Position numbers and translations under genes: made by a program
Source of the DNA: Thermoflexus hugenholtzii JAD2
GTDB lineage: Bacteria > Chloroflexota > Anaerolineae > Thermoflexales > Thermoflexaceae
DNA: 64,000 nucleotides
Direction of reading: 5' to 3'
Assembly: GCF_900187885.1 (NCBI RefSeq)
Contig: NZ_FYEK01000075.1
Span: forward strand, 1 to 64,000
In this document: piece by piece, positions 1-64,000 of the stretch
Layout of the letters: every line of letters begins with the position of its first letter
Position numbering within the stretch: the first letter of the stretch is position 1
Notes under the pieces: model-generated
The model's database searches: none
What the model was told of the DNA's origin: nothing
What the model saw: only the letters and a program-made list of their open reading frames with translations

Positions 1-123
1 TCGAGGCTCCCCAGGAGGTCGCCGCCTAATGCGAAAGTCCACACCTCTTGACGAAACCTCGCCAGAAGCCGCCTCGAAACGACGGACACCCCCGGATCGC
101 CATCAACCCAGAGGAGGTGAGCT

Positions 124-513
124 ATGAGCACGGGCACGTTGGATCGGATGACCGAGCATCTCCAATTCCTGGGTTACGAGATCGCTCGCGAGGGTGAGCT
201 GATCTTAGCCAAGCATCCCCGTAAGTTCAACGTCGTCATGAAACCGGTGGGAGGTGGGATCCTGATCGCCTCCTTTTTCACGTGCGCCGATGAAGCCAAG
301 AGAGATCGAAGCGGATATCTCGAGATGATCAACACCCTAAACGCCCAGGCGGTCCTCGCCCGCTTCTACGCCGATGAGGATTCCGACCTCCGCATGGAAG
401 CGTGGCATCCAGATGCTTACGATCGGCACACTTTTAGCGCGTTCATGGAACTGTGGGATCACGACGGCGGGTTGCTTTTAGAGGCCCCCAAGGTTGAGCG
501 CTACCTGAAATAG
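124..513 (+). CDS. YbjN-domain-like small protein
   Basis: A 129-residue cytoplasmic protein with no signal peptide or membrane segment. The start follows a strong AGAGGAGGTGAG ribosome binding site. The alternation of a helix (LEMINTLNAQAVLARFY) with charged strand segments, together with the length, resembles YbjN/type III secretion chaperone-like proteins. That match is by general look only. It stands alone on the plus strand, and the convergent GH57 gene ends about 90 bases downstream. The 123 bases before it show no recognisable gene. Its function is unknown; YbjN proteins are loosely tied to stress tolerance. Confidence 0.55.
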   Translation: MSTGTLDRMTEHLQFLGYEIAREGELILAKHPRKFNVVMKPVGGGILIASFFTCADEAKRDRSGYLEMINTLNAQAVLARFYADEDSDLRMEAWHPDAYDRHTFSAFMELWDHDGGLLLEAPKVERYLK

Positions 514-605
514 CCGGGATGAACAGAGCGGGAGGGGGACCGCTTCCTGCAGTCCCCCTCAACGGGCATCCCGGTGAAGAATCTTTCCGAGAAGCGGATC
601 CGCTC

Positions 606-3600
606 TCAGCGGCCTTCCGGCCGGAGCATCGGGAGCTGGGCGAAGTCGTCGGGGCCCAGGCGATCCAGGTTGGGCTCCTGGGAAGGCCGGTAAGCGGAGA
701 GCAACGCTTCCTGGGTCGGCGACCGCCCCGCCGGCCAGGCCAGATCCAGGATGCGCGTGTGGTTGGTGTCCGCAGGCCCCCCACCCAGCCGCCACTGGGC
801 CGCCTGCGGCAGCACGTCCCGCACCCGCCACACCCCCGGCGAGGGGAACCCCTCCTGGCTCAGCACCGCCGCCAGGTAGGCCGCCTGCCGCGGATCGAAA
901 CCCGCCCCGAAGATCCGCCGAGGTGCCCGCAGGAGCACCGTCCGTTGGTTCGGGTTGACCGCGATGCGCAAAGAAGCCCCCGGGACCGGCTTGGGCTTCC
1001 CTTGCTCATCCGGAGCATAGACACCGGGCGTCCACCCCTCCGCCCACAGGGCGATGTCCCACCCGAATCCCTCCGCCAGGGCCGCGTTCCGCCCAGGCAA
1101 CAACAGCCGGGCGCCCGTCCCCTTCCCCGGATCCCGGTCGATATAGATGTCGAGGGTCTGCAGCGCCAGGCCGTTCGGGGAACCCCAGGGGTTCGGGATG
1201 GGGCCATAGAACTCAAAGCGGAAGACCAAGTCCTCCCCCTCCTCCCCAACCTGGAACCGCTTGAGATCAAAGACCTGAGGGAGGAAGACCGGATCCGTGG
1301 GATAGGTGTAGCTCCCCGGCCCGTGGTCGTCCCCCTCCGGATCCTCGACGTCCAGGATGACCTGGGCGAGGCCGAAATCCGGGATCTGAAAGCGGGCCAC
1401 GCCGGAGGCCGGGAGCCGCACGGCCCCCTGGGGCCCCGAGGCCACCACCGCCCAGAGCAACGGATCGCCCGCTTGTAGGTTCCCCAGGGCCCTCTGCGGC
1501 ACCGCCAGCTCCAACGTCCCCTCCCCCAGCCGCACCGAAAGCTCTCCGGGGGCTGGCGACCACCCTCCATCCGGTGTGGCCTGAAGGAGCTCCGCCGTCA
1601 CCTTCTCACCCGCGCGGACCACCTGAATGGCATGGGTGGCCCCGAACCCCAACGGGATGCGCGGGCCGGCCGGATGGGCGGAGAAACCGGAGCGCCCGGC
1701 TCCTCCGGGGGCAGCGATGTAGAAGCCGAACGCCACATCTCCCTCCCAGGCCCCATCCACCCGGGCGTAGAGATGCGTGCGATCGGCCCCGATCCAGAAC
1801 TCCCGCAGCGCGGGATCGGAGCCCGTATAGCGGGCCGCCGCGTCCCACTCCCCCGGGGTCGCCCGGCCGTCCAGAGCGGGTGTGGAGGGCCCGGTGAAGG
1901 GCGCCGCCGGCTCCGCCACCGGCGGCGGGACGATGGGGACGGCGAGGGAATCCGGCACCGGCTCCCCCAGCGCCTCATAGACCTGCCGGAGCAACATGCG
2001 GAAGGCGTCGTCGAAGTAATCATCCTGCCCGCTGTCCTGATCCGTCCCATACCACCAGAACCAGTCGGACCCCTCCGCCAGGAGCATCGCCTCCCGCGCC
2101 CGCTCCAAGACCTCCGGAGTGGCCGGCTTACGTCCTTCTTCATACTCGCGTAGGGCCTCCCGGGCGCGCCGGAGCGCGGTCCATGCTTCCCGTTCCTCCG
2201 CTTCGCCGATCCAGGTGTCATAGTTCGGGCTGAACCACGCCCCGGGGAAGAGCTTCGGGAGCGGCCGCGCGGCCTCCGGGAACATCCGCAGGAACTCCGA
2301 AGGCGTCACCGTGCGGATGGTCCGGCTCTCGCTCAGCCGCCGGTAAAGTCCGTGCAGGAAGGCCTTGCCGTCGTTCTCGTAGTATTCCCAGGCGTTCTCG
2401 CCGTCCAGGATCACAGAGACCAGCAGGGGGCCCTGCACCCCTTTCTCCCGCGCCTTCTCCCGGATGTTCTCCAGGCGTCGGATGAAGTCCTCCGCCGCAG
2501 CCTCCCCAGGCATCCCCGAATAGGTGAAGCCGATCTTGTCGGAGAGCACGCCGTCGCGGAACACGATGAACAGCGGCCGGCCCTGAGGATCCGAGAGCCG
2601 GTAGGGGCGATAGAGCAGATCCACCTCCTCCACGGTCTCCCGGGCGTCGCGGGTGAAGCCACTCAATCCCAGGGAGCGAGCGAGGACCGGCTCCCCGGAA
2701 GCCATCCAGAGGAAGCCGGCATCGGCGACCATGGGGACGATCTGCTGGGCGACCGCCCCTTCCGCCGGCCACAGACCCCGAGGCGGCCGGCCGAAATGGG
2801 CCTCATAGAGCGCCACTGCCCGGCGCAGATGCTCCCGGGCGTCCTCCGGGGCGATGAACGGCGGGTCCGGCAGCAGGGCCTCGGGGTTCCCCACCCGCGC
2901 GAGATCTGAGTAGATCAGCAGGGGGAGGATAGGATGGGCATACGGCGTGGTGATCACCTCGATCTGCCCGGCTTCCTGAAGGGCCTTGTGAAGGGGAAGG
3001 ATCTCCTTCAGGATGCGCCGCGTCTCCTCGAAGATCACCGATTTGTCGGCCTCGGTGAAATCCCGGCCCTTGCGGACCAGATCCGCGAGGGGCGGCCGGG
3101 CCAGGAAGTCGGGATCCATCCAGGCCAGGTTGAAGAGCACTTGGAGATCCCGGAAGTCCTGCACGGTGAAGGATTCCAGCGCCCGCTCGATGGCCGCCGG
3201 GTCAGCTGAGCGCCCTCGCTTCTCGAGGAGCTCGCGATAGCGCGGGAAGCGCGGGATCACCCGCTCCCAGTTGGCGTCGAAGAAACGCCGCAGGAGGAAG
3301 CGCTTCTCGTCCTCCGTGAGCGCCTCCGCGGGCTTCTCTGAGAGGGCCCAGTAGACATCCTTCGCGCCCCCCGCCAGATCCTCCAGCTGGCGGATCAGGA
3401 CGGGGGTGAGATTGAAGGTCACGTGGACGTTGGGGTATTCCCGCAGGATGGCGGCCATATCGTAGTAGTCTTTGGTGGCGTGCACCCGGGCCCACGGCCG
3501 GGTATACAGGCCCGTCTGGGGGTCCTTCGGATAGAAGGGTTGATGCTGATGCCAGATCAACGCCAGGTAAAGGGGGGCTTCCTCAAGGGCCTCCGTCGGG

Positions 3601-3707
3601 GTCGGCGACGGCGGCGGCCACGTCGGCGTCGGCCGCGGGGTCGGCCGACACCCCACCCCCAGCGCCCACAGCGCCAGCAAAAAGATCCCCCAGCCCCGGA
3701 TCCGCAT
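606..3707 (-). CDS. secreted lipoprotein GH57 glucanase (amylopullulanase-like) with C-terminal sugar-binding-type domains
   Basis: A 1033-residue protein with a lipoprotein signal peptide (ALGVGC lipobox near residue 21) and a Pro/Thr linker, so it is probably membrane-anchored outside the cell. The GH57 catalytic domain starts with the WHQHQPFY motif. WPAEGAV (about residue 311) carries the likely nucleophile Glu, and ILDGENAWEYY (about 434) the likely acid/base Asp, as in amylopullulanases. The C-terminal 400 residues resemble CBM9/DOMON and glucodextranase C-terminal modules (LDVEDPEGDDHGPGSYTYPTDP). The family hydrolyses alpha-glucans such as starch, pullulan or glycogen. The ribosome binding site is AGGAGGGG. 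The upstream region has a consensus promoter and two LacI-type operators, suggesting sugar-dependent control. Exact substrate is inferred. Confidence 0.88.
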   Translation of the reverse strand: MRIRGWGIFLLALWALGVGCRPTPRPTPTWPPPSPTPTEALEEAPLYLALIWHQHQPFYPKDPQTGLYTRPWARVHATKDYYDMAAILREYPNVHVTFNLTPVLIRQLEDLAGGAKDVYWALSEKPAEALTEDEKRFLLRRFFDANWERVIPRFPRYRELLEKRGRSADPAAIERALESFTVQDFRDLQVLFNLAWMDPDFLARPPLADLVRKGRDFTEADKSVIFEETRRILKEILPLHKALQEAGQIEVITTPYAHPILPLLIYSDLARVGNPEALLPDPPFIAPEDAREHLRRAVALYEAHFGRPPRGLWPAEGAVAQQIVPMVADAGFLWMASGEPVLARSLGLSGFTRDARETVEEVDLLYRPYRLSDPQGRPLFIVFRDGVLSDKIGFTYSGMPGEAAAEDFIRRLENIREKAREKGVQGPLLVSVILDGENAWEYYENDGKAFLHGLYRRLSESRTIRTVTPSEFLRMFPEAARPLPKLFPGAWFSPNYDTWIGEAEEREAWTALRRAREALREYEEGRKPATPEVLERAREAMLLAEGSDWFWWYGTDQDSGQDDYFDDAFRMLLRQVYEALGEPVPDSLAVPIVPPPVAEPAAPFTGPSTPALDGRATPGEWDAAARYTGSDPALREFWIGADRTHLYARVDGAWEGDVAFGFYIAAPGGAGRSGFSAHPAGPRIPLGFGATHAIQVVRAGEKVTAELLQATPDGGWSPAPGELSVRLGEGTLELAVPQRALGNLQAGDPLLWAVVASGPQGAVRLPASGVARFQIPDFGLAQVILDVEDPEGDDHGPGSYTYPTDPVFLPQVFDLKRFQVGEEGEDLVFRFEFYGPIPNPWGSPNGLALQTLDIYIDRDPGKGTGARLLLPGRNAALAEGFGWDIALWAEGWTPGVYAPDEQGKPKPVPGASLRIAVNPNQRTVLLRAPRRIFGAGFDPRQAAYLAAVLSQEGFPSPGVWRVRDVLPQAAQWRLGGGPADTNHTRILDLAWPAGRSPTQEALLSAYRPSQEPNLDRLGPDDFAQLPMLRPEGR

Positions 3708-3768
3708 CGCACCCCTCCTGTCGTGATATGCCCCACGGACCGCCTGTCATGCAGTCCTTTTCACGCGT

Positions 3769-3792
3769 CAAGCGCTTTTGTAAAGCGCTTTA
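3769..3792 (-). promoter_or_regulatory. tandem LacI-family-like operators at the GH57 promoter
   Basis: A perfect 12-base palindrome TAAAGCGCTTTA (3781-3792) sits at the predicted transcription start. A second AAGCGCTT core lies just downstream (3770-3777). The AAAGCGCTTT core is typical of LacI/CcpA/MalR-family operators. Their position over the start of transcription implies repression. No LacI regulator gene is seen in this window. Confidence 0.6.
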
Positions 3793-3794
3793 GC

Positions 3795-3823
3795 AATATA
3801 AGGGCCTTCCGGAATTGTGTCAA
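3795..3823 (-). promoter_or_regulatory. sigma70-type promoter for the GH57 gene
   Basis: Read on the minus strand, a perfect TTGACA (3818-3823) is followed after 17 bases by TATATT (3795-3800). Transcription would start near 3788, about 80 bases upstream of the GH57 start codon. Confidence 0.8.
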
Positions 3824-3869
3824 TCCGCAGCTGCTGTGGGGTCTTCCGGAACCCGTCGAGATCGGAGGA

Positions 3870-4652
3870 TTAACGATATCCCAGCTCCCGCAGTCGAGCG
3901 TCCAGCCAGGCCATCTCCTCCTCAGAGAGAGGAGGAGGCGGAGGGGGCTGGCGATAGTCGATCTGCACCCCATACGCCCCGCGCTCGTAGACCGTCGCCA
4001 CCGCCGCCCCCAGATCCAGCGGCACATCCGGGTCCGGTTCAAGGAGGGGGACCGGCAGCACCGGCAGGGGATCCATCAACCGTATCGGCCACACCTCCAC
4101 CGTCGGGCGGCGATCTGCCCGGCTGAGGAGGACGTAATACGGAGCAGGCGGCACCGGATCCTCCAGAGGGGGCCGCTCCCCGCCCCGCAGCAGATCGATC
4201 TCCATCAGATGAACGGCGGACCGCAGCAGATCCCGCCGCTTGCGCAGGTAATCCGCATGGGCCTCGTGTCCGACCCGCTTGTTCACCGGCGAGAGGATCT
4301 CGATCACCGTCACCAGCTGTCCGGTGTCCGTCTTGCGGATCTCGACGCTGTAGAGGCGCAACGGCACCTCCAGAGGGATCCGGCTTTTCGCCGGAGCCGG
4401 CGGGATGGCCACGGAGGTCCCGGCCTCCGAGGAAGGAGAAAGCCGGTGGACCGACACATCCGGCCGGACGATGTGGGTCTCCCCGATTTCCACCACCTCA
4501 TACGTGATCGAGACCGACAGGCGCGCGAAGTAACGCGGCGTGATCCGCTGGTTCAACCGGGCTCGGATCTCCGAAGCCAGATCACTATGGAAATCCGGCC
4601 ACAGATCCGGCCGCTCCAGGTAAGGGTCCATGCCCGGGAAAGGGGAAGGCAC
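3870..4652 (-). CDS. DUF4058 family protein
   Basis: A protein of about 260 residues with the family signature PSPFPGMDPYLE at its N-terminus and the VPLRLYSVEIRK...GQLVTVIEILSP core. The family is widespread in cyanobacteria and Chloroflexota and has no known function; its fold is suspected to be nuclease-like. I place the start at a GTG preceded by GGGAGG seven bases away. An upstream ATG (position 4685) overlaps a perfect TATAAT element and so is unlikely to be translated. There is no signal peptide. It is a single gene, pointing away from the divergent thioredoxin-domain gene. Confidence 0.85.
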   Translation of the reverse strand: MPSPFPGMDPYLERPDLWPDFHSDLASEIRARLNQRITPRYFARLSVSITYEVVEIGETHIVRPDVSVHRLSPSSEAGTSVAIPPAPAKSRIPLEVPLRLYSVEIRKTDTGQLVTVIEILSPVNKRVGHEAHADYLRKRRDLLRSAVHLMEIDLLRGGERPPLEDPVPPAPYYVLLSRADRRPTVEVWPIRLMDPLPVLPVPLLEPDPDVPLDLGAAVATVYERGAYGVQIDYRQPPPPPPLSEEEMAWLDARLRELGYR

Positions 4653-4683
4653 GCCCAACCTCCCATCTTTCGACTCGACCCTC

Positions 4684-4713
4684 ATTATAGCAGAGGGGAC
4701 TTAACCGCTTGAA
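4684..4713 (-). promoter_or_regulatory. probable promoter of the DUF4058 gene
   Basis: A perfect TATAAT on the minus strand (4684-4689) has a weaker TTCAAG about 18 bases upstream. Transcription would start near 4677, leaving a short leader ending at the GTG start at 4652. Confidence 0.5.
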
Positions 4714-4890
4714 CTGCGGATCCCCTGCAAGCCGATTCTGCATGATTTCCATCGAAGACGCATAAGCTCGGGGCGCCTCCCCGAGATCCTCCCGGAAAGT
4801 TGCGTTCCCTCCTCCGCGCTTTTATGATGAAATCGATAAGCGTTTCGACTCCAAAGATCGCAAGGCGCGAGCGGAGCTTCAGGAGGGGTC

Positions 4891-6687
4891 ATGGGGGAGA
4901 CACGGGTGCGGTGGCGGGAGTGGGGCGAGGAGGCCTTCCGGGAGGCGCGGGAGCAAGACAAGCCCATCCTCCTCAGCATCTCGGCCACCTGGTGCCACTG
5001 GTGCCACGTGATGGACCGGGGCATTCCCGGCGATCCCATCCACACCGGAACCTATTCGGACCCCGAGATCGCCGAGCTCATCAACACCTATTTCATCCCC
5101 ATTCGGGTGGACACGGACCGCCGGCCGGACATCAACGCCCGTTACAACATGGGCGGATGGCCCACCACCGCTTTCCTCACCCCGGATGGAGAGATCCTCA
5201 CCGGGGCCACCTACATCCCTCCGATGCAGATGCGGCAGGTCCTCCTCCAGGTGCTCCAGTATTATCGGAGCAACCGCGCCGAGATCCAGCGCAGGATCCA
5301 GGAGATCGCCCGCCGACGGCAGGAAGCCGCCCGCCCGATGGCCCGGCCCGGCGCCCAGCTGTCGTGGACGGTCCCGCTGCACCTGATCGGGCTGATCGCT
5401 CGAGCCTACGATCCGGTCTACGGCGGCTTTGGCGAGGCCCCCAAGTTCCCCCACCCCGAAGCCAGTCTGCTCCTCCTGGTGGAATACGTCCGCGGCGGCC
5501 GCCGCGATGAACGGCTGGCCGAGATGGTCCGCCGCACCCTCCACGGGATGGCCGAAGGCGGGATGTATGACCATGTGGAAGGCGGATGGTTCCGCTACTC
5601 CACCACCCGCGACTGGAGCCTCCCCCACTTCGAGAAGATGCTGGAGGACCACGCCCGGCTGATCGTGGTTTACCTGTATGCCGCGGAGGTCCTTGAGGAC
5701 GAAGGACTCCGGGAGCCGGCGGTGAAGGCCCTGGACTACGTAGAGCGCACGCTCTATGATCCGGAGCGCGGGGTCTTCTGGGGTAGCCAGGACGCGGACG
5801 AAGAATACTATGCGCTCTCCCGACGGGAGCGGGCGATGCGCCCCCCGCCGGCGGTGGATCGGACGGTCTACACGAACTGGAACAGCCAGATGGCCCTGAC
5901 GCTGCTCATCGCCGCGGATATCCTGGAGGAAGACCGGCTGCAGGAGACGGCCATCCGGAACCTCGACGCCGTATGGGAATGGACTTTTGACGCCTCCACC
6001 GGCGCCCTCGTGCATTACGTGGACATCCACGGGGAACGGGCGGACGCGAAGGGCGTTCCTCCGCTGCTGGGGGATCAGGTCCACTACGCCCGGGCGGCCC
6101 TCGCCGCCTTCCAGCGGACGGGCGAGCGGCGCTTCCTGGAGCGGGCTCTTCAGTTGCGCCCGTATCTGGAGTCCGCCCTGGCGGACCGGGAGGGCGGCGG
6201 CTTCTTCGACCGGCCCGAGGATCCCCGAGCCATCGGCGCCCTGCGGATCCGGCAGAAGCCCCTGGAGGAGAACGCCGTCGCCGCGGAGTTCTACCTCACC
6301 CTTCACGATCTCACCGGCGACCGGGAGGCGCGAGCGATCGCCGAGCGGGCGCTGCTGGCCTTCGAGCAGGACTACGTGAAATACGACTTCGCGGCAGCCC
6401 CCTACGGGCTGGCCGTCTACCGGGCCATCACCGAGCCGGTGCGGATCCACGTCATCGGCCCGCTGGAGGATCCAACGACCCGGCAGCTGCTGGCCGCCGC
6501 CTGGCGCGGGGATCCCTTCGCCCGGGTGGTGATCCCCATGGATCCGGAGCGCGATGCCCCGGTCATCCAGGCCCAGGGCTTTTCCACCGATGGGCTCCCG
6601 GTCGCTTATGTATGCCTTGGGGATCGCTGCCTGGCGCCGGCCCGCACGCCGGAGGAGCTTGCGGAACGAATCGCTGCGCTCGCGTGA
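4891..6687 (+). CDS. YyaL/SSP411-type thioredoxin-domain protein (DUF255)
   Basis: A 598-residue protein. The N-terminal thioredoxin-like domain carries SATWCHWCHVMD with a CxxC at residues 35-38 and the cis-Pro region NMGGWPTTAFLTPDGE. The rest is an alpha/alpha-barrel of glycoside-hydrolase type, with the family motifs GEAPKFPHPE, GGMYDHVEGGWFRYSTTRDWSLPHFEKML and NWNSQMALTLL. The family is conserved from bacteria to human SPATA20, but its reaction is not established. The length is slightly shorter than usual (650-700). The ribosome binding site AGGAGGGG sets the start. The stop is close to the next gene, so the two may be cotranscribed. Confidence 0.88.
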   Translation: MGETRVRWREWGEEAFREAREQDKPILLSISATWCHWCHVMDRGIPGDPIHTGTYSDPEIAELINTYFIPIRVDTDRRPDINARYNMGGWPTTAFLTPDGEILTGATYIPPMQMRQVLLQVLQYYRSNRAEIQRRIQEIARRRQEAARPMARPGAQLSWTVPLHLIGLIARAYDPVYGGFGEAPKFPHPEASLLLLVEYVRGGRRDERLAEMVRRTLHGMAEGGMYDHVEGGWFRYSTTRDWSLPHFEKMLEDHARLIVVYLYAAEVLEDEGLREPAVKALDYVERTLYDPERGVFWGSQDADEEYYALSRRERAMRPPPAVDRTVYTNWNSQMALTLLIAADILEEDRLQETAIRNLDAVWEWTFDASTGALVHYVDIHGERADAKGVPPLLGDQVHYARAALAAFQRTGERRFLERALQLRPYLESALADREGGGFFDRPEDPRAIGALRIRQKPLEENAVAAEFYLTLHDLTGDREARAIAERALLAFEQDYVKYDFAAAPYGLAVYRAITEPVRIHVIGPLEDPTTRQLLAAAWRGDPFARVVIPMDPERDAPVIQAQGFSTDGLPVAYVCLGDRCLAPARTPEELAERIAALA

Positions 6688-6704
6688 TGGAGGAGGATTC
6701 CACG

Positions 6705-7766
6705 ATGCCGTGGCGTCGGCGGGACGTGTTGCGATGGCTCGCGGGCGGGGCGATCGGGGCGGCCGCGGCGGCCTGCGCCCGGCGGCTCCCCTCGCCGGAG
6801 ATCTCTCCCGAGGCCACGCCCCCGCCCACCCGCATCCCGGTCTGGCTCCCGGGCCCGGAGCGTTGGGAGATCGCCTCCCCGGTGCCCATCACACCCACTC
6901 GGGAGTTCTTCGAGGTGAAATACAGCACCATCCCCCGGGTGGATGTGGAGACCTGGGCCCTGGAGATCACCGGGGAGGTGGAGCGCCCCCTCCGCCTGAC
7001 CTACCCGGAGCTCCTGGCCATGCCGGCGGTGATCGAGATGCGCACCCTGGAGTGCATCAGCAACCCGGTGGGCGGGGACCTCATCGGCAACGCGGTGTGG
7101 AAGGGGGTCCGGATGGCGGATCTCCTGGCTATGGCCGGGGCCCGCGCCACCGCCCAGGAGGTGGTCCTTCATGCCGCCGACGGCTATCACACCAGCATCC
7201 CGGTGGAGCTGGCCCGGGATCCCCACTCCCTGCTGGCCTATATGATGAACGGCGAGGTCTTACCTCTGGAGCACGGGTTCCCGTTGCGGGCCCTGTGGCC
7301 GGGCCGTTACGGCATGAAGCAGCCGAAGTGGATCACCCGCATCGAGCTGATCCGGGGGGAGCACATCGGCTACTGGGAGGCCCAGGGCTGGTCGAAGGAG
7401 GCCATCATCCAGCCCAACTCCCGCATCGACGCGCCCCGGCCGGGGATGCTCCCGCCGCAACCGGTGGAGATCTATGGGATCGCCTTCTCCGGGCCGGTGG
7501 GGATCGAGCGGGTGGAGGTCAGCACGGACGACGGCCGAACTTGGATGGAGGCCGAGCTCATCCGAGGGCCCACCCCCTACGTCTGGACGGTCTGGCGCTA
7601 TCGCTGGGAGCGCCCGGAGGAGGGGGAGCACGTCCTGCGGGCGCGGGTGGTGCAGCGCGACGGTCGGACGCAACCCCGGGGACGTGGCCGGCTGTTAGGC
7701 GGCACCTTCCCCGATGGCACCGACGAGCAACACGCGGTCCGGGTGGTGATCCAACGGGGCGGATGA
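6705..7766 (+). CDS. exported sulfite-oxidase-family molybdopterin oxidoreductase
   Basis: A 353-residue protein starting at an ATG eight bases after AGGAGG. The N-terminus MPWRRRDVLRWLAGG...AAAAAC combines a twin-arginine signal with a lipobox-like Cys, so the folded cofactor-loaded enzyme is probably exported and anchored. The molybdopterin domain shows ALEITGEVERP and TLECISNPVGG, in which Cys117 is the likely Mo ligand, followed by HAADGYHTSIPVELA and the MKQPKWITRIELI segment. The C-terminal part matches the Mo-co dimerisation domain (FSGPVGIERVEVSTDDGRTW). The substrate could be sulfite or another S/N-oxide and cannot be told here. No cytochrome or haem subunit is adjacent. Confidence 0.88.
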   Translation: MPWRRRDVLRWLAGGAIGAAAAACARRLPSPEISPEATPPPTRIPVWLPGPERWEIASPVPITPTREFFEVKYSTIPRVDVETWALEITGEVERPLRLTYPELLAMPAVIEMRTLECISNPVGGDLIGNAVWKGVRMADLLAMAGARATAQEVVLHAADGYHTSIPVELARDPHSLLAYMMNGEVLPLEHGFPLRALWPGRYGMKQPKWITRIELIRGEHIGYWEAQGWSKEAIIQPNSRIDAPRPGMLPPQPVEIYGIAFSGPVGIERVEVSTDDGRTWMEAELIRGPTPYVWTVWRYRWERPEEGEHVLRARVVQRDGRTQPRGRGRLLGGTFPDGTDEQHAVRVVIQRGG

Positions 7767-7770
7767 TTCC

Positions 7771-8556
7771 TTACACCATCGGCCACGGCACCGAGCGCCA
7801 GGGCCCCGGGTGGGGGAAGATCGGACGCTCCAGCAGGGCCGCCGTCCGCCGTTCCAGGGCGGCGATCTCCGCCGGATGCAACAGGGCGGCCAGCTCCGCG
7901 CGCAGCCCCTCATCCTCCCGCAGGCGCCGATGGAAAGCCCGGATCTCCTCGAGGATGTCCTCCGGGATGGGTTGTCCCCGGTAATCCCAGATCACCGTCC
8001 GCAGCTTCGGCTCGACGTGGAAGCAGATCCCGTGGTCGATGGCCCAGATCCGCCCGTGGCGGTCCCGCAGGCAGTGGCCCGCCTTCCGGTCGGCGTTGTT
8101 GGTGATCAGATCGAAGGCTGCCAGGCGCATCAGCACGGGCTGCAGGGCGGGATCCTCCCGGAAGGTGAAGTAATTCTCCTCAGGGTCCGCGTCGATGTAG
8201 AGCTGCAAGGCCCCCCGCCCATATGGGCCCTGCTCCCGCAGCACGGTGGGGGGCACCAGCCCCCAGCCCAGGGCCTCGCTGACCACGTAGGCGGCGACTT
8301 CCCGATAACACAGGGTGCCGTGGGGGAAATCCCAGAGGGGCTCCTCGCCACGCTGCGGCTTGTAGACCGCCAGGCCCGTCCGTTCCCCGTCGCTCAAGGC
8401 GACCAGGAAGGTGGCGTTGGACCCCCAGGGGATCAGCCCGAGGAGCCGGATCTCCCCTTCCCGCAGCCATCGCAAGACGATCTCCTTCGGGGTCTCCGGG
8501 GGAAGGGGGTCGGGGATCCGCCGCGCGGTCCCGGGGCGAGGGCGACGGGTCGCCAT
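7771..8556 (-). CDS. SCO1664-family (PI3/4-kinase-like) protein
   Basis: A 261-residue protein of the SCO1664 family, related to HipA/PI3-4 kinases. Visible features are GLAVYKPQRGEEPLWDFP (nucleotide-binding Lys region), ITNNADRKAGHCL and WAIDHGICFH (catalytic/metal Asp region). It is the third gene of a minus-strand run with the DUF3090 protein (46 bases upstream) and a histidine phosphatase, a trio known mainly from actinobacteria. The biochemical role is unknown; coenzyme F420-related or phosphorylation functions have been suggested for the group, but nothing here decides. It converges tail-to-tail with the oxidoreductase, four bases apart. Confidence 0.85.
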   Translation of the reverse strand: MATRRPRPGTARRIPDPLPPETPKEIVLRWLREGEIRLLGLIPWGSNATFLVALSDGERTGLAVYKPQRGEEPLWDFPHGTLCYREVAAYVVSEALGWGLVPPTVLREQGPYGRGALQLYIDADPEENYFTFREDPALQPVLMRLAAFDLITNNADRKAGHCLRDRHGRIWAIDHGICFHVEPKLRTVIWDYRGQPIPEDILEEIRAFHRRLREDEGLRAELAALLHPAEIAALERRTAALLERPIFPHPGPWRSVPWPMV

Positions 8557-8602
8557 CTTCCGTGCTCCTGGAACGGTCCTTCCATCCTCCGATCAGAGGC
8601 CT

Positions 8603-9130
8603 TCAGAACACGACCGCCTTGCCGTTACGGCGGGGGCAGATGTGTCCTTCAGGGTCGATGGGGCGGCCGCACAGCGGGCAGAGGGGACGGCCCCGGGCGA
8701 CCACGTCGGCGCCGTGGCGGCTGAGGGCATGCATCTGCTCCCGGGTCGCCCAGAAACGGACCACCCGCAACCGGTCCGGGTCCTGATCCTCCTCTGCCAG
8801 CTCCTGGATCACCAGGACCACCCAGTCCCCGCGGGGTTCGTAGCCCAGCCCCATGCGTCCGGCCCGGAACAGGGGCTCCAGGGGTTCCTCCAGCTGCAGC
8901 TCGGACTCATCGGGCTCCGGCCCCAGGGGGCGGGGGTATTTCTCGTTGATCTCCTCCAGGAGCTCCTCCAGGGAATGGGCCAGGGCCCGCACCTGTTCCT
9001 TCTCGCAGAGGATGGTGACCAGGATGTCCTCCTGGCGGGCCTGGATGTAGAACGTCCGCCGTCCAGGCTCGCCCACCGCATCCGCGGTGATTCGATCCAC
9101 CGGCCGCAGGTCGTAGATCAACCGTGGCAT
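8603..9130 (-). CDS. DUF3090 family protein
   Basis: A 175-residue protein opening with MPRLIYDLRPVDRITADAVGEPGRRTFYIQ cut by family-typical spacing, then a YEPRGDWVVLVIQEL core. It ends in a small zinc-ribbon-like segment CPLCGRPIDPEGHICPRRNG. This C-terminal CxxC...C is usual for the family and suggests metal or nucleic-acid contact. It is the middle gene of the SCO1664 / DUF3090 / phosphomutase trio. No function is established for the family. Confidence 0.86.
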   Translation of the reverse strand: MPRLIYDLRPVDRITADAVGEPGRRTFYIQARQEDILVTILCEKEQVRALAHSLEELLEEINEKYPRPLGPEPDESELQLEEPLEPLFRAGRMGLGYEPRGDWVVLVIQELAEEDQDPDRLRVVRFWATREQMHALSRHGADVVARGRPLCPLCGRPIDPEGHICPRRNGKAVVF

Positions 9131-9172
9131 CTCCGCCCTGTTTTCCGGGAAAGGTGAGGGCCTGACTTGGGA

Positions 9173-9817
9173 TCAGCGCTTGCGCGCCTTCGAGAGATAG
9201 GCGAGATCCTCCAGCGGCCACTGAAGGGGGCCCGTGTCGTTCAATCGCAGGAGCAGCGGGGGCCCCTCGGCCAGCCAGAAGATGGTCACCGAGGCCGGGG
9301 CGATCATCAGCCGATGGTAGAGATCCAGCGGCATGCCCAGGTAGTAGGCGGTGACGGCCCGGATGAGATCGGCGTGGGTGAACAGGGCCACCACGTCCCG
9401 GGGATGGCGGGCGGCGATGGTCTCCACGGCGCGGACGGCCCGGGCGATGAGGTCGACCATCGCTTCCCCGCCCGGGAAGCAGGCCCGGCTGATCGTGCCC
9501 ACCAGGCGTTGCCAGGCCTTCTGACGGCGCAGCCGTTTGAGGGATTTGCCCGTCCAGTCCCCGTAGCGCACCTCCCCCAGCTCCGGGACGATCTGGATCT
9601 CCAGGCCTTTGCGGCGGGCCAGGGGCTCGGCGGTCTCCAGGGCGCGCTCCAGGGGGCTGCTGTAGATCGCCCGGATGGGGAGCGGGGCCAGGCGTTCCGC
9701 CAGCGCCTCCGCTTGCCGGCGCCCGGCCTCGTTGAGATGCACCCCCGGCGTCCACCCGGCCAGCCATTTGCCCATGGCGTCGTTGGCCGCGTGCCGGATC
9801 AGCAGGATGATCGCCAT
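9173..9817 (-). CDS. histidine phosphatase (MSMEG_4193-type phosphomutase family)
   Basis: A 214-residue protein of the phosphoglycerate-mutase-like superfamily. The signature LIRHAAND places the phospho-accepting His at residue 9. YSSPLERALETAEPLA, LGEVRYGDWTGKSL and the second catalytic His in ALFTHADLIRAV follow in order. The Arg-His-Ala variant (instead of RHG) fits the MSMEG_4193 subfamily found beside DUF3090 and SCO1664 genes. The ATG chosen begins the conserved strand; upstream sequence is dispersed-repeat DNA and not coding. It is the first gene of the three-gene minus-strand unit. Substrate unknown. Confidence 0.87.
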   Translation of the reverse strand: MAIILLIRHAANDAMGKWLAGWTPGVHLNEAGRRQAEALAERLAPLPIRAIYSSPLERALETAEPLARRKGLEIQIVPELGEVRYGDWTGKSLKRLRRQKAWQRLVGTISRACFPGGEAMVDLIARAVRAVETIAARHPRDVVALFTHADLIRAVTAYYLGMPLDLYHRLMIAPASVTIFWLAEGPPLLLRLNDTGPLQWPLEDLAYLSKARKR

Positions 9818-9854
9818 CCGCGTCGCCTCGGCGAAGTTCTTTTCCTCAGTATAG

Positions 9855-10175
9855 CACAGAGCGAAAGCCGCCTCGATAACTCCGAACCTCCGGTTCTCGA
9901 TGACGCAAAGGGTCGCGGCGAAAGCCGCCCCTGCCAGCATTGGTCTTTGTAGGAGGGGCTTCAGCCCCGAACCTCCGTTTTCGATAGCACAAGGTTCGCA
10001 GTGAAGACCGCTCCGATAACCCCCAACCCCTGGTTCTCGATGACGCAAAGGGTCGCGACGAAAGCCGTTCCTACGAAAAGACAGGCTTTGTAGGAGGGGC
10101 TTTCGCCCGACCTCTCCTCTTCGATCCCAAAATGTTCGCGGCGAAAGCCGGCCCTGCGGAAAGCCTGAGCCCCGA
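9855..10175. repeat. block of dispersed palindromic repeats (family A)
   Basis: This stretch holds no gene. It alternates two units: GTTCTCGATGACGCAAAGG followed by a GTCGCG-CGAAAGCCG hairpin (near 9892 and 10032), and TTTGTAGGAGGGGCTT-CCCC-GAACCTC hairpins (near 9946 and 10087). Related units recur around 29055-29165 and 49455-49665, always between genes. Confidence 0.75.
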
Positions 10176-10229
10176 GCCCTGGCCCTTAAGCCCGTGGCGG
10201 GCAGGATGAACGCTCCTGGGGGCAGGCTA

Positions 10230-10259
10230 TTGACAGTGCCTTCCGCCATCGGATAGAAT
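10230..10259 (+). promoter_or_regulatory. promoter of the ferredoxin gene
   Basis: TTGACA (10230-10235) and TAGAAT (10254-10259) are spaced by 18 bases. Transcription would start near 10266, about 95 bases before the ferredoxin start codon. Confidence 0.7.
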
Positions 10260-10359
10260 GGCCTCGAACGTTCCGACGATGGCGGGCCCCGGCGAACATC
10301 GCGCATGGCCCCGGGGCCTCCGCTCTCCTCCATATCAATCCACCATCAGGAGGGAGGCG

Positions 10360-10722
10360 ATGACGCACATCATCACCAGCCTGTGTTTGCGCGACGGTGC
10401 CTGCGCGCAGGTCTGCCCGGTCGAGTGCATCGTCCCCGGCAAGCCGGAGGATCAGTGGCCCTGGTATTACATCGACCCCGACACCTGCATCGACTGCGGC
10501 GCCTGCGTCCCCGAGTGCCCCTACGAGGCCATCTTCCCCGAAGACGAGGTCCCGGAGGCCTACACGATGAAGCCGGGCCAGGTGCGCATGATCATGCGCG
10601 CGCCGGGGGACATCGAGCGCTACGAGGCCCAGGGCGGCGAGGTGGTCAACCTCCGGGAGGACATCCCCTTCAACTACAAGTTCTACAAGGAGGGCCCGGG
10701 CTACAACGCCCGCAATATGTGA
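10360..10722 (+). CDS. seven/eight-iron ferredoxin-like protein
   Basis: A 120-residue soluble electron carrier. The second cluster motif is classical: Cys43-x2-Cys46-x2-Cys49-x3-Cys53-Pro. The first has Cys9, Cys15, Cys19-Pro and Cys23, the arrangement of FdxA-type ferredoxins holding a 3Fe-4S or 4Fe-4S cluster. A C-terminal extension of about 65 residues (MKPGQVRMIMRAPGDIERYEA) is longer than in minimal ferredoxins. The ribosome binding site AGGAGGGAGG decides the start. It has its own promoter and stands alone, so its redox partner cannot be named. Confidence 0.85.
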   Translation: MTHIITSLCLRDGACAQVCPVECIVPGKPEDQWPWYYIDPDTCIDCGACVPECPYEAIFPEDEVPEAYTMKPGQVRMIMRAPGDIERYEAQGGEVVNLREDIPFNYKFYKEGPGYNARNM

Positions 10723-10838
10723 CCTCCCCTGCCCTCGCCCTCGTCCCGCCCGGCCCGGGCTGGGCCCGACGGCTCGCCCGGGCCGGGCGGCGCCCGCCCT
10801 CAGATGGGACAGGATTCGCGAGAAGACGAGGTGAAAGC

Positions 10839-11963
10839 ATGGCGCGCCCACCGGTCGTCCAGCGCATCGAACTACACAGGTTCCGGGGGATCGAATCCGG
10901 AAGCGTCCCGCTGGCCCCCTTCACCGTGCTCCTCGGCCTGAACGGCAGCGGCAAAACAGCGGTCCTGGAGGCCCTGTATCTGGCCGCCAATCCTCGAGAA
11001 GGCGAACTGATCGTCGAGAATCAGGATCCCGTCGGTCGCTCTCCGTTGCGTCACGTCTTCCGGCGGCACGGATATCCGGCTCTGGAAACCGCCGATCTGG
11101 AGGGTCGGCTGGATTTGACTACCCAAAAGGAAAAGAAGGAAGAGGAAGGGGCCACGGGGATCTTCCACATCGCGCAGCTGGTCTTGAACCGCCCGCGCTG
11201 GTTGAACTACCGATCCGCGAACTCTTCGGAGATCCGCCTGATCTCGCCCCACACAGAGATGACCCGTAGCCGCTGGGAGCAGATGCTCCGGGCTGCGTTG
11301 ATGGATCCGGAAACCGGCGAGGAGGTCGAACAGCACCTTTGGTTCGGCGAAGATGGAGCGCCCCCGATCTTCGAAGCGGGGCGGGATCGCTGGATCGCCG
11401 ACCGGCTGAGGGAGATCTACGCCCTGAACCCCCTTCGGCTCTCCGGTGGGAAAGGCGGAGGCCCAGGGGAAACCACGGTGTGGGCGATCTTTGAACACGG
11501 ATCCGCCGTCCCCATCCCCGGGATGGGAGATGGGATCCAAGCCGCGTTCCGGGCGCTGTGCATGCTGGCGATCCTCCCCGAGGGCCTGTTCCTCTGGGAC
11601 GAGCCGGAGGCCCATCAGCACGCGGACGCGATCCCCCGGCTGATGCAGGCCATGGTGGATACGCTGGCCGAGCGCGATGGCCTTCAGATCGTCCTGGCCA
11701 CCCAGAGCCTGGAAATCCTCAAGGCCCTGCGGGACATCTTCATGGAGCGGTCGGATCAAGAGGTCTTCTCCATGGTCTTCCTGCGCCGGGACGAGCGAAC
11801 CGGCAAGCTGGAAAGTCCCTCTTTCTCGCTGGAGGATCTGGACCTTATGCTTCAAACTGACCGGGATCCTCGCACGCTGCTCTTCGGCCGTCAGACCCCC
11901 GAGCGCCTCGGGATCTCCGATGAGGCCCTCCAAGAGATCCTGAAGCTCTTTCCGCATCGTTGA
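10839..11963 (+). CDS. AAA-family ATPase (RecF/OLD-like) upstream of the csm operon
   Basis: A 374-residue P-loop ATPase. Residues 9-20 (RIELHRFRGIES) and the Walker A GLNGSGKT (33-40) are typical of SMC/RecF/OLD-like AAA proteins. Walker B is LFLWDEPEAHQH near residue 250, followed by the LATQSLEILKAL (His-loop/D-loop) region. The C-terminus has no TOPRIM or HNH motif that I can see, so it is an ATPase without an attached nuclease. The start codon follows GACGAGGTGAAAGC. It lies about 300 bases upstream of csm1 on the same strand and may be an accessory of the CRISPR locus or an unrelated defence-type gene. Confidence 0.75.
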   Translation: MARPPVVQRIELHRFRGIESGSVPLAPFTVLLGLNGSGKTAVLEALYLAANPREGELIVENQDPVGRSPLRHVFRRHGYPALETADLEGRLDLTTQKEKKEEEGATGIFHIAQLVLNRPRWLNYRSANSSEIRLISPHTEMTRSRWEQMLRAALMDPETGEEVEQHLWFGEDGAPPIFEAGRDRWIADRLREIYALNPLRLSGGKGGGPGETTVWAIFEHGSAVPIPGMGDGIQAAFRALCMLAILPEGLFLWDEPEAHQHADAIPRLMQAMVDTLAERDGLQIVLATQSLEILKALRDIFMERSDQEVFSMVFLRRDERTGKLESPSFSLEDLDLMLQTDRDPRTLLFGRQTPERLGISDEALQEILKLFPHR

Positions 11964-11983
11964 GTCGCTCCGGAGGAGGAGAG

Positions 11984-12240
11984 ATGGCCGTGCAGAACGT
12001 CCTCTCTGATCCCAGCGATTATGTGCTGATCATTTTGGAGGTGAAATTATAGATTTGCTGATCCGTCAGAACTTTCCAATCCCCACAGTCAAATTTGCGA
12101 TCAGACTGATCGGCAATCTGGCAGGCAATTATGGTTCTAATGGCGATATAGCTGCCAAAATCATCGAAAATATGGATGATGGACTATTTCAAAAACAATT
12201 TGGCCGACTTATTGGGTTGGTTCAGCATACTAAAATCTAA
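11984..12240 (+). other. low-GC patch with two short ORFs (possible remnant gene)
   Basis: This stretch is visibly richer in A/T than its surroundings. A 22-codon ORF (MAVQNVLSDPSDYVLIILEV...) starts after GGAGGAGGAG and ends at a TAG at 12050-12052. A second ORF of 61 codons in another frame starts at TTG 12055, ten bases after GGAGGTGA, and reads MLIRQNFPIPTVKFAIRLIG..., ending just before csm1. The second frame is also open upstream, through ADHFGGEIID, so the two may be one gene broken by a frameshift. I recognise no family. Confidence 0.4.
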
Positions 12241-12277
12241 ACCATGATCAAACCCTTCCCAGGAGCCATCGTTCCCA

Positions 12278-14749
12278 ATGAGCGCGCCGGATCCCTTCTC
12301 CGCGGCCTTTCGAGGGCTCTGGTTGATCGCCGGGCTGGATCTGGAACCGGATCCGGAGACCGCCTCCCGGCTCCGCCTGGCCGAGGCGTTGAGCGCCGGA
12401 GCCCCGATGCCGGCCGACCGCCGACCCTCCGCCCTGATCTCGATCTTCCACGCGGTGGAGGGCGCCAGCGGCCCTCCGCGTGTGTATCCGCTCCTCCCCC
12501 TGAACCGCCAACGCGAAACCCTCTTCCCAAAAGAAGCAACGCCGGAGGATCCTCCGGAGCTTGCCCTTCGCAACCTGGAGGACGACCTCAAAAAGCGCTT
12601 AGAGGAAGCCCTCCGGGACGCCCGGGAACATCCGCCTGCCCGGGTGGCCGGCGCCATGGGCGCTCTGGCCCGATTCGCGTGGTGCCTCCCCGGCCCCGCG
12701 CCGGATATCTCCCTCTACGATCACGGCCGCACCGTGGGGGCCTTTATGGCCCTGCTCGCCGAGGCCCCCCCGGAGGGCCTGGCGCCGTGGGAAGCAGCCC
12801 TGCAGGCCGGATCCGAGGCACCGGTTGACACGCCGCCGGTGGCCCTCCTGGTGAAGGGAGATGTCTCCGGCATTCAGCGCTTCCTCTACCAGGTGACGGG
12901 GAAGGGCGCGGCCCGCGGGCTGCGGGGCCGCTCGCTCTACCTGCAGCTGCTCAGCGAAGCGGTGGCCCTCTTCGTCCTGCGCCAGCTCCGTCTGCCCCTC
13001 ACCAACCTGCTGTACAGCGGAGGGGGACATTTCCTCCTGCTGGCCCGTCCCTCGGATGAGACGAGATTGCCGGAGATCCGCCGGGAGGTCACCCGACGCC
13101 TGGCCGCCTTCCACGGCCCCTCCCTCGCCCTGGTCCTGGCCGCTGTCCCGATCCGCCCCCACGAGCTGCACGGCGAAGGCCTGCAACAGGCCTTCGAGGC
13201 CCTCCACCGCCGCCTCGCCCAGGCCAAAGCCCGCCGCCTGGAAAGCCTCCCCCCGGAGGATTGGGAGGCCTTCCTGGTCGGGGAGCAGCCGGATTCCTCC
13301 CAGCGGTCTGAAAACCCGGCGGATCACGCCGAGAAGTGGACGGATTGCATGGTGTGCGGGATCCGAGGGTTCAAGGGCGAGGAGATCGTGGTCGAGAGGG
13401 AGGGCCGCAGCAAATGCAAGCGGTGTCGATCCCTCGAAGACCTGGGGCGTGCGGCCGTGGATCTGCAGGCCATCGCCTGGATCGAGCGGGAGCCCCTCTC
13501 CCTGCCCGACCGGCCGGAGCGGGCCGCCCCGTGGGAGAAGGCGTTGCAAGCCTTCGGCTTCGCCGTCTCCCTGTTCCGCGCCTCCGGGCCCAAGCCCTCC
13601 CCGGAGCCTCCGGAGGCAGGCTGGGCGCTGGTCTGGCTGGTAGAGGATAGTCCCGATCTCCGAGGGCGCATCCGCCGGGCCCTCGGGGAGCGGCCCATCG
13701 CCTTCTTCCCCCACTTCCTCCTGCGCCGCGCGCCTCGGGTGCGGCCCGAAGACCCGGAGCGCTTCCTCCGCTGCTACGACGATCCCGACGAGATGCCCGA
13801 AGTCGGCGACGTGCGGGACTTCACCATGCTGCAGCATTCCTCCCGGGGCATCCAGCGCCTGGGGGTGCTGCGGGCCGATCTCGACGGAGCCGGCGCGCTG
13901 TTCAGCCGGGGCCTGGGGAAGGCCATGCGCCTGGCCCGTCTGATGGCCCTCAGCAGCGCCCTCTCCCGCTTCTTCGAAGGCTACGTGGAAACCCTCTGCG
14001 AGACCGTCGAGCGAGAGACCGGGCGCCCGGACACGCTCTACGCTGTCTACGCAGGGGGAGATGACCTCTTCATCGTGGGGGCCTGGGATGTGGTGGCCGA
14101 TTTCGCCGCCCGTCTGCGCAGGGAGCTGGCGGAATACACCGGCCATCACCCCCGCCTCACCCTCAGCGCCGCCCTCACCCTCCACGACGGCCGGGAGGCC
14201 GTTCACCTCTTCGCTGAGGAGGCCGGCCGCGCCCTGGAGGAGGGCGCCAAAGCGTATCAACGCCCCGATGGGAAAGCCAAGGACGCCCTGCGCTTCCTCG
14301 AGCGGACCCTCCCCTGGGGCCCTGAAGAGGCCTTCTGGACGGTCCTCGAGTGGTCGGAACGGTTCCGCCAGGGGGTGGAGCGCGCCGCCGCCCGCCCTCG
14401 GCCGGGCCGGGGCCGAGGCCTGCTCTTCGCCCTCATCCGCTGGGGCACGCGTCCGCAACGGGCCCGCCCGGCGCTTCGAAAGGGACCCGGGCAGCCCATC
14501 CTGGTGCCTTGGATCTGGCACGCCGCCTACTTCATCCGCCGCTGGCAGGACCTCACCCCGGCCGAAGATCCGCTCCGGGAGATCCTGGACGCGATGCGCC
14601 GGGAGTGGGACCGGTGGGACGAGCAGGGGGGGCCGATCGCCCTCAGCCGCCTCCTTACGGAGATCTGGACGCCCGCCGCCCGCTGGGCGGAGCTGCGGAC
14701 CCGCCACGAGGAGGGATGCGCCCGCCAACCATCCGCCGATTCCGTTTGA
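12278..14749 (+). CDS. csm1: type III-A CRISPR Cas10/Csm1 with intact GGDD but no HD motif
   Basis: An 823-residue Cas10 of the Csm1 type. The first Palm domain begins VKGDVSGIQRFLYQVTGKG (about residue 190). A zinc finger CMVC...CKRC lies near 360-390. The second Palm carries YAGGDDLF with GGDD at residues 593-596, the cyclic-oligoadenylate synthase motif. The N-terminus retains the downstream part of the HD-type domain (LAEALSAG..., ISLYDHGRTVGAFMALL) but lacks the catalytic HDIGK-type segment. The target-activated DNase is therefore probably absent. The start is uncertain because AGGAG lies about 12 bases upstream. First gene of csm1-5. Confidence 0.93.
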   Translation: MSAPDPFSAAFRGLWLIAGLDLEPDPETASRLRLAEALSAGAPMPADRRPSALISIFHAVEGASGPPRVYPLLPLNRQRETLFPKEATPEDPPELALRNLEDDLKKRLEEALRDAREHPPARVAGAMGALARFAWCLPGPAPDISLYDHGRTVGAFMALLAEAPPEGLAPWEAALQAGSEAPVDTPPVALLVKGDVSGIQRFLYQVTGKGAARGLRGRSLYLQLLSEAVALFVLRQLRLPLTNLLYSGGGHFLLLARPSDETRLPEIRREVTRRLAAFHGPSLALVLAAVPIRPHELHGEGLQQAFEALHRRLAQAKARRLESLPPEDWEAFLVGEQPDSSQRSENPADHAEKWTDCMVCGIRGFKGEEIVVEREGRSKCKRCRSLEDLGRAAVDLQAIAWIEREPLSLPDRPERAAPWEKALQAFGFAVSLFRASGPKPSPEPPEAGWALVWLVEDSPDLRGRIRRALGERPIAFFPHFLLRRAPRVRPEDPERFLRCYDDPDEMPEVGDVRDFTMLQHSSRGIQRLGVLRADLDGAGALFSRGLGKAMRLARLMALSSALSRFFEGYVETLCETVERETGRPDTLYAVYAGGDDLFIVGAWDVVADFAARLRRELAEYTGHHPRLTLSAALTLHDGREAVHLFAEEAGRALEEGAKAYQRPDGKAKDALRFLERTLPWGPEEAFWTVLEWSERFRQGVERAAARPRPGRGRGLLFALIRWGTRPQRARPALRKGPGQPILVPWIWHAAYFIRRWQDLTPAEDPLREILDAMRREWDRWDEQGGPIALSRLLTEIWTPAARWAELRTRHEEGCARQPSADSV

Positions 14750-14760
14750 GGAGGGAAGCG

Positions 14761-15186
14761 ATGGCCGGGACAGCGGAATTCAACCTCCAGGACATCGACC
14801 GGATCATCACCCAGGAGGATGCCGCAGAGCTGCTGGTGAAGGTCAGCCAGGCCCTCGGACGGGAGCTGGCCCGACGCAAACTGACCACCCACCAGCTCCG
14901 CAACCTCTTCGGCGAGATCCGCCGCATCGAGAAGGAGTGGCAACAACGGCAGGGCCAGGGCGACAAACTGGACCCGACGACCTGGCGGCGCCTGCAGCTG
15001 CTGAAGCCCCGCATGGCCCATCAGGCCGCCCGCCTGCAGGATCGGGGCCACGCCATGCAGCCGCTCATCGAGGTCATGGAGCGCGCCATCGACCGCATCG
15101 AGCAGGATCCGGAGCGCTTCCGACGGTTCGTGGACTTCTTCGAAGCCATCGTGGCCTATCACCGCTTCTATCAGGAGAAACGCTGA
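14761..15186 (+). CDS. csm2: type III-A small subunit Csm2
   Basis: A 141-residue, almost entirely helical protein (LTTHQLRNLFGEIRRIEKEW, LKPRMAHQAARLQ), matching Csm2, the small subunit that lines the groove of the Csm effector filament. It starts 12 bases after the csm1 stop, behind GAGGAGGG. Length is close to the usual 120-150. Confidence 0.92.
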   Translation: MAGTAEFNLQDIDRIITQEDAAELLVKVSQALGRELARRKLTTHQLRNLFGEIRRIEKEWQQRQGQGDKLDPTTWRRLQLLKPRMAHQAARLQDRGHAMQPLIEVMERAIDRIEQDPERFRRFVDFFEAIVAYHRFYQEKR

Positions 15187-15220
15187 GAAACCCGGGACCC
15201 TCTCCCAACAGGAGGCGAAG

Positions 15221-16060
15221 ATGCCTACGGAACTCCGGTTGCGAGGGCGCCTGTTCCTGGACGCCGAGATCCACGTGCTCACCGGGTTGCACATCGGCGG
15301 GGCCGGCGGCAAGGTGGCCATCGGCGGCGTCGACAGCCCGGTGATCCGCGACCCGATCACCGACGAGCCCATCCTCCCCGGCTCCTCCCTCAAGGGCAAG
15401 ATGCGCAGCCTGCTGGAGCGCTGGGGCGGATATGAGCCCAATCATGCCATCGGCCAGGCCCGCATCCACGTCTGCAAGACCGAGGAGCGCTACCGGAACT
15501 GCCCGGTATGCCACATCTTCGGAGTCCCCGGGGAGATCTCCTTCGCCTACCCCACCCGTCTGGTGGTCCGCGACGCCTTCCTCACCGATGGGAGCCGGGA
15601 GGTCCTGCGCCGCGCAGACACCGACCTGCCCTTCACAGAGGTGAAATGGGAGGCGGCCATCGACCGCGTCACCTCCGCCGCCGTCCCCCGCCAGATCGAA
15701 CGCGTGCCCGCCGGCGCCGTGTTCCGGGCCCCCCGCATCCGCGCGTCGGATGCCTCAGACGAAGCCCACGGCGCCCTCATGGTCTACCACATCTACTTCC
15801 CCCAAGACCTGGAGTGGTTTGACCACGTGGTGGAGGCGATGGGGCTGGTGGAGGACGATTACCTGGGCGGCTACGGATCCCGGGGCAGCGGCCAGGTGGC
15901 CTTCCGCCGCCTGCGGCTGGGCCACAAGATCGCCTCCCCGAGGACGCCCTATCCCGAGGACATCACCTGGCTCGGGGATCCCAGCCCCGACCTGACGGAG
16001 TTCCGTCGACAGCTGCCCGAGCTGCTGGGTCAGATCCGGCCGCTTCTCTCCTCAGGCTGA
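15221..16060 (+). CDS. csm3: type III-A backbone RNase Csm3
   Basis: A 279-residue RAMP protein. GLHIGGAGGKVAIGGVDSPVI contains Asp38, which corresponds to the catalytic Asp that cuts bound target RNA every six nucleotides in Csm3. DPITDEPILPGSSLKGKMR is the glycine-rich RAMP signature. A zinc-type C...CPVC segment follows near residues 86-98. All key residues are present, so target-RNA cleavage should be intact. The ribosome binding site is AACAGGAGGCGAAG. Confidence 0.95.
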   Translation: MPTELRLRGRLFLDAEIHVLTGLHIGGAGGKVAIGGVDSPVIRDPITDEPILPGSSLKGKMRSLLERWGGYEPNHAIGQARIHVCKTEERYRNCPVCHIFGVPGEISFAYPTRLVVRDAFLTDGSREVLRRADTDLPFTEVKWEAAIDRVTSAAVPRQIERVPAGAVFRAPRIRASDASDEAHGALMVYHIYFPQDLEWFDHVVEAMGLVEDDYLGGYGSRGSGQVAFRRLRLGHKIASPRTPYPEDITWLGDPSPDLTEFRRQLPELLGQIRPLLSSG

Positions 16061-16081
16061 CGGCGGCGGGGAGGACGCCCG

Positions 16082-17188
16082 ATGGCCATGGCGATCCGTC
16101 AGGTGACGTTCTATCGCCTGCGGCCGCTCTCCCGCTTCTTCCGGGTCGGTGATCCCTTCGGGGGGGAGAGCGTCCGGGAGTTCATCCCCTCCGACACCCT
16201 GTTCGCGGCGATGGTGGCCCTGATCGCCGAGCGGGGCGGGCCTGACGCCGCCCGGGCCTTCGTCCAGCCCTTCGCCGAACCGGAGCCGGGGGGACCGCCG
16301 TTCCTGCTCACCGGCGTCTTCCCCGCCCTGGTCCCAACGGACGGGCCAGCCCTCCGCTTCTTTCCCCGTCCAGAGAGCTGGGGTCTTCGGATGGAAGCCG
16401 AGGCCCGGCTGCGCCTGCGCGGGCTCCGCTGGCTCTCCGAGGGGCTCTTCCGTCTGGCCCTGGAAAACCGGGCGCCCCAAGAGGCGGATCTCCACCGCCT
16501 CCACGAGGGCCACGTGGGGATGTTAAAGGAAGAGTGGCGCGCGCTCCCCCAGCGCCTGCGTCGGCTCCTCCCGGAAGATCGCCCCCTCTGGGAGGTGGAG
16601 CGACGCCCGGCGGTGGCGGTGGACCGTTACGGGCGGGGGTCGGCTCTTTATCGGATCTCCGCTGTGCGCCTCCCGACCGACCTGCCGATGGGAGGCTGGA
16701 TCGCCATCGCCTGGAATTCCGGAGCGGACGGACCCGCCGGGTCCGGGCGGAGGTGGCAGGAGTGGGCGGAGGAGGTCCTTCGGGAGCTGGGCGAGGGCGG
16801 CCTGGGGGGCTTGCGATCAAGGGGAGGAGGGGCCTTCCAGATCGAGCCGGACCCGGGAGGGGAGCTCCCGGTGGGGAGCGGGCCCGCGGTGGTTTCCCTG
16901 GCGCGATACCTCCCCGCTCCAGAAGAGCTACAGGCCGGGGCCTTAGAAGGGGATCCGGCGGCCTACACCCTGGTGGAGGTGGGCGGGTGGATGCGGACCC
17001 CCGGCCTCGGCCCGGATCGGCCGCGGCGGACGGTGACGCTGCTGGAGGCGGGGGCGGTGATCCGGGCGGGCGGCCGCCTCCCTCTGGGGCGGGTGGTCGA
17101 CGTCCGGCCGCCGGGCGCCCCGCACCCCTCGTGGCGTTACGGCCTGGCCTTCCCCATCCCCCTGGACGCCACAGCATGGGAGGCATAG
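16082..17188 (+). CDS. csm4: type III-A Csm4 (Cas5-like RAMP)
   Basis: A 368-residue RAMP protein. The N-terminal FYRLRPLSRFFRVG and FIPSDTLFAAMVALIA match Csm4, which binds the crRNA 5-prime handle and contacts Csm1. A glycine-rich segment GGLGGLRSRGGGAFQIE lies near residue 240. It follows csm3 by 21 bases and is separated by a single base from the csm5 start, consistent with translational coupling. A second in-frame ATG two codons later is an alternative start. Confidence 0.93.
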   Translation: MAMAIRQVTFYRLRPLSRFFRVGDPFGGESVREFIPSDTLFAAMVALIAERGGPDAARAFVQPFAEPEPGGPPFLLTGVFPALVPTDGPALRFFPRPESWGLRMEAEARLRLRGLRWLSEGLFRLALENRAPQEADLHRLHEGHVGMLKEEWRALPQRLRRLLPEDRPLWEVERRPAVAVDRYGRGSALYRISAVRLPTDLPMGGWIAIAWNSGADGPAGSGRRWQEWAEEVLRELGEGGLGGLRSRGGGAFQIEPDPGGELPVGSGPAVVSLARYLPAPEELQAGALEGDPAAYTLVEVGGWMRTPGLGPDRPRRTVTLLEAGAVIRAGGRLPLGRVVDVRPPGAPHPSWRYGLAFPIPLDATAWEA

Positions 17189-17189
17189 G

Positions 17190-18266
17190 ATGATCCGATA
17201 CCGGATGATCCTCCACACCCTGAGCGAAGTCCATATCGGGGACGGGCAGACGCTGCGGCGGGAATACGACTTCGCCATCCATGAGGGGCGGTTCTATCGC
17301 CTGAGCCTGTCGCGCCTGCTCGAGGGCTACGCGGCAGCGGATCTTCCGCGGGAATTGCTGGAACGTTTGATGCGGCTGCCGCCGGGGCGCTGGCTGAGCC
17401 CCGAGGACTTCCGCCGGAAGGAGTGGTTCCCCTATGTGCTGGAGGGGGATCCGAAAGTGGGGATCGTGCGGTCCTTCATCAAGGACGTGCACGGCCGACC
17501 GTATCTACCGGGGAGCAGCCTCAAGGGGGCGCTGCGGACGGCGATCCTGTGGCGGATGTGGCGGGAGCGAAGGGAGCCCATTGGGTTACGGCAGTTGGAT
17601 CGGCAACGGGAGTGGGCGGCCCGGCCGCTGGAGCGGCGGTGGCTGGGGTCGGATCCCAACCACGATCTACTGCGGACGTTGCGGCCGAGGGACACGGGGC
17701 CTTTGCCGCCGGAGGAGGCGCTGGTGATCGTGCGGGCGGTCGTCCAGGTCGGCCCGCGTCAGGCAGCTCCCATGGCCCTGGAGGCCCTGCGGCCTGGGGT
17801 GACGCTGAGGGGATCCCTGGTGGTGGACGAGCGGTTGCTGGCTATGGGGGCGGCGGAGCTGGGATGGGCGGGCAAGGAGCGGTATGTGCGAGGGCTGGCG
17901 GCCGTGGCCCGGGACTTCGCCCTGGATCGGGTGCGGAAGGAGGCCGCGTGGGCGCGGGCGGCCGGGCTGACGGCCCTGGAGGCGTTTTACGGGGATCTGG
18001 AGCGGCGGCTGCGGCGGATGCGGGAGGAGAAGGCGGACGCCTTTCTGCTTCGGGTGGGGTGGGGCGGCGGCTGGGAGAGCAAGACCCTGGGGCGGGAGCC
18101 TTTCGCGGAGGAGTTGGAGGAGCTGTTGCGACGCTATATCCGGCCGAAGGGCCGGCGCCAGCCCGGGGATCCGTTCCCGCGGAGCCGACGGGTGGTGGTG
18201 GACGAGCGGGATCGCCCCATTCGGCCCTTCGGCTGGGTGGAGGTCCGCCTGGAGCGGGAGTCCTGA
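17190..18266 (+). CDS. csm5: type III-A Csm5 (RAMP)
   Basis: A 358-residue RAMP protein with HTLSEVHIGDG at the N-terminus and FIKDVHGRPYLPGSSLKGALRTAI, the Csm5 form of the RAMP motif. Csm5 caps the filament at the crRNA 3-prime end and aids crRNA maturation by host nucleases. It is the last csm gene here. About 350 bases of leader DNA separate it from the CRISPR array, so the operon and array point the same way. No csm6 or cas6 follows. Confidence 0.93.
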   Translation: MIRYRMILHTLSEVHIGDGQTLRREYDFAIHEGRFYRLSLSRLLEGYAAADLPRELLERLMRLPPGRWLSPEDFRRKEWFPYVLEGDPKVGIVRSFIKDVHGRPYLPGSSLKGALRTAILWRMWRERREPIGLRQLDRQREWAARPLERRWLGSDPNHDLLRTLRPRDTGPLPPEEALVIVRAVVQVGPRQAAPMALEALRPGVTLRGSLVVDERLLAMGAAELGWAGKERYVRGLAAVARDFALDRVRKEAAWARAAGLTALEAFYGDLERRLRRMREEKADAFLLRVGWGGGWESKTLGREPFAEELEELLRRYIRPKGRRQPGDPFPRSRRVVVDERDRPIRPFGWVEVRLERES

Positions 18267-18621
18267 CCGATGCTGATCGGCCTGATCCTTTCGTTCACTC
18301 CGCTCAAAAATCGTCCGCGGACCCCCATGGGAAATCCGGCGATCGGGGGTCTGCGGAAGGGTCGTCCAATGACGCGTAGCATGGCGATGGAACCCTCGAT
18401 CTTCGATCCATCCGATACAAAGAAGATCGCCTTTTAGGGATGTAGAACGTGCCAATCAGCGGGGGATCGGACAAGACTTCCGCGGACCCCCGATGGTGGG
18501 ATAGACTGGAAAGGGTGAAGTGGCCGTCGAAACCGACCGATGTTCGCACCCAACGATCCCCGTCCCTTTCAACGTCCCCGCCCAGACTTGACAAAAGTCC
18601 CCTATCCCGTGGTATAATAGG
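18267..18621 (+). other. CRISPR leader region with repeated CCGCGGACCCCC motif
   Basis: A non-coding stretch between csm5 and the array. The 12-base motif CCGCGGACCCCC occurs at 18315-18326 and 18481-18492, and in inverted form with one mismatch at 18345-18356. The last 35 bases hold the array promoter. Nothing else recognisable is seen. Confidence 0.6.
18588..18618 (+). promoter_or_regulatory. CRISPR array promoter abutting the first repeat
   Basis: A perfect TTGACA (18588-18593) and a perfect TATAAT (18613-18618) are separated by 19 bases. The first repeat begins at 18622, so a start site about seven bases after the -10 element would fall inside the first repeat. Confidence 0.75.
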
Positions 18622-21600
18622 GAAGCAGGAACGCCGTGGTGGCATTGAAACCATGCTCCTCAAGCCCCAGAGATAAGAGCTCCACGTGGGAAGCAGGAAC
18701 GCCGTGGTGGCATTGAAACGTGGATTCGAATGGGGCTATGGGGGTAGTGGGCCCGCGAAGCAGGAACGCCGTGGTGGCATTGAAACGGGAGAGATCCTGG
18801 CAGGGAAAGGAAGCCCAAGCCAGGAAGCAGGAACGCCGTGGTGGCATTGAAACGCGATCCACAACCGCTGTCCGGGGTGGATGTCCAGGAAGCAGGAACG
18901 CCGTGGTGGCATTGAAACATTTTTTCAGGAGCGCGGCGGCGTATTCTTCCGCAAGGAAGCAGGAACGCCGTGGTGGCATTGAAACGCCTCCGTTTTCAAG
19001 GAGGGTGTATGCTGGCGCGGCGAAGCAGGAACGCCGTGGTGGCATTGAAACCCTCCTTTTTTGGGTTTTGCCCGGCCTCCCCGGCCGGGGAAGCAGGAAC
19101 GCCGTGGTGGCATTGAAACCGTGGGGATCTCCACGCCCGCGATCTCGATGCGCTCCTGAAGCAGGAACGCCGTGGTGGCATTGAAACGACTCTGGAAAAG
19201 CGCAACCCCAGCCGACTCCGACCGAAGCAGGAACGCCGTGGTGGCATTGAAACAACTGCGGCCGCCAGGATCCCGAAGACGACGGCCTCGAAGCAGGAAC
19301 GCCGTGGTGGCATTGAAACTCGAAGATGTAATAATATGCGTGCGGGGCGCCATAGCGGAAGCAGGAACGCCGTGGTGGCATTGAAACACAGATCCTGCAG
19401 CCGCCGCAGGATCCGGCTGGCGGGGAAGCAGGAACGCCGTGGTGGCATTGAAACCTGGTCGTGGTGGAGAATGTCGCCGGCCTGCTGAAGGAAGCAGGAA
19501 CGCCGTGGTGGCATTGAAACCAAGAAGTTCTCCCGAACCCACCCTTCCTCTTCCCTGAAGCAGGAACGCCGTGGTGGCATTGAAACGTCTTCTGGGTCGA
19601 GTTCCCACTCGATATGAACAAGAAGCAGGAACGCCGTGGTGGCATTGAAACCATAGAAGAAACCTCCGGTTGGTAGCCAACACGTGGGAAGCAGGAACGC
19701 CGTGGTGGCATTGAAACCACGCTCTTGATGGCGGCGGAGGAGGCGGCCCTCTGGAAGCAGGAACGCCGTGGTGGCATTGAAACGGAGGATTAAAGACAGA
19801 GACTTTCTCCCATCCTGAGTGAAGCAGGAACGCCGTGGTGGCATTGAAACCAAAGCTCAGGAAAGCCACCGCATCCCACGGGATGCGAAGCAGGAACGCC
19901 GTGGTGGCATTGAAACTATCCTGTTCAGGAGGTGGAAGCGGAAATGGAAACGAGAAGCAGGAACGCCGTGGTGGCATTGAAACCTTTTTATCACCAAAAT
20001 CTTTTTGTTTTCGATCACTAGGAAGCAGGAACGCCGTGGTGGCATTGAAACGGTTGTAGATGTAGAGCGCCATATCCGCCATGCTCGCGAAGCAGGAACG
20101 CCGTGGTGGCATTGAAACACAACTTGGAAATCATCATCATTGGGCTTGAAGATCGAAGCAGGAACGCCGTGGTGGCATTGAAACCAGATCTCGATGCTCC
20201 CCTCGGAGTTGGAGACATAAGAAGCAGGAACGCCGTGGTGGCATTGAAACACCAGGTCCATCATTTGGGCTTCCTGTGGCTGGACGGGAAGCAGGAACGC
20301 CGTGGTGGCATTGAAACTATGCCACTCTCCCCCAGGTTGCGGTGGGCTCAATCCAGAAGCAGGAACGCCGTGGTGGCATTGAAACAAGGATGGAGGCCAT
20401 CATGCCTCCGCCTCCTCGGCTCCGAAGCAGGAACGCCGTGGTGGCATTGAAACATTGGGCTCCGGAGGACCACGATGGCAGCCTCATCCGAAGCAGGAAC
20501 GCCGTGGTGGCATTGAAGCCAACGATGGGGCGGGAAATCGTGTTTTCCCGCACCTGAAGCAGGAACGCCGTGGTGGCATTGAAACGCGATCCAGGCAGCC
20601 CGCAGGCGGGACCGGACCTCCGAAGCAGGAACGCCGTGGTGGCATTGAAACCGAGAATCAAAATAGAGATGCCCTCGGGGGAAAGGCGAAGCAGGAACGC
20701 CGTGGTGGCATTGAAACGGTGCACGTGAGGCAGGCCAAAGGATGGAAATTGATCGAAGCAGGAACGCCGTGGTGGCATTGAAACTCGCGGCGGCGGCGAC
20801 GGTGGTGTAGAGATTAAAGATGAGAAGCAGGAACGCCGTGGTGGCATTGAAACGGCGGAGAAGATCCGGACGAGCCAGGGCCTCATGAACTGAGAAGCAG
20901 GAACGCCGTGGTGGCATTGAAACCTCAGATCGCATATCAGCGGGGAGGCCTTCGCGACCGAAGCAGGAACGCCGTGGTGGCATTGAAACGTAATACTCGT
21001 GGCCCTCTGGGGCAGAGGACTCATCGAAGCAGGAACGCCGTGGTGGCATTGAAACCCGGCCCGACCATTTCGGCCCCTTCGGGCCTCTTCAGGGAAGCAG
21101 GAACGCCGTGGTGGCATTGAAACAATTGCACGAGATCGTGGGGCGGCCTCCGGTCTGCCGCGAAGCAGGAACGCCGTGGTGGCATTGAAACACTCCTGGG
21201 GGCCCGAACAAAACGGCCCCAACGATTCGAAGCAGGAACGCCGTGGTGGCATTGAAACAGGAGGGTGGGCCACTCCCCCGGGCGGGAATTGAACGAAGCA
21301 GGAACGCCGTGGTGGCATTGAAACGGGCCCACCGGAGCTCCTCGTCCGGGATCTCGGGGACCGAAGCAGGAACGCCGTGGTGGCATTGAAACGGAGGTCA
21401 TCGGGCTGCTCACGGCGGACGGCGCCCAGAAGCAGGAACGCCGTGGTGGCATTGAAACTGGACTGCAGATCGCTGTGCGCGGACAGGATAGCCAGGAAGC
21501 AGGAACGCCGTGGTGGCATTGAAACTCTTCAGTCCCCTTTGGCCAGGATGTGCGAATTGAACGAAGCAGGAATGCCTTGGTGGCATTGAAACTCTTCCCC

Positions 21601-23331
21601 CACCACGCTGACCGCTGTGCTCTCCACAACGAAGCAGGAACGCCGTGGTGGCATTGAAACGGCCGCCGGGGTCTCCATCGTCCACCTCCTTCTTGTGGAA
21701 GCAGGAACGCCGTGGTGGCATTGAAACGGCGGCGAAGGGGGCATAGGGCTGCCCGCTCGGATCCCGAAGCAGGAACGCCGTGGTGGCATTGAAACGGCGA
21801 TGAGGTCGGTCATCGTGGCGCGCGGCATTGAGAAGCAGGAACGCCGTGGTGGCATTGAAACCGCGCTGCGTCGCGCTGGCCCGGGAAATCCGCTCCAGAA
21901 GCAGGAACGCCGTGGTGGCATTGAAACCTCGATTTCGGTGTTGTGCGCACGGACAAAACAAAAGAAAGCAGGAACGCCGTGGTGGCATTGAAACTCTGGA
22001 TACGCGCAGACGTGTATCAAGTTGCGCACGAAGCAGGAACGCCGTGGTGGCATTGAAACAAGAAGGAAAAATAGCTCTGCCGCATGGCCACCTCCGGAAA
22101 GCAGGAACGCCGTGGTGGCATTGAAACCGTCTCGGGATGGAAGAAGCGTCCTCCCTCGGCCCGCAAAGCAGGAACGCCGTGGTGGCATTGAAACTGCTTT
22201 CCTCCTTTTGGGGGATCTCCCGGAGGATCTCAAAGCAGGAACGCCGTGGTGGCATTGAAACAGAGGCGTTATCCGCGAGCCCTGTGTCCAGGCTGGCAAG
22301 CAGGAACGCCGTGGTGGCATTGAAACTAATGCCTCGGGAAATTGATCGGGCCACCAGGGACAGGAAGCAGGAACGCCGTGGTGGCATTGAAACCCAGATC
22401 GGAGTGCTGGAGCAGCCACTCCTCACCAGAAGCAGGAACGCCGTGGTGGCATTGAAACGGATCCAGATCCACCGTGGCCGAATCCACCGTGGGCAGAAGC
22501 AGGAACGCCGTGGTGGCATTGAAACTACGGAAAAGCCGAACAGACCAGCGCTCCAAGGGGGGAAGCAGGAACGCCGTGGTGGCATTGAAACACGGAGACC
22601 CGGATCTCCGAGAGATGTCCGTAAAGGGGAAGCAGGAACGCCGTGGTGGCATTGAAACTCCTTCACCAAGGCAACGCGCGTGCCATGCAACACGAAGCAG
22701 GAACGCCGTGGTGGCATTGAAACAGCAAATCGTTCGCTTGGAGCTTCTCCCATAGCTCCGAAGCAGGAACGCCGTGGTGGCATTGAAACGTGTTTGCCAA
22801 AACCAGAATGGCTATCCCCTCCGGAGCGAAAGCAGGAACGCCGTGGTGGCATTGAAACCGCAGCGTCTGGACATCATCGAGGCGGTGGTGTCCAGGAAAG
22901 CAGGAACGCCGTGGTGGCATTGAAACATCGCCTCGCTCGCCTCCGAGTCCGGGGCGAACGAAAGAAAGCAGGAACGCCGTGGTGGCATTGAAACTCCCAG
23001 GGGGAATCGAGCCAGGAGGATCTCGTCGCCGGAAAGCAGGAACGCCGTGGTGGCATTGAAACGGGTGATGGAGGGCCAGGAAGGCCCACCGGACCCCGGG
23101 AAGCAGGAACGCCGTGGTGGCATTGAAACCAGGGAGCGTAGATGTGCATCCCATAGGCGATCTCCGGAAGCAGGAACGCCGTGGTGGCATTGAAACAATC
23201 TCCAGGCGGGCTTGCCGCCGGGCCCGCTTCTTGGAAGCAGGAACGCCGTGGTGGCATTGAAACCGGATAGAGTCCTCTCCACCCCCCGAGCAACCGATCG
23301 GGAAGCAGGAACGCCGTGGTGGCATTGAAAC
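18622..23331 (+). CRISPR. CRISPR array, 71 repeats of 30 bases and 70 spacers
   Basis: I counted 71 copies of a 30-base repeat that begins GAAGCAGGAACGCC and ends GGTGGCATTGAAAC. Spacers are 35-40 bases, mostly 36-38. The 3-prime ATTGAAAC would form the 8-base crRNA handle, giving plus-strand transcription like csm1-5. Most repeats are identical. Exceptions are 20490 (ends GAAGC instead of GAAAC), 21563 (two internal changes) and copies whose first base is A (21965, 22098, 22165, 22232, 22829, 22897, 22965, 23033) or C (22297). The repeat is open in all three minus-strand frames, which creates long false ORFs there. Confidence 0.98.
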
Positions 23332-23442
23332 TGCCCTCGCCCGCTTCCTCAGCCGTCGAAGCCTGGACATTGCGGCACCACCGCAACGAGGGATCCCAAG
23401 GATCGGATAAAGGGAACCGCCAGAAAACTCAGGAGGAGTCCA

Positions 23443-24094
23443 ATGGGCATCGTCCACTTCGCAGGGCTGGGATTATCACCGGGCGCTGTTACAGCCGGAT
23501 TATCATACCTGAAGCACGAATACGCTCGAAAATACAAGGACATATACGGGGAGATTATCGAAGAGGTCGTGTTGTTCACCTCTACCGAAGTTGCCAACGG
23601 AGAAGTGAAAATGAAGCGCGGTGATGCTGAGCATAACGATTACATGAGTGTGAACGTCCGCTCAACCCGGGCGAGAGAAAAACCGAACATCGTGGAGGTT
23701 GTGACGGAGTTCATTAAGCGAGAGATCGGGGATGTAGAGATCTACTGATGAACGATACCAACATATCATCGAAGAGCTGAAAGCCGTCTATGATGAGGAT
23801 TCATCCCGGTGGCTGACGAGCCGAGATCTGCTCGGGCGGCTGAAGAGCAAAGGCGTCCAGGACTTTCTGAAGATGGATGACAAAACCTTTCTCTTGGACT
23901 TCCTCCACGTTATGCAAGGGCGAGGCATCCAGCGAAAAGGCAAAGAGGATGCCATCCGACTCGATCCGGAGGTCGGACCCGCTATCCTCGCCATCCTTCG
24001 CTCGGATTACGTGCAAGCCCTGCTCGGGAGAACAATTCCGAGCAAGGAGCAAATCGAGGGGTGGACTAAAGATCTGAATCTTAAGAAGCTCTGA
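23443..24094 (+). pseudogene. disrupted CARF-like CRISPR ancillary gene
   Basis: The first ORF (101 codons, to the TGA at 23746-23748) starts after AGGAGGAG. Its MGIVHFAGLGLSPGAVTAGL and EEVVLFTSTEV resemble the first strands of CARF domains that bind cyclic oligoadenylate in Csm6/Csx-type effectors. A second segment in the +1 frame, open from about 23738 (DERYQHIIEELKAVYDEDS ... KDLNLKKL), has no start codon of its own before 23873. A one-base shift at TAC-TGA joins them. The expected CARF motif after DVEIY is missing, so an internal deletion plus frameshift is likely. Family assignment is by motif look. Confidence 0.55.
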
Positions 24095-24104
24095 GCCTAT
24101 CCAT

Positions 24105-24845
24105 ATGATGCGTGACACGGCGCCTGCATCCGTCCGCCTGCTTGCGAATGGGGCCATGGTCCTCTGGATGTGGGGGGTGATCACTTCCGCCCTTTGCGGG
24201 AGCCTCGTCCTTACGCTCATCCTTCTGCCGGTCTCGCCGGCCGATCTGGAATCCCCCCAGACCTTCCGCGCTCGAGTGGACCTCCGTCCCCTCCTGGAAA
24301 CTTTCCTTGCGCTCCCCATCGGGATCCTTCTCCACGAGCTCACCCACCTCTTCGCCTTCCGCGCCCTCGGCTATCAGGCATTCTTCGACGAATTCCTCCT
24401 CCTGCTCCGGATCCCCCTCAGCGTCTATGTCCCCGGCCCGATTCGCCGAGAACATTACATCCTCGGCCTCTGCGCCCCCGCCGCCGTAGCTTTCCCGATC
24501 TTCGCCGCCGGATGGATCGCCCTCCTCCTCGCCCGTGCCCTCCCCAGTCCCCTTCGCCTCCTTGTGCTCGCCGCCGCCATCTCCGCCGCCAGCGCTTGCG
24601 ACGACATCGGCCGCTCCTTCGCCCTGCTCCGCCGCCCCCACTGGACCCTCTTAGAGGACGCCCCTTCTCATCCCTCCTGCCGCCCGGTGGGCTCGCCCAC
24701 CTGGTGGACCGCCGATCCCACCGCCCGCCCCACCCACCCGCTCCGGCGGATCGGCATCGGACTTCTCTTCCATAGCACCGCGTTCGCCCTTAGCGTCCTC
24801 TTGACCCTCCTCATCACTGGCATCGCCTACTGGATCCTCCACTGA
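24105..24845 (+). CDS. membrane protein with HELTH metallopeptidase-like motif (DUF3267-like)
   Basis: A 246-residue protein with several hydrophobic segments (about 17-42, 65-77, 115-165 and 220-245). HELTH at residues 77-81 lies next to a membrane segment, the layout of DUF3267-type putative zinc metallopeptidases. It starts 10 bases after the CARF-like remnant with no strong ribosome binding site, so translation may depend on the upstream gene. Activity is inferred only from the motif. A functional link to the CRISPR locus is possible but unproven. Confidence 0.6.
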   Translation: MMRDTAPASVRLLANGAMVLWMWGVITSALCGSLVLTLILLPVSPADLESPQTFRARVDLRPLLETFLALPIGILLHELTHLFAFRALGYQAFFDEFLLLLRIPLSVYVPGPIRREHYILGLCAPAAVAFPIFAAGWIALLLARALPSPLRLLVLAAAISAASACDDIGRSFALLRRPHWTLLEDAPSHPSCRPVGSPTWWTADPTARPTHPLRRIGIGLLFHSTAFALSVLLTLLITGIAYWILH

Positions 24846-24857
24846 GTCAGAGCGTTC

Positions 24858-24886
24858 TTGCCATCATGCGGCGCCTATGCTATACA
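24858..24886 (+). promoter_or_regulatory. promoter upstream of the Tat-signal secreted protein
   Basis: TTGCCA (24858-24863) and TATACA (24881-24886) are separated by 17 bases. The start site would be near 24893, about 70 bases before the ATG at 24962. Confidence 0.6.
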
Positions 24887-24961
24887 ATTGCACAGTCTAA
24901 CCGCCTTGATTCGGAAACGTCGAATCGCTGCGGAACGGAGCCACTTCGTGGGAGGACGCCG

Positions 24962-26089
24962 ATGAGACCAAGGATCACCCGACGCCGTTTCCTCGGGCTC
25001 GCCGCGGGCGCCCTCGCCTTCTCCATCGCCCCCGCGTCCCGGGCCGATAGGCCCTCTCCCCCCTGCCGCAGCCCCTTCCGCATCGGCCTGGGGGAGGACC
25101 CAGCGCGCCTGCTCGACGGCGACGACCCCGAAGCCCCACCGGTCTGGAACGCCCTCCGCCCCGACATCGCCTGCGCTTGGCTCAACGGCTACCAGGACGG
25201 CCCCGCCGTCCGCGGGGATCTCTCTTACTTCCGCCACTGGCATCGCGCCGGACGCTTCGCCCGATGGGGCGCGCAGGGCATCGAGCTGATGATCATCACA
25301 TAGGAAAACTACGACGGCCAGAACCCCTATTATGGCCCGCCCACCTTCGGGAACTACCACATCTCCGAACAGTTCCTCCGGGACCTGGAGGAGCTGGCTG
25401 TCATGCTCGCCGACTACCCCCAGACCGTGTATTTCGTCCTGGCCACCGAGTTCTCCACCTACCCCGCCTGCCGTTACGATCTTTCCTGCCGCAACCCCCT
25501 GGCCTACTCGGATCGCTACAACGCGATCACCCGGGAATACTACGATCGCCTGATCCCCCACCTCCTGGAGGCCTTCGCCGTCGTTCGGCGCCGCTGCCCC
25601 TGGGCCCAGGTGGGCCTCGGCTTCGGCGGCTGGCTGGCCACCTTCGATGTGAACACGCCCGAGGAGAAGGCAGGGCGCAGCTTCATCCGGATCTTCGACC
25701 CGGTGATCCACGCCTCGGACTGGATCTTCTTCCAGAGCATGATCGGGCGGCGAGCCCATGAAAACGAGGGACTGGGCAACCCCGATCAGATCCGGATGAA
25801 CGTGGAGTTCTTTCAAGGCTACGGCAAACCCATCGGGCTGGCCCACTATAACCCCGGCCTCCCTTACGCCGAGCGGCTGGACGTGATGCAGGAGGACCTG
25901 CTGCGCATGATGGATCCAGACTGGCTGAACACGATACGCGGCCAGGGCCTGCGGCTGTTCGCCTTCATGCGCTACGGGCCGATGAAGGGGAACGGCTACG
26001 GGGTCCTGGATCTGGCCGCCGCTTTCGCTGGGCAGTTTCGAGGGGCTCCCACCTGCCTCTATCTTCCGCTGATCCTGAGATCCCCCTGA
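24962..26089 (+). pseudogene. secreted protein with Tat signal, interrupted by an in-frame TAG
   Basis: The ORF begins MRPRITRRRFLGLAAGALAF, a twin-arginine signal peptide. It runs in one frame to 26089 except for a TAG at 25301-25303, between GIELMIIT and ENYDGQNPYYGPP. A TGG-to-TAG change would explain it. Downstream coding character is intact (VYFVLATEFSTYP, WIFFQSMIGRR). The layout suggests a TIM-barrel glycosidase-like protein, but I recognise no family. It ends CLYLPLILRSP, a tail similar to that of the next gene. It could be a real pseudogene, a sequencing error or a readthrough product. Confidence 0.65.
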
Positions 26090-26113
26090 TCCGCCGCTCA
26101 TCGGGAGGAGCAC

Positions 26114-27688
26114 ATGCGCTGCTGCGCCCTGACCCGATCCCTCTGGGTCTTCCTCCTCAGCCTATGCGCCGCCTGCGCGATCCCCGCGCCACTGCCGACG
26201 ACGGGATCGCCGGCCGCCACGGTCACCTTCGAGCCGGATCCCACCCCCCACCCCAACCCCGATCGCGGGTTCGCGGCGGACAGCTCCTATCCTGACGAGC
26301 CCGTCCTGGACGCATGGGGCAAGATCGCCCAGGCAGAGGCCCAGGGGATCCACATCCGTTTGATCCGGCGCACTTATTACCTGCACGCATATGCGAGCCA
26401 GGAGACCCTGCCCCCCTCGCTGCTCGCCACAGTGGCCCAGGATCTCTCCGCCGCCCGCGAGGCGGGGGTCCGGCTGATCCTCCGCTTCGCCTATCGGCCC
26501 GAGGAGAACAGCGAGACGGTCGCCTACTGCGATCCGCCCCTGGAGCGCGTCCTGAGCCACCTCGCCCAGCTGGGGCCGATCCTGCGGGCCGGGCGGGGGG
26601 CCATCGCCTACCTGGAGGCGGGCCTGATCGGCCCATGGGGGGAGTGGCACTCCGCCAGCCCCGAGGCGGCCCTCCTGGATCCCTTGCCCGGCTACTCGGA
26701 GGGGCCACAGCCGCCATGCGGCCGGGCCAACTACGACCGCAAGCTGCCCAACTACAAAACCCTTCAGATCGTGGAAGCCCTTTTGAACGAGGTCCCCGGG
26801 CGCCGGGTGGCGGTGCGCCATCCGATGGCCAAGGCCAAGCTGCTGGAGCTGGCCGCCGGCGGAGAGGAGGGCTCTTACCCCAGCCTTTTCGAACCCCTCA
26901 CCGCTGCGGAGGCACACCGGGACACCCTCAAGGCCCGCCTCGGGGGGCACAATGACTGCTTCCTGGCCTCGCCGGACGACAACGGAACTTACTTCTACAC
27001 GCCGGGTCCGCAGCAGGAGCGGGAGAAGGAATACTGGAGCCAGGACAACCGCTACACGGTGATGGGCGGCGAGACGTGCACGCCCGCCCCCTATATCCCC
27101 GCCGGGGAAGATCCCGCCGCCTATGTGTATGCGCAGTTCCGGCGCTTCCGCTTCAACAACCTGAACCTCCACTATCATCCGGGCTTCATCGGCTGGCTGG
27201 CCGCTCAACCCTTCGGCGACGGCACCCTCCTCGAAGCCCTGGAACGGGACCTGGGCTACCGGCTGCATCTGCGCCGGGCCACCCTCCTCCCGGAGCGAGC
27301 CCCCGCCGGCTCCGCCCTGCAGGTGACCCTCGAGCTGGAGAACCTGGGCTTCGGAAGCCTCTACAACCCCAAGACCCTCACTCTGGTGTTCCGGGGAGAA
27401 GATGGCACGCGGGTGGAGCGGGTCCTGGAGGAGGCCTTCTACGGGCCGGCGCCGGAGGAAGGGCCAGCGGTTTACACTTACACCGTGTCGGCTCCCACCG
27501 AAGCGGGGCGTTACGATCTCTATCTGAAGATCTCCGACCCCGACGTCCCAGAGGACATCCGCTATCACGTCCGGCTGGCCACCCGAACGGCTTACGAGGA
27601 GGGGATGCACGCGCTGAACCTCGCCCTCGAAGTCGTGGGATCTAGGATCTTTCTCCCGTTCATTTTGCGCGACCTTCACGGGCCGTAG
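26114..27688 (+). CDS. secreted DUF4874/DUF4832-type protein
   Basis: A 524-residue protein. The N-terminal LLSLCAAC is a lipoprotein or cleavable signal. NPDRGFAADSS, IRLIRRTYYL, AYLEAGLIGPWGEWHS and VAVRHPMAKAKLL follow the DUF4874 + DUF4832 arrangement, a likely carbohydrate-active beta/alpha barrel plus beta-sandwich. The C-terminus ends FLPFILRDLHGP, echoing the tail of the preceding gene. It begins 24 bases after that gene, behind GGGAGGAG, so the two are probably one operon. Substrate unknown. Confidence 0.78.
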   Translation: MRCCALTRSLWVFLLSLCAACAIPAPLPTTGSPAATVTFEPDPTPHPNPDRGFAADSSYPDEPVLDAWGKIAQAEAQGIHIRLIRRTYYLHAYASQETLPPSLLATVAQDLSAAREAGVRLILRFAYRPEENSETVAYCDPPLERVLSHLAQLGPILRAGRGAIAYLEAGLIGPWGEWHSASPEAALLDPLPGYSEGPQPPCGRANYDRKLPNYKTLQIVEALLNEVPGRRVAVRHPMAKAKLLELAAGGEEGSYPSLFEPLTAAEAHRDTLKARLGGHNDCFLASPDDNGTYFYTPGPQQEREKEYWSQDNRYTVMGGETCTPAPYIPAGEDPAAYVYAQFRRFRFNNLNLHYHPGFIGWLAAQPFGDGTLLEALERDLGYRLHLRRATLLPERAPAGSALQVTLELENLGFGSLYNPKTLTLVFRGEDGTRVERVLEEAFYGPAPEEGPAVYTYTVSAPTEAGRYDLYLKISDPDVPEDIRYHVRLATRTAYEEGMHALNLALEVVGSRIFLPFILRDLHGP

Positions 27689-27759
27689 CACGGCGCCATC
27701 CCGGGGGATCGACCCGAACCTCACCGAGGGCCCTTGCCATAATAGGGCAAAAGGACGTC

Positions 27760-28257
27760 ATGCTGCCCGCATCCGCAGCTCGGTCCAGGGCCAAGATCTT
27801 CTCTCAGCGCCCCGCCTCATCCGTAGACTTGATCCAGGAGATCCCCGCGCTCCACATTGCGGCTCGTATCCTCGGCGTGCCTCAATCCGGCTCCAGCTGG
27901 GATGTCCGCTGGCTGGGCGCCGCCGTCGGCTGGCTGGAGGGCAGCGCCTTCCCGACCTGGGCGGGCAACACCGTGCTGGCCGGCCACGTGTGGAACGCCG
28001 ATAACACCCCGGGGGTGTTCGCTTCGCTCCGGGAGCTCCGACGCGGGCATCTCGTTCACATCCACGCCTTCGGTCGCACCTATGTCTATGAGGTCCGTGA
28101 GAACAAGGTGATCGAAGGACCCGACGCCGCCGGAGAGGTCTTCCGACACGAGGAGGAGGACTGGATCACCCTTCTGACCTGTGAGGGCTATGATCCCCTC
28201 ACCGGTCGTTATCGCTCCTACCGCATCGTGCGGGCGGTGCGGGTGGAGGTGAAATAG
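27760..28257 (+). CDS. sortase
   Basis: A 165-residue sortase domain. The catalytic triad is visible: His76 in LAGHVWNADNTPGVF, Cys141 in LLTCEGYD and Arg in YRSYRIVRA. Sortases cut LPXTG-like signals and join surface proteins. Unlike most, this one has no N-terminal membrane segment when read from the ATG preceded by AAAGGA. Either the start lies elsewhere, anchoring is missing, or the gene is 5-prime truncated. A broken LPPTGG protein lies at about 46 kb. Confidence 0.85.
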   Translation: MLPASAARSRAKIFSQRPASSVDLIQEIPALHIAARILGVPQSGSSWDVRWLGAAVGWLEGSAFPTWAGNTVLAGHVWNADNTPGVFASLRELRRGHLVHIHAFGRTYVYEVRENKVIEGPDAAGEVFRHEEEDWITLLTCEGYDPLTGRYRSYRIVRAVRVEVK

Positions 28258-28424
28258 CTCGAGGGCGCGCGCCGGCACGGAGAGAGGGGCGGCCGCCGGG
28301 GGCGAAGGCCCTGCGACTTCCCCGGCTGCCCTCCGGATGCCAACCGCCGGGCGTCAGGGCCCGGCGTGGCCGATGGAGGATGGGGGGATCGACGGCGTGC
28401 CGCGCCCCTTGAGCCCTCGAGAAT

Positions 28425-29030
28425 TCATCCCAACCCCCGGATCCACTCGCGGAAGGCCCGCCAGGCCTCCGCGCTCGCTTTATGGCCTCCCGGGTATTCC
28501 ACGCAGGTGGTCCGGGCGCCCAGGGCCTGCAATCGGGCGCACAGGGCCCGCGCTTGGGCGATGGGCACCAGGGAATCCGCCCGGCCGTGGGCGATGAAGA
28601 CGGCCTTGCCGGCCAGCGAAGGCGCCACCCCAGCCTCCGGGACATCAGGGAGGAACCCGCTGAAGATGGCCAGGCCGGTCACGAGGTCCGGCGTTTGCAA
28701 CGTGAGGAGAGCCGCCATCGCGCCCCCCTGGCTGAACCCCACGACCACCCGATGGGGAGCGCCCCGCGCCTCCTGTTGAAGCAGCTCCTCGATCCGGCCT
28801 CGCAGCGCCCTCAAGCTCTCCTGCACCATCCGGGGATCCGGCCGGCCGTCCGCCTGCGGGATCCACCAGGCGTAGCCGCCGCCCGGCAACGGATAAGGGG
28901 CCCGGAGGCGGACGGTCCGCCAGCCGGGCCCGAAGGCCGTCTCAAAGACCGCCATTGAGGTCTCATCACCGCCCCAGCCGTGCAGGAGCACCGCCAGGGA
29001 AGCGCCCCTCCCTTCGTGAAGACCTGTCAT
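28425..29030 (-). CDS. alpha/beta-hydrolase, phospholipase/carboxylesterase type
   Basis: A protein of about 201 residues. LLHGWGGDETS is the oxyanion region, GFSQGGAMA holds the nucleophile Ser, and the Asp in HGRADSLVPI and the His in GGHKAS complete the triad. This is the YpfH/carboxylesterase 2 pattern of small intracellular esterases. I take the ATG at 29030. An upstream GTG (29054) lies in dispersed-repeat DNA. It stands alone. Natural substrate unknown. Confidence 0.82.
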   Translation of the reverse strand: MTGLHEGRGASLAVLLHGWGGDETSMAVFETAFGPGWRTVRLRAPYPLPGGGYAWWIPQADGRPDPRMVQESLRALRGRIEELLQQEARGAPHRVVVGFSQGGAMAALLTLQTPDLVTGLAIFSGFLPDVPEAGVAPSLAGKAVFIAHGRADSLVPIAQARALCARLQALGARTTCVEYPGGHKASAEAWRAFREWIRGLG

Positions 29031-29054
29031 ACGCAGAAGCCCCCATCCCAACAC

Positions 29055-29222
29055 CGTAGGAGCGGCTTCCGCCGCGACCTTGCACTGAGGAGCTTCCGCC
29101 GCGACCCCTGCGTCTTCGAAGACCGGGGTTCGGGGCTGAAGCCCCTCCTACAGACTCCATTAAGGCCCTTGGGGGTCCCGCCCCTGCAATAGGTAGGGGC
29201 GCAACGGCGCTGCGCCCCTACC
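29055..29222. repeat. dispersed palindromic repeats (families A and B)
   Basis: Positions 29055-29165 hold family A units (GTAGGAGCGGCTTCCGCCGCG, GGGGCTGAAGCCCC). Positions 29192-29222 hold a perfect 12-base stem GGTAGGGGCGCA...TGCGCCCCTACC (family B). The 100 bases before clpB show no gene. Confidence 0.7.
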
Positions 29223-29325
29223 CCATGGTCGTGCCTTTTTCGGAAGGGCACGCCCGGAGGATCCCCCTGGGCCGCCAGGCCCATCTTTCTTCCACGCACC
29301 GCTCGAGCCCCATGTAGGGCGGCGC

Positions 29326-31917
<2,592 letters not shown>

Positions 31918-32078
31918 CGGTCCTCCTCCTCGTCCCTTAACGCATCCCTGCAATCCGGCCCTTAGCTTAACGGACGGCCGTCAGAAAGAAATAAGAGGGA
32001 GATTAGTGGCGGATTAGCAGAGGCCGAAAACGCCTCCCCGAGGGCAGGGATCCCCCGAAGCCCCTGTCCGAAGAGATG

Positions 32079-32146
32079 CGTGACATTGTTCACAACCTAT
32101 CCCGTGAAAATCGTCACTAAAAGAAGGCGGGGGGATCCTTTAAGAT
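32079..32146 (+). promoter_or_regulatory. tandem CRP/FNR-family sites and activator-type promoter
   Basis: GTGA-N6-TCAC occurs twice, centred at about 32086.5 and 32110.5. A TAAGAT -10 element (32141-32146) lacks a good -35. The second site would be centred near -42 relative to the predicted start, the class II activator position. The first would be near -66. Confidence 0.55.
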
Positions 32147-32184
32147 GCAGGAGGGAAACCTGAATTCGAAACAGGAGGGGCGGA

Positions 32185-33663
32185 ATGATCCCGCATCTGC
32201 CGGGGGATGAGCTGGTCATTGAGCGGAAGATCCGCACACGCCTGCTTCCGGTTCTCCCCGCTGAGCGCCCCCCCGAGATCCGCCGCCTGGATTTCGAAGA
32301 GGTTCGGATCGGCTACGATGAGACCACCGCCCGGCTGGAAGCCGCCCGCTGCCTCCACTGTCCGGATCCGGCCCCGTGCATCCAAGCGTGCCCTCTGCAT
32401 AACGACATCCCCACGGCGCTGTGGCTGATCGAGCACGGGGATTTCCTGCGGGCGGCCCAGGTGTTCCGTCAGACCTCCTTCCTCTCGGAGATCTGCGGAA
32501 GGGTTTGCCCGCCTCAGACGTGCCGCAACTCGTGCACCCTCTCCGCCTACGGCAAGCCGATCCAGATCACCCCCCTGGAGGCCTTCGTGGCCGACTACCA
32601 GCGCCGGGCGGGCGCGCTGATCCTCCATCGGGCGCCGCCCACCGGCCGGCGGGCCGCGGTGGTGGGCTCCGGCCCGGCCGGGCTCACCGTGGCCGAGTTC
32701 CTGGCCCGCCAGGGCCACGCGGTGACGGTCTTCGAGGCCATGCCGAAGCCCGGCGGCCTCCTCCGCTACGGCATCCCTTCCTTCAAACTGCCCAAGGCCA
32801 TCGTGGATCAGAAGATCGCCGACCTGGAGCAGCTGGGCGTCCGCTTCATCACCGGGGTTCGCATCGGGAAGGACCTGACCCTGGATGATCTGTTCGCCCA
32901 GGGCTACCAGGCGATCTTCCTCGGCATCGGAACGTGGCGGCCGGTGGAGCCGGACTGGGAGGGAGCGGAACTGGAGGGGGTGTATCCGGCCCTGGAGTTC
33001 CTGATGCGCGCCAACCTGCCGCCCGAAGATCTCCCCCCCGGCAAACAGGAGCCCCCCCGGGTGGGCCATCGAGTCGCTGTCATCGGGGGCGGCGACACCG
33101 CCATGGACTGCGCCCGCACGGCGCTGCGCTGGGGTGCGCAGGAGGTGGTCGTGTATTACCGACGCACCGAGGCGGAGATGCCCGGAAACCGGGAGGAGCG
33201 CAAGAAAGCACGGGAGGAAGGCGTCCGCTTCGAGTTCCTCGTGGCCCCCGTCCGCTTCATCGGGGAAGAGGGCCGGCTGGTGGCCATCGAGTTCATCCGG
33301 ATGACTCTGGGGGAGCCGGATGCCAGCGGCCGCCGGCGCCCGGTGCCCATCCCCGGCTCGAACTTCACTGTGCCGGTGGACACCGCTGTCCTCGCCCTGG
33401 GCTTCCGGCCAGATCCCACGGTGGCCCAGACGACGAGCGGCCTGCAAGTCTCCCGGTCCGGCCTCATCGTGACGGACGAAGCGGGCCGGACCTCCCGGCC
33501 GGGGGTCTTCGCGGCGGGGGATGGGGTGACGGGACCGGATTTGGTGGTGACCGCCTCCGCAGCCGCCATGCGGGCTGCCCGGGCGATGCACGAATACCTG
33601 ATGGCCCAGCCGCCGGCGACCGAGCGGGAAGTTTCCCTCCTCGCCGAGCCCGTGTCGGCGTAA
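32185..33663 (+). CDS. GltD/NfnB-like FAD- and NAD(P)-dependent oxidoreductase
   Basis: A 492-residue protein homologous to the glutamate-synthase small subunit family. The N-terminal iron-sulfur domain has CLHCPDPAPCIQACPLHNDIP and CGRVCPPQTCRNSC. The FAD-binding motif is VVGSGPAGLTVAEFLA, and the pyridine-nucleotide motif is VIGGGDTAMDCARTAL. It ends with the AAGDGVTGPDLVV FAD motif. Such proteins pass electrons from NAD(P)H to a partner. With no GltB large subunit next to it, the job may be transhydrogenase or ferredoxin-linked. Upstream CRP/FNR-type sites suggest control by redox or nutrient state. Confidence 0.85.
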   Translation: MIPHLPGDELVIERKIRTRLLPVLPAERPPEIRRLDFEEVRIGYDETTARLEAARCLHCPDPAPCIQACPLHNDIPTALWLIEHGDFLRAAQVFRQTSFLSEICGRVCPPQTCRNSCTLSAYGKPIQITPLEAFVADYQRRAGALILHRAPPTGRRAAVVGSGPAGLTVAEFLARQGHAVTVFEAMPKPGGLLRYGIPSFKLPKAIVDQKIADLEQLGVRFITGVRIGKDLTLDDLFAQGYQAIFLGIGTWRPVEPDWEGAELEGVYPALEFLMRANLPPEDLPPGKQEPPRVGHRVAVIGGGDTAMDCARTALRWGAQEVVVYYRRTEAEMPGNREERKKAREEGVRFEFLVAPVRFIGEEGRLVAIEFIRMTLGEPDASGRRRPVPIPGSNFTVPVDTAVLALGFRPDPTVAQTTSGLQVSRSGLIVTDEAGRTSRPGVFAAGDGVTGPDLVVTASAAAMRAARAMHEYLMAQPPATEREVSLLAEPVSA

Positions 33664-33720
33664 AACCCATTGCGATGGTAACTCAAAGGAACGCCGATCC
33701 GCGCCGGTGCCCCGACGTCT

Positions 33721-34893
33721 TCAGGCGGCTTCGCGCCTCAGCCCCAGGAAGGCAGCGACGGCGATCCCTTCCATCAGGAGCGCAAAGGCGATCACCCCTC
33801 CCAAGGAGAGCTCGTAAATCGCCCCCATCGCGGCGCTGCCCAGGAACCAGGCCAGCCCGTAGATCCCGTTGAAGATCCCGTAGGCGGTGCCTCGCTCCTC
33901 CCGCGCCACCAGCGAGGGGATCGCCGCCCGCATGATCGTCTCCTGCCCGCCGATCACCGCCCCCCACAGGGCCATCCCCAGAAGGAGCAGCAGGGCGTAT
34001 CCGGAGAACACCAGCGGGGCCGCCAGGGCGCTGAAGAGGGGGATCCCGATCAGAACCCCCAGGCCCAGGCGATCGTAGAGGGCCCCAAAGGCCAGGCCGG
34101 CGGCCGCGTCCACCAGCATGGCCGCGGCGAAGAGAGCGGGGATGGCGGGATCCGGCAACAAGCCGGAGCGCTTAAGATGGAAGGAAAGCAGCTGGAAGTG
34201 AACCAGCCCGGCCACGCTGAAGGCCACGAAAACCAGATAGCGCCGGAACCGAGGATGAGCGATCCCCGCGGGGATCGCCCCCTTCGGATTGTCCACGATC
34301 GCCTCCAGCCGCTGGGGGACCGGATACAGGGCGCGGGCGGCGATCAGGAAGGCCAGGGTGATCAGGGCCGGGAGGGCGAGGACCCCAAAGGCCAGGTCGT
34401 AACGTCCGCTGAGCTGCAGGATCAGAGCCATCAGCAGCGGCCCTCCCACCGCGCCGATTTGATCCAGGGCCTCGTGGAGGCCGAAGCCTTTCCCGGGGCC
34501 CACCTCCTGGGCCGCGTGGGAGAGCATCGTGTCGCGGGCCGGGGTGCGGATCGCCTTCCCCAGCCGCTCGAGGAGGACGAGGAGGGCCGCCGCGGGCCAC
34601 GCTCGGGTCAGAGCCAGCAAGGGGACGGCCAGAACGCTCATGGCATAGCCCGCGAAGGTGAGCCCCCAGGGCCGGCGCAGCCGGTCCGCCAGGTAACCCG
34701 AGAGCGGGCGCAGGCCGTAGCTCAGCAGCTCCCCGACGCCGCCGAGGGCCCCCACCAGGGCGGCGCTGGCCCCCAGCATGGCCAGATACGGCCCGATGAG
34801 GCTGCGGGCGCTCTCATAGGTGACATCGGCCATCAGGCTCACCAGGCCGAGGAGCACGATGAACCGCCACGCCTCCCGGGATCGGTCGCTCAT
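33721..34893 (-). CDS. MFS transporter
   Basis: A 390-residue integral membrane protein with about twelve hydrophobic segments. [19 protein letters not shown] matches the loop 2-3 signature (G-x3-D-R) of major facilitator proteins. [17 protein letters not shown] resembles transporters annotated as multidrug or YxlH-like permeases. Its start codon overlaps the trmFO stop (ATGA), so it is translated with trmFO. The substrate cannot be predicted. Confidence 0.85.
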
Positions 34894-36254
34894 GATGCCG
34901 CCTCCGAGGGTGGAAGGACAGCGTGTTCCGCCTCGCCGCTCTCCGTCCAGAAACGCTCCAGGTCGGAGAGGGCGCGCCGGGCGTAGGCCAGGGCCCGCGC
35001 CCGCTTGTCCCGCACCGGCCGCTCCAGGGGCGGCAGCAGCCCGAAGTTGGCCTTCATCGGCTGGAAATCCCGCGGGTCCGCCCGGGCCAAGTAATCGCAC
35101 AGCGCTCCGATCATCGTGGTGACCGGGAAGACGAGGGGAGGCTTCCCCCGCAGCAGGCGGGCGGCGTTCACCCCCGCCACCAGCCCAGTGGCGATGTTGC
35201 CCACATAGCCCTCCGCCCCCGTGATCTGACCGGCGAAGAACAGGTCCGGGCGTCCCCGGAACTGCATGGTCGGCTCTAGCAGGGCCGGCGCGTTGATGTA
35301 GGTGTTCCGGTGCATCTGACCGTAGCGCAGGAACTCCGCGTTCTGCAGCCCCGGGATCATCCGGAACACCCGCCGCTGCTCCGGCCACTTCAGGTTGGTC
35401 TGGAACCCCACCATGCTATACATCGTCCCCGCCCGGTTGTCCCGCCGCAGCTGGACCACCGCATAGGGCATCCGGCCCGTCCGGGGATCGATCAGGCCAG
35501 TGGGCCGCAACGGCCCGTAGGCCAGAGCGTCCCGCCCCCGCCTGGCCAGCACCTCGATGGGCAGACAGGCCTCGAAAAACCGCGGGTCCTCTTTCTCGAA
35601 GTCCCGCAGCTCAATGGTCTCCGCTTGGATCAGGGCCTCCACAAAGGCCTCGTATTCCTCCTTCGTCATCGGACAGTTGAGGTAATCCCCCTCGGGATCC
35701 TGGCCCCGGCCGTAGCGGGAGCCCCGGAAGCAGATGGACATGTCAATCGAATCGGCGGCCACGATGGGGGAGATGGCATCATAGAAGTAAAGATACTCCT
35801 GACCGGTCAGGCGCTGGATCGCAGCGGCCAGCGCGTCCGAGGTCAGCGGCCCGCTGGCGATAATACACGGGCGATCCGGGATCTCCGTCACCTCCTCCCG
35901 GATGACCGTGATCAAGGGATGACGTTCGATGTGCTCGGTGACGCAGCGGGCGAACAGCTCCCGATCCACCGCCAGGGCCTTCCCGGCGGGCACGGCGGTG
36001 CGATCGGCGCAGGCCATCAACAGCGAGCCCAGGCGGCGCAGCTCCGCCTTGAGCAACCCTGAGGCGTTCTCCCGCTCATCCGACCCCAGGGAGTTCGAGC
36101 AGATGATCTCCGCCAGCCAGGGGGTGGTGTGGGCCGGCGTGAAGCGCCGGGGCCGCATCTCATACAGGGCAACGCGGACCCCGCGCTGGGCCGCCTGCCA
36201 GGCCGCCTCCGAGCCCGCCAGCCCCCCACCGATGACGATCAGCTCCGGCTCCAC
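34890..36254 (-). CDS. trmFO: tRNA (uracil-5-)-methyltransferase TrmFO (folate-dependent)
   Basis: A 454-residue flavoprotein that makes m5U54 in tRNA using methylenetetrahydrofolate. The N-terminal FAD motif is [38 protein letters not shown] and the C-terminal [16 protein letters not shown] are TrmFO signatures. It starts at GTG and overlaps the MFS gene by four bases. Length is normal for the family. Confidence 0.95.
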
Positions 36255-36343
36255 GGTTTCCCCCTCTTCCCCTCAGAGATCCGAAGCGAACATCGCCTCC
36301 CCATATGTTATCACGGCTTGCGGAGGACCCCCTCCTTTTGTAA

Positions 36344-36363
36344 GGCAACTACTCGCAGTTGCC
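36344..36363. repeat. palindrome GGCAACT-ACTCGC-AGTTGCC (family C)
   Basis: A perfect 7-base stem with a 6-base loop, in the gap upstream of trmFO. A close relative with the same core AACT-CTC-C-AGTT lies at 50932-50955. Confidence 0.6.
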
Positions 36364-36400
36364 CTACGATTTGGGGACAAACCCCCCAGGGATCCCCCCT

Positions 36401-36429
36401 TTGACATCCTCTCCGGCCTGGCCTATACT
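36401..36429 (+). promoter_or_regulatory. consensus promoter of a short RNA/leader
   Basis: TTGACA (36401-36406), exactly 17 bases, then TATACT (36424-36429). This is among the best promoters in the window, and it is followed by a terminator about 100 bases later. Confidence 0.8.
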
Positions 36430-36435
36430 AAAAGC

Positions 36436-36535
36436 GAAGATGCCATGAGGGAGCCTCCCTTGCGGGCAGGAACCTGCATGTTCCGGCGCATCCGAACGGC
36501 ACGCGGCCTGCGGGCTGGCGTGCCGTTTTGTTTTC
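36436..36535 (+). ncRNA. putative small RNA or attenuator leader upstream of the SWIM gene
   Basis: Between the promoter and an intrinsic terminator lies about 60 bases with small hairpins (AGGG-AGCCT-CCCT and GCAG-GAAC-CTGC) and no ORF of note. The transcript would be about 100 bases. It could be a stand-alone sRNA or a riboswitch/attenuator controlling the SWIM-protein gene that starts 70 bases further on. I could not match it to a known class. Confidence 0.5.
36495..36535 (+). terminator. intrinsic terminator
   Basis: A ten-base perfect stem AACGGCACGC / GCGTGCCGTT, with an inner GCC-GGC extension, is followed by TTTTGTTTTCT. Confidence 0.85.
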
Positions 36536-36605
36536 TAACGGGCATGCGAGAAGAGATCAGGCCTGCAAGGCAGGAACCGAAATCCCATCCCGATCAGGAG
36601 GTCCA

Positions 36606-36833
36606 ATGGTGGACTCGGCGCTGATCAGCAAGATCGAGAAGGCCCGGCGTTACGCGGAGGAGCGGGATCGCTTCCGCTTCCTCTCGTTCTCGGTCACCGT
36701 CCGCGGCGAGAACGACACCCACCACGTCCGTTACCACGAAGGGAACTGGTCCTGCGATTGCGATTTCTTCCGCCATCGTGGGACCTGCGCCCACACCATG
36801 GCCCTGGAGCGGGTGCTGGAGGGAATGCTGTAA
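36606..36833 (+). CDS. small SWIM zinc-finger protein
   Basis: A 75-residue protein consisting mainly of a SWIM domain: Cys50-x-Cys52-x8-Cys61-x-His63 in NWSCDCDFFRHRGTCAHTMAL, ahead of a helix. SWIM domains bind DNA or proteins. The start follows AGGAGGTCC. It lies downstream of the promoter-terminator unit, which may regulate it by readthrough. Function unknown. Confidence 0.8.
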   Translation: MVDSALISKIEKARRYAEERDRFRFLSFSVTVRGENDTHHVRYHEGNWSCDCDFFRHRGTCAHTMALERVLEGML

Positions 36834-36957
36834 CCGGTCCCATGCCCCCTTCCGATCCGCCTGCGGGCCGGGATGGGAGCGAGCCCCCCGGGCCGGCTAT
36901 CATCCTTATGGGGAGTGTTTCCTCCCCGGATTTCAGAGGATGCCGGAGGGTGGATCG

Positions 36958-37566
36958 ATGGCGCAGGAGGTCGGCCCGAGGGGACGAGCCGGAGGCTCCC
37001 GCTGGGAGACGGCGCGGGAGGTGGTGGTGCTGGCGGCCACCCTGGCCAGCTTCCTGGCCAGCGTCTGGCTGCTCCGGCGCCCGGCCCCCGCGCCCATCCG
37101 GATCATCCCGCCCCCGACCCCGGCCCCGACCCTGACCCCCACCCCGAAGTGGATCCAGGTCTACCTGACCGGCGCGGTGCAGGCGCCCGGGGTCTACACC
37201 GTCCCGCAAGGGCTTCGGATCTGGATGCTTCTGGAGCAGGCAGGGGGGGCCCTGCCGTCGGCGGACCTGGAGCGGGTGAACCTGGCAGCGCCCCTTATGG
37301 ATGGCATGCATCTGCACATCCCCCGGCGAGGAGAGGAGGCCTCGGCGTCGCCCACGCCGGGGCCTCTTCTGGACCTCAACACAGCCTCGGTGGAGGAGCT
37401 GGACCGGCTGCCGGGCATCGGGCCGCGGGCGGCCCAGGCCATCGTGGATTACCGGCTCAAGCACGGCCCCTTCCGCCGGGTGGAGGATCTCCTCAACGTC
37501 CCCGGGATCGGCCCGGCCACCCTGGAGCGCATCCGCCCGTGGGTGACGGTCTCCCCCGCGCCGTAA
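36958..37566 (+). CDS. comEA: ComEA-type competence DNA-binding protein
   Basis: A 202-residue protein with one N-terminal membrane segment (REVVVLAATLASFLASVWLL), then a Pro/Thr linker, an SLBB domain (IQVYLTGAVQAPGVYTVPQG) and a C-terminal helix-hairpin-helix pair (LDLNTASVEELDRLPGIGP, FRRVEDLLNVPGIGPATLE). ComEA binds incoming double-stranded DNA outside the membrane during natural transformation. GGAGGG sets the ATG. No comEC is seen next to it in this window. Confidence 0.92.
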   Translation: MAQEVGPRGRAGGSRWETAREVVVLAATLASFLASVWLLRRPAPAPIRIIPPPTPAPTLTPTPKWIQVYLTGAVQAPGVYTVPQGLRIWMLLEQAGGALPSADLERVNLAAPLMDGMHLHIPRRGEEASASPTPGPLLDLNTASVEELDRLPGIGPRAAQAIVDYRLKHGPFRRVEDLLNVPGIGPATLERIRPWVTVSPAP

Positions 37567-37679
37567 CGGGATCTCTCAGCTCCCGCGCAGGCTGGATCGC
37601 TTTCAAACCACCAGGACAACGGTCTGCAGCAAAGCCTCGAACCCGACGTCCCGGTGGCAACGGGGATCGTTTCTGAAGG

Positions 37680-39972
37680 CTGAACCCATCATCGGTACGG
37701 AGCTCTACGGCCCCGGCAACTTCCACTACATCACCGCGCCCGGCACCCTGGTGGAAATCCCCCTGGGAGTGGTCACACCCCCCCTCACCCTCACCCTCTC
37801 CCTCCACGCCCGCATCCAACAACCCGGCGAATGGCAGGTCACCGCCCTCTTCTGGCTCTCCCCCGTCCGCTTCTATCCCATCTCCCAAAACGGCATCATC
37901 ATTTGGCCTCGCCCCATAGACGCAGCCAGCCTTCTCGGCTGGAGCACCCCTGCGCGCGCCTGGTGGGCCGACTTCGACACCCTCTGGTGGCGCGCCTTCG
38001 ATTTGGGCCAACGCATGTGCAGGGCGGCCGCGCCTTGCGCCGTGCGGCTGCCTGCGGATCCCTTGCGCACCCTGCTGGGCGTGCCTCCCGAGGCCGAAGG
38101 CCAGCCCCTCTGGCCCCGTCGCACCTTCACCCTCGAAGGCCAGCTCTGGACATGCCTCATCGGCACCCTCGAACGCTGTCAGACCGATGCCTGGGAGCGC
38201 CTCCACCCCTCCACCCCCTGGGCGCCCCCCACCCCCGAATCTGAACGCGAACCCCAGCGCGGCTTCCCCCAGCTCACCCTCTCCGGCCGTGTCGCCTATG
38301 AGGCAAGGGCTTTCCGATCCATCGATCGGGAACAAAAGAACACAATCCGCCGCCCTGTAGCCCATGCCCGGGTGACCCTGGAATACACCCTCTGCCCCCA
38401 TCCACCCTTCAGGTCTCGGTGCTGGCCCGCGCGGATTGAAGGGCACACTGATGCCGCAGGGGCCTACACCCTGACCCTGATCTATAACTGAAAACAGTTT
38501 CACTACAAAGATTTGCAGCTCTACGTGTGGACCGAGGAGGGTCCGTCGGCGGGAAACGCCCCCATCACCGTGCGCCAGGGGACGCTTGTTCCCTCTCTGG
38601 GCCCGGTCTGGTTTGCCCAACGCCCTGTCCCCCGCCCCCGGATCGGACACCGCGAGAGGATGGAGGAGCAAACACCGCCTTCTTTATCTTTGATATCCTC
38701 ACCCATGCCTACACCACTGCCCGACAGAACCAACGCCATCAACGAGCTGGCCGTGGCCGCTGTCCTCTGGGATCTCTATGCTGATGGTGCCGAACCCTGG
38801 GACCGCCTTGCCGACGGCCTCGCCGGGATCTTCTCGGTCACCGCCAGCCTCGATGTGCCCACTTTTGGCCTTCTCGACTTCCAAGAATGGCCGGCGGTGG
38901 ATGCCTTCTGGGCGGCCTGGAAGGCCTGGCGGCCGGAGACGATCTGCGAGGCGGGACGGATCTTCACCGCCCATTTCATCCCCCACGGGCCCTACTCGTT
39001 AACGGTGCACGCCGCCCCTCCGGAGGGCGGAGCCGCCCGGGTGGTGGCCGGCCGAGCCTGCGCCGATGGCGCTTACCCGGAAGGAGAGGAGGTGCGCCTG
39101 CAGGCCCAACCCCGGCCCGGCTGGGCCTTCGCCGGCTGGATCGGCGCCGACGCCACCGACCCTGACGACATAGCGGTGGTCACCATGACCAATCCCGGGT
39201 CATCACCGCCACCTTCCGGCTCCTCCCCACGCCCACCCCAACTCCCTCCCCTCCTCCTACCGGCCGTGTGCGGGTGACCGAGCTACGGTTCACCCATGAC
39301 ACCTCTTACTCGATGCCGTCTCCTCAGGTTTCCGGGGAAGGGTTCTCACTGGTTGAAATCAATCCGCAATACTTTGAGTTGGGCTCCTGTGCCCTTGGCC
39401 GGACATGCGTGCTCTACCGATACCAGCGGGCCGATCCCATCACCGCTTCCCCAACCGTCGATCTCTATCTGCAGTGGTCCTGGAACCCGGCCACGATCTC
39501 CGACATAGGCGCCCAGGAGCCCTGGGTGAAGATCATCGCCTTCGGCGGGCGCTGGGACCCAACCATCGGCTACTTCATCGTGGATCCCACCTTCCAGGGA
39601 GTGATCTCCGGAACCGTGGCGGCATGGGGTTGGGGCTCCACCACCCGTGTGGATGGCCGTTACCGTCGGATCATCCTGGAGCTCAACCAGGGGATCGGCC
39701 AGGGGGTGGAGCTTTGCGCTGAATGGGGCGGCCTGGCGGATCAGGGGATCCAGGTCATCTGCCCGATCTACGGGACCACCATCGAGGGCACCTACGCAGG
39801 GTCCTTCACATGGGGAGGGTCTGTCGAAGTCTGGAGGAAGCTGCGGGTCGGGACCGATAACCCGGCCTCTGTGGAGGCGGCCAGTTCGATCCGCATCGCC
39901 TACGGCCGCTCCAGCCCCCCGCCCCCGCCGCCTACCCCCACGCCCATTCCGATCCCAACGCCCGGAGGGTGA
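37680..39972 (+). pseudogene. decayed secreted multi-domain protein
   Basis: Coding-like sequence continues through several lesions. It has no visible start or signal peptide (first segment from about IIGTELYGPGNFHYI). There is an in-frame TGA at 38489-38491 (LIYN / KQFHYKDLQLY). Around 38640-38730 the sensible reading moves to another frame (GANTAFFIFDILTHAYTTAR) and back. A one-base loss in the CCCGGG run near 39195 separates VVTMTNP from VITATFRLLPTPTP. Domains include an InlB-type beta repeat (GWAFAGWIGADATDPDD) and a C-terminal beta-rich segment with a Pro-rich tail. I recognise no full-length family. Confidence 0.7.
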
Positions 39973-39983
39973 GGGGGAGAAGG

Positions 39984-40003
39984 GGCCGAAATTCATTTCG
40001 GCC
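39984..40003. repeat. 20-base inverted repeat (family D)
   Basis: GGCCGAAATTC-ATTTCGGCC, an almost perfect palindrome between convergent genes. The identical 20 bases recur at 49667-49686. Confidence 0.7.
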
Positions 40004-40031
40004 TACAAACCGAGAGCCAAGGGTCGGGTCG

Positions 40032-41616
40032 CTATGAGGGGTGCAGAGCTGCCAGCATGTCCTCAATCAGGTTCTCGTCGGTGAACATCCCTTTCTCCAG
40101 CACGGCATACGCCTGCTGGCGCAGGCGGGCCCGCTCCTCCGGGGCCAGGCTCCGGGCGGTGATCACCAGGACCGGGATGCGACGCAGCCGTTCATCCGCC
40201 TTCAGGGCCTCCAGCACGGCGAAGCCGTCCATCCCCGGCATCATCAGATCCAGGAGGATCACATCGGGAGGATCCCTGCGGATCCGCTCCAGCGCCTCAT
40301 CGCCTCGATCCACCGCCTCCACGTAGAAGGTCCCCCGGGATTGCAGGATCCGCCGGATCAGCCGCACCGCGTCCGGGTCGTCGTCCACGATCAGCACCCG
40401 CCGGCTGCGCGGGTCCAGCTGGTCCAGGGCGATGAGGAACCCCTCCGAGGGGGCCGCGGGAGCTTCCAGCGTGTAAACCCATCCTTCCCCTAAGGCGAAC
40501 TTCTCCACGGGGAAGGTGTGCCCGGAGGCGTTGATGACCACCGTCTCCTCCGGCCGGATGTGACCGGAGGCGATCAGCTTGAAGGCCCCGGCGAAGGCCG
40601 CCGCCGCCGCTGGCTCCATGGAGAGGCCTTCCATCTTGGCCAGCAGATGCATCGCCCGGTAGGTCTCCTCATCGCTCACCGTCTCCATGGCCCCCCCGGT
40701 CTCCTGAACGATGCGGCGCAGCACCGGGTAAGCCGGGCCGGGGTCACCGGTGGCCAGGGTGGCGATGCGGGTGCGCGGGGTGCGGACCACCCGGGCCTGC
40801 TCCAGGCCCAGGCGGAACGATTCCACAATGGGCGCGCAGCCCTCCGCCTGGATCACCCCGATGCGGGGGATCCGGTCCACCAGGCCCATGGCCCTCAGCT
40901 CCTGGAACCCTTTCCACACGCCGATGGGCCCCATCCCACCGCTCACCGCCTGGATATACCAGTCCGGCGCCCGCCAGCCCAGCTGCTCGGCGATCTCGAA
41001 GGCGATGGTCTTCATGCTCTCGCGGGCGGCCAGGCTCCGGATCCCCCGATCCAGGAACAGCCCGCGTCGCTCGGCGAACTGGGCCGCCACCTGCTTGGTC
41101 TGGTCGTAGGTCCCGGTCACCTTGATGACCTCCGCCCCGTATAGGGCGACCTCCCGCATCTTGTCGGCGGGGGCCGAGCTCACCAGGAAGGCCCACAGCT
41201 GGATGCCGGCCCGGGCGCAGTAGGCGGCATACGAGATCGCCACGTTCCCGGTGGAGGCGACCACCATCTCCTGCAGGCCCGCCTCCCGGGCCACGGAGAT
41301 GGCCAGGGAGGCCTGTCGGTCCTTAAAGGAGCCCGTGGGGTTCTGGCGCTCGTCTTTGATGTAGAGGCGAGGCCGGCCCAGCATCAGCCCCAGGTTCTCC
41401 GCCCGCAGCAGCGGCGTGCCCCCCTCCTCCATTGTCACGATGTGAAGATCCTGGCGCAGGGGGAGGAGCTCCCGGTAGCGCCACATGGTGAAGGGACGGT
41501 GGCGGAGCAGCCGATCCCACCGCTGGCGGACGGCCTCCAGGTCGTAGATCACGTCCAGCCAGTCGCCTCCGCAGCGCGGACAGCGGACCTCAAAGCGAAG
41601 GTAAGGCCACTGATGG

Positions 41617-41642
<26 letters not shown>
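40032..41642 (-). CDS. threonine synthase fused to a response-regulator receiver domain
   Basis: A 536-residue fusion. Residues 5-24 form a CxxC...CxxC zinc ribbon. A fold-type II PLP enzyme follows, with [10 protein letters not shown] (Lys107 binds PLP), [17 protein letters not shown] and [13 protein letters not shown], as in threonine synthases that turn O-phosphohomoserine into threonine. Residues 414-536 are a CheY-like receiver. Its acidic triad is at 420-422, the phospho-acceptor Asp465 in [11 protein letters not shown], Thr495, and Lys517. All receiver residues are intact, and no stop or restart lies at the junction. The start follows GGAGGATCTC and overlaps the mtnA end by 26 bases. 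Confidence 0.9.
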
Positions 41643-42693
<1,051 letters not shown>

Positions 42694-42810
42694 GCAGAGC
42701 CTCCGATCGCGATGGAGGTTGAGAACGCGCGATCCGTCCTGTGCTCCGGGTTTTTACGGATTTTACCCTAAAGCAAGGCGAAGATCTTCTGGAGGCCCAG
42801 GGCCTTCCAG

Positions 42811-42890
42811 GTAGGGGCGACCCGGGGGGTCGCCCCTACTATCCGATTCGCGGCAACAAGAAGGGCCGGACACCCCTTGATGCCCGGCCC
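42811..42890 (-). terminator. family B palindrome and terminator between pnp and mtnA
   Basis: Positions 42811-42839 hold a 13-base stem GTAGGGGCGACCC / GGGTCGCCCCTAC (repeat family B). Positions 42863-42890 hold GGGCCGG...CCGGCCC, which on the minus strand is followed by TTCTTGTT and would end the pnp transcript. Confidence 0.6.
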
Positions 42891-42922
42891 TGAGATCTGC
42901 GGAGCGCCCGGATGGGATGACG

Positions 42923-45148
42923 TCAGCGCTCGCCGGAAGCCCGTTTGACGATCTTCACACGGCCGGCCAGGGGACGCTCCTCGCCAGGCTTCCCCTTCCC
43001 TTTGGGCGCGGCCTTCGCGGCCAGCAGCCGATCCCGTTGCTGGGCCTCCTCCACCGAGAGCCCCTCCAGCACCGCCTGGCGGGAGAGGCGGATCTTGCCG
43101 TCCTCGTCGATGTGGGTGACCATCACCAGGATCTGGTCGCCCACGCGCACCACGTCCTCGATGCGGTTCACCTTCTGGTCGGCGATCTGGGAGATGTGGA
43201 CCATCCCCACCTCGCCGGGGAGGATCTCCACGAAGGCCCCGAAGTCGGTGATGCGGATGACCTTCCCCAGGTAGATCTTGCCCACCTGGGGTTCCTCGGC
43301 GTAGGCCTCGATCTTGAGGCGGGCGCTCTCGGCGTCGGCCAGGCTGGTGGCGGCGATGTGGACCGTCCCGTCCTCCTCGATGTCGATCTGGGTATGGGTC
43401 TCCTCCTGGATCTTGCGGATGGTCTTCCCGCCCGGCCCGATGAGGGCGCCGATCTTCTCCACCGGAATATGGACGGTGAAGATGCGCGGGGCGTGCGGCT
43501 TGAGCTCCGGCCGCGGGGCGGGCAGGACCTCCAGCATCTTCTCCAGGATGTAAAGGCGGGCCTCACGGGCCTGATGAAGGGCCTCGGCCAGCACGTGGTA
43601 GGGCAGCCCCTTGATCTTGACATCCATCTGCAGGGCGGTGATCCCATCCGCCGTGCCGGCCACCTTGAAGTCCATGTCCCCCAGGTGATCCTCCATCCCC
43701 TGGATGTCGGTGAGGATCACGTATTTCCGCCAGGTCTCATCGGCGGTCACCAGGCCCATGGCCACACCGGAGACCGGCTTGCGGATCGGGACCCCGGCGT
43801 CCATCAGGGCGAGGGTGGAGCCGCAGACGCTGGCCATGGAGGTGGAGCCGTTGGAGGAGAGCACCTCGCTCACCACCCGGATGGTGTAAGGGAACTCCTC
43901 CTCCGGCGGGATCACCGGCAGCAGCGCTCGCTCCGCCAGGGCGCCGTGCCCGATCTCCCGCCGGGAGGCCCCGCGCAGCACTCGCACCTCACCGGTGGAG
44001 AAGGGTGGGAAGTTGTAATGGTGGATGTAGCGCTTGGTCTCCTCAGGGGCCAGCGTGTCCAGCTCCTGCTGTTCGGCCAGGGTGGCCAGGGTGGCCACCG
44101 AGAGGACCTGGGTGTCGCCCCGGGTGAAGATGGCCGAGCCGTGGGCTCGGGGCGCCACGTCTACCTCGCACCAGATGGGCCGGATGTCCTTCGGGCCGCG
44201 CCCGTCCGGCCGGCGGCCCTCCTCCAGGATGCGGCGGCGCACCTCCTCCCGCAGCGCCTCGTGGAAGCTCTCCTTCACCTGGGCCTGCTCATACTCGGAG
44301 AGGGCCTGGAGGATCTCCTCCTCCAGCTCGTCCAGCGCCTCGTTCCGCTTGTCCTTGTCGAAATACGTGTCCAGGATCTCCGCGATCTGGTGATCCAGGC
44401 GGGCGCGGACAGCCTGGCGAACCTCCTCGGAGATGGAGAAGGCCTTGTAGGTGGCCTTGGGCTTGCCGATGGCGGCCCGCATCTCCTCCTGGAGGGCGAT
44501 CAGCGGCTGCATGGCCTCGTGGCCCAGGCGGATCGCCTCCACCATCAGGTCCTCGGGGATCTCATTGGCCCCCGCCTCGACCATGATCACCGCGTCCGCT
44601 GTGCCCGCCAGCCGCAGGTCCAACCGGCTGTGCTCCATCTGGCTGACCGTGGGGTTGATCACGAACTGCCCGTCGATGTAGCCCACGCGCACCGCCCCCA
44701 CCGGCCCGAACCAGGGGATGTCCGAGATGGTCAAGGCCGCCGAGGCCGCGATGATCGAAGGAATATCCAGGTGATATTCCGGATCCGCGGAGAGGCTGGT
44801 CAGGATGATCTGGACGTCATTGCGTAGGTCTTTGGGGAACAGGGGTCGGAGGGGGCGATCCACCAGGCGGGCGGTGAGGATGGCGTTCTCCGAGGGCTTG
44901 CCCTCCCGACGCTGGAAGCTGCCGGGGATGCGACCCGCCGCATAGAGCCGTTCCTCGAAATCCACGCTCAGGGGGAAGAAATCGATGCCCTCCCGCGGCT
45001 CCTTCGCCATGGTGGCGGTGGCCAGGATCATCGTGTCGCCGACGCGGACGATCACCGCGCCGTTGGCCTGCCAAGCGAAGTAGCCGGTCTCAATGACGAT
45101 CTCCTTGTCGCCGACCATCGTTTTGAAAACATGCTTCTCTCGCCTCAT
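42923..45148 (-). CDS. pnp: polyribonucleotide nucleotidyltransferase (PNPase)
   Basis: A 741-residue 3-prime exoribonuclease of RNA turnover. It has two RNase PH domains (first from GDTMILATATMAKEPREGIDFFPLSVDFEER; second with RGDTQVLSVATLAT and MGLVTADETWRKYVILTDIQGMEDHLGDMDFKVAGT, each given here only as landmarks). A KH domain (FTVHIPVEKIGALIGPGGKT) and an S1 domain (VGKIYLGKVIRITDFGAFVE) follow. It ends in a short basic tail. rpsO lies just upstream on the same strand, the classic rpsO-pnp order. In type III systems PNPase can trim crRNA 3-prime ends. Confidence 0.97.
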   Translation of the reverse strand: MRREKHVFKTMVGDKEIVIETGYFAWQANGAVIVRVGDTMILATATMAKEPREGIDFFPLSVDFEERLYAAGRIPGSFQRREGKPSENAILTARLVDRPLRPLFPKDLRNDVQIILTSLSADPEYHLDIPSIIAASAALTISDIPWFGPVGAVRVGYIDGQFVINPTVSQMEHSRLDLRLAGTADAVIMVEAGANEIPEDLMVEAIRLGHEAMQPLIALQEEMRAAIGKPKATYKAFSISEEVRQAVRARLDHQIAEILDTYFDKDKRNEALDELEEEILQALSEYEQAQVKESFHEALREEVRRRILEEGRRPDGRGPKDIRPIWCEVDVAPRAHGSAIFTRGDTQVLSVATLATLAEQQELDTLAPEETKRYIHHYNFPPFSTGEVRVLRGASRREIGHGALAERALLPVIPPEEEFPYTIRVVSEVLSSNGSTSMASVCGSTLALMDAGVPIRKPVSGVAMGLVTADETWRKYVILTDIQGMEDHLGDMDFKVAGTADGITALQMDVKIKGLPYHVLAEALHQAREARLYILEKMLEVLPAPRPELKPHAPRIFTVHIPVEKIGALIGPGGKTIRKIQEETHTQIDIEEDGTVHIAATSLADAESARLKIEAYAEEPQVGKIYLGKVIRITDFGAFVEILPGEVGMVHISQIADQKVNRIEDVVRVGDQILVMVTHIDEDGKIRLSRQAVLEGLSVEEAQQRDRLLAAKAAPKGKGKPGEERPLAGRVKIVKRASGER

Positions 45149-45303
45149 GTCCGATCACACCCCTCCGGCTCGGATGCCATCATGGCCCTGTATCCCGGAT
45201 AAGAGCCCTGGCCCGGTCGATGACCCGGGCGCCCGCCCCTGCCTCCGCAGGCGCCAGGATCCTCTGTGAAACACGGGGCGTCCTCCCACGCCCGTCCGCC
45301 GGA

Positions 45304-45573
45304 TCATTTGCGCAAGCCCAGCCGCTCCAGGATCGCGCGATAGCGTTGCGGATCCACCCGGGCCAGGTAGCGAAGCTGGCGCCGGCGCTTGCTGACCAGC
45401 TTCAGGAGGCCGACCCGGGAATGCTCATCGTGCTTATGCTGTTTGAGATGCTCGGTCAGGCGATTGATCCGCTCGGTCAGAATGGCGATCTGCACCTCCG
45501 GCGAACCGGTGTCCGACTCGTGGCGCCGGAACATCTCGATCAGCTGCTGCTTTTCCTCTTTCGACAGGCTCAC
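45304..45573 (-). CDS. rpsO: 30S ribosomal protein S15
   Basis: An 89-residue protein, the exact usual length, beginning [20 protein letters not shown] and containing [20 protein letters not shown] and [20 protein letters not shown]. It binds 16S rRNA in the central domain. The GTG start is set by GGGAGGGAAG. It precedes pnp on the same strand. Confidence 0.97.
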
Positions 45574-45727
45574 CGCGCTTCCCTCCCATCGGGGATTGAA
45601 TGCGGGATCGTTTCCCAGGTTATCTATTGTAATCTGCGGGGAGGAGTTCTGCAAAACCGTCCGACATGACATGAAAAGCAGGAAGAGGCGCAGGATGGGA
45701 AGCCAGGACCTTCTCGGATCCCCGATC

Positions 45728-45757
45728 TTGACGGGGGTTCCCGGGATGTGGTATATT
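45728..45757 (+). promoter_or_regulatory. promoter of tRNA-Asp
   Basis: TTGACG (45728-45733), 18 bases, then TATATT (45752-45757). The start site would be about five bases before the mature tRNA. Confidence 0.7.
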
Positions 45758-45768
45758 CCGAGGTGGGT

Positions 45769-45844
45769 GGGCCCGTGGTGTAGCCTGGCCGAACACGCCG
45801 CCCTGTCAAGGCGGAGATCGCGGGTTCAAATCCCGTCGGGCCCG
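45769..45844 (+). tRNA. tRNA-Asp (anticodon GTC)
   Basis: A 76-base cloverleaf. The acceptor stem is GGGCCCG / CGGGCCC with discriminator G. The anticodon stem CCGCC/GGCGG encloses loop CTGTCAA (anticodon GTC), and the T-arm is CGCGGGTTCAAATCCCGT. CCA is not encoded. Confidence 0.96.
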
Positions 45845-45852
45845 CTCAGACA

Positions 45853-45890
45853 GGGGGAAGGCGGAGCTCCCGCCTTCCCCCTTTTTTTTT
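45853..45890 (+). terminator. intrinsic terminator after tRNA-Asp
   Basis: A perfect 12-base stem GGGGGAAGGCGG / CCGCCTTCCCCC with loop AGCTC is followed by nine T residues. Confidence 0.95.
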
Positions 45891-45919
45891 CGTAGACCTG
45901 CCGATCCCCCTCACCCGGG

Positions 45920-46179
45920 CTATAGGGTGGTCGCCCTGCGCCGGCGCAGCCCGTAGCCGATCCCTGCCAGCAACACCCCTGCTCCGGCCAGCAGCCATCC
46001 AACCCACGCGGGAACCGCACGGGTCTCCCCGCCGGTGGGCGGGAGCGCCGCCCGGATCTCCCCGCACGAGACATAGACGGAGATCTCTTGATGGGAATGG
46101 TCACCGTCTCCTGAGCCGGCGCCGCCCCGATGACCAGGAGCGCGAGCAGGATGCCGATGAGCCAGCGCATGCGGTTCAT
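45920..46179 (-). pseudogene. small LPXTG surface protein with a frameshift
   Basis: The start (after AGGAGGGAACC) gives a signal peptide MNRMRWLIGILLALLVIGAA and then ETVTIPIK. One base out of frame, the sequence continues EISVYVSCGEIRAALPPTGG, a membrane segment WVGWLLAGAGVLLAGIGYGL and a basic tail RRRRATTL before TAG. LPPTGG plus membrane segment plus Arg run is a complete sortase signal. A single-base loss near 46090 separates the halves. The intact protein would be about 86 residues. The sortase at about 27.8 kb is a possible partner. Confidence 0.65.
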
Positions 46180-46231
46180 GGTTCCCTCCTGAAATCGGAG
46201 TTTGAAGAAAGGCCCGGCGGGGGATCCCCGC

Positions 46232-46935
46232 TCAAGGGCCTTCGCTTCCGATGGCCAGCGCGCTCAGATAGGCGATGAGGTCCGCCACCTCTTCTTCTGC
46301 GAGGTCCGCCCCGACGGCCGGCATCTGACCTCCGCCCTCCCGGATCTGCCGGGCGATGAAGGCCGGGATGTGGCGCCGGACTTCATCCACCGGCACGGAA
46401 GCCGGTGGCTCGAAGCCCAGGCCGGTCCCCGGCAAACGCCTGCCTTCGAGATGGCACGACGCGCAGCGCTGCCGGAAAAGGGCCCGTCCCCGAGCCACCG
46501 CCCCCGGGTCCGGAGGAACAGGGGTCCGGGCGAAGGTTGGCTCCCCTTCCAGCGTCCTCAGGTAGCCGAGCAGGCGCTCGATCTCCTCCTCGCTCAGTCG
46601 GTCGCCAAAGCCCGGCATGTTCCCCGCCCGTTGCGGATTTGCTGACGGACGAAATCCGCGGAGTGCCGATGAACGACACCGCGCAGGGAGGGGCCCGCGC
46701 CTGGCGCATGGCCTCCCTGGGGATGGCAGGACTCCCAGAAGGCTGCGAAAAGCCCCGCCCCGGTCTCCGATCGGGTAGCGGTCGGAGAGGGGGAGGGAGC
46801 AAGCGCGATAGTCGGAAAGCGGGAGATCGCCGGAATCGACGGCGTCGCTCCCTCCGGCCGGGCCGCAGCCTGGCATCCGATTATCCCGGCCGTGAGAACC
46901 CATGGGATCCACCGGCGGCCCCTGCGGGCGGGCAC
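46232..46935 (-). pseudogene. di-heme cytochrome c lipoprotein with a frameshift and a lost heme Cys
   Basis: The first part reads MPARRGRRWIPWVLTAGIIGC, a lipoprotein signal, then a cytochrome c domain in which the heme site is FWESCHPQGG: Trp stands where the first Cys of CxxCH should be. After QQIRNGRG the frame breaks in a GGGCGGGG run near 46620. The other frame continues NMPGFGDRLSEEEIERLLGY and a second cytochrome domain with a normal CASCHLEG site, ending SALAIGSEGP. The intact gene would encode about 234 residues. It could be decayed or a sequencing artefact. Confidence 0.65.
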
Positions 46936-47085
46936 GCTCCCTCCTCATCGCGATGCCTTTCTGTTTCTTGATATGGATCCACCCTGGCGGCGGTTCACGA
47001 GCGCGAACCGCCATCCGCGGCCTCAGGCCCCCAGCGGGTCGGGTTTCGGCTATCATAGGAGAAGATCCGCAGGAGGGAACCGTCG

Positions 47086-48762
47086 ATGGCGCCGATCGGA
47101 GCGTTCACCTTCGTCCTCCACGCCCACATCCCCTATTGCCGGCGCGCCGGGCGCTGGCCCCACGGGGAGGAGTGGCTCCACGAGGCGATCGCCGAGACCT
47201 ACCTCCCCTTGCTGGACGCCCTCTATGACCTGCACGAGGAGGGGGTCCCGGCCCGTCTGACCCTGAGCCTCACGCCGGTGCTGGCGGAGCAGCTGGCGGA
47301 TCCGCTCATCCAGGAGCATTTCATCGAGTATGCGCAGGACCGGCGGAGTCGGGCGGAGCAGGATGTGGCCCGCTTCGAGGCCGAAGGGAATCCCCACCTG
47401 CGGGAGCTGGCACGCTTCTATGTGGACTACTACGATCGACGGCTGCGAAGTTTCATCCATCGTTACGGTCGGGACCTCATCGGAGCATTCCGGCGCCTCC
47501 AGGAAGCCGGGGTGATCGAGCTGATCACCAGCGCGGCGACCCATGGCTATCTCCCCTTGCTCTCCCGGGATTCCTCCATCCGGGGCCAGCTGCGCACCGG
47601 CATCCGGACCTACCGGCGGTTCTTCGGGAGGGATCCCTTCTCCATCTGGCTCCCGGAGTGCGCTTACCGGCCCGCCTATCGCCTGCCGGACGGAACCATC
47701 CGGCCCGGCCTGGAATATTTCCTGGCCCGGGAGGGGCTCCGGCTGTTCTTCGCTGAAACCCATGCGGTGGAGGGAGGGCGCCCGGTGGGGAAAGCGGCGG
47801 GCGACGCCATCGGCCCCTACGGCCAGATCGTGCGCCATTACGTGATCCCCTTCGAGGCCATCGAAGGCGTCCGGGGCACCACCTACCGTCCGTATTATGT
47901 GGCCCGCACAGACGTCCCCGGCGGGGAACACTCCGGTGTGGCGGTGGTGGCCCGCAACAACCGCACGGGGATGCAGGTGTGGTCTGCTGACTGGGGCTAC
48001 CCGGGCGATTTCGATTACCGGGAGTTCCACAAGAAGGACGGGCGCTCCGGCCTGCAATACTGGCGGGTGACCGGAAAAGTGGACCTGGGGGAGAAGGACT
48101 ACTACCATCCGGAATGGGCGGCGGCCAAAGTGGAGCAACATGCAGGGCACTTCGTGGATCTGGTGCACGATCTGCTGCGGGAGTTCCATCGGTCCACCGG
48201 GCAGGTCGGCTTGATCGCCTCGAATTACGATGCTGAGCTGTTCGGCCACTGGTGGTTCGAGGGCGTGGACTGGATCCGGGCAGTGTTGCGGCGTCTGGCG
48301 CAGAGCCAGGAGGTCTGGCTGGCCACGGCCCGGGAGTTCCTGGAGGCCTACCCTCCGACGGAGGTGCTGGCCCTCCCGGAGTCCAGCTGGGGCCTGGGAG
48401 GGGGACACTGGACGTGGGACAACCCGGAGACCCACTGGATGTGGGAGCCGATCCACGAGGCCGAGGCGCGGATGGAGCGGCTGGCCGCACGATATCCGGA
48501 GGCGGACGCGGAGACCGCCCGAGTGCTCAACCAGGCCGCCCGGGAGCTGTTGCTCCTTCAGGCCAGCGACTGGCCCTTCCTCGTCACCACCGGCCAGGCC
48601 CGCGCCTACGCCATTGAGCGTTTCACCACCCACCTGGAGCGCTTCGAGGCCCTCTGCCGCTCAGTGGAGGTCGGACGACCGGATGGGGACCTGGCGGAGG
48701 CTTACTGGGAGCTGGACAAGGTGTTCCCGGATCTGGATTACCGGTGGTGGGCCCCCGCATGA
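47086..48762 (+). CDS. GH57 1,4-alpha-glucan branching enzyme
   Basis: A 558-residue cytoplasmic enzyme with no signal peptide. LHAHIPYCRRAGRWPHGEEW is the GH57 motif 1. WLPECAYRP carries the nucleophile Glu191, and SNYDAELFGHWWFEG the acid/base Asp382. WGLGGGHWTWDN and the C-terminal helical domain match branching enzymes such as those of Thermus and Thermococcus, which add alpha-1,6 branches to glycogen. Length is typical. The ribosome binding site is AGGAGGG. It stands alone. Confidence 0.9.
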   Translation: MAPIGAFTFVLHAHIPYCRRAGRWPHGEEWLHEAIAETYLPLLDALYDLHEEGVPARLTLSLTPVLAEQLADPLIQEHFIEYAQDRRSRAEQDVARFEAEGNPHLRELARFYVDYYDRRLRSFIHRYGRDLIGAFRRLQEAGVIELITSAATHGYLPLLSRDSSIRGQLRTGIRTYRRFFGRDPFSIWLPECAYRPAYRLPDGTIRPGLEYFLAREGLRLFFAETHAVEGGRPVGKAAGDAIGPYGQIVRHYVIPFEAIEGVRGTTYRPYYVARTDVPGGEHSGVAVVARNNRTGMQVWSADWGYPGDFDYREFHKKDGRSGLQYWRVTGKVDLGEKDYYHPEWAAAKVEQHAGHFVDLVHDLLREFHRSTGQVGLIASNYDAELFGHWWFEGVDWIRAVLRRLAQSQEVWLATAREFLEAYPPTEVLALPESSWGLGGGHWTWDNPETHWMWEPIHEAEARMERLAARYPEADAETARVLNQAARELLLLQASDWPFLVTTGQARAYAIERFTTHLERFEALCRSVEVGRPDGDLAEAYWELDKVFPDLDYRWWAPA

Positions 48763-48781
48763 CCGGCTCGCACGGGTCTGC

Positions 48782-49336
48782 TCACGGGCGGGGACTTCCT
48801 TGCAACCATCGCTGAATCGCCTCCCGGAGGAGAGCGCGGAGCTCCGGGTCCGGGACATCCTCCACGCGCTGGTAACGCTGCGTTCCAATGAGGATCCCCA
48901 GGGTGCCGTCCGGAAGGGTTTCCAGGCGGACAGCCCGATAGGGCAGCTCGGGATGTTCCCGGAGGAGTTCCTGGAGGATACGGTCCAGCTGCTCTGCAGG
49001 CGCAGGACCCTGTACACGGGACTCCGCCGGCAGCGTGGGGGTGGATTCCCGGAGCATGGCCTGCAGGGCTTGCATCGCCTCGAGGACGAGCAGGGCCGCG
49101 CGGTGATCGTGGATCTCCCGCAGGTGACGGTAACGTTGCTTCCCCACCTCGATCCGCCACGTGCCGTCAGGCTCCCGGATCATGGCCACACCGGTTTCGG
49201 TTCTGGGCGGAGGCAGCGCACCCGCGGGCTCCCCTCCTCGCCCGCCGCTTAGGGCGAACCCCAGGACGATCCCGAAGAGGAGGCCAACGATCAGCGCGCC
49301 CCCGGCGAAATAGTAAACCAGCTCCAGAGAAACCAC
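48782..49336 (-). CDS. membrane-anchored hypothetical protein
   Basis: A protein of about 184 residues. One N-terminal membrane segment (YYFAGGALIVGLLFGIVLGF) is followed by two similar soluble modules: TWRIEVGKQRYRHLREIHDH and TLGILIGTQRYQRVEDVPDP both carry an I-G-x-Q-R-Y-x-x-x-x-D/E pattern, suggesting internal duplication. The start is a GTG behind AGGAGGGG. I recognise no family. Confidence 0.6.
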   Translation of the reverse strand: MVSLELVYYFAGGALIVGLLFGIVLGFALSGGRGGEPAGALPPPRTETGVAMIREPDGTWRIEVGKQRYRHLREIHDHRAALLVLEAMQALQAMLRESTPTLPAESRVQGPAPAEQLDRILQELLREHPELPYRAVRLETLPDGTLGILIGTQRYQRVEDVPDPELRALLREAIQRWLQGSPRP

Positions 49337-49454
49337 CGTTTCCCCTCCTGAAAAAATTCCCCTCTGTGACACTCCCCGATGGCTTCCATTATAGTTCTAA
49401 CGGCCCCCGCCACCCCGCGTGGGCGCCCCCCACGCGCGGATGGAAGCGAGGTCC

Positions 49455-49686
49455 GGGGCGAAAGCCCCTCCTACAAAACCATCTTTTTGTAGGAGCGGCT
49501 TTAACCGCGACCTTTGTGTCATCGCGAACCAGGGGCTCAGGGGTTGCCGGAGCCGCCTTCACCGCAACGACTCCGTCATCGAAGACGGATGGTCGGGGCT
49601 AAAGCCCCTCCTACAGAAGCCCATTTTTGTTAGGAGCGGCTTCAGCCGCGACCTTTTGCCCATGTAGGCCGAAATTCATTTCGGCC
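49455..49686. repeat. dispersed palindromic repeats (families A and D)
   Basis: No gene is seen between about 49340 and 49840. Family A units occur in both orientations (GGGGCGAAAGCCCCTCCTAC, TGTAGGAGCGGCTTTAACCG, TTAGGAGCGGCTTCAGCCG). The last 20 bases (49667-49686) are identical to the family D palindrome at 39984. Confidence 0.75.
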
Positions 49687-49769
49687 ACTGCTCGGAGGAG
49701 CTTCTCCCGCCGTGACGAATCGGGGTGCAAAGAGAGGCGTTCGAGACGGAGGCCCCTCCTGGAGATATG

Positions 49770-49806
49770 GACATGGGCTGGGAGGAGGTGTTCCCAGCCC
49801 ATGTCC
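49770..49806 (-). terminator. long hairpin after the solute-binding protein gene
   Basis: GGACATGGGCTGGGA pairs with TCCCAGCCATGTCC (one bulged G) around an 8-base loop. There is no clear T-run, so termination is likely but not certain. Confidence 0.45.
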
Positions 49807-49843
49807 CCATGGCCTCGAAAGGTCCTCGCCGTCGGATCTTCCT

Positions 49844-50782
49844 TCAGCGGACCTCCCGCACCAGGCGCTCATAGGGGATGTCCGCCTGCAGCAGGCCTTT
49901 GGCCCGGGCCCAGGCGATCACATCCGAGAACTGCTCCCGGGTCGGCAGCGCTCGATCCGGATACGGAGGCAGCCGGTAGGTCCCCACCAAAGGCTGGGGC
50001 ACCAGCTGCTTCTCCGCCAGGAGGCCGGCGTATTTTTCCGGGTTCGCCCGGATGGCCGCCACCGCTCGATCCCAGGCCTGGAGGAAGCGTCGGGCCGCCT
50101 CCGGGTTCCGCTCCACCACCTCCGCCCGGAAGCTGAGCACGCTCAAGGAGATGGACCGCACCTCCCGGTCATCCGCGACCACCTGCGCGCCCTGCTGGAT
50201 GGCCAGCGTGGCGAAAGGATCCGGGAGGGTGGCGGCCTTCACTCGACCCTCCATCAGCGCCTGCAGCCGGTCCGGGATCCGCGGGATGTGAACGGTCCGA
50301 TAATCCCCGGGCTTCAGACCCGCCCGCTCCAGGATGCGGTCGGTCATGTATTCGATAACCGTGCCCTGGGAGATGGCGATCTCCACGCCCTTGAGATCCT
50401 GAGGGCTCTGGATCCCGGCGTTGGGGTTGGCCAGGATGAAATACTGAGGGGCTTCGGGATATGCCTGACGGGCGATGCGGACCACGTAGATCTGAGCTTT
50501 CTCCTTGTTGTAGAAAAGGGTGGAGACGGTGTCGTTGACCATGGCATCGATGCGGCCGGCCTGCATCAGCTGATCCCGCTCGGCCGCCGAGGCGGCTGGG
50601 ATCACCTCCACCTCCAGGCCCTCCTGGGCGAAATACCCTTCTGTCTGGGCCACATATACGGGCAACACGTCCAGGATGGGCAGCGCGCCGAACCGCACGG
50701 AGAGCGGACGGGCGCCCGCGGAGGGCTGACAGGCGACGAGCCCCAGGCCGATGGCGATGCCGATGAGGATCCGTCGAAGCAT
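49844..50782 (-). CDS. ABC-type solute-binding lipoprotein (NMT1/SsuA/ThiY-like)
   Basis: A 312-residue lipoprotein: MLRRILIGIAIGLGLVAC gives the lipobox. The mature part has VRFGALPILDVLPVYVAQTE, EGYFAQEGLEVEVIP and LPDPFATLAI, as in NMT1/SsuA-type periplasmic binding proteins for nitrate, sulfonate or thiamine precursors. I use the ATG behind TTGGAGGGG rather than one nine codons upstream. No permease or ATPase gene is adjacent, so it is an orphan here. Ligand unknown. Confidence 0.85.
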   Translation of the reverse strand: MLRRILIGIAIGLGLVACQPSAGARPLSVRFGALPILDVLPVYVAQTEGYFAQEGLEVEVIPAASAAERDQLMQAGRIDAMVNDTVSTLFYNKEKAQIYVVRIARQAYPEAPQYFILANPNAGIQSPQDLKGVEIAISQGTVIEYMTDRILERAGLKPGDYRTVHIPRIPDRLQALMEGRVKAATLPDPFATLAIQQGAQVVADDREVRSISLSVLSFRAEVVERNPEAARRFLQAWDRAVAAIRANPEKYAGLLAEKQLVPQPLVGTYRLPPYPDRALPTREQFSDVIAWARAKGLLQADIPYERLVREVR

Positions 50783-50931
50783 GGTTCCCCTCCAAATGAA
50801 AATCTTCACAAACTATGCCGCAAAAGCGGGGTCCCGTCAAGGGATGCCCTGCCCAGTCCGGACGGCCTACAGAGATCCAATAGGGGAAGCGGGAGGTATG
50901 TCCCAGAATGGTCGGAAGCTCAGCGCGATGT

Positions 50932-50955
50932 AGGCCAACTGCTCACAGTTGACCT
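50932..50955. repeat. imperfect palindrome AGGCCAACT-GCTCAC-AGTTGACCT (family C)
   Basis: A nine-base stem with one mismatch, preceded by TGTAGGCC like family D copies. It lies in the otherwise empty 290-base gap before the next gene. Confidence 0.55.
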
Positions 50956-51069
50956 CCATGGATAAGCGGGGGCAGTGTCTTGCCCACACAGCCGATAGAA
51001 TGGGGACGCACCCAAGCGGAGAGCTTTCGGAGGCTAAAATAAGGGCGCACTCCTTGGCGGAAGGGAACG

Positions 51070-52800
51070 ATGAGCGGGGATCGCCTCGCGCGGGAGGGCT
51101 TCGATCTTGCCTTTCGGATCAGCGGGCATGCCCTGGCGCATTCGGTGGTCCTGCTGAGTGTGCCCCTCCTGCTCCTGAACGACCACCTTCTGAAAGCCCG
51201 CTTCCCCTCGTTCTGGACGGGCAAGCTGAGCGATTTCGCCGGGCTGTTCTTCTTCCCGTTTCTGGTGATCCCCGCCCTGGCGCTTGCGTTGGGCCCCCTT
51301 CGCCTCTCACCCTCTCGCCTTGCCGACCTGGGGTTCGGGCTGACCGCGCTTTCCTTCGCCGCCCTGAAGTTCTCCCCACCGTTGAACGCCGCCATCGCCA
51401 CCATCGTCTCCGCCCTCCTGGGCCGTCCGGCGGTCTTCGCGCTGGATCCCTCCGATGGGATCGCGCTGATCGCGTTGATCCCTTCCCGCTGGCTCTGGAA
51501 GCGCACGGCCCGGAAGGTGCAGGTAGGTCAAGATGCTCCGCCCCGCTGGGCCTGGGTCGCCTGGATCCTGGCCATGATTGCTTCCCTCGCCACCCCTCCA
51601 TGCCCACCGGAGCTTTTGGTGCGCCGCATTCTTGTGTGGAGGGACCACGTCTATGCGGGCCTGACCTCGGTGGGAAGCGGCCACCCCACGTGGGTGGTCA
51701 GCGCGGATGGGGGCGAGACATGGCAACGGATGGAGGGTCTACCCCTATGGCTCCAGCAGGAGCCCGTCACGCTTGACTGGCCAATCGTGCGCTGCCGCGC
51801 GGATCAGCCCTCCGTGTGCTACCGAATCCCTGGCCCGGGCCGGGTGGAAGCCAGCACGGACGGGGGGCAAACGTGGCGGACCGCTTGGGCACCCCCGTGG
51901 GGACGGGAGAGTTTCCGCAAGCGGCTGCTCAGCATGTTTCCGATCGGTTGCATGAAGCAGATCATTGACGAAGGACCCTATGATCTGACCTTCGATCCGG
52001 AGGGGAACCGATGGCTGGTGGCGCTGGGGACGGAGGGGATTCTCATTCTATCCCCGGACAGGCCGTGGCGCATACAGGATATTCAGATCAGCGGATTCGG
52101 GGGGTTCCACATCACCCACACGCCCTATGCGGCGGAAAATCTGGTTGGAGCAGCACAGATCACGATGACTGAGTCATATGCCACCGTGGCGCTGGCGCTG
52201 CTGTTCTACCAGGTCCAGAGCTACCGGGCGATCGCACGCCTGAGGTCCGCCATCGGCTCGGCCGTTCGTTTCTCTGCGCCGACGCCCCGCCGTCGGAGTC
52301 GGGCGTGGATCATCTTCTTGATTGGGATCGGCCTCCCGATCGCCATATTTTTCCTCTCCGGCCTGTCCATGGGCCTCCTGCCGGAGCGGACCCTTGAAGC
52401 GATAGCCCCTGTATTTCTAAAGCTAATCTTCCTGGTTTTATTTATCCTCCTGTCGAGTGGACCTCCATTTCTGCCTCTGAATACCATCAGCCTGCTCCTC
52501 ATAATCGTTTCAATTATCCTGATCTGGAGGCTGCGGAGGAAGTGGCGGGCGCTGCGGGAGAGCGCGCCGCGCCCGGAGGCCATCCGGGCCGTCCATCGGG
52601 AGATCGTCCTGGCTGCATTGGGGATCTCGCCAGGGGCCTGGGCGCCTTTCGTCGCCTGGGCCATGGGATGGATCCCGCTGTATGAGATGGCGCTGGTAGG
52701 GGCAATCCTCATCGCTGTCAGCGCCACGATCGGGAGCGCCTTACGGATCCGGCGATGGCAGAAACTGCTACAATCTACAAACGAGCCTCCCAAGGGTTGA
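51070..52800 (+). CDS. large membrane protein with exposure-repeat-like soluble middle
   Basis: A 576-residue protein. About five hydrophobic segments occupy residues 20-170, a soluble part with two BNR-like motifs (VSADGGETWQRM, ASTDGGQTWRTA) covers roughly 200-360, and further membrane segments fill 370-570. BNR motifs are typical of sialidase-type beta-propellers, but only two are visible. The ribosome binding site is weak (GGAAGGGAACG). GC drops around the C-terminal membrane part. I recognise no family. Confidence 0.65.
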   Translation: MSGDRLAREGFDLAFRISGHALAHSVVLLSVPLLLLNDHLLKARFPSFWTGKLSDFAGLFFFPFLVIPALALALGPLRLSPSRLADLGFGLTALSFAALKFSPPLNAAIATIVSALLGRPAVFALDPSDGIALIALIPSRWLWKRTARKVQVGQDAPPRWAWVAWILAMIASLATPPCPPELLVRRILVWRDHVYAGLTSVGSGHPTWVVSADGGETWQRMEGLPLWLQQEPVTLDWPIVRCRADQPSVCYRIPGPGRVEASTDGGQTWRTAWAPPWGRESFRKRLLSMFPIGCMKQIIDEGPYDLTFDPEGNRWLVALGTEGILILSPDRPWRIQDIQISGFGGFHITHTPYAAENLVGAAQITMTESYATVALALLFYQVQSYRAIARLRSAIGSAVRFSAPTPRRRSRAWIIFLIGIGLPIAIFFLSGLSMGLLPERTLEAIAPVFLKLIFLVLFILLSSGPPFLPLNTISLLLIIVSIILIWRLRRKWRALRESAPRPEAIRAVHREIVLAALGISPGAWAPFVAWAMGWIPLYEMALVGAILIAVSATIGSALRIRRWQKLLQSTNEPPKG

Positions 52801-52816
52801 GGAGGCGTCCCGGTAG

Positions 52817-54130
<1,314 letters not shown>

Positions 54131-54199
54131 CGCGAACATCCGGGCGCTTCGAGCCGTTGCCCTCCGCCCGCCTTCAGAACCCCGCTGTGAGGAAGGAAA

Positions 54200-54226
54200 C
54201 AGGGGCAGCCAGGGAGGCTGCCCCTG
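54200..54226 (+). terminator. hairpin after ahcY
   Basis: A perfect 11-base stem CAGGGGCAGCC / GGCTGCCCCTG with a 5-base loop, but only a short T stretch follows. Confidence 0.55.
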
Positions 54227-54334
54227 TTCCGCAAACCGGTGAACCCATCCGGTGAACACCGGGCCTACGGGCCTACGGGCCTACGGGCTCTGGTCCGCCT
54301 ATTCCGCAAACCGGTGAACCCATCCGGTGAACAC
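54227..54334. repeat. 33-base direct duplication and 8-base tandem repeat
   Basis: The 33 bases at 54302-54334, which encode the last codons of the thioesterase, are repeated exactly at 54227-54259. Between them GGGCCTAC is repeated three times (54261-54284). Confidence 0.9.
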
Positions 54335-54682
54335 GGCCACCAGCTCGCCGTCCCGCCGCACCTCCACCCGGTAGAGGGCAGCCCGGCGGCCGCGATAGAC
54401 CTCCTCGGCCACCGCCTCCACCCGCTCCCCCGCCCCCACCGCCCGCAGGTATTCCATATGGGTGGAGAGGGCCACGGCGCGGACCCCATGGGAGTTGGAG
54501 GCGAGGGCGAAGGCAGCATCCGCCAGTGTATAAAGGAAGCCGCCGTGGGCGGTTCCGTGGAGATTCAGGTGCTCCGGGCGCACCACTCCCCATACCCGAG
54601 CCTGTCCGGGCCCCGGGATCTCCGCCTCCAACCCTAGGGCCTTCATAAAGGGATCCACCATCGTCGGGACGGAGCCGCTCAT
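54299..54682 (-). CDS. PaaI-type hotdog thioesterase
   Basis: A 127-residue hotdog-fold acyl-CoA thioesterase. The motif [20 protein letters not shown] holds the catalytic region of PaaI-type enzymes that release CoA from (hydroxy)phenylacetyl-CoA. Its start overlaps the stop of the phenylacetate-CoA ligase gene by four bases, so the pair is coupled. The extreme 3-prime end of the gene has been duplicated just downstream. Confidence 0.9.
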
Positions 54683-56046
54683 GCGTCCTTCGGCCGCATG
54701 TCCACCACCCGTCGGAGCTTCCCGCCTTCGCTCCGGGGCAGGGTGTTGGGCGGGGTGAGGGTGACCTTCACGTGAATCCCCAGGGCTTCATCCAGCACCT
54801 GGTTCACCTTCTCCCGCAGGCCCTGAACAGCCTCGATGCTCTCGAACACCTCCCCGGCCAGCAGCTCCCCGCCCACCTCCCGGAAGAAGGCCTCGGTCAC
54901 CTCCACCTTTACCTCCAGCTGATCCAGCCGGCCCTCCCGGGTGACCACCAGCTGGTAGTGGGGCGCGACATGGGGCAGGCCCACCAGCGCTGCCTCCACC
55001 TGAGACGGGAACACGTTCACCCCGCGGATGATCAACATGTCATCCGTGCGCCCGAGCACCCGGGACATGCGCACGAAGGTCCGCCCGCAGACGCAGGGGG
55101 TCGGATCGATGGAGGCCAGATCCCCGGTCCGGTAGCGGATCACCGGCATGGCCTCCTTGGTCAGAGTGGTGAAGACCAGCTCCCCCACCGTCCCGGGCGG
55201 GACCGGCTCGCCGGTGGCCGGGTTGACGACCTCAACCAGGAAGTGATCTTCGAAAATGTGGGAGCCGTTCTTGGCCTCGATGCATTCGTTAGAGACACCG
55301 GGGCCGATGACCTCGCTCAGACCGTAGATGTTGACCGCGTGGACCCCCAGCTTCTCCTCGATCTCCCGGCGCATGCCCTCCGTCCACGGTTCGGCGCCCA
55401 GGATGAAGACCCGCAGGTTAAGGTCGCCCGGCCGGTAGCCGTTGGACAGGAGGGCGTCGGCGATGACCAGCGCGTAGGAGGGGGTGCACGCCATCACGTG
55501 GGTGCCGAAGTCCTTGAGGATCATCAGCTGACGGCTGGTGTTCCCCCCGGAGACCGGGACCACCACCATCCCCAGCTTCTCCGCCCCGTAGTGCATCCCC
55601 AGGCCGCCGGTGAAAAGGCCATAGCCGTAGGCGTTCTGGAAGACCTCCCCCGGTCGGGCGCCGGAGAGCACCAGACAGCGGGCGCAGACCTCCGCCCACA
55701 CCTCCAGATCGTTGCGGGTGTAGCCCACCACCGTTGGCTTCCCCGTGGTCCCCGAGGAGGCGTGGATGCGGATCACCTGGTTCAGGGGAACGGCGAACAT
55801 GCCGAAGGGATAGGTCTCCCGCAGATCCGCCTTGGAGGTGAAGGGGAGCTTCGTAATGTCCTGCAGGTGCCGGATGTCTGACGGCTTCACCCCCGCCTCG
55901 TCCATCTTCCGCCGGTAGTGCGGGACCCGGTGGTAGACGTAATCCACGATGCGCTGGAGGCGCTCCAGCTGGAGCCGCTCCAGCCGGTCCCGCGGCATGG
56001 TCTCCATCTCCTCGTTCCAATACATCGGCTTCGCTTGCACTGCCAT
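54679..56046 (-). CDS. paaK: phenylacetate-CoA ligase
   Basis: A 455-residue adenylate-forming enzyme. The AMP-binding motif is [49 protein letters not shown] and the C-terminal hinge region [18 protein letters not shown] are typical of PaaK. It activates phenylacetate (or 4-hydroxyphenylacetate) with CoA and ATP. It sits at the downstream end of the homoprotocatechuate cluster, with the thioesterase behind it. Confidence 0.94.
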
Positions 56047-56142
56047 AAGCCCCTCCTCATCAGGACATAGGCTTTTCCGTTCCTCGGGAGAGCCCGGAAG
56101 CCGCCTGACGCGGCTCCTGTCTCCCGGTTTCCGCTATCCGCC

Positions 56143-56931
56143 TCACCGATGGGGGCGCGCCGATCCCCTCGGGATCCCCAGCGTGTCCCAGAAGGCCTGC
56201 ACCGTCTCCAGGAAGGCCTCGGGGCGCTCCCGGATCAGGTCGTGGCCGGCCCCCGGGAAAACCACCAGGCGAGCCTGAGGGATCCAGCGGGCCATCTCCA
56301 TCGTCTGCTCGATGGGCGTGATGGAGTCGTTTTCGCCGATCAGCAGCAGGGTGGGGACGCGGATGGCCTGCAGATCCTCGGGCCGGAAGTCGGGCCGCCA
56401 GCGATCCTCCTCCTGCCAGCCGCGCAGCAACGCCCGCACCCGCTCCTCCGAGCCGTGCCAGCGCACCATCGCCGCCCACCATGCCGGCTGCTCCCGACGG
56501 ATCCGCTCCGGATCCCAGAAGCCGTCCCCGCGGGTGCGCAGGTTCCGCACCGTGTAGTGGCTGCCGATGAGGACCATCGAGCGGACCCGCGCGGGATGCC
56601 GGGTGACCAGATAGAGGGCGGTGGAAGCGCCCCCGCTGAAGGCCACCAGATGGACCGCGGGGATCCCCAACCGGTCCAGCAGCCGCGCCATGTCATCGGC
56701 CATCTCCCGCAGGTCCAGGCGTCCAGCCGGGTTAGTGCTCTCCCCGTGGCCCCGCAGGTCCGGGCCGATGAGGTAGAACCGCGCGGCCAGGGGCTCGGCC
56801 ACCCGCCCCCACGTGGCCCGGAAGGTGCTGCAGGCGTTGTGGAGCAGGAGCAGCGGCGGCCCCTCGCGCGCGCCCCCTTCCTCCCAGGCGATCACCAGCC
56901 CATCGCTTAGGGTTTCCTTCCAGCGCACCAT
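56143..56931 (-). CDS. alpha/beta-hydrolase in the homoprotocatechuate cluster
   Basis: A 262-residue hydrolase. LLHNACSTFRATW is the oxyanion loop, AFSGGAST the nucleophile elbow (Ser), and GENDSITPIEQ with GAGHDLIRE provides the Asp and His. Its location in the pathway points to a C-C hydrolase or lactonase acting on ring-cleavage products, but this is inference. The ATG is 24 bases from the hpaD stop, with a weak ribosome binding site. Confidence 0.82.
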   Translation of the reverse strand: MVRWKETLSDGLVIAWEEGGAREGPPLLLLHNACSTFRATWGRVAEPLAARFYLIGPDLRGHGESTNPAGRLDLREMADDMARLLDRLGIPAVHLVAFSGGASTALYLVTRHPARVRSMVLIGSHYTVRNLRTRGDGFWDPERIRREQPAWWAAMVRWHGSEERVRALLRGWQEEDRWRPDFRPEDLQAIRVPTLLLIGENDSITPIEQTMEMARWIPQARLVVFPGAGHDLIRERPEAFLETVQAFWDTLGIPRGSARPHR

Positions 56932-56954
56932 CGCCGCCCGCTTCCGCAGTTCGA

Positions 56955-57947
56955 TCAGGTGACGAACACCGGGCGATCCACCAGCAGGGGCTCCCGCACC
57001 GGCATCCATTCCCCGGTGAGAACGTGGGCGACCCGGGAGGCCTCCTCGAACCAGGAGCGGGGCGGGATATGCCCCCAGAAGGTAGCCCGGCGCGGGTCGT
57101 TGATGGACCAGCGGATGGGCTCCCAATCGGGGTCCGGGATGATGTAGTCGTTCGTGTAGAGCTCGATGCGGTTGCCGTCGGGATCTCGCAGGTAGAGAAA
57201 GAAGGCGTTGCTTAAGCCGTGGCGGCCCGGCCCCCGTTCGATGGCCCCTCCCATCCCCCGGGCGGCCAGGATGTCACACGCCCGCAGCACGCTCTGGGTG
57301 TCCGCCACCCAGAAGCCGATATGGTGGAGACGGGGGCCGATCCCGTTCATCAAGGCGATGTCATGGACGTTCTGCTTGCGGTGGAGCCAAGCCGCCCACA
57401 GCCGGGGCGGGTCCTCGTCGGTCACCGTGTATTCCGAGCAGTAGAAGCCCAGCTTCCCGGTCCACCAGTCGTAGGCCTCCTGTACGTGGGGGACCTGGCA
57501 GTTGAAATGATCCAGGCGCATGATGTGGGCGCCCCGGTAGAGATCGAACCGCTGCAGCAACCGCTCTCGCCGGGCGATCTCGTGGAAGAACTCGATGGGA
57601 AGCCCGGTGGGGTCCTGGACGCGCAGCGCCCGCCCCTGGCCGGCCTCCTCCTCTTCGGGGGCCAGCCAGCGGACAGGACATCCGGCGCTTTCATACAGCG
57701 CGGCCAGGCGATCGAGGTCCTCCGGATCGGCCACGCGGAAGGCCAGGTGGGTCACCCCGGGGCTTGGCGCCTTCTTGAGGATCAGGCTGTAGCGATCCCG
57801 CTCCTCCAGACCGCCCAGGTAGAGACGATCCTCCTCGCGAGCGACCTCCACGAACCCCAGGGCCTCCACGTAGAAATCCCGAGCCCGCTCCAGGTCCGTC
57901 ACGCAGAGCTCCGCATGTGCCGCGCGCGTGATGGAGAACCCGCCCAT
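56955..57947 (-). CDS. hpaD: 3,4-dihydroxyphenylacetate 2,3-dioxygenase (extradiol, type I)
   Basis: A 330-residue vicinal-oxygen-chelate enzyme with two glyoxalase-fold domains. The Fe/Mn ligands are visible as His147 (RLDHFNCQV), His208 or 209 (PRLHHIGFW) and Glu262 (RIELYTNDY). It opens homoprotocatechuate at the meta position. The sequence matches the HPCD subgroup of Brevibacterium/Arthrobacter rather than the class III HpaD of E. coli. It lies in the minus-strand run with hpaB, hpaE and hpaG. Confidence 0.93.
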   Translation of the reverse strand: MGGFSITRAAHAELCVTDLERARDFYVEALGFVEVAREEDRLYLGGLEERDRYSLILKKAPSPGVTHLAFRVADPEDLDRLAALYESAGCPVRWLAPEEEEAGQGRALRVQDPTGLPIEFFHEIARRERLLQRFDLYRGAHIMRLDHFNCQVPHVQEAYDWWTGKLGFYCSEYTVTDEDPPRLWAAWLHRKQNVHDIALMNGIGPRLHHIGFWVADTQSVLRACDILAARGMGGAIERGPGRHGLSNAFFLYLRDPDGNRIELYTNDYIIPDPDWEPIRWSINDPRRATFWGHIPPRSWFEEASRVAHVLTGEWMPVREPLLVDRPVFVT

Positions 57948-58017
57948 AGGATTCCTCCTTTGAAGGGTTTCCGGGCTCCGGGTGGTCTCCCTCCATCGCT
58001 CCGCCCGGCGCGTCCCA

Positions 58018-59499
58018 TCAAGGCCTCGCCTCCTCCGCCTGGGCGAAGGCCTCCTCCTTCATTTGCTTCAGGAACTCCCGGACCTTCTCCATATAGGGCG
58101 TGCGGTCGTGCTTTTGGAAGATGACGCCGGCGATGCGCACCGGATCCCCAAAGTAGAAGCGTTCATACTGGACCTGCCGGCCGGCGAAGGCGGAGAGGGC
58201 GGCGTCCCAGGCCAGGCGGAAGAGGGGGATGCGATCGTAGGCCTCCGCCCGGGCGGCCTGGAAGTAACGGCGGATGTCCTCGATGAGCTCGGGGTTCTTC
58301 ATGTCCTCCTCGGTGACCGTGGCGATGATGCCGCTGGCCGAGAGCTGCTGGATGATCTCCACGATGCGCGGATACCACCGCATATAGAGGTTGCGCGCCG
58401 CGTCCAGGGGTGGCCAGGCCGGCCGGAAGGCCCCGAAGGCGTCTTCATGGGCGTCCGCCTCCGCCGCCCGCAGCAGGGCCTTCATGGTCTCGAGGTAAAT
58501 CCAGATCTCCGCCACCTTCTCCTGCACGTGCTGGAAGCCCTCGATGCCGATGGCGTCGACGATGAGGGAGGCCAGCCCCAGGAAGAACTCCGTCTTAGCG
58601 ATGTTCTTCACCACCACCTGATGGGCCATCCCCACGATGGCCCCGGTGGCCGCGTAGGCCTGGTTGGCCCGCTCCACGTCCCGGTAGATGAACACCCGCT
58701 CCCAGGGGACGAAGACATCGTGGAAGATCACCACGGCGTCGATCTCGTCGAAGCGCGATCCCAGCGGATGATCGAAGGGGGAGCGGCCGTAGTCCAGGGT
58801 CTCCCGGCACAGGAAGCGCAGGCCCGGGGTGTCACAGGGGATGCCGACGGCATAACAATACGGAGCGTCCTCCTCGGTGTTGCGCAACAGCGTCGAGGGG
58901 AAGACCATGATCTCGTCGACCGCGGGCAGAGTGGCCAACATCCGGGCCCCCCGGATCACGATGCCCCCGTCGGTCTCCTTCACCACCCGGGCTGCCAGAT
59001 AAGGATCTGCCTGCTTCGAGGGGCCCACTGCCCGGTTGGCCTGGGGGTGGATCAGGGTGTGGGTGAGGCAGAGGTCGTTCTCCCGCAGGTATTCGTAATA
59101 GCGACGCATGTGCTCGGCGAAGGCCGGCTCTTTCTCGCCCAGGAAATCCGCCCCGGAGGCGTAGTAAGTGATGGCCCGGTTCAGGTAATCGGGGGTGCGG
59201 CCCATGAAGCCGAAGTGGACATCGGCCCAGATCTTCATCATCCGGCTCACCCGCTGCACATCCTCGGCGGAGCGAGGGATCAGGAAGGAGAGGCCGACCT
59301 TCTCGCCGCTGCTCGGCGAATCGTAAAGGCATTCGTCCGCCCGCTCCCACTGGAGGTCATACAGACGGGCCATCGATCGAAGCCCGCGGGCGAAGGCCGG
59401 GTGCGTGGTGGGGTCCTCCACTCGTTCCCCGCGATGCCAGAGGTCCCGGGGGTGCTCCCGGATCCGCTGCAGGAACTGCGCGCCGGTTCGTGCGCCCAT
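58018..59499 (-). CDS. hpaB: 4-hydroxyphenylacetate 3-monooxygenase, oxygenase component
   Basis: A 493-residue FADH2-using hydroxylase that turns 4-hydroxyphenylacetate into homoprotocatechuate. MGRTPDYLNRAITYYASGAD, THTLIHPQANRAVG, HDVFVPWERVFIYRD and NPELIEDIRRYFQAARAEA match HpaB of the Thermus/Geobacillus type. The second of two close ATGs is chosen because AGGAGGG lies six bases before it. Its reductase partner hpaC is at the right edge of the window. Confidence 0.95.
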   Translation of the reverse strand: MGARTGAQFLQRIREHPRDLWHRGERVEDPTTHPAFARGLRSMARLYDLQWERADECLYDSPSSGEKVGLSFLIPRSAEDVQRVSRMMKIWADVHFGFMGRTPDYLNRAITYYASGADFLGEKEPAFAEHMRRYYEYLRENDLCLTHTLIHPQANRAVGPSKQADPYLAARVVKETDGGIVIRGARMLATLPAVDEIMVFPSTLLRNTEEDAPYCYAVGIPCDTPGLRFLCRETLDYGRSPFDHPLGSRFDEIDAVVIFHDVFVPWERVFIYRDVERANQAYAATGAIVGMAHQVVVKNIAKTEFFLGLASLIVDAIGIEGFQHVQEKVAEIWIYLETMKALLRAAEADAHEDAFGAFRPAWPPLDAARNLYMRWYPRIVEIIQQLSASGIIATVTEEDMKNPELIEDIRRYFQAARAEAYDRIPLFRLAWDAALSAFAGRQVQYERFYFGDPVRIAGVIFQKHDRTPYMEKVREFLKQMKEEAFAQAEEARP

Positions 59500-59539
59500 C
59501 CTCATCCCTCCTTTTGCCGGAGCTCCTCTATGGCGGGGA

Positions 59540-61033
59540 TCACCGCCCAGCGCCCAGCCGGGGGATGCGAGGCGGGGTCAGGGCCACGTGGATGGTCATC
59601 ACCTCGGTGTAAAACTCGAAGCTGTAGAAGCCGCCCTCCCGGCCGATCCCGCTGTATTTCGCCCCGCCGAAGGGGGTGCGCAGATCCCGGACGTTGGGGG
59701 CGTTGATCCACACCATGCCCACTTCCATCGCCTGGGCCACCCGATGGGCCCGGACCAGATCCCGGGTCCAGATATAGGCGGCCAGCCCGTATTTCACCCC
59801 GTTCGCGATGCGGATAGCTTCTTCTTCGGTCTCAAAGGGGAGGACGACCAGGACCGGCCCGAAGATCTCCTCCTGGGCCACCCGCATCTCGGGGCGGACG
59901 TCCACGATGACCGTGGGAGCGAAGTAGTTGCCCTCGGGGAGCTGGGGCGGTCGATCGCCGCCCAGGGCGATGGTGGCCCCTTCCGCCCGGGCGACGTCCA
60001 TGTAGCCCCGCACCCGCTGCCAGTGCTCCGGATGGATCAGGGGGCCGACTTCGGTTTGAGGATCGAAAGGATCGCCCACGCGGATGGCCGCCACCCGCTC
60101 CAGCAGATGGCCCAGGAACTCCTCGTAGATCACCCGGTGGAGCAGCAGCCGGGAATTCGAGGTGCAGCGCTCCCCGTTGAGGGAAAAGGCCTGCCAGATC
60201 ACCCCATCCAGCGCCTGCTCCAGGTCCGCGTCCGGGAAGACGATGGCCGCGTTCTTGCCCCCCAGCTCCATGGAGTAGCGCTTGAGGGTGGAAGCCCCGT
60301 TGCGCATGATCTCCATTCCGGTGGTCGTCTCGCCGGTGAAGGAGATCAATTGCACCCCGGGGTGGGCGACCAGGGGGGCACCCGCCCGCTCCCCGAAGCC
60401 GTGGACGACGTTGAAGACCCCGGGGGGGAGATCCGCCTCCTGGATGATCTCGGCCAGCATGTTCGCCGAGAGAGGAGACCACTCCGCCGGCTTCAGGACG
60501 CAGGTGTTGCCGGCGGCCAGGCAGGGGGCCACCTTCCAGGTCTCCAGCATGAACGGGGTGTTCCAGGGGGTGATCAGCCCGGCCACCCCCACCGGCTTGC
60601 GGATCGTGTAGTTGAGGAACTCGCCGTCTTTCGGGTAGGTCTCCCCGATGATGCGGGTGGCCATCTCGGCGAAGAAGTAGAAATTCTCCGCCGCCCGGGG
60701 GATGGCACCCTTGCCGGCCTGGGTGATGGGCATCCCGACGTCTAGCACCTCCAGATAGGCGATCTCCTCGGCCCGCTTCAGGATGAGATCGCCGATGCGG
60801 CGGAGATAGCGAGCCCGCTCGGCGGCGGGCAGGCGCGGCCACGGCCCCTCATCAAAGGCCCGCCGGGCCGCCCGCACCGCCCGATCCACATCGGCCGCCG
60901 TCCCATCGGCCACGATCCCGATGGGACGATTGGTGGCCGGGTTCAGCGTCTCAAAGGTTCCTCCCTCAAGGGCATCCACAAAGGCGTTGTCGATAAAGTG
61001 GCGGACGATGTAAAGCCCATCGCGCTGTTCCAT
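59540..61033 (-). CDS. hpaE: 5-carboxymethyl-2-hydroxymuconate semialdehyde dehydrogenase
   Basis: A 497-residue NAD-dependent aldehyde dehydrogenase. ELGGKNAAIVFPDADLEQAL holds the general-base Glu, and NGERCTSNSRLLLH the catalytic Cys. FNVVHGFGERAGAPLVAHP and the C-terminal FGGAKYSGIGREGG are typical. It oxidises the product of HpaD. The ATG is set by GGAGGAACC. The hpaG stop is 18 bases upstream, so the genes are cotranscribed. Confidence 0.93.
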   Translation of the reverse strand: MEQRDGLYIVRHFIDNAFVDALEGGTFETLNPATNRPIGIVADGTAADVDRAVRAARRAFDEGPWPRLPAAERARYLRRIGDLILKRAEEIAYLEVLDVGMPITQAGKGAIPRAAENFYFFAEMATRIIGETYPKDGEFLNYTIRKPVGVAGLITPWNTPFMLETWKVAPCLAAGNTCVLKPAEWSPLSANMLAEIIQEADLPPGVFNVVHGFGERAGAPLVAHPGVQLISFTGETTTGMEIMRNGASTLKRYSMELGGKNAAIVFPDADLEQALDGVIWQAFSLNGERCTSNSRLLLHRVIYEEFLGHLLERVAAIRVGDPFDPQTEVGPLIHPEHWQRVRGYMDVARAEGATIALGGDRPPQLPEGNYFAPTVIVDVRPEMRVAQEEIFGPVLVVLPFETEEEAIRIANGVKYGLAAYIWTRDLVRAHRVAQAMEVGMVWINAPNVRDLRTPFGGAKYSGIGREGGFYSFEFYTEVMTIHVALTPPRIPRLGAGR

Positions 61034-61050
61034 GCCGGTTCCTCCATCGA

Positions 61051-61836
61051 TCACGTCCAGCCGGAGACAAAACCGGCTGAAGCGAGCGACAATTCCTCCT
61101 CCACCACCGGGTTCTCCAGGACGCCGATGCCTTCGATCTCCAGGCGCATCACATCGCCGGGCTGCACCGGGACGATGCCGCGCGGGGTGCCGGTCCAGAG
61201 GGTGTCGCCCGGCTCCAGGGTCATAAACGAGCTGATGTAGGCGATCAGCTCCGGGATGCGATGGATCATCCGCGAGGTGTGCCCCTCCTGGGCCAGACGT
61301 CCGTTCACGTAGAGTCGCATGGCCAAGTTGTGCGGGTCGGGGATCTCATCAGGAGTCACCCGCCATGGCCCCATGGGACCGAAGGTGTCCTGGCCCTTGG
61401 CCCGCACCGGCGGGCGGTAGAAATTCCCCACGAAGTCCCGGGCGGTGACGTCGTTGCCGATGGTGTAGCCCGCGATCACCTCCCATGCCTCCTCGGGGCG
61501 GACGTGACGGCAGCGCCGGCCGATGATGACCACCAGCTCCACCTCCCCGTGCAATACCTTCACTCCCTTCGGGTAGCGCACCGGGGCCCGATGGCCGATC
61601 CAGGTGTTGGAGGGCTTGAGGAAGAGGGCTGGCTCCTCGGGCAGGGCGACCTCCAGCTCCTCGGCGTGCTCCCGGTAATTGAGGGCCAGGCCGATGGCCT
61701 TGCCCCCGGGCGGCACCGGCGGCAGCCAGACCACCCGCTCCGGATCGAAAGCTCGCCCGTCCGCCACCAGCCTCCCTTCCGGGGTGACCTCCCCCTCCCA
61801 GACCCGCCCCTCCGCCGCAAACCGCGCGATCCGCAT
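61051..61836 (-). CDS. hpaG: fumarylacetoacetate-hydrolase family decarboxylase/isomerase
   Basis: A 261-residue FAH-fold enzyme. GLALNYREHAEEL, FLKPSNTWIGH, LHGEVELVVIIGRRCRHV, GYTIGNDVTARD and GDTLWTGTPRGI carry the usual metal-binding Glu and Asp residues. In the homoprotocatechuate route, HpaG decarboxylates the oxopentene-tricarboxylate and isomerises the product. E. coli HpaG has two such domains; here one is seen. The ATG (MRIARF) follows GAGAGGGG. It is first in the hpaG-E-B-D run. Confidence 0.9.
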   Translation of the reverse strand: MRIARFAAEGRVWEGEVTPEGRLVADGRAFDPERVVWLPPVPPGGKAIGLALNYREHAEELEVALPEEPALFLKPSNTWIGHRAPVRYPKGVKVLHGEVELVVIIGRRCRHVRPEEAWEVIAGYTIGNDVTARDFVGNFYRPPVRAKGQDTFGPMGPWRVTPDEIPDPHNLAMRLYVNGRLAQEGHTSRMIHRIPELIAYISSFMTLEPGDTLWTGTPRGIVPVQPGDVMRLEIEGIGVLENPVVEEELSLASAGFVSGWT

Positions 61837-61950
61837 CGCCCCTCTCAGCTTGCTTCTCAGAGTTGTTCGAGCGCTCCGATCCGTGCTATCCTCGTGTAGA
61901 GACACCCGAACTCCCTACCTTCCGGAGCCAAGCCGGATGCAGGAGGGAAC

Positions 61951-62214
61951 ATGTCCCAAATCACCCTTATGCTGCCCGATGATCTCTCGACGGAAATCGA
62001 ACCCTATCGCGATCGGCTGGATGAACTGCTTCGCCTTGGGCTTCGCGAGTTGCGCAAAGCCGAAAGCCTGGTCTTGCTTCGGTCCGGAGCGATCTCGATC
62101 GGTAAGGCCGCTCGCCTGGCTGGCGTTCCTCTTCGCGAAATGATCCACTACGCCCTGGCCCATGGGGTCCATCCCCCCATCGATGAAGAGATGATCCATG
62201 AGGAGCTGGCATGA
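61951..62214 (+). CDS. UPF0175-type antitoxin
   Basis: An 87-residue protein: MSQITLMLPDDLSTEIEPY, then ELRKAESLVLLRSGAISIGK and AARLAGVPLREMIHYALAHG, a helix-turn-helix typical of UPF0175 antitoxins. Its stop overlaps the toxin start (ATGA). The ribosome binding site is CAGGAGGGAAC. It probably neutralises the PIN toxin and represses the pair. Confidence 0.85.
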   Translation: MSQITLMLPDDLSTEIEPYRDRLDELLRLGLRELRKAESLVLLRSGAISIGKAARLAGVPLREMIHYALAHGVHPPIDEEMIHEELA

Positions 62215-62738
62215 AAGTCGTTAGCAACGCCGGCCCTCTGATCACATTGGGCAAACGGGGTCAGCTGGGATTGCTGCTCCGGCTTTATCAGGAAATCTTC
62301 ATTTCGCAAGAAGTGCATACCGAAGTTGTAGTGAAAGGCCTCGAGATTGGAGAGCCGGACGCAAGCGCAACAGCCTTTCTTGTTAACCAGGGTCTAATTC
62401 GCGTTAGGAAGATCGAGTTTCCTTCCTCTCTCCCCGAATGGTCGGGCGGAATCGATGAAGGGGAGATTTCCACAATCCTTCTGGCTCTTCATCTACAGAC
62501 AGATTGGATATTGGTGGATGATCTCCAAGCCCGTCGGGCCGCTCGGGCGGCCGGGCTTCGATCGAAAGGTTCGATTGGCATTCTGTTGCAGGGTCTGCGA
62601 GCAGGTTATCTCTCCCTGGCAGAGTTCGAGCTGTTGATCCATATGATCCGGAACCGTAGAGATCTATGGATCCATCCTCATCTGTGTGAGCTGGCGCTCC
62701 AAGAGGCCCGCCGCTTCGCAGGTCGAGATCGTGTGTGA
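62211..62738 (+). CDS. PIN-domain toxin (DUF3368 type)
   Basis: A 175-residue PIN-like ribonuclease. MKVVSNAGPLITLGKRGQL is the DUF3368 start, GGIDEGEISTILLAL and WILVDDLQARRAARAAGL supply the acidic metal-binding residues. The C-terminal part continues with GSIGILLQGLRAGYLSLAEF, normal for the family. The gene is coupled to the antitoxin by a four-base overlap and has lower GC than the flanking hpa genes, suggesting acquisition. Confidence 0.88.
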   Translation: MKVVSNAGPLITLGKRGQLGLLLRLYQEIFISQEVHTEVVVKGLEIGEPDASATAFLVNQGLIRVRKIEFPSSLPEWSGGIDEGEISTILLALHLQTDWILVDDLQARRAARAAGLRSKGSIGILLQGLRAGYLSLAEFELLIHMIRNRRDLWIHPHLCELALQEARRFAGRDRV

Positions 62739-62796
62739 GCAGCCCACCTGAAACCCCTCCAAGGGGCGTCCATTGAACTTCTCCCGCAAAGTCCTC

Positions 62797-63690
62797 CTAT
62801 GGGATCAGGCTATAAGCACGCAGCACCTGGCGCAGCCGCTCCACGTTCTCCGGCCGCATAGGGGCGAGGGGAAGCCGGACCTCCGGGGAGATCTTCCCCA
62901 TCATCCCCAGGGCGGTCTTGGCGGGCACCGGGTTGGTCTCAATGAAAAGGGCGTCGTTCAGGGGCAGCAGCTCATAGTGGAGATCCTGGGCCTCCCGCCA
63001 GCGACCCGCCGCCACCAGATCGTAGAGCCGGGCCACCCGGTCCGGCAGCACGTTCCCGGTGGCGCTGACATAGCCTGCCCCGCCGATGGCCAGCACCGGG
63101 AAGCACAGCAACTCGATCCCAGAGTAGACCCGGAAGTCCCGCCCCATCCGGTGCAGGAGCCGGTTGATGTGCTCGAAGTCCTTGTTCGCCTCTTTGATCC
63201 CAATGATGTTCGGGCAGGCCTCCCGCAGCCGGGCCACCGTGTCGACCTCCAGATGGGCCGCCGTCCGCCCGGGGATGTTGTACAGAATGATCGGGAGGTC
63301 GACCCGTTCGGCGATCCCTTTGAAGTAACGGAAGAGCCCTTCCTGGGAGGGCCGGACGTAATAGGGCACCACCACCAGCAGGGCGTCGACACCGGCGGCC
63401 TGGGCGGCCTGGGAGAGCCGCACCGTCTCCTCGAAGTTGTTCGTGCCCGTCCCGGCGATGATCGGGACCCGGCCCCGGGCCACCTCCACGGCCAGGCGGT
63501 AGAGGCCGACCCGTTCCTCGAAGGTGAGGGCGCTGGGCTCCCCGGTGGTCCCGGTGATCACCAGGCCGTGGGATCCCGAGGCGATCTGCCATTCGATCAG
63601 CCCGGCGAACCCCTCCCAGTCCACCGCCCCGTCCCGGAAGGGCGTGACCAGGGGGACCAGGGAGCCGCGCAGGCGCGCGATGTCGCTCAT
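62797..63690 (-). CDS. DapA-family pyruvate aldolase/synthase
   Basis: A 297-residue class I aldolase of the dihydrodipicolinate synthase family. TGTTGEPSALTFEER, LYNIPGRTAAHLEVD (catalytic Tyr) and IGIKEANKDFEHIN (Schiff-base Lys) are present. It could be the lysine-pathway enzyme DapA. However, its start overlaps the hpaC stop by four bases, and no other lysine gene is near. I therefore favour a role as the final pyruvate-releasing aldolase in homoprotocatechuate breakdown, replacing HpaI. This is inference. Confidence 0.88.
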   Translation of the reverse strand: MSDIARLRGSLVPLVTPFRDGAVDWEGFAGLIEWQIASGSHGLVITGTTGEPSALTFEERVGLYRLAVEVARGRVPIIAGTGTNNFEETVRLSQAAQAAGVDALLVVVPYYVRPSQEGLFRYFKGIAERVDLPIILYNIPGRTAAHLEVDTVARLREACPNIIGIKEANKDFEHINRLLHRMGRDFRVYSGIELLCFPVLAIGGAGYVSATGNVLPDRVARLYDLVAAGRWREAQDLHYELLPLNDALFIETNPVPAKTALGMMGKISPEVRLPLAPMRPENVERLRQVLRAYSLIP

Positions 63691-64000
63691 CCGGCTTCCC
63701 TCCCGTCCGGGATGGCCAGACGCCGGTAGCTCCCCTCGAAGTAGAGCAACGGCGCTCCCTCCCGCAGGACCCCCGCGGCCTCCACCAGACCCAGGTAGAT
63801 CGTGTGGTCGCCGCCCCAGTAAGCGCCAGCCACCGTGCAGTCGAGGTAGGCCAGGGCCTGGGTCAGGATGGGGGCGCCGGTGACGGCCACCTGATACGGA
63901 ACGCCCTCGAAGCGATCGGCGACCGGAATCCGTCCGGCGAACCGCTCGGAGAGCTCCCGCTGATCCTCCGTCAGGAAGTTCACCGCGAAGCAACGCCCTT
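63687..64000 (-). CDS. hpaC: flavin reductase HpaC (partial, runs off the window edge)
   Basis: The reading frame is open to the window end (GRCFAVNFLTEDQRELSERF...). VTGAPILTQALAYLDCTV and GAYWGGDHTIYLGLVEA are typical of flavin reductases that supply FADH2 to HpaB. The N-terminal 60 or so residues lie outside. It is coupled to the aldolase gene by a four-base overlap. Confidence 0.85.
   Translation of the reverse strand, partial: GRCFAVNFLTEDQRELSERFAGRIPVADRFEGVPYQVAVTGAPILTQALAYLDCTVAGAYWGGDHTIYLGLVEAAGVLREGAPLLYFEGSYRRLAIPDGREAG

Follow-up and report, generated by a model that had tools for sequence, protein, structure and literature searches.

The CRISPR array that adjoins the csm operon of Thermoflexus hugenholtzii holds spacers whose complements can be read as ribosome binding sites followed by start codons, which raises the questions of whether its crRNAs are oriented to pair with phage mRNA, whether they are aimed at translation starts, and how such an orientation would come about. 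The reading we favor, with a probability of about 0.8, is that of a type III-A locus that borrows its spacer acquisition from elsewhere and in which antisense spacers have been kept by selection, so that about three quarters of them are antisense and no aiming at start codons is needed.

The csm operon and its array

The window, meaning the whole stretch of DNA analyzed, covers the initial 64 kb of contig C75 in the Thermoflexus genome and contains a type III-A CRISPR-Cas locus of the ordinary kind. The genes csm1 to csm5 (cas10/csm1, csm2, csm3, csm4 and csm5) lie together in one operon at 12278–18266, all recognized by NCBIfam models above their cut-offs, and the array, with the repeat GAAGCAGGAACGCCGTGGTGGCATTGAAAC, adjoins this operon, its first repeat lying 355 bases 3′ of csm5.

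12278–14749, + strand: Cas10/Csm1 (TIGR02578, E=2.6e-119), with a GGDD motif in the translation and apparently without the N-terminal HD region
14761–15186, + strand: Csm2 (TIGR01870, 80.5 bits against a cut-off of 30.6), open frame checked
15221–16060, + strand: Csm3 (TIGR02582, E=3.7e-62)
16082–17188, + strand: Csm4 (TIGR01903, E=2.2e-30)
17190–18266, + strand: Csm5 (TIGR01899, E=7e-26)
18588–18618, + strand: promoter-like sequence TTGACA-N19-TATAAT, ending 3 bases 5′ of the first repeat
18622–23331, + strand: CRISPR array with 71 repeats of 30 bases and 70 spacers of 35–40 bases

The palm GGDD motif of Cas10, which serves cyclic oligoadenylate synthesis, is present in the translation as VYAGGDDLFIVG. 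The HD nuclease region of this protein appears to be missing, with the TIGR02578 alignment beginning only at profile position 92 of 753. Such an N-terminal HD domain is often present but not universal in type III-A, so that its absence is no bar to membership, and cas1 and cas2 genes of the locus itself are likewise frequent in type III-A and not required. A second type III-A Cas10 in the same genome, on contig C27, matches the profile from position 5 and additionally matches cas3_HD; the genome has one Cas10 with HD and another, that of the csm operon, apparently without HD but with GGDD, and RNA signaling and DNA cleavage may be split between the two III-A systems. In total, the genome contains at least four CRISPR arrays (on contigs C3, C44, C27 and C75) with about 250 spacers; two of the kinds represented are III-A and one is I-B. 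The csm operon is immediately preceded, at 10305–11963, by an AAA ATPase that in part resembles AriA/OLD-like defense ATPases. A single near-copy of the array repeat, GGAGCAGGAACGCCGTGATGGCATTGAAAC, is found on contig C22 at about 81013–81042, directly downstream of a cas6 gene whose product may process the csm-locus array; the lone repeat itself may have a regulatory role or be a remnant.

The crRNAs are very probably transcribed along the + strand, because the repeat ends at its 3′ side in ATTGAAAC, the usual handle, because the promoter-like site directly precedes the first repeat, and because repeat variants are concentrated towards the far end of the array. The promoter-like site was not listed by a consensus promoter scan owing to its spacing of 19.

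Possible translation starts among the spacers

The initial annotation had picked out three spacers whose complements read GGAGG, 5–8 bases and ATG, and proposed that some crRNAs would cover translation start regions. This reading of the letters is correct for spacers 16, 46 and 52 (N8, N6 and N5, respectively), and we observed the same motif in further spacers and on the forward strand:

19652–19687, − strand: spacer 16, complement ending in GGAGG-N8-ATG, apparently non-coding
21661–21697, − strand: spacer 46, complement with GGAGG-N6-ATG, possible read-through as HKKEVDDGDPGG
22060–22097, − strand: spacer 52, complement with GGAGG-N5-ATG, same-frame read-through as PEVAMRQSYFSF
20386–20423, + strand: spacer 27, GGAGG-N5-8-ATG on both strands
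20454–20489, + strand: spacer 28, forward strand with GGAGG-N6-ATG, contrary to the proposed rule

Across the 70 spacers, the motif occurs on four complements (16, 27, 46 and 52) versus two forward strands (27 and 28), and the forward strand of spacer 6 is a near miss (GGAGG-N4-ATG). The expected count per strand is about 0.35 from shuffles, 0.62 from host DNA and 0.27 from viral DNA contigs. Both strands taken together, the motif is above chance in this array; the split of four versus two is not a clear or significant strand bias, and the three quoted spacers are a selective sample, since forward-strand cases exist. Spacers 46 and 52 can be translated straight across the motif, with GAG GTN codons, and spacer 16, which looks non-coding, is the best candidate for a true leader-plus-start region.

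For comparison across the genus we used a replication set of 160 spacers from 12 other Thermoflexus type III arrays and a control set of 629 spacers from five Thermoflexus type I-B arrays, 151 of these spacers from the same genome; the 3′ end of the repeat served to orient the arrays of both sets. The control repeat was assigned to type I-B because in the relative G008 (contig C13) it lies beside type I-B cas3, cas5, cas7, cas4 and cas1; orthologues of these cas genes are located on contig C71 of the T. hugenholtzii genome, and no cas genes were recognized immediately upstream of the arrays on contigs C3 and C44.

These sets bear on the possibility that type III spacers are chosen or kept specifically at translation starts (ribosome binding site plus start codon), where the crRNA would hit exposed or early-made RNA or block translation, or where adaptation would be start-proximal. 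Type III spacers carry the motif in 14 cases out of 230 and I-B spacers in 17 out of 629 (Fisher p=0.023), with complement-to-forward ratios of 10:5 and 9:8, respectively; several convincing starts occur in other arrays, for example GGGAGGAATAAATG on contig C80 of the relative G001, and new type III-A spacers of S. thermophilus are enriched 10–50 bp downstream of start codons (review, PMC9048733). However, the motif was picked from the csm array itself, and p rises to 0.08 once that array is left out, in a remaining set whose spacers are longer; two of the three quoted cases can be read as internal codons, and the motif stands on forward strands too. We therefore regard the start-site enrichment in type III arrays as suggestive, and consider it unlikely, at about one chance in eight, that spacers were selected at starts as such; it is similarly doubtful that Thermoflexus type III arrays store phage ribosome binding site and start regions more often than I-B arrays facing the same phages, mostly in antisense. 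That ribosome binding sites or start codons are a special target is thus not supported, given a motif without significant strand bias and an excess over I-B that is weak and partly post hoc. Such a pattern, if true, would suggest that spacers are preferentially acquired or retained at translation starts.

Strand bias of type III spacers

The broader proposal, that + strand crRNAs pair with mRNA as a type III system needs, was addressed with a codon-usage model trained on genes of the window, which gave every spacer one score per strand. The model recovered the correct strand in 86% of 37-mers from held-out host genes and returned an estimate of 0.51 for simulated 50:50 strand mixtures. For the array, the maximum-likelihood antisense fraction is 0.735 (0.58–0.87) if all spacers are assumed to be coding and 0.81 (95% interval 0.63–0.95) when the model admits 15% non-coding spacers, with p=0.005 in a sign-flip test. 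A viral codon table derived from unrelated contigs gave the same direction more weakly (p=0.05 for the array alone, p=0.03 with close relatives). Confident calls comprise 26 antisense and 8 sense spacers among the 70, where strands are read from codon statistics rather than mapped protospacers and single calls are unreliable, because spacer 2 leaned antisense though its gene match is sense. The antisense bias of the array is a matter of tendency, with exceptions in the 8 confidently sense spacers and the sense match of spacer 2. The type III assignment (here III-A, with Csm1–5) and the antisense bias proposed in the initial annotation are both supported. All five further spacers whose complements had been named as translating sensibly (8, 22, 24, 34 and 36) have antisense posteriors of 0.94–0.99, and spacers 27 and 20 (19917–19953), described as ambiguous or better read forward, both lean sense. 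Codon statistics did not give the equal distribution over the two strands that had been named as speaking against the proposal.

The same tendency is seen across the genus. The antisense fraction is 0.74 (0.62–0.84) in the 160 spacers of the replication set, with every point estimate lying above 0.5, and 0.76 (0.67–0.84) in all 230 type III spacers, versus 0.55 (0.48–0.60), without significant bias, in the 629 I-B spacers; the C27-type and C71/C241-type arrays were oriented by the repeat 3′ end rather than by transcripts, and in C27-type arrays this criterion, itself independent of the scores, was applied after raw scores had been seen. All type III and all I-B spacers differ with p=0.0003, and the csm-locus array differs from the I-B arrays in the same genome with p=0.04 by likelihood ratio and p=0.10 by rank test. 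Statistically, then, Thermoflexus type III spacers are shown to be about three-quarters antisense, versus about half in I-B arrays. That there is no strand bias, the readable examples having been picked and the statistic reflecting chance or a composition artefact, could draw on the selected nature of the quoted ribosome binding site cases, on the forward-strand motifs in the array and on the borderline result with the viral codon table; it is very improbable in view of the independent replication in 160 spacers (LRT 15.2), the lack of significant bias when the same procedure is applied to the I-B spacers, and the balanced outcome of the simulations.

Searches for the sources of the spacers gave conserved-gene matches for two of them:

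18720–18756, + strand: spacer 2, forward strand encoding GFEWGYGGSGP, 88.6% identity over 35 bases to DUF6166 genes, sense
18787–18823, − strand: spacer 3, complement encoding LAWASFPCQDLS, 88.9% identity over 36 bases to DNA cytosine methyltransferase genes, antisense

None of the searches, which covered phage genomes, plasmids, IMG/VR (with selected spacers), relatives and 400 genomes of the phylum, yielded a protospacer matching a spacer over its full length. By blastn, all 70 spacers were without a match in phage genomes, and in plasmids yielded only the conserved-gene matches of spacers 2 and 3 and one weak match. In IMG/VR, neither exact 20–21-mers from spacers 46 and 16 nor degenerate peptide patterns for spacers 68, 11, 41 and 22 were found, and the DUF6166 pattern of spacer 2 retrieved 115 viral stretches, the best covering 32 bases at 94%, which we rejected as protospacers of spacer 2 and regard as conserved-motif relatives. 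The genomes of relatives and the 400 phylum genomes gave only near-chance matches and a further match in the region of spacer 3 (91% over 34 bases), and no terminase large-subunit or phage portal match was obtained in nine related genomes. Spacer 7 (19052–19089) and an I-B spacer on contig C3 (about 93778–93814) have in common an exact 20-base GC-rich inverted-repeat stretch, which suggests that the csm array and the C3 I-B array sampled the same hairpin-bearing element. The spacers show a weak hairpin enrichment that is not confined to type III.

Origin and meaning of the bias

Cas1 is absent from contig C75 and is encoded in the genome on contigs C27 and C71 only, and no reverse transcriptase domain (RVT_1) was found in this 97.7% complete genome; acquisition of spacers from RNA is therefore unlikely. 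Spacer lengths in the csm array and in the I-B arrays are the same (36.9 and 37.0, KS p=0.2), unlike those of the III-A array with its own Cas1 (42.3, KS p=4e-17), so that both array types are probably served by one acquisition machinery. The I-B system of the same genome (contig C71, with the arrays on C3 and C44) also resembles the csm array in its 30-base repeat and the 3′ end ATTGAAAC, and this agreement in spacer length, repeat length and 3′ end suggests that the I-B proteins work in trans; the two differ in that the I-B system relies on the DNA-targeting Cas3 and has no significant strand bias, whereas the csm array is biased. That a reverse transcriptase-Cas1 acquires the spacers from RNA and so fixes their antisense orientation, although such systems exist (PMC5576922), has next to no likelihood here, with no RVT_1 match, with Cas1 open frames of 333 and 432 codons that are too short for a fusion, and with only a moderate antisense preference even for RT-Cas1 in Marinomonas (PMC5576922).

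The likeliest cause of the bias is selection after borrowed acquisition. The adaptation proteins that insert the spacers would be encoded outside the locus, the co-resident type I-B Cas1-Cas2-Cas4 being the most likely ones. Since a Csm complex works only when its crRNA is paired with a transcript, spacers in chance antisense orientation to phage mRNA would be retained, and sense spacers would be lost over time. In the Csm family, Csm3 cleaves the target and Cas10 carries out cyclic-oligoadenylate signaling, and we predict the same roles for Csm3 and the GGDD-bearing Cas10 of this locus. Spacers over ribosome binding sites and start codons could then be a by-product of gene-dense phage genomes, with no separate aiming needed.

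The antisense tendency of Thermoflexus type III spacers is real and expected, a known regularity that agrees with published systems. Vink et al. (2021, PMC8482600) reported that coding-strand targeting averages 65% in type III and 55% in I-B, and found evidence for type I adaptation in trans in Cas1-less type III arrays; their type III-A systems share with the csm locus Csm1–5, an adjoining array, a bias towards pairing with mRNA and a Cas1-less state beside I-B, and their type III mean of 65% compares with about 75–80% here, a value that comes from codon statistics and not from mapped protospacers. Type III adaptation in Thermus is RT-free and its strand bias has been ascribed to selection (review, PMC9048733). 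As that review describes the work of Artamonova et al. (2020) on Thermus thermophilus and a virulent phage, the strand bias of an RT-free thermophile is explained there by selection for functional crRNAs, as proposed here, with the difference that the effect was seen directly after infection, whereas the Thermoflexus array is a natural one.

The codon-statistic approach makes strand bias measurable even where the phages of an array were never sequenced. In Thermoflexus, the two array types can be compared naturally in a single set of hosts: I-B spacers are about 55% and III-A spacers about 75–80% antisense, without any reverse transcriptase. This contrast makes post-acquisition selection a more likely source of the type III bias than directed acquisition.
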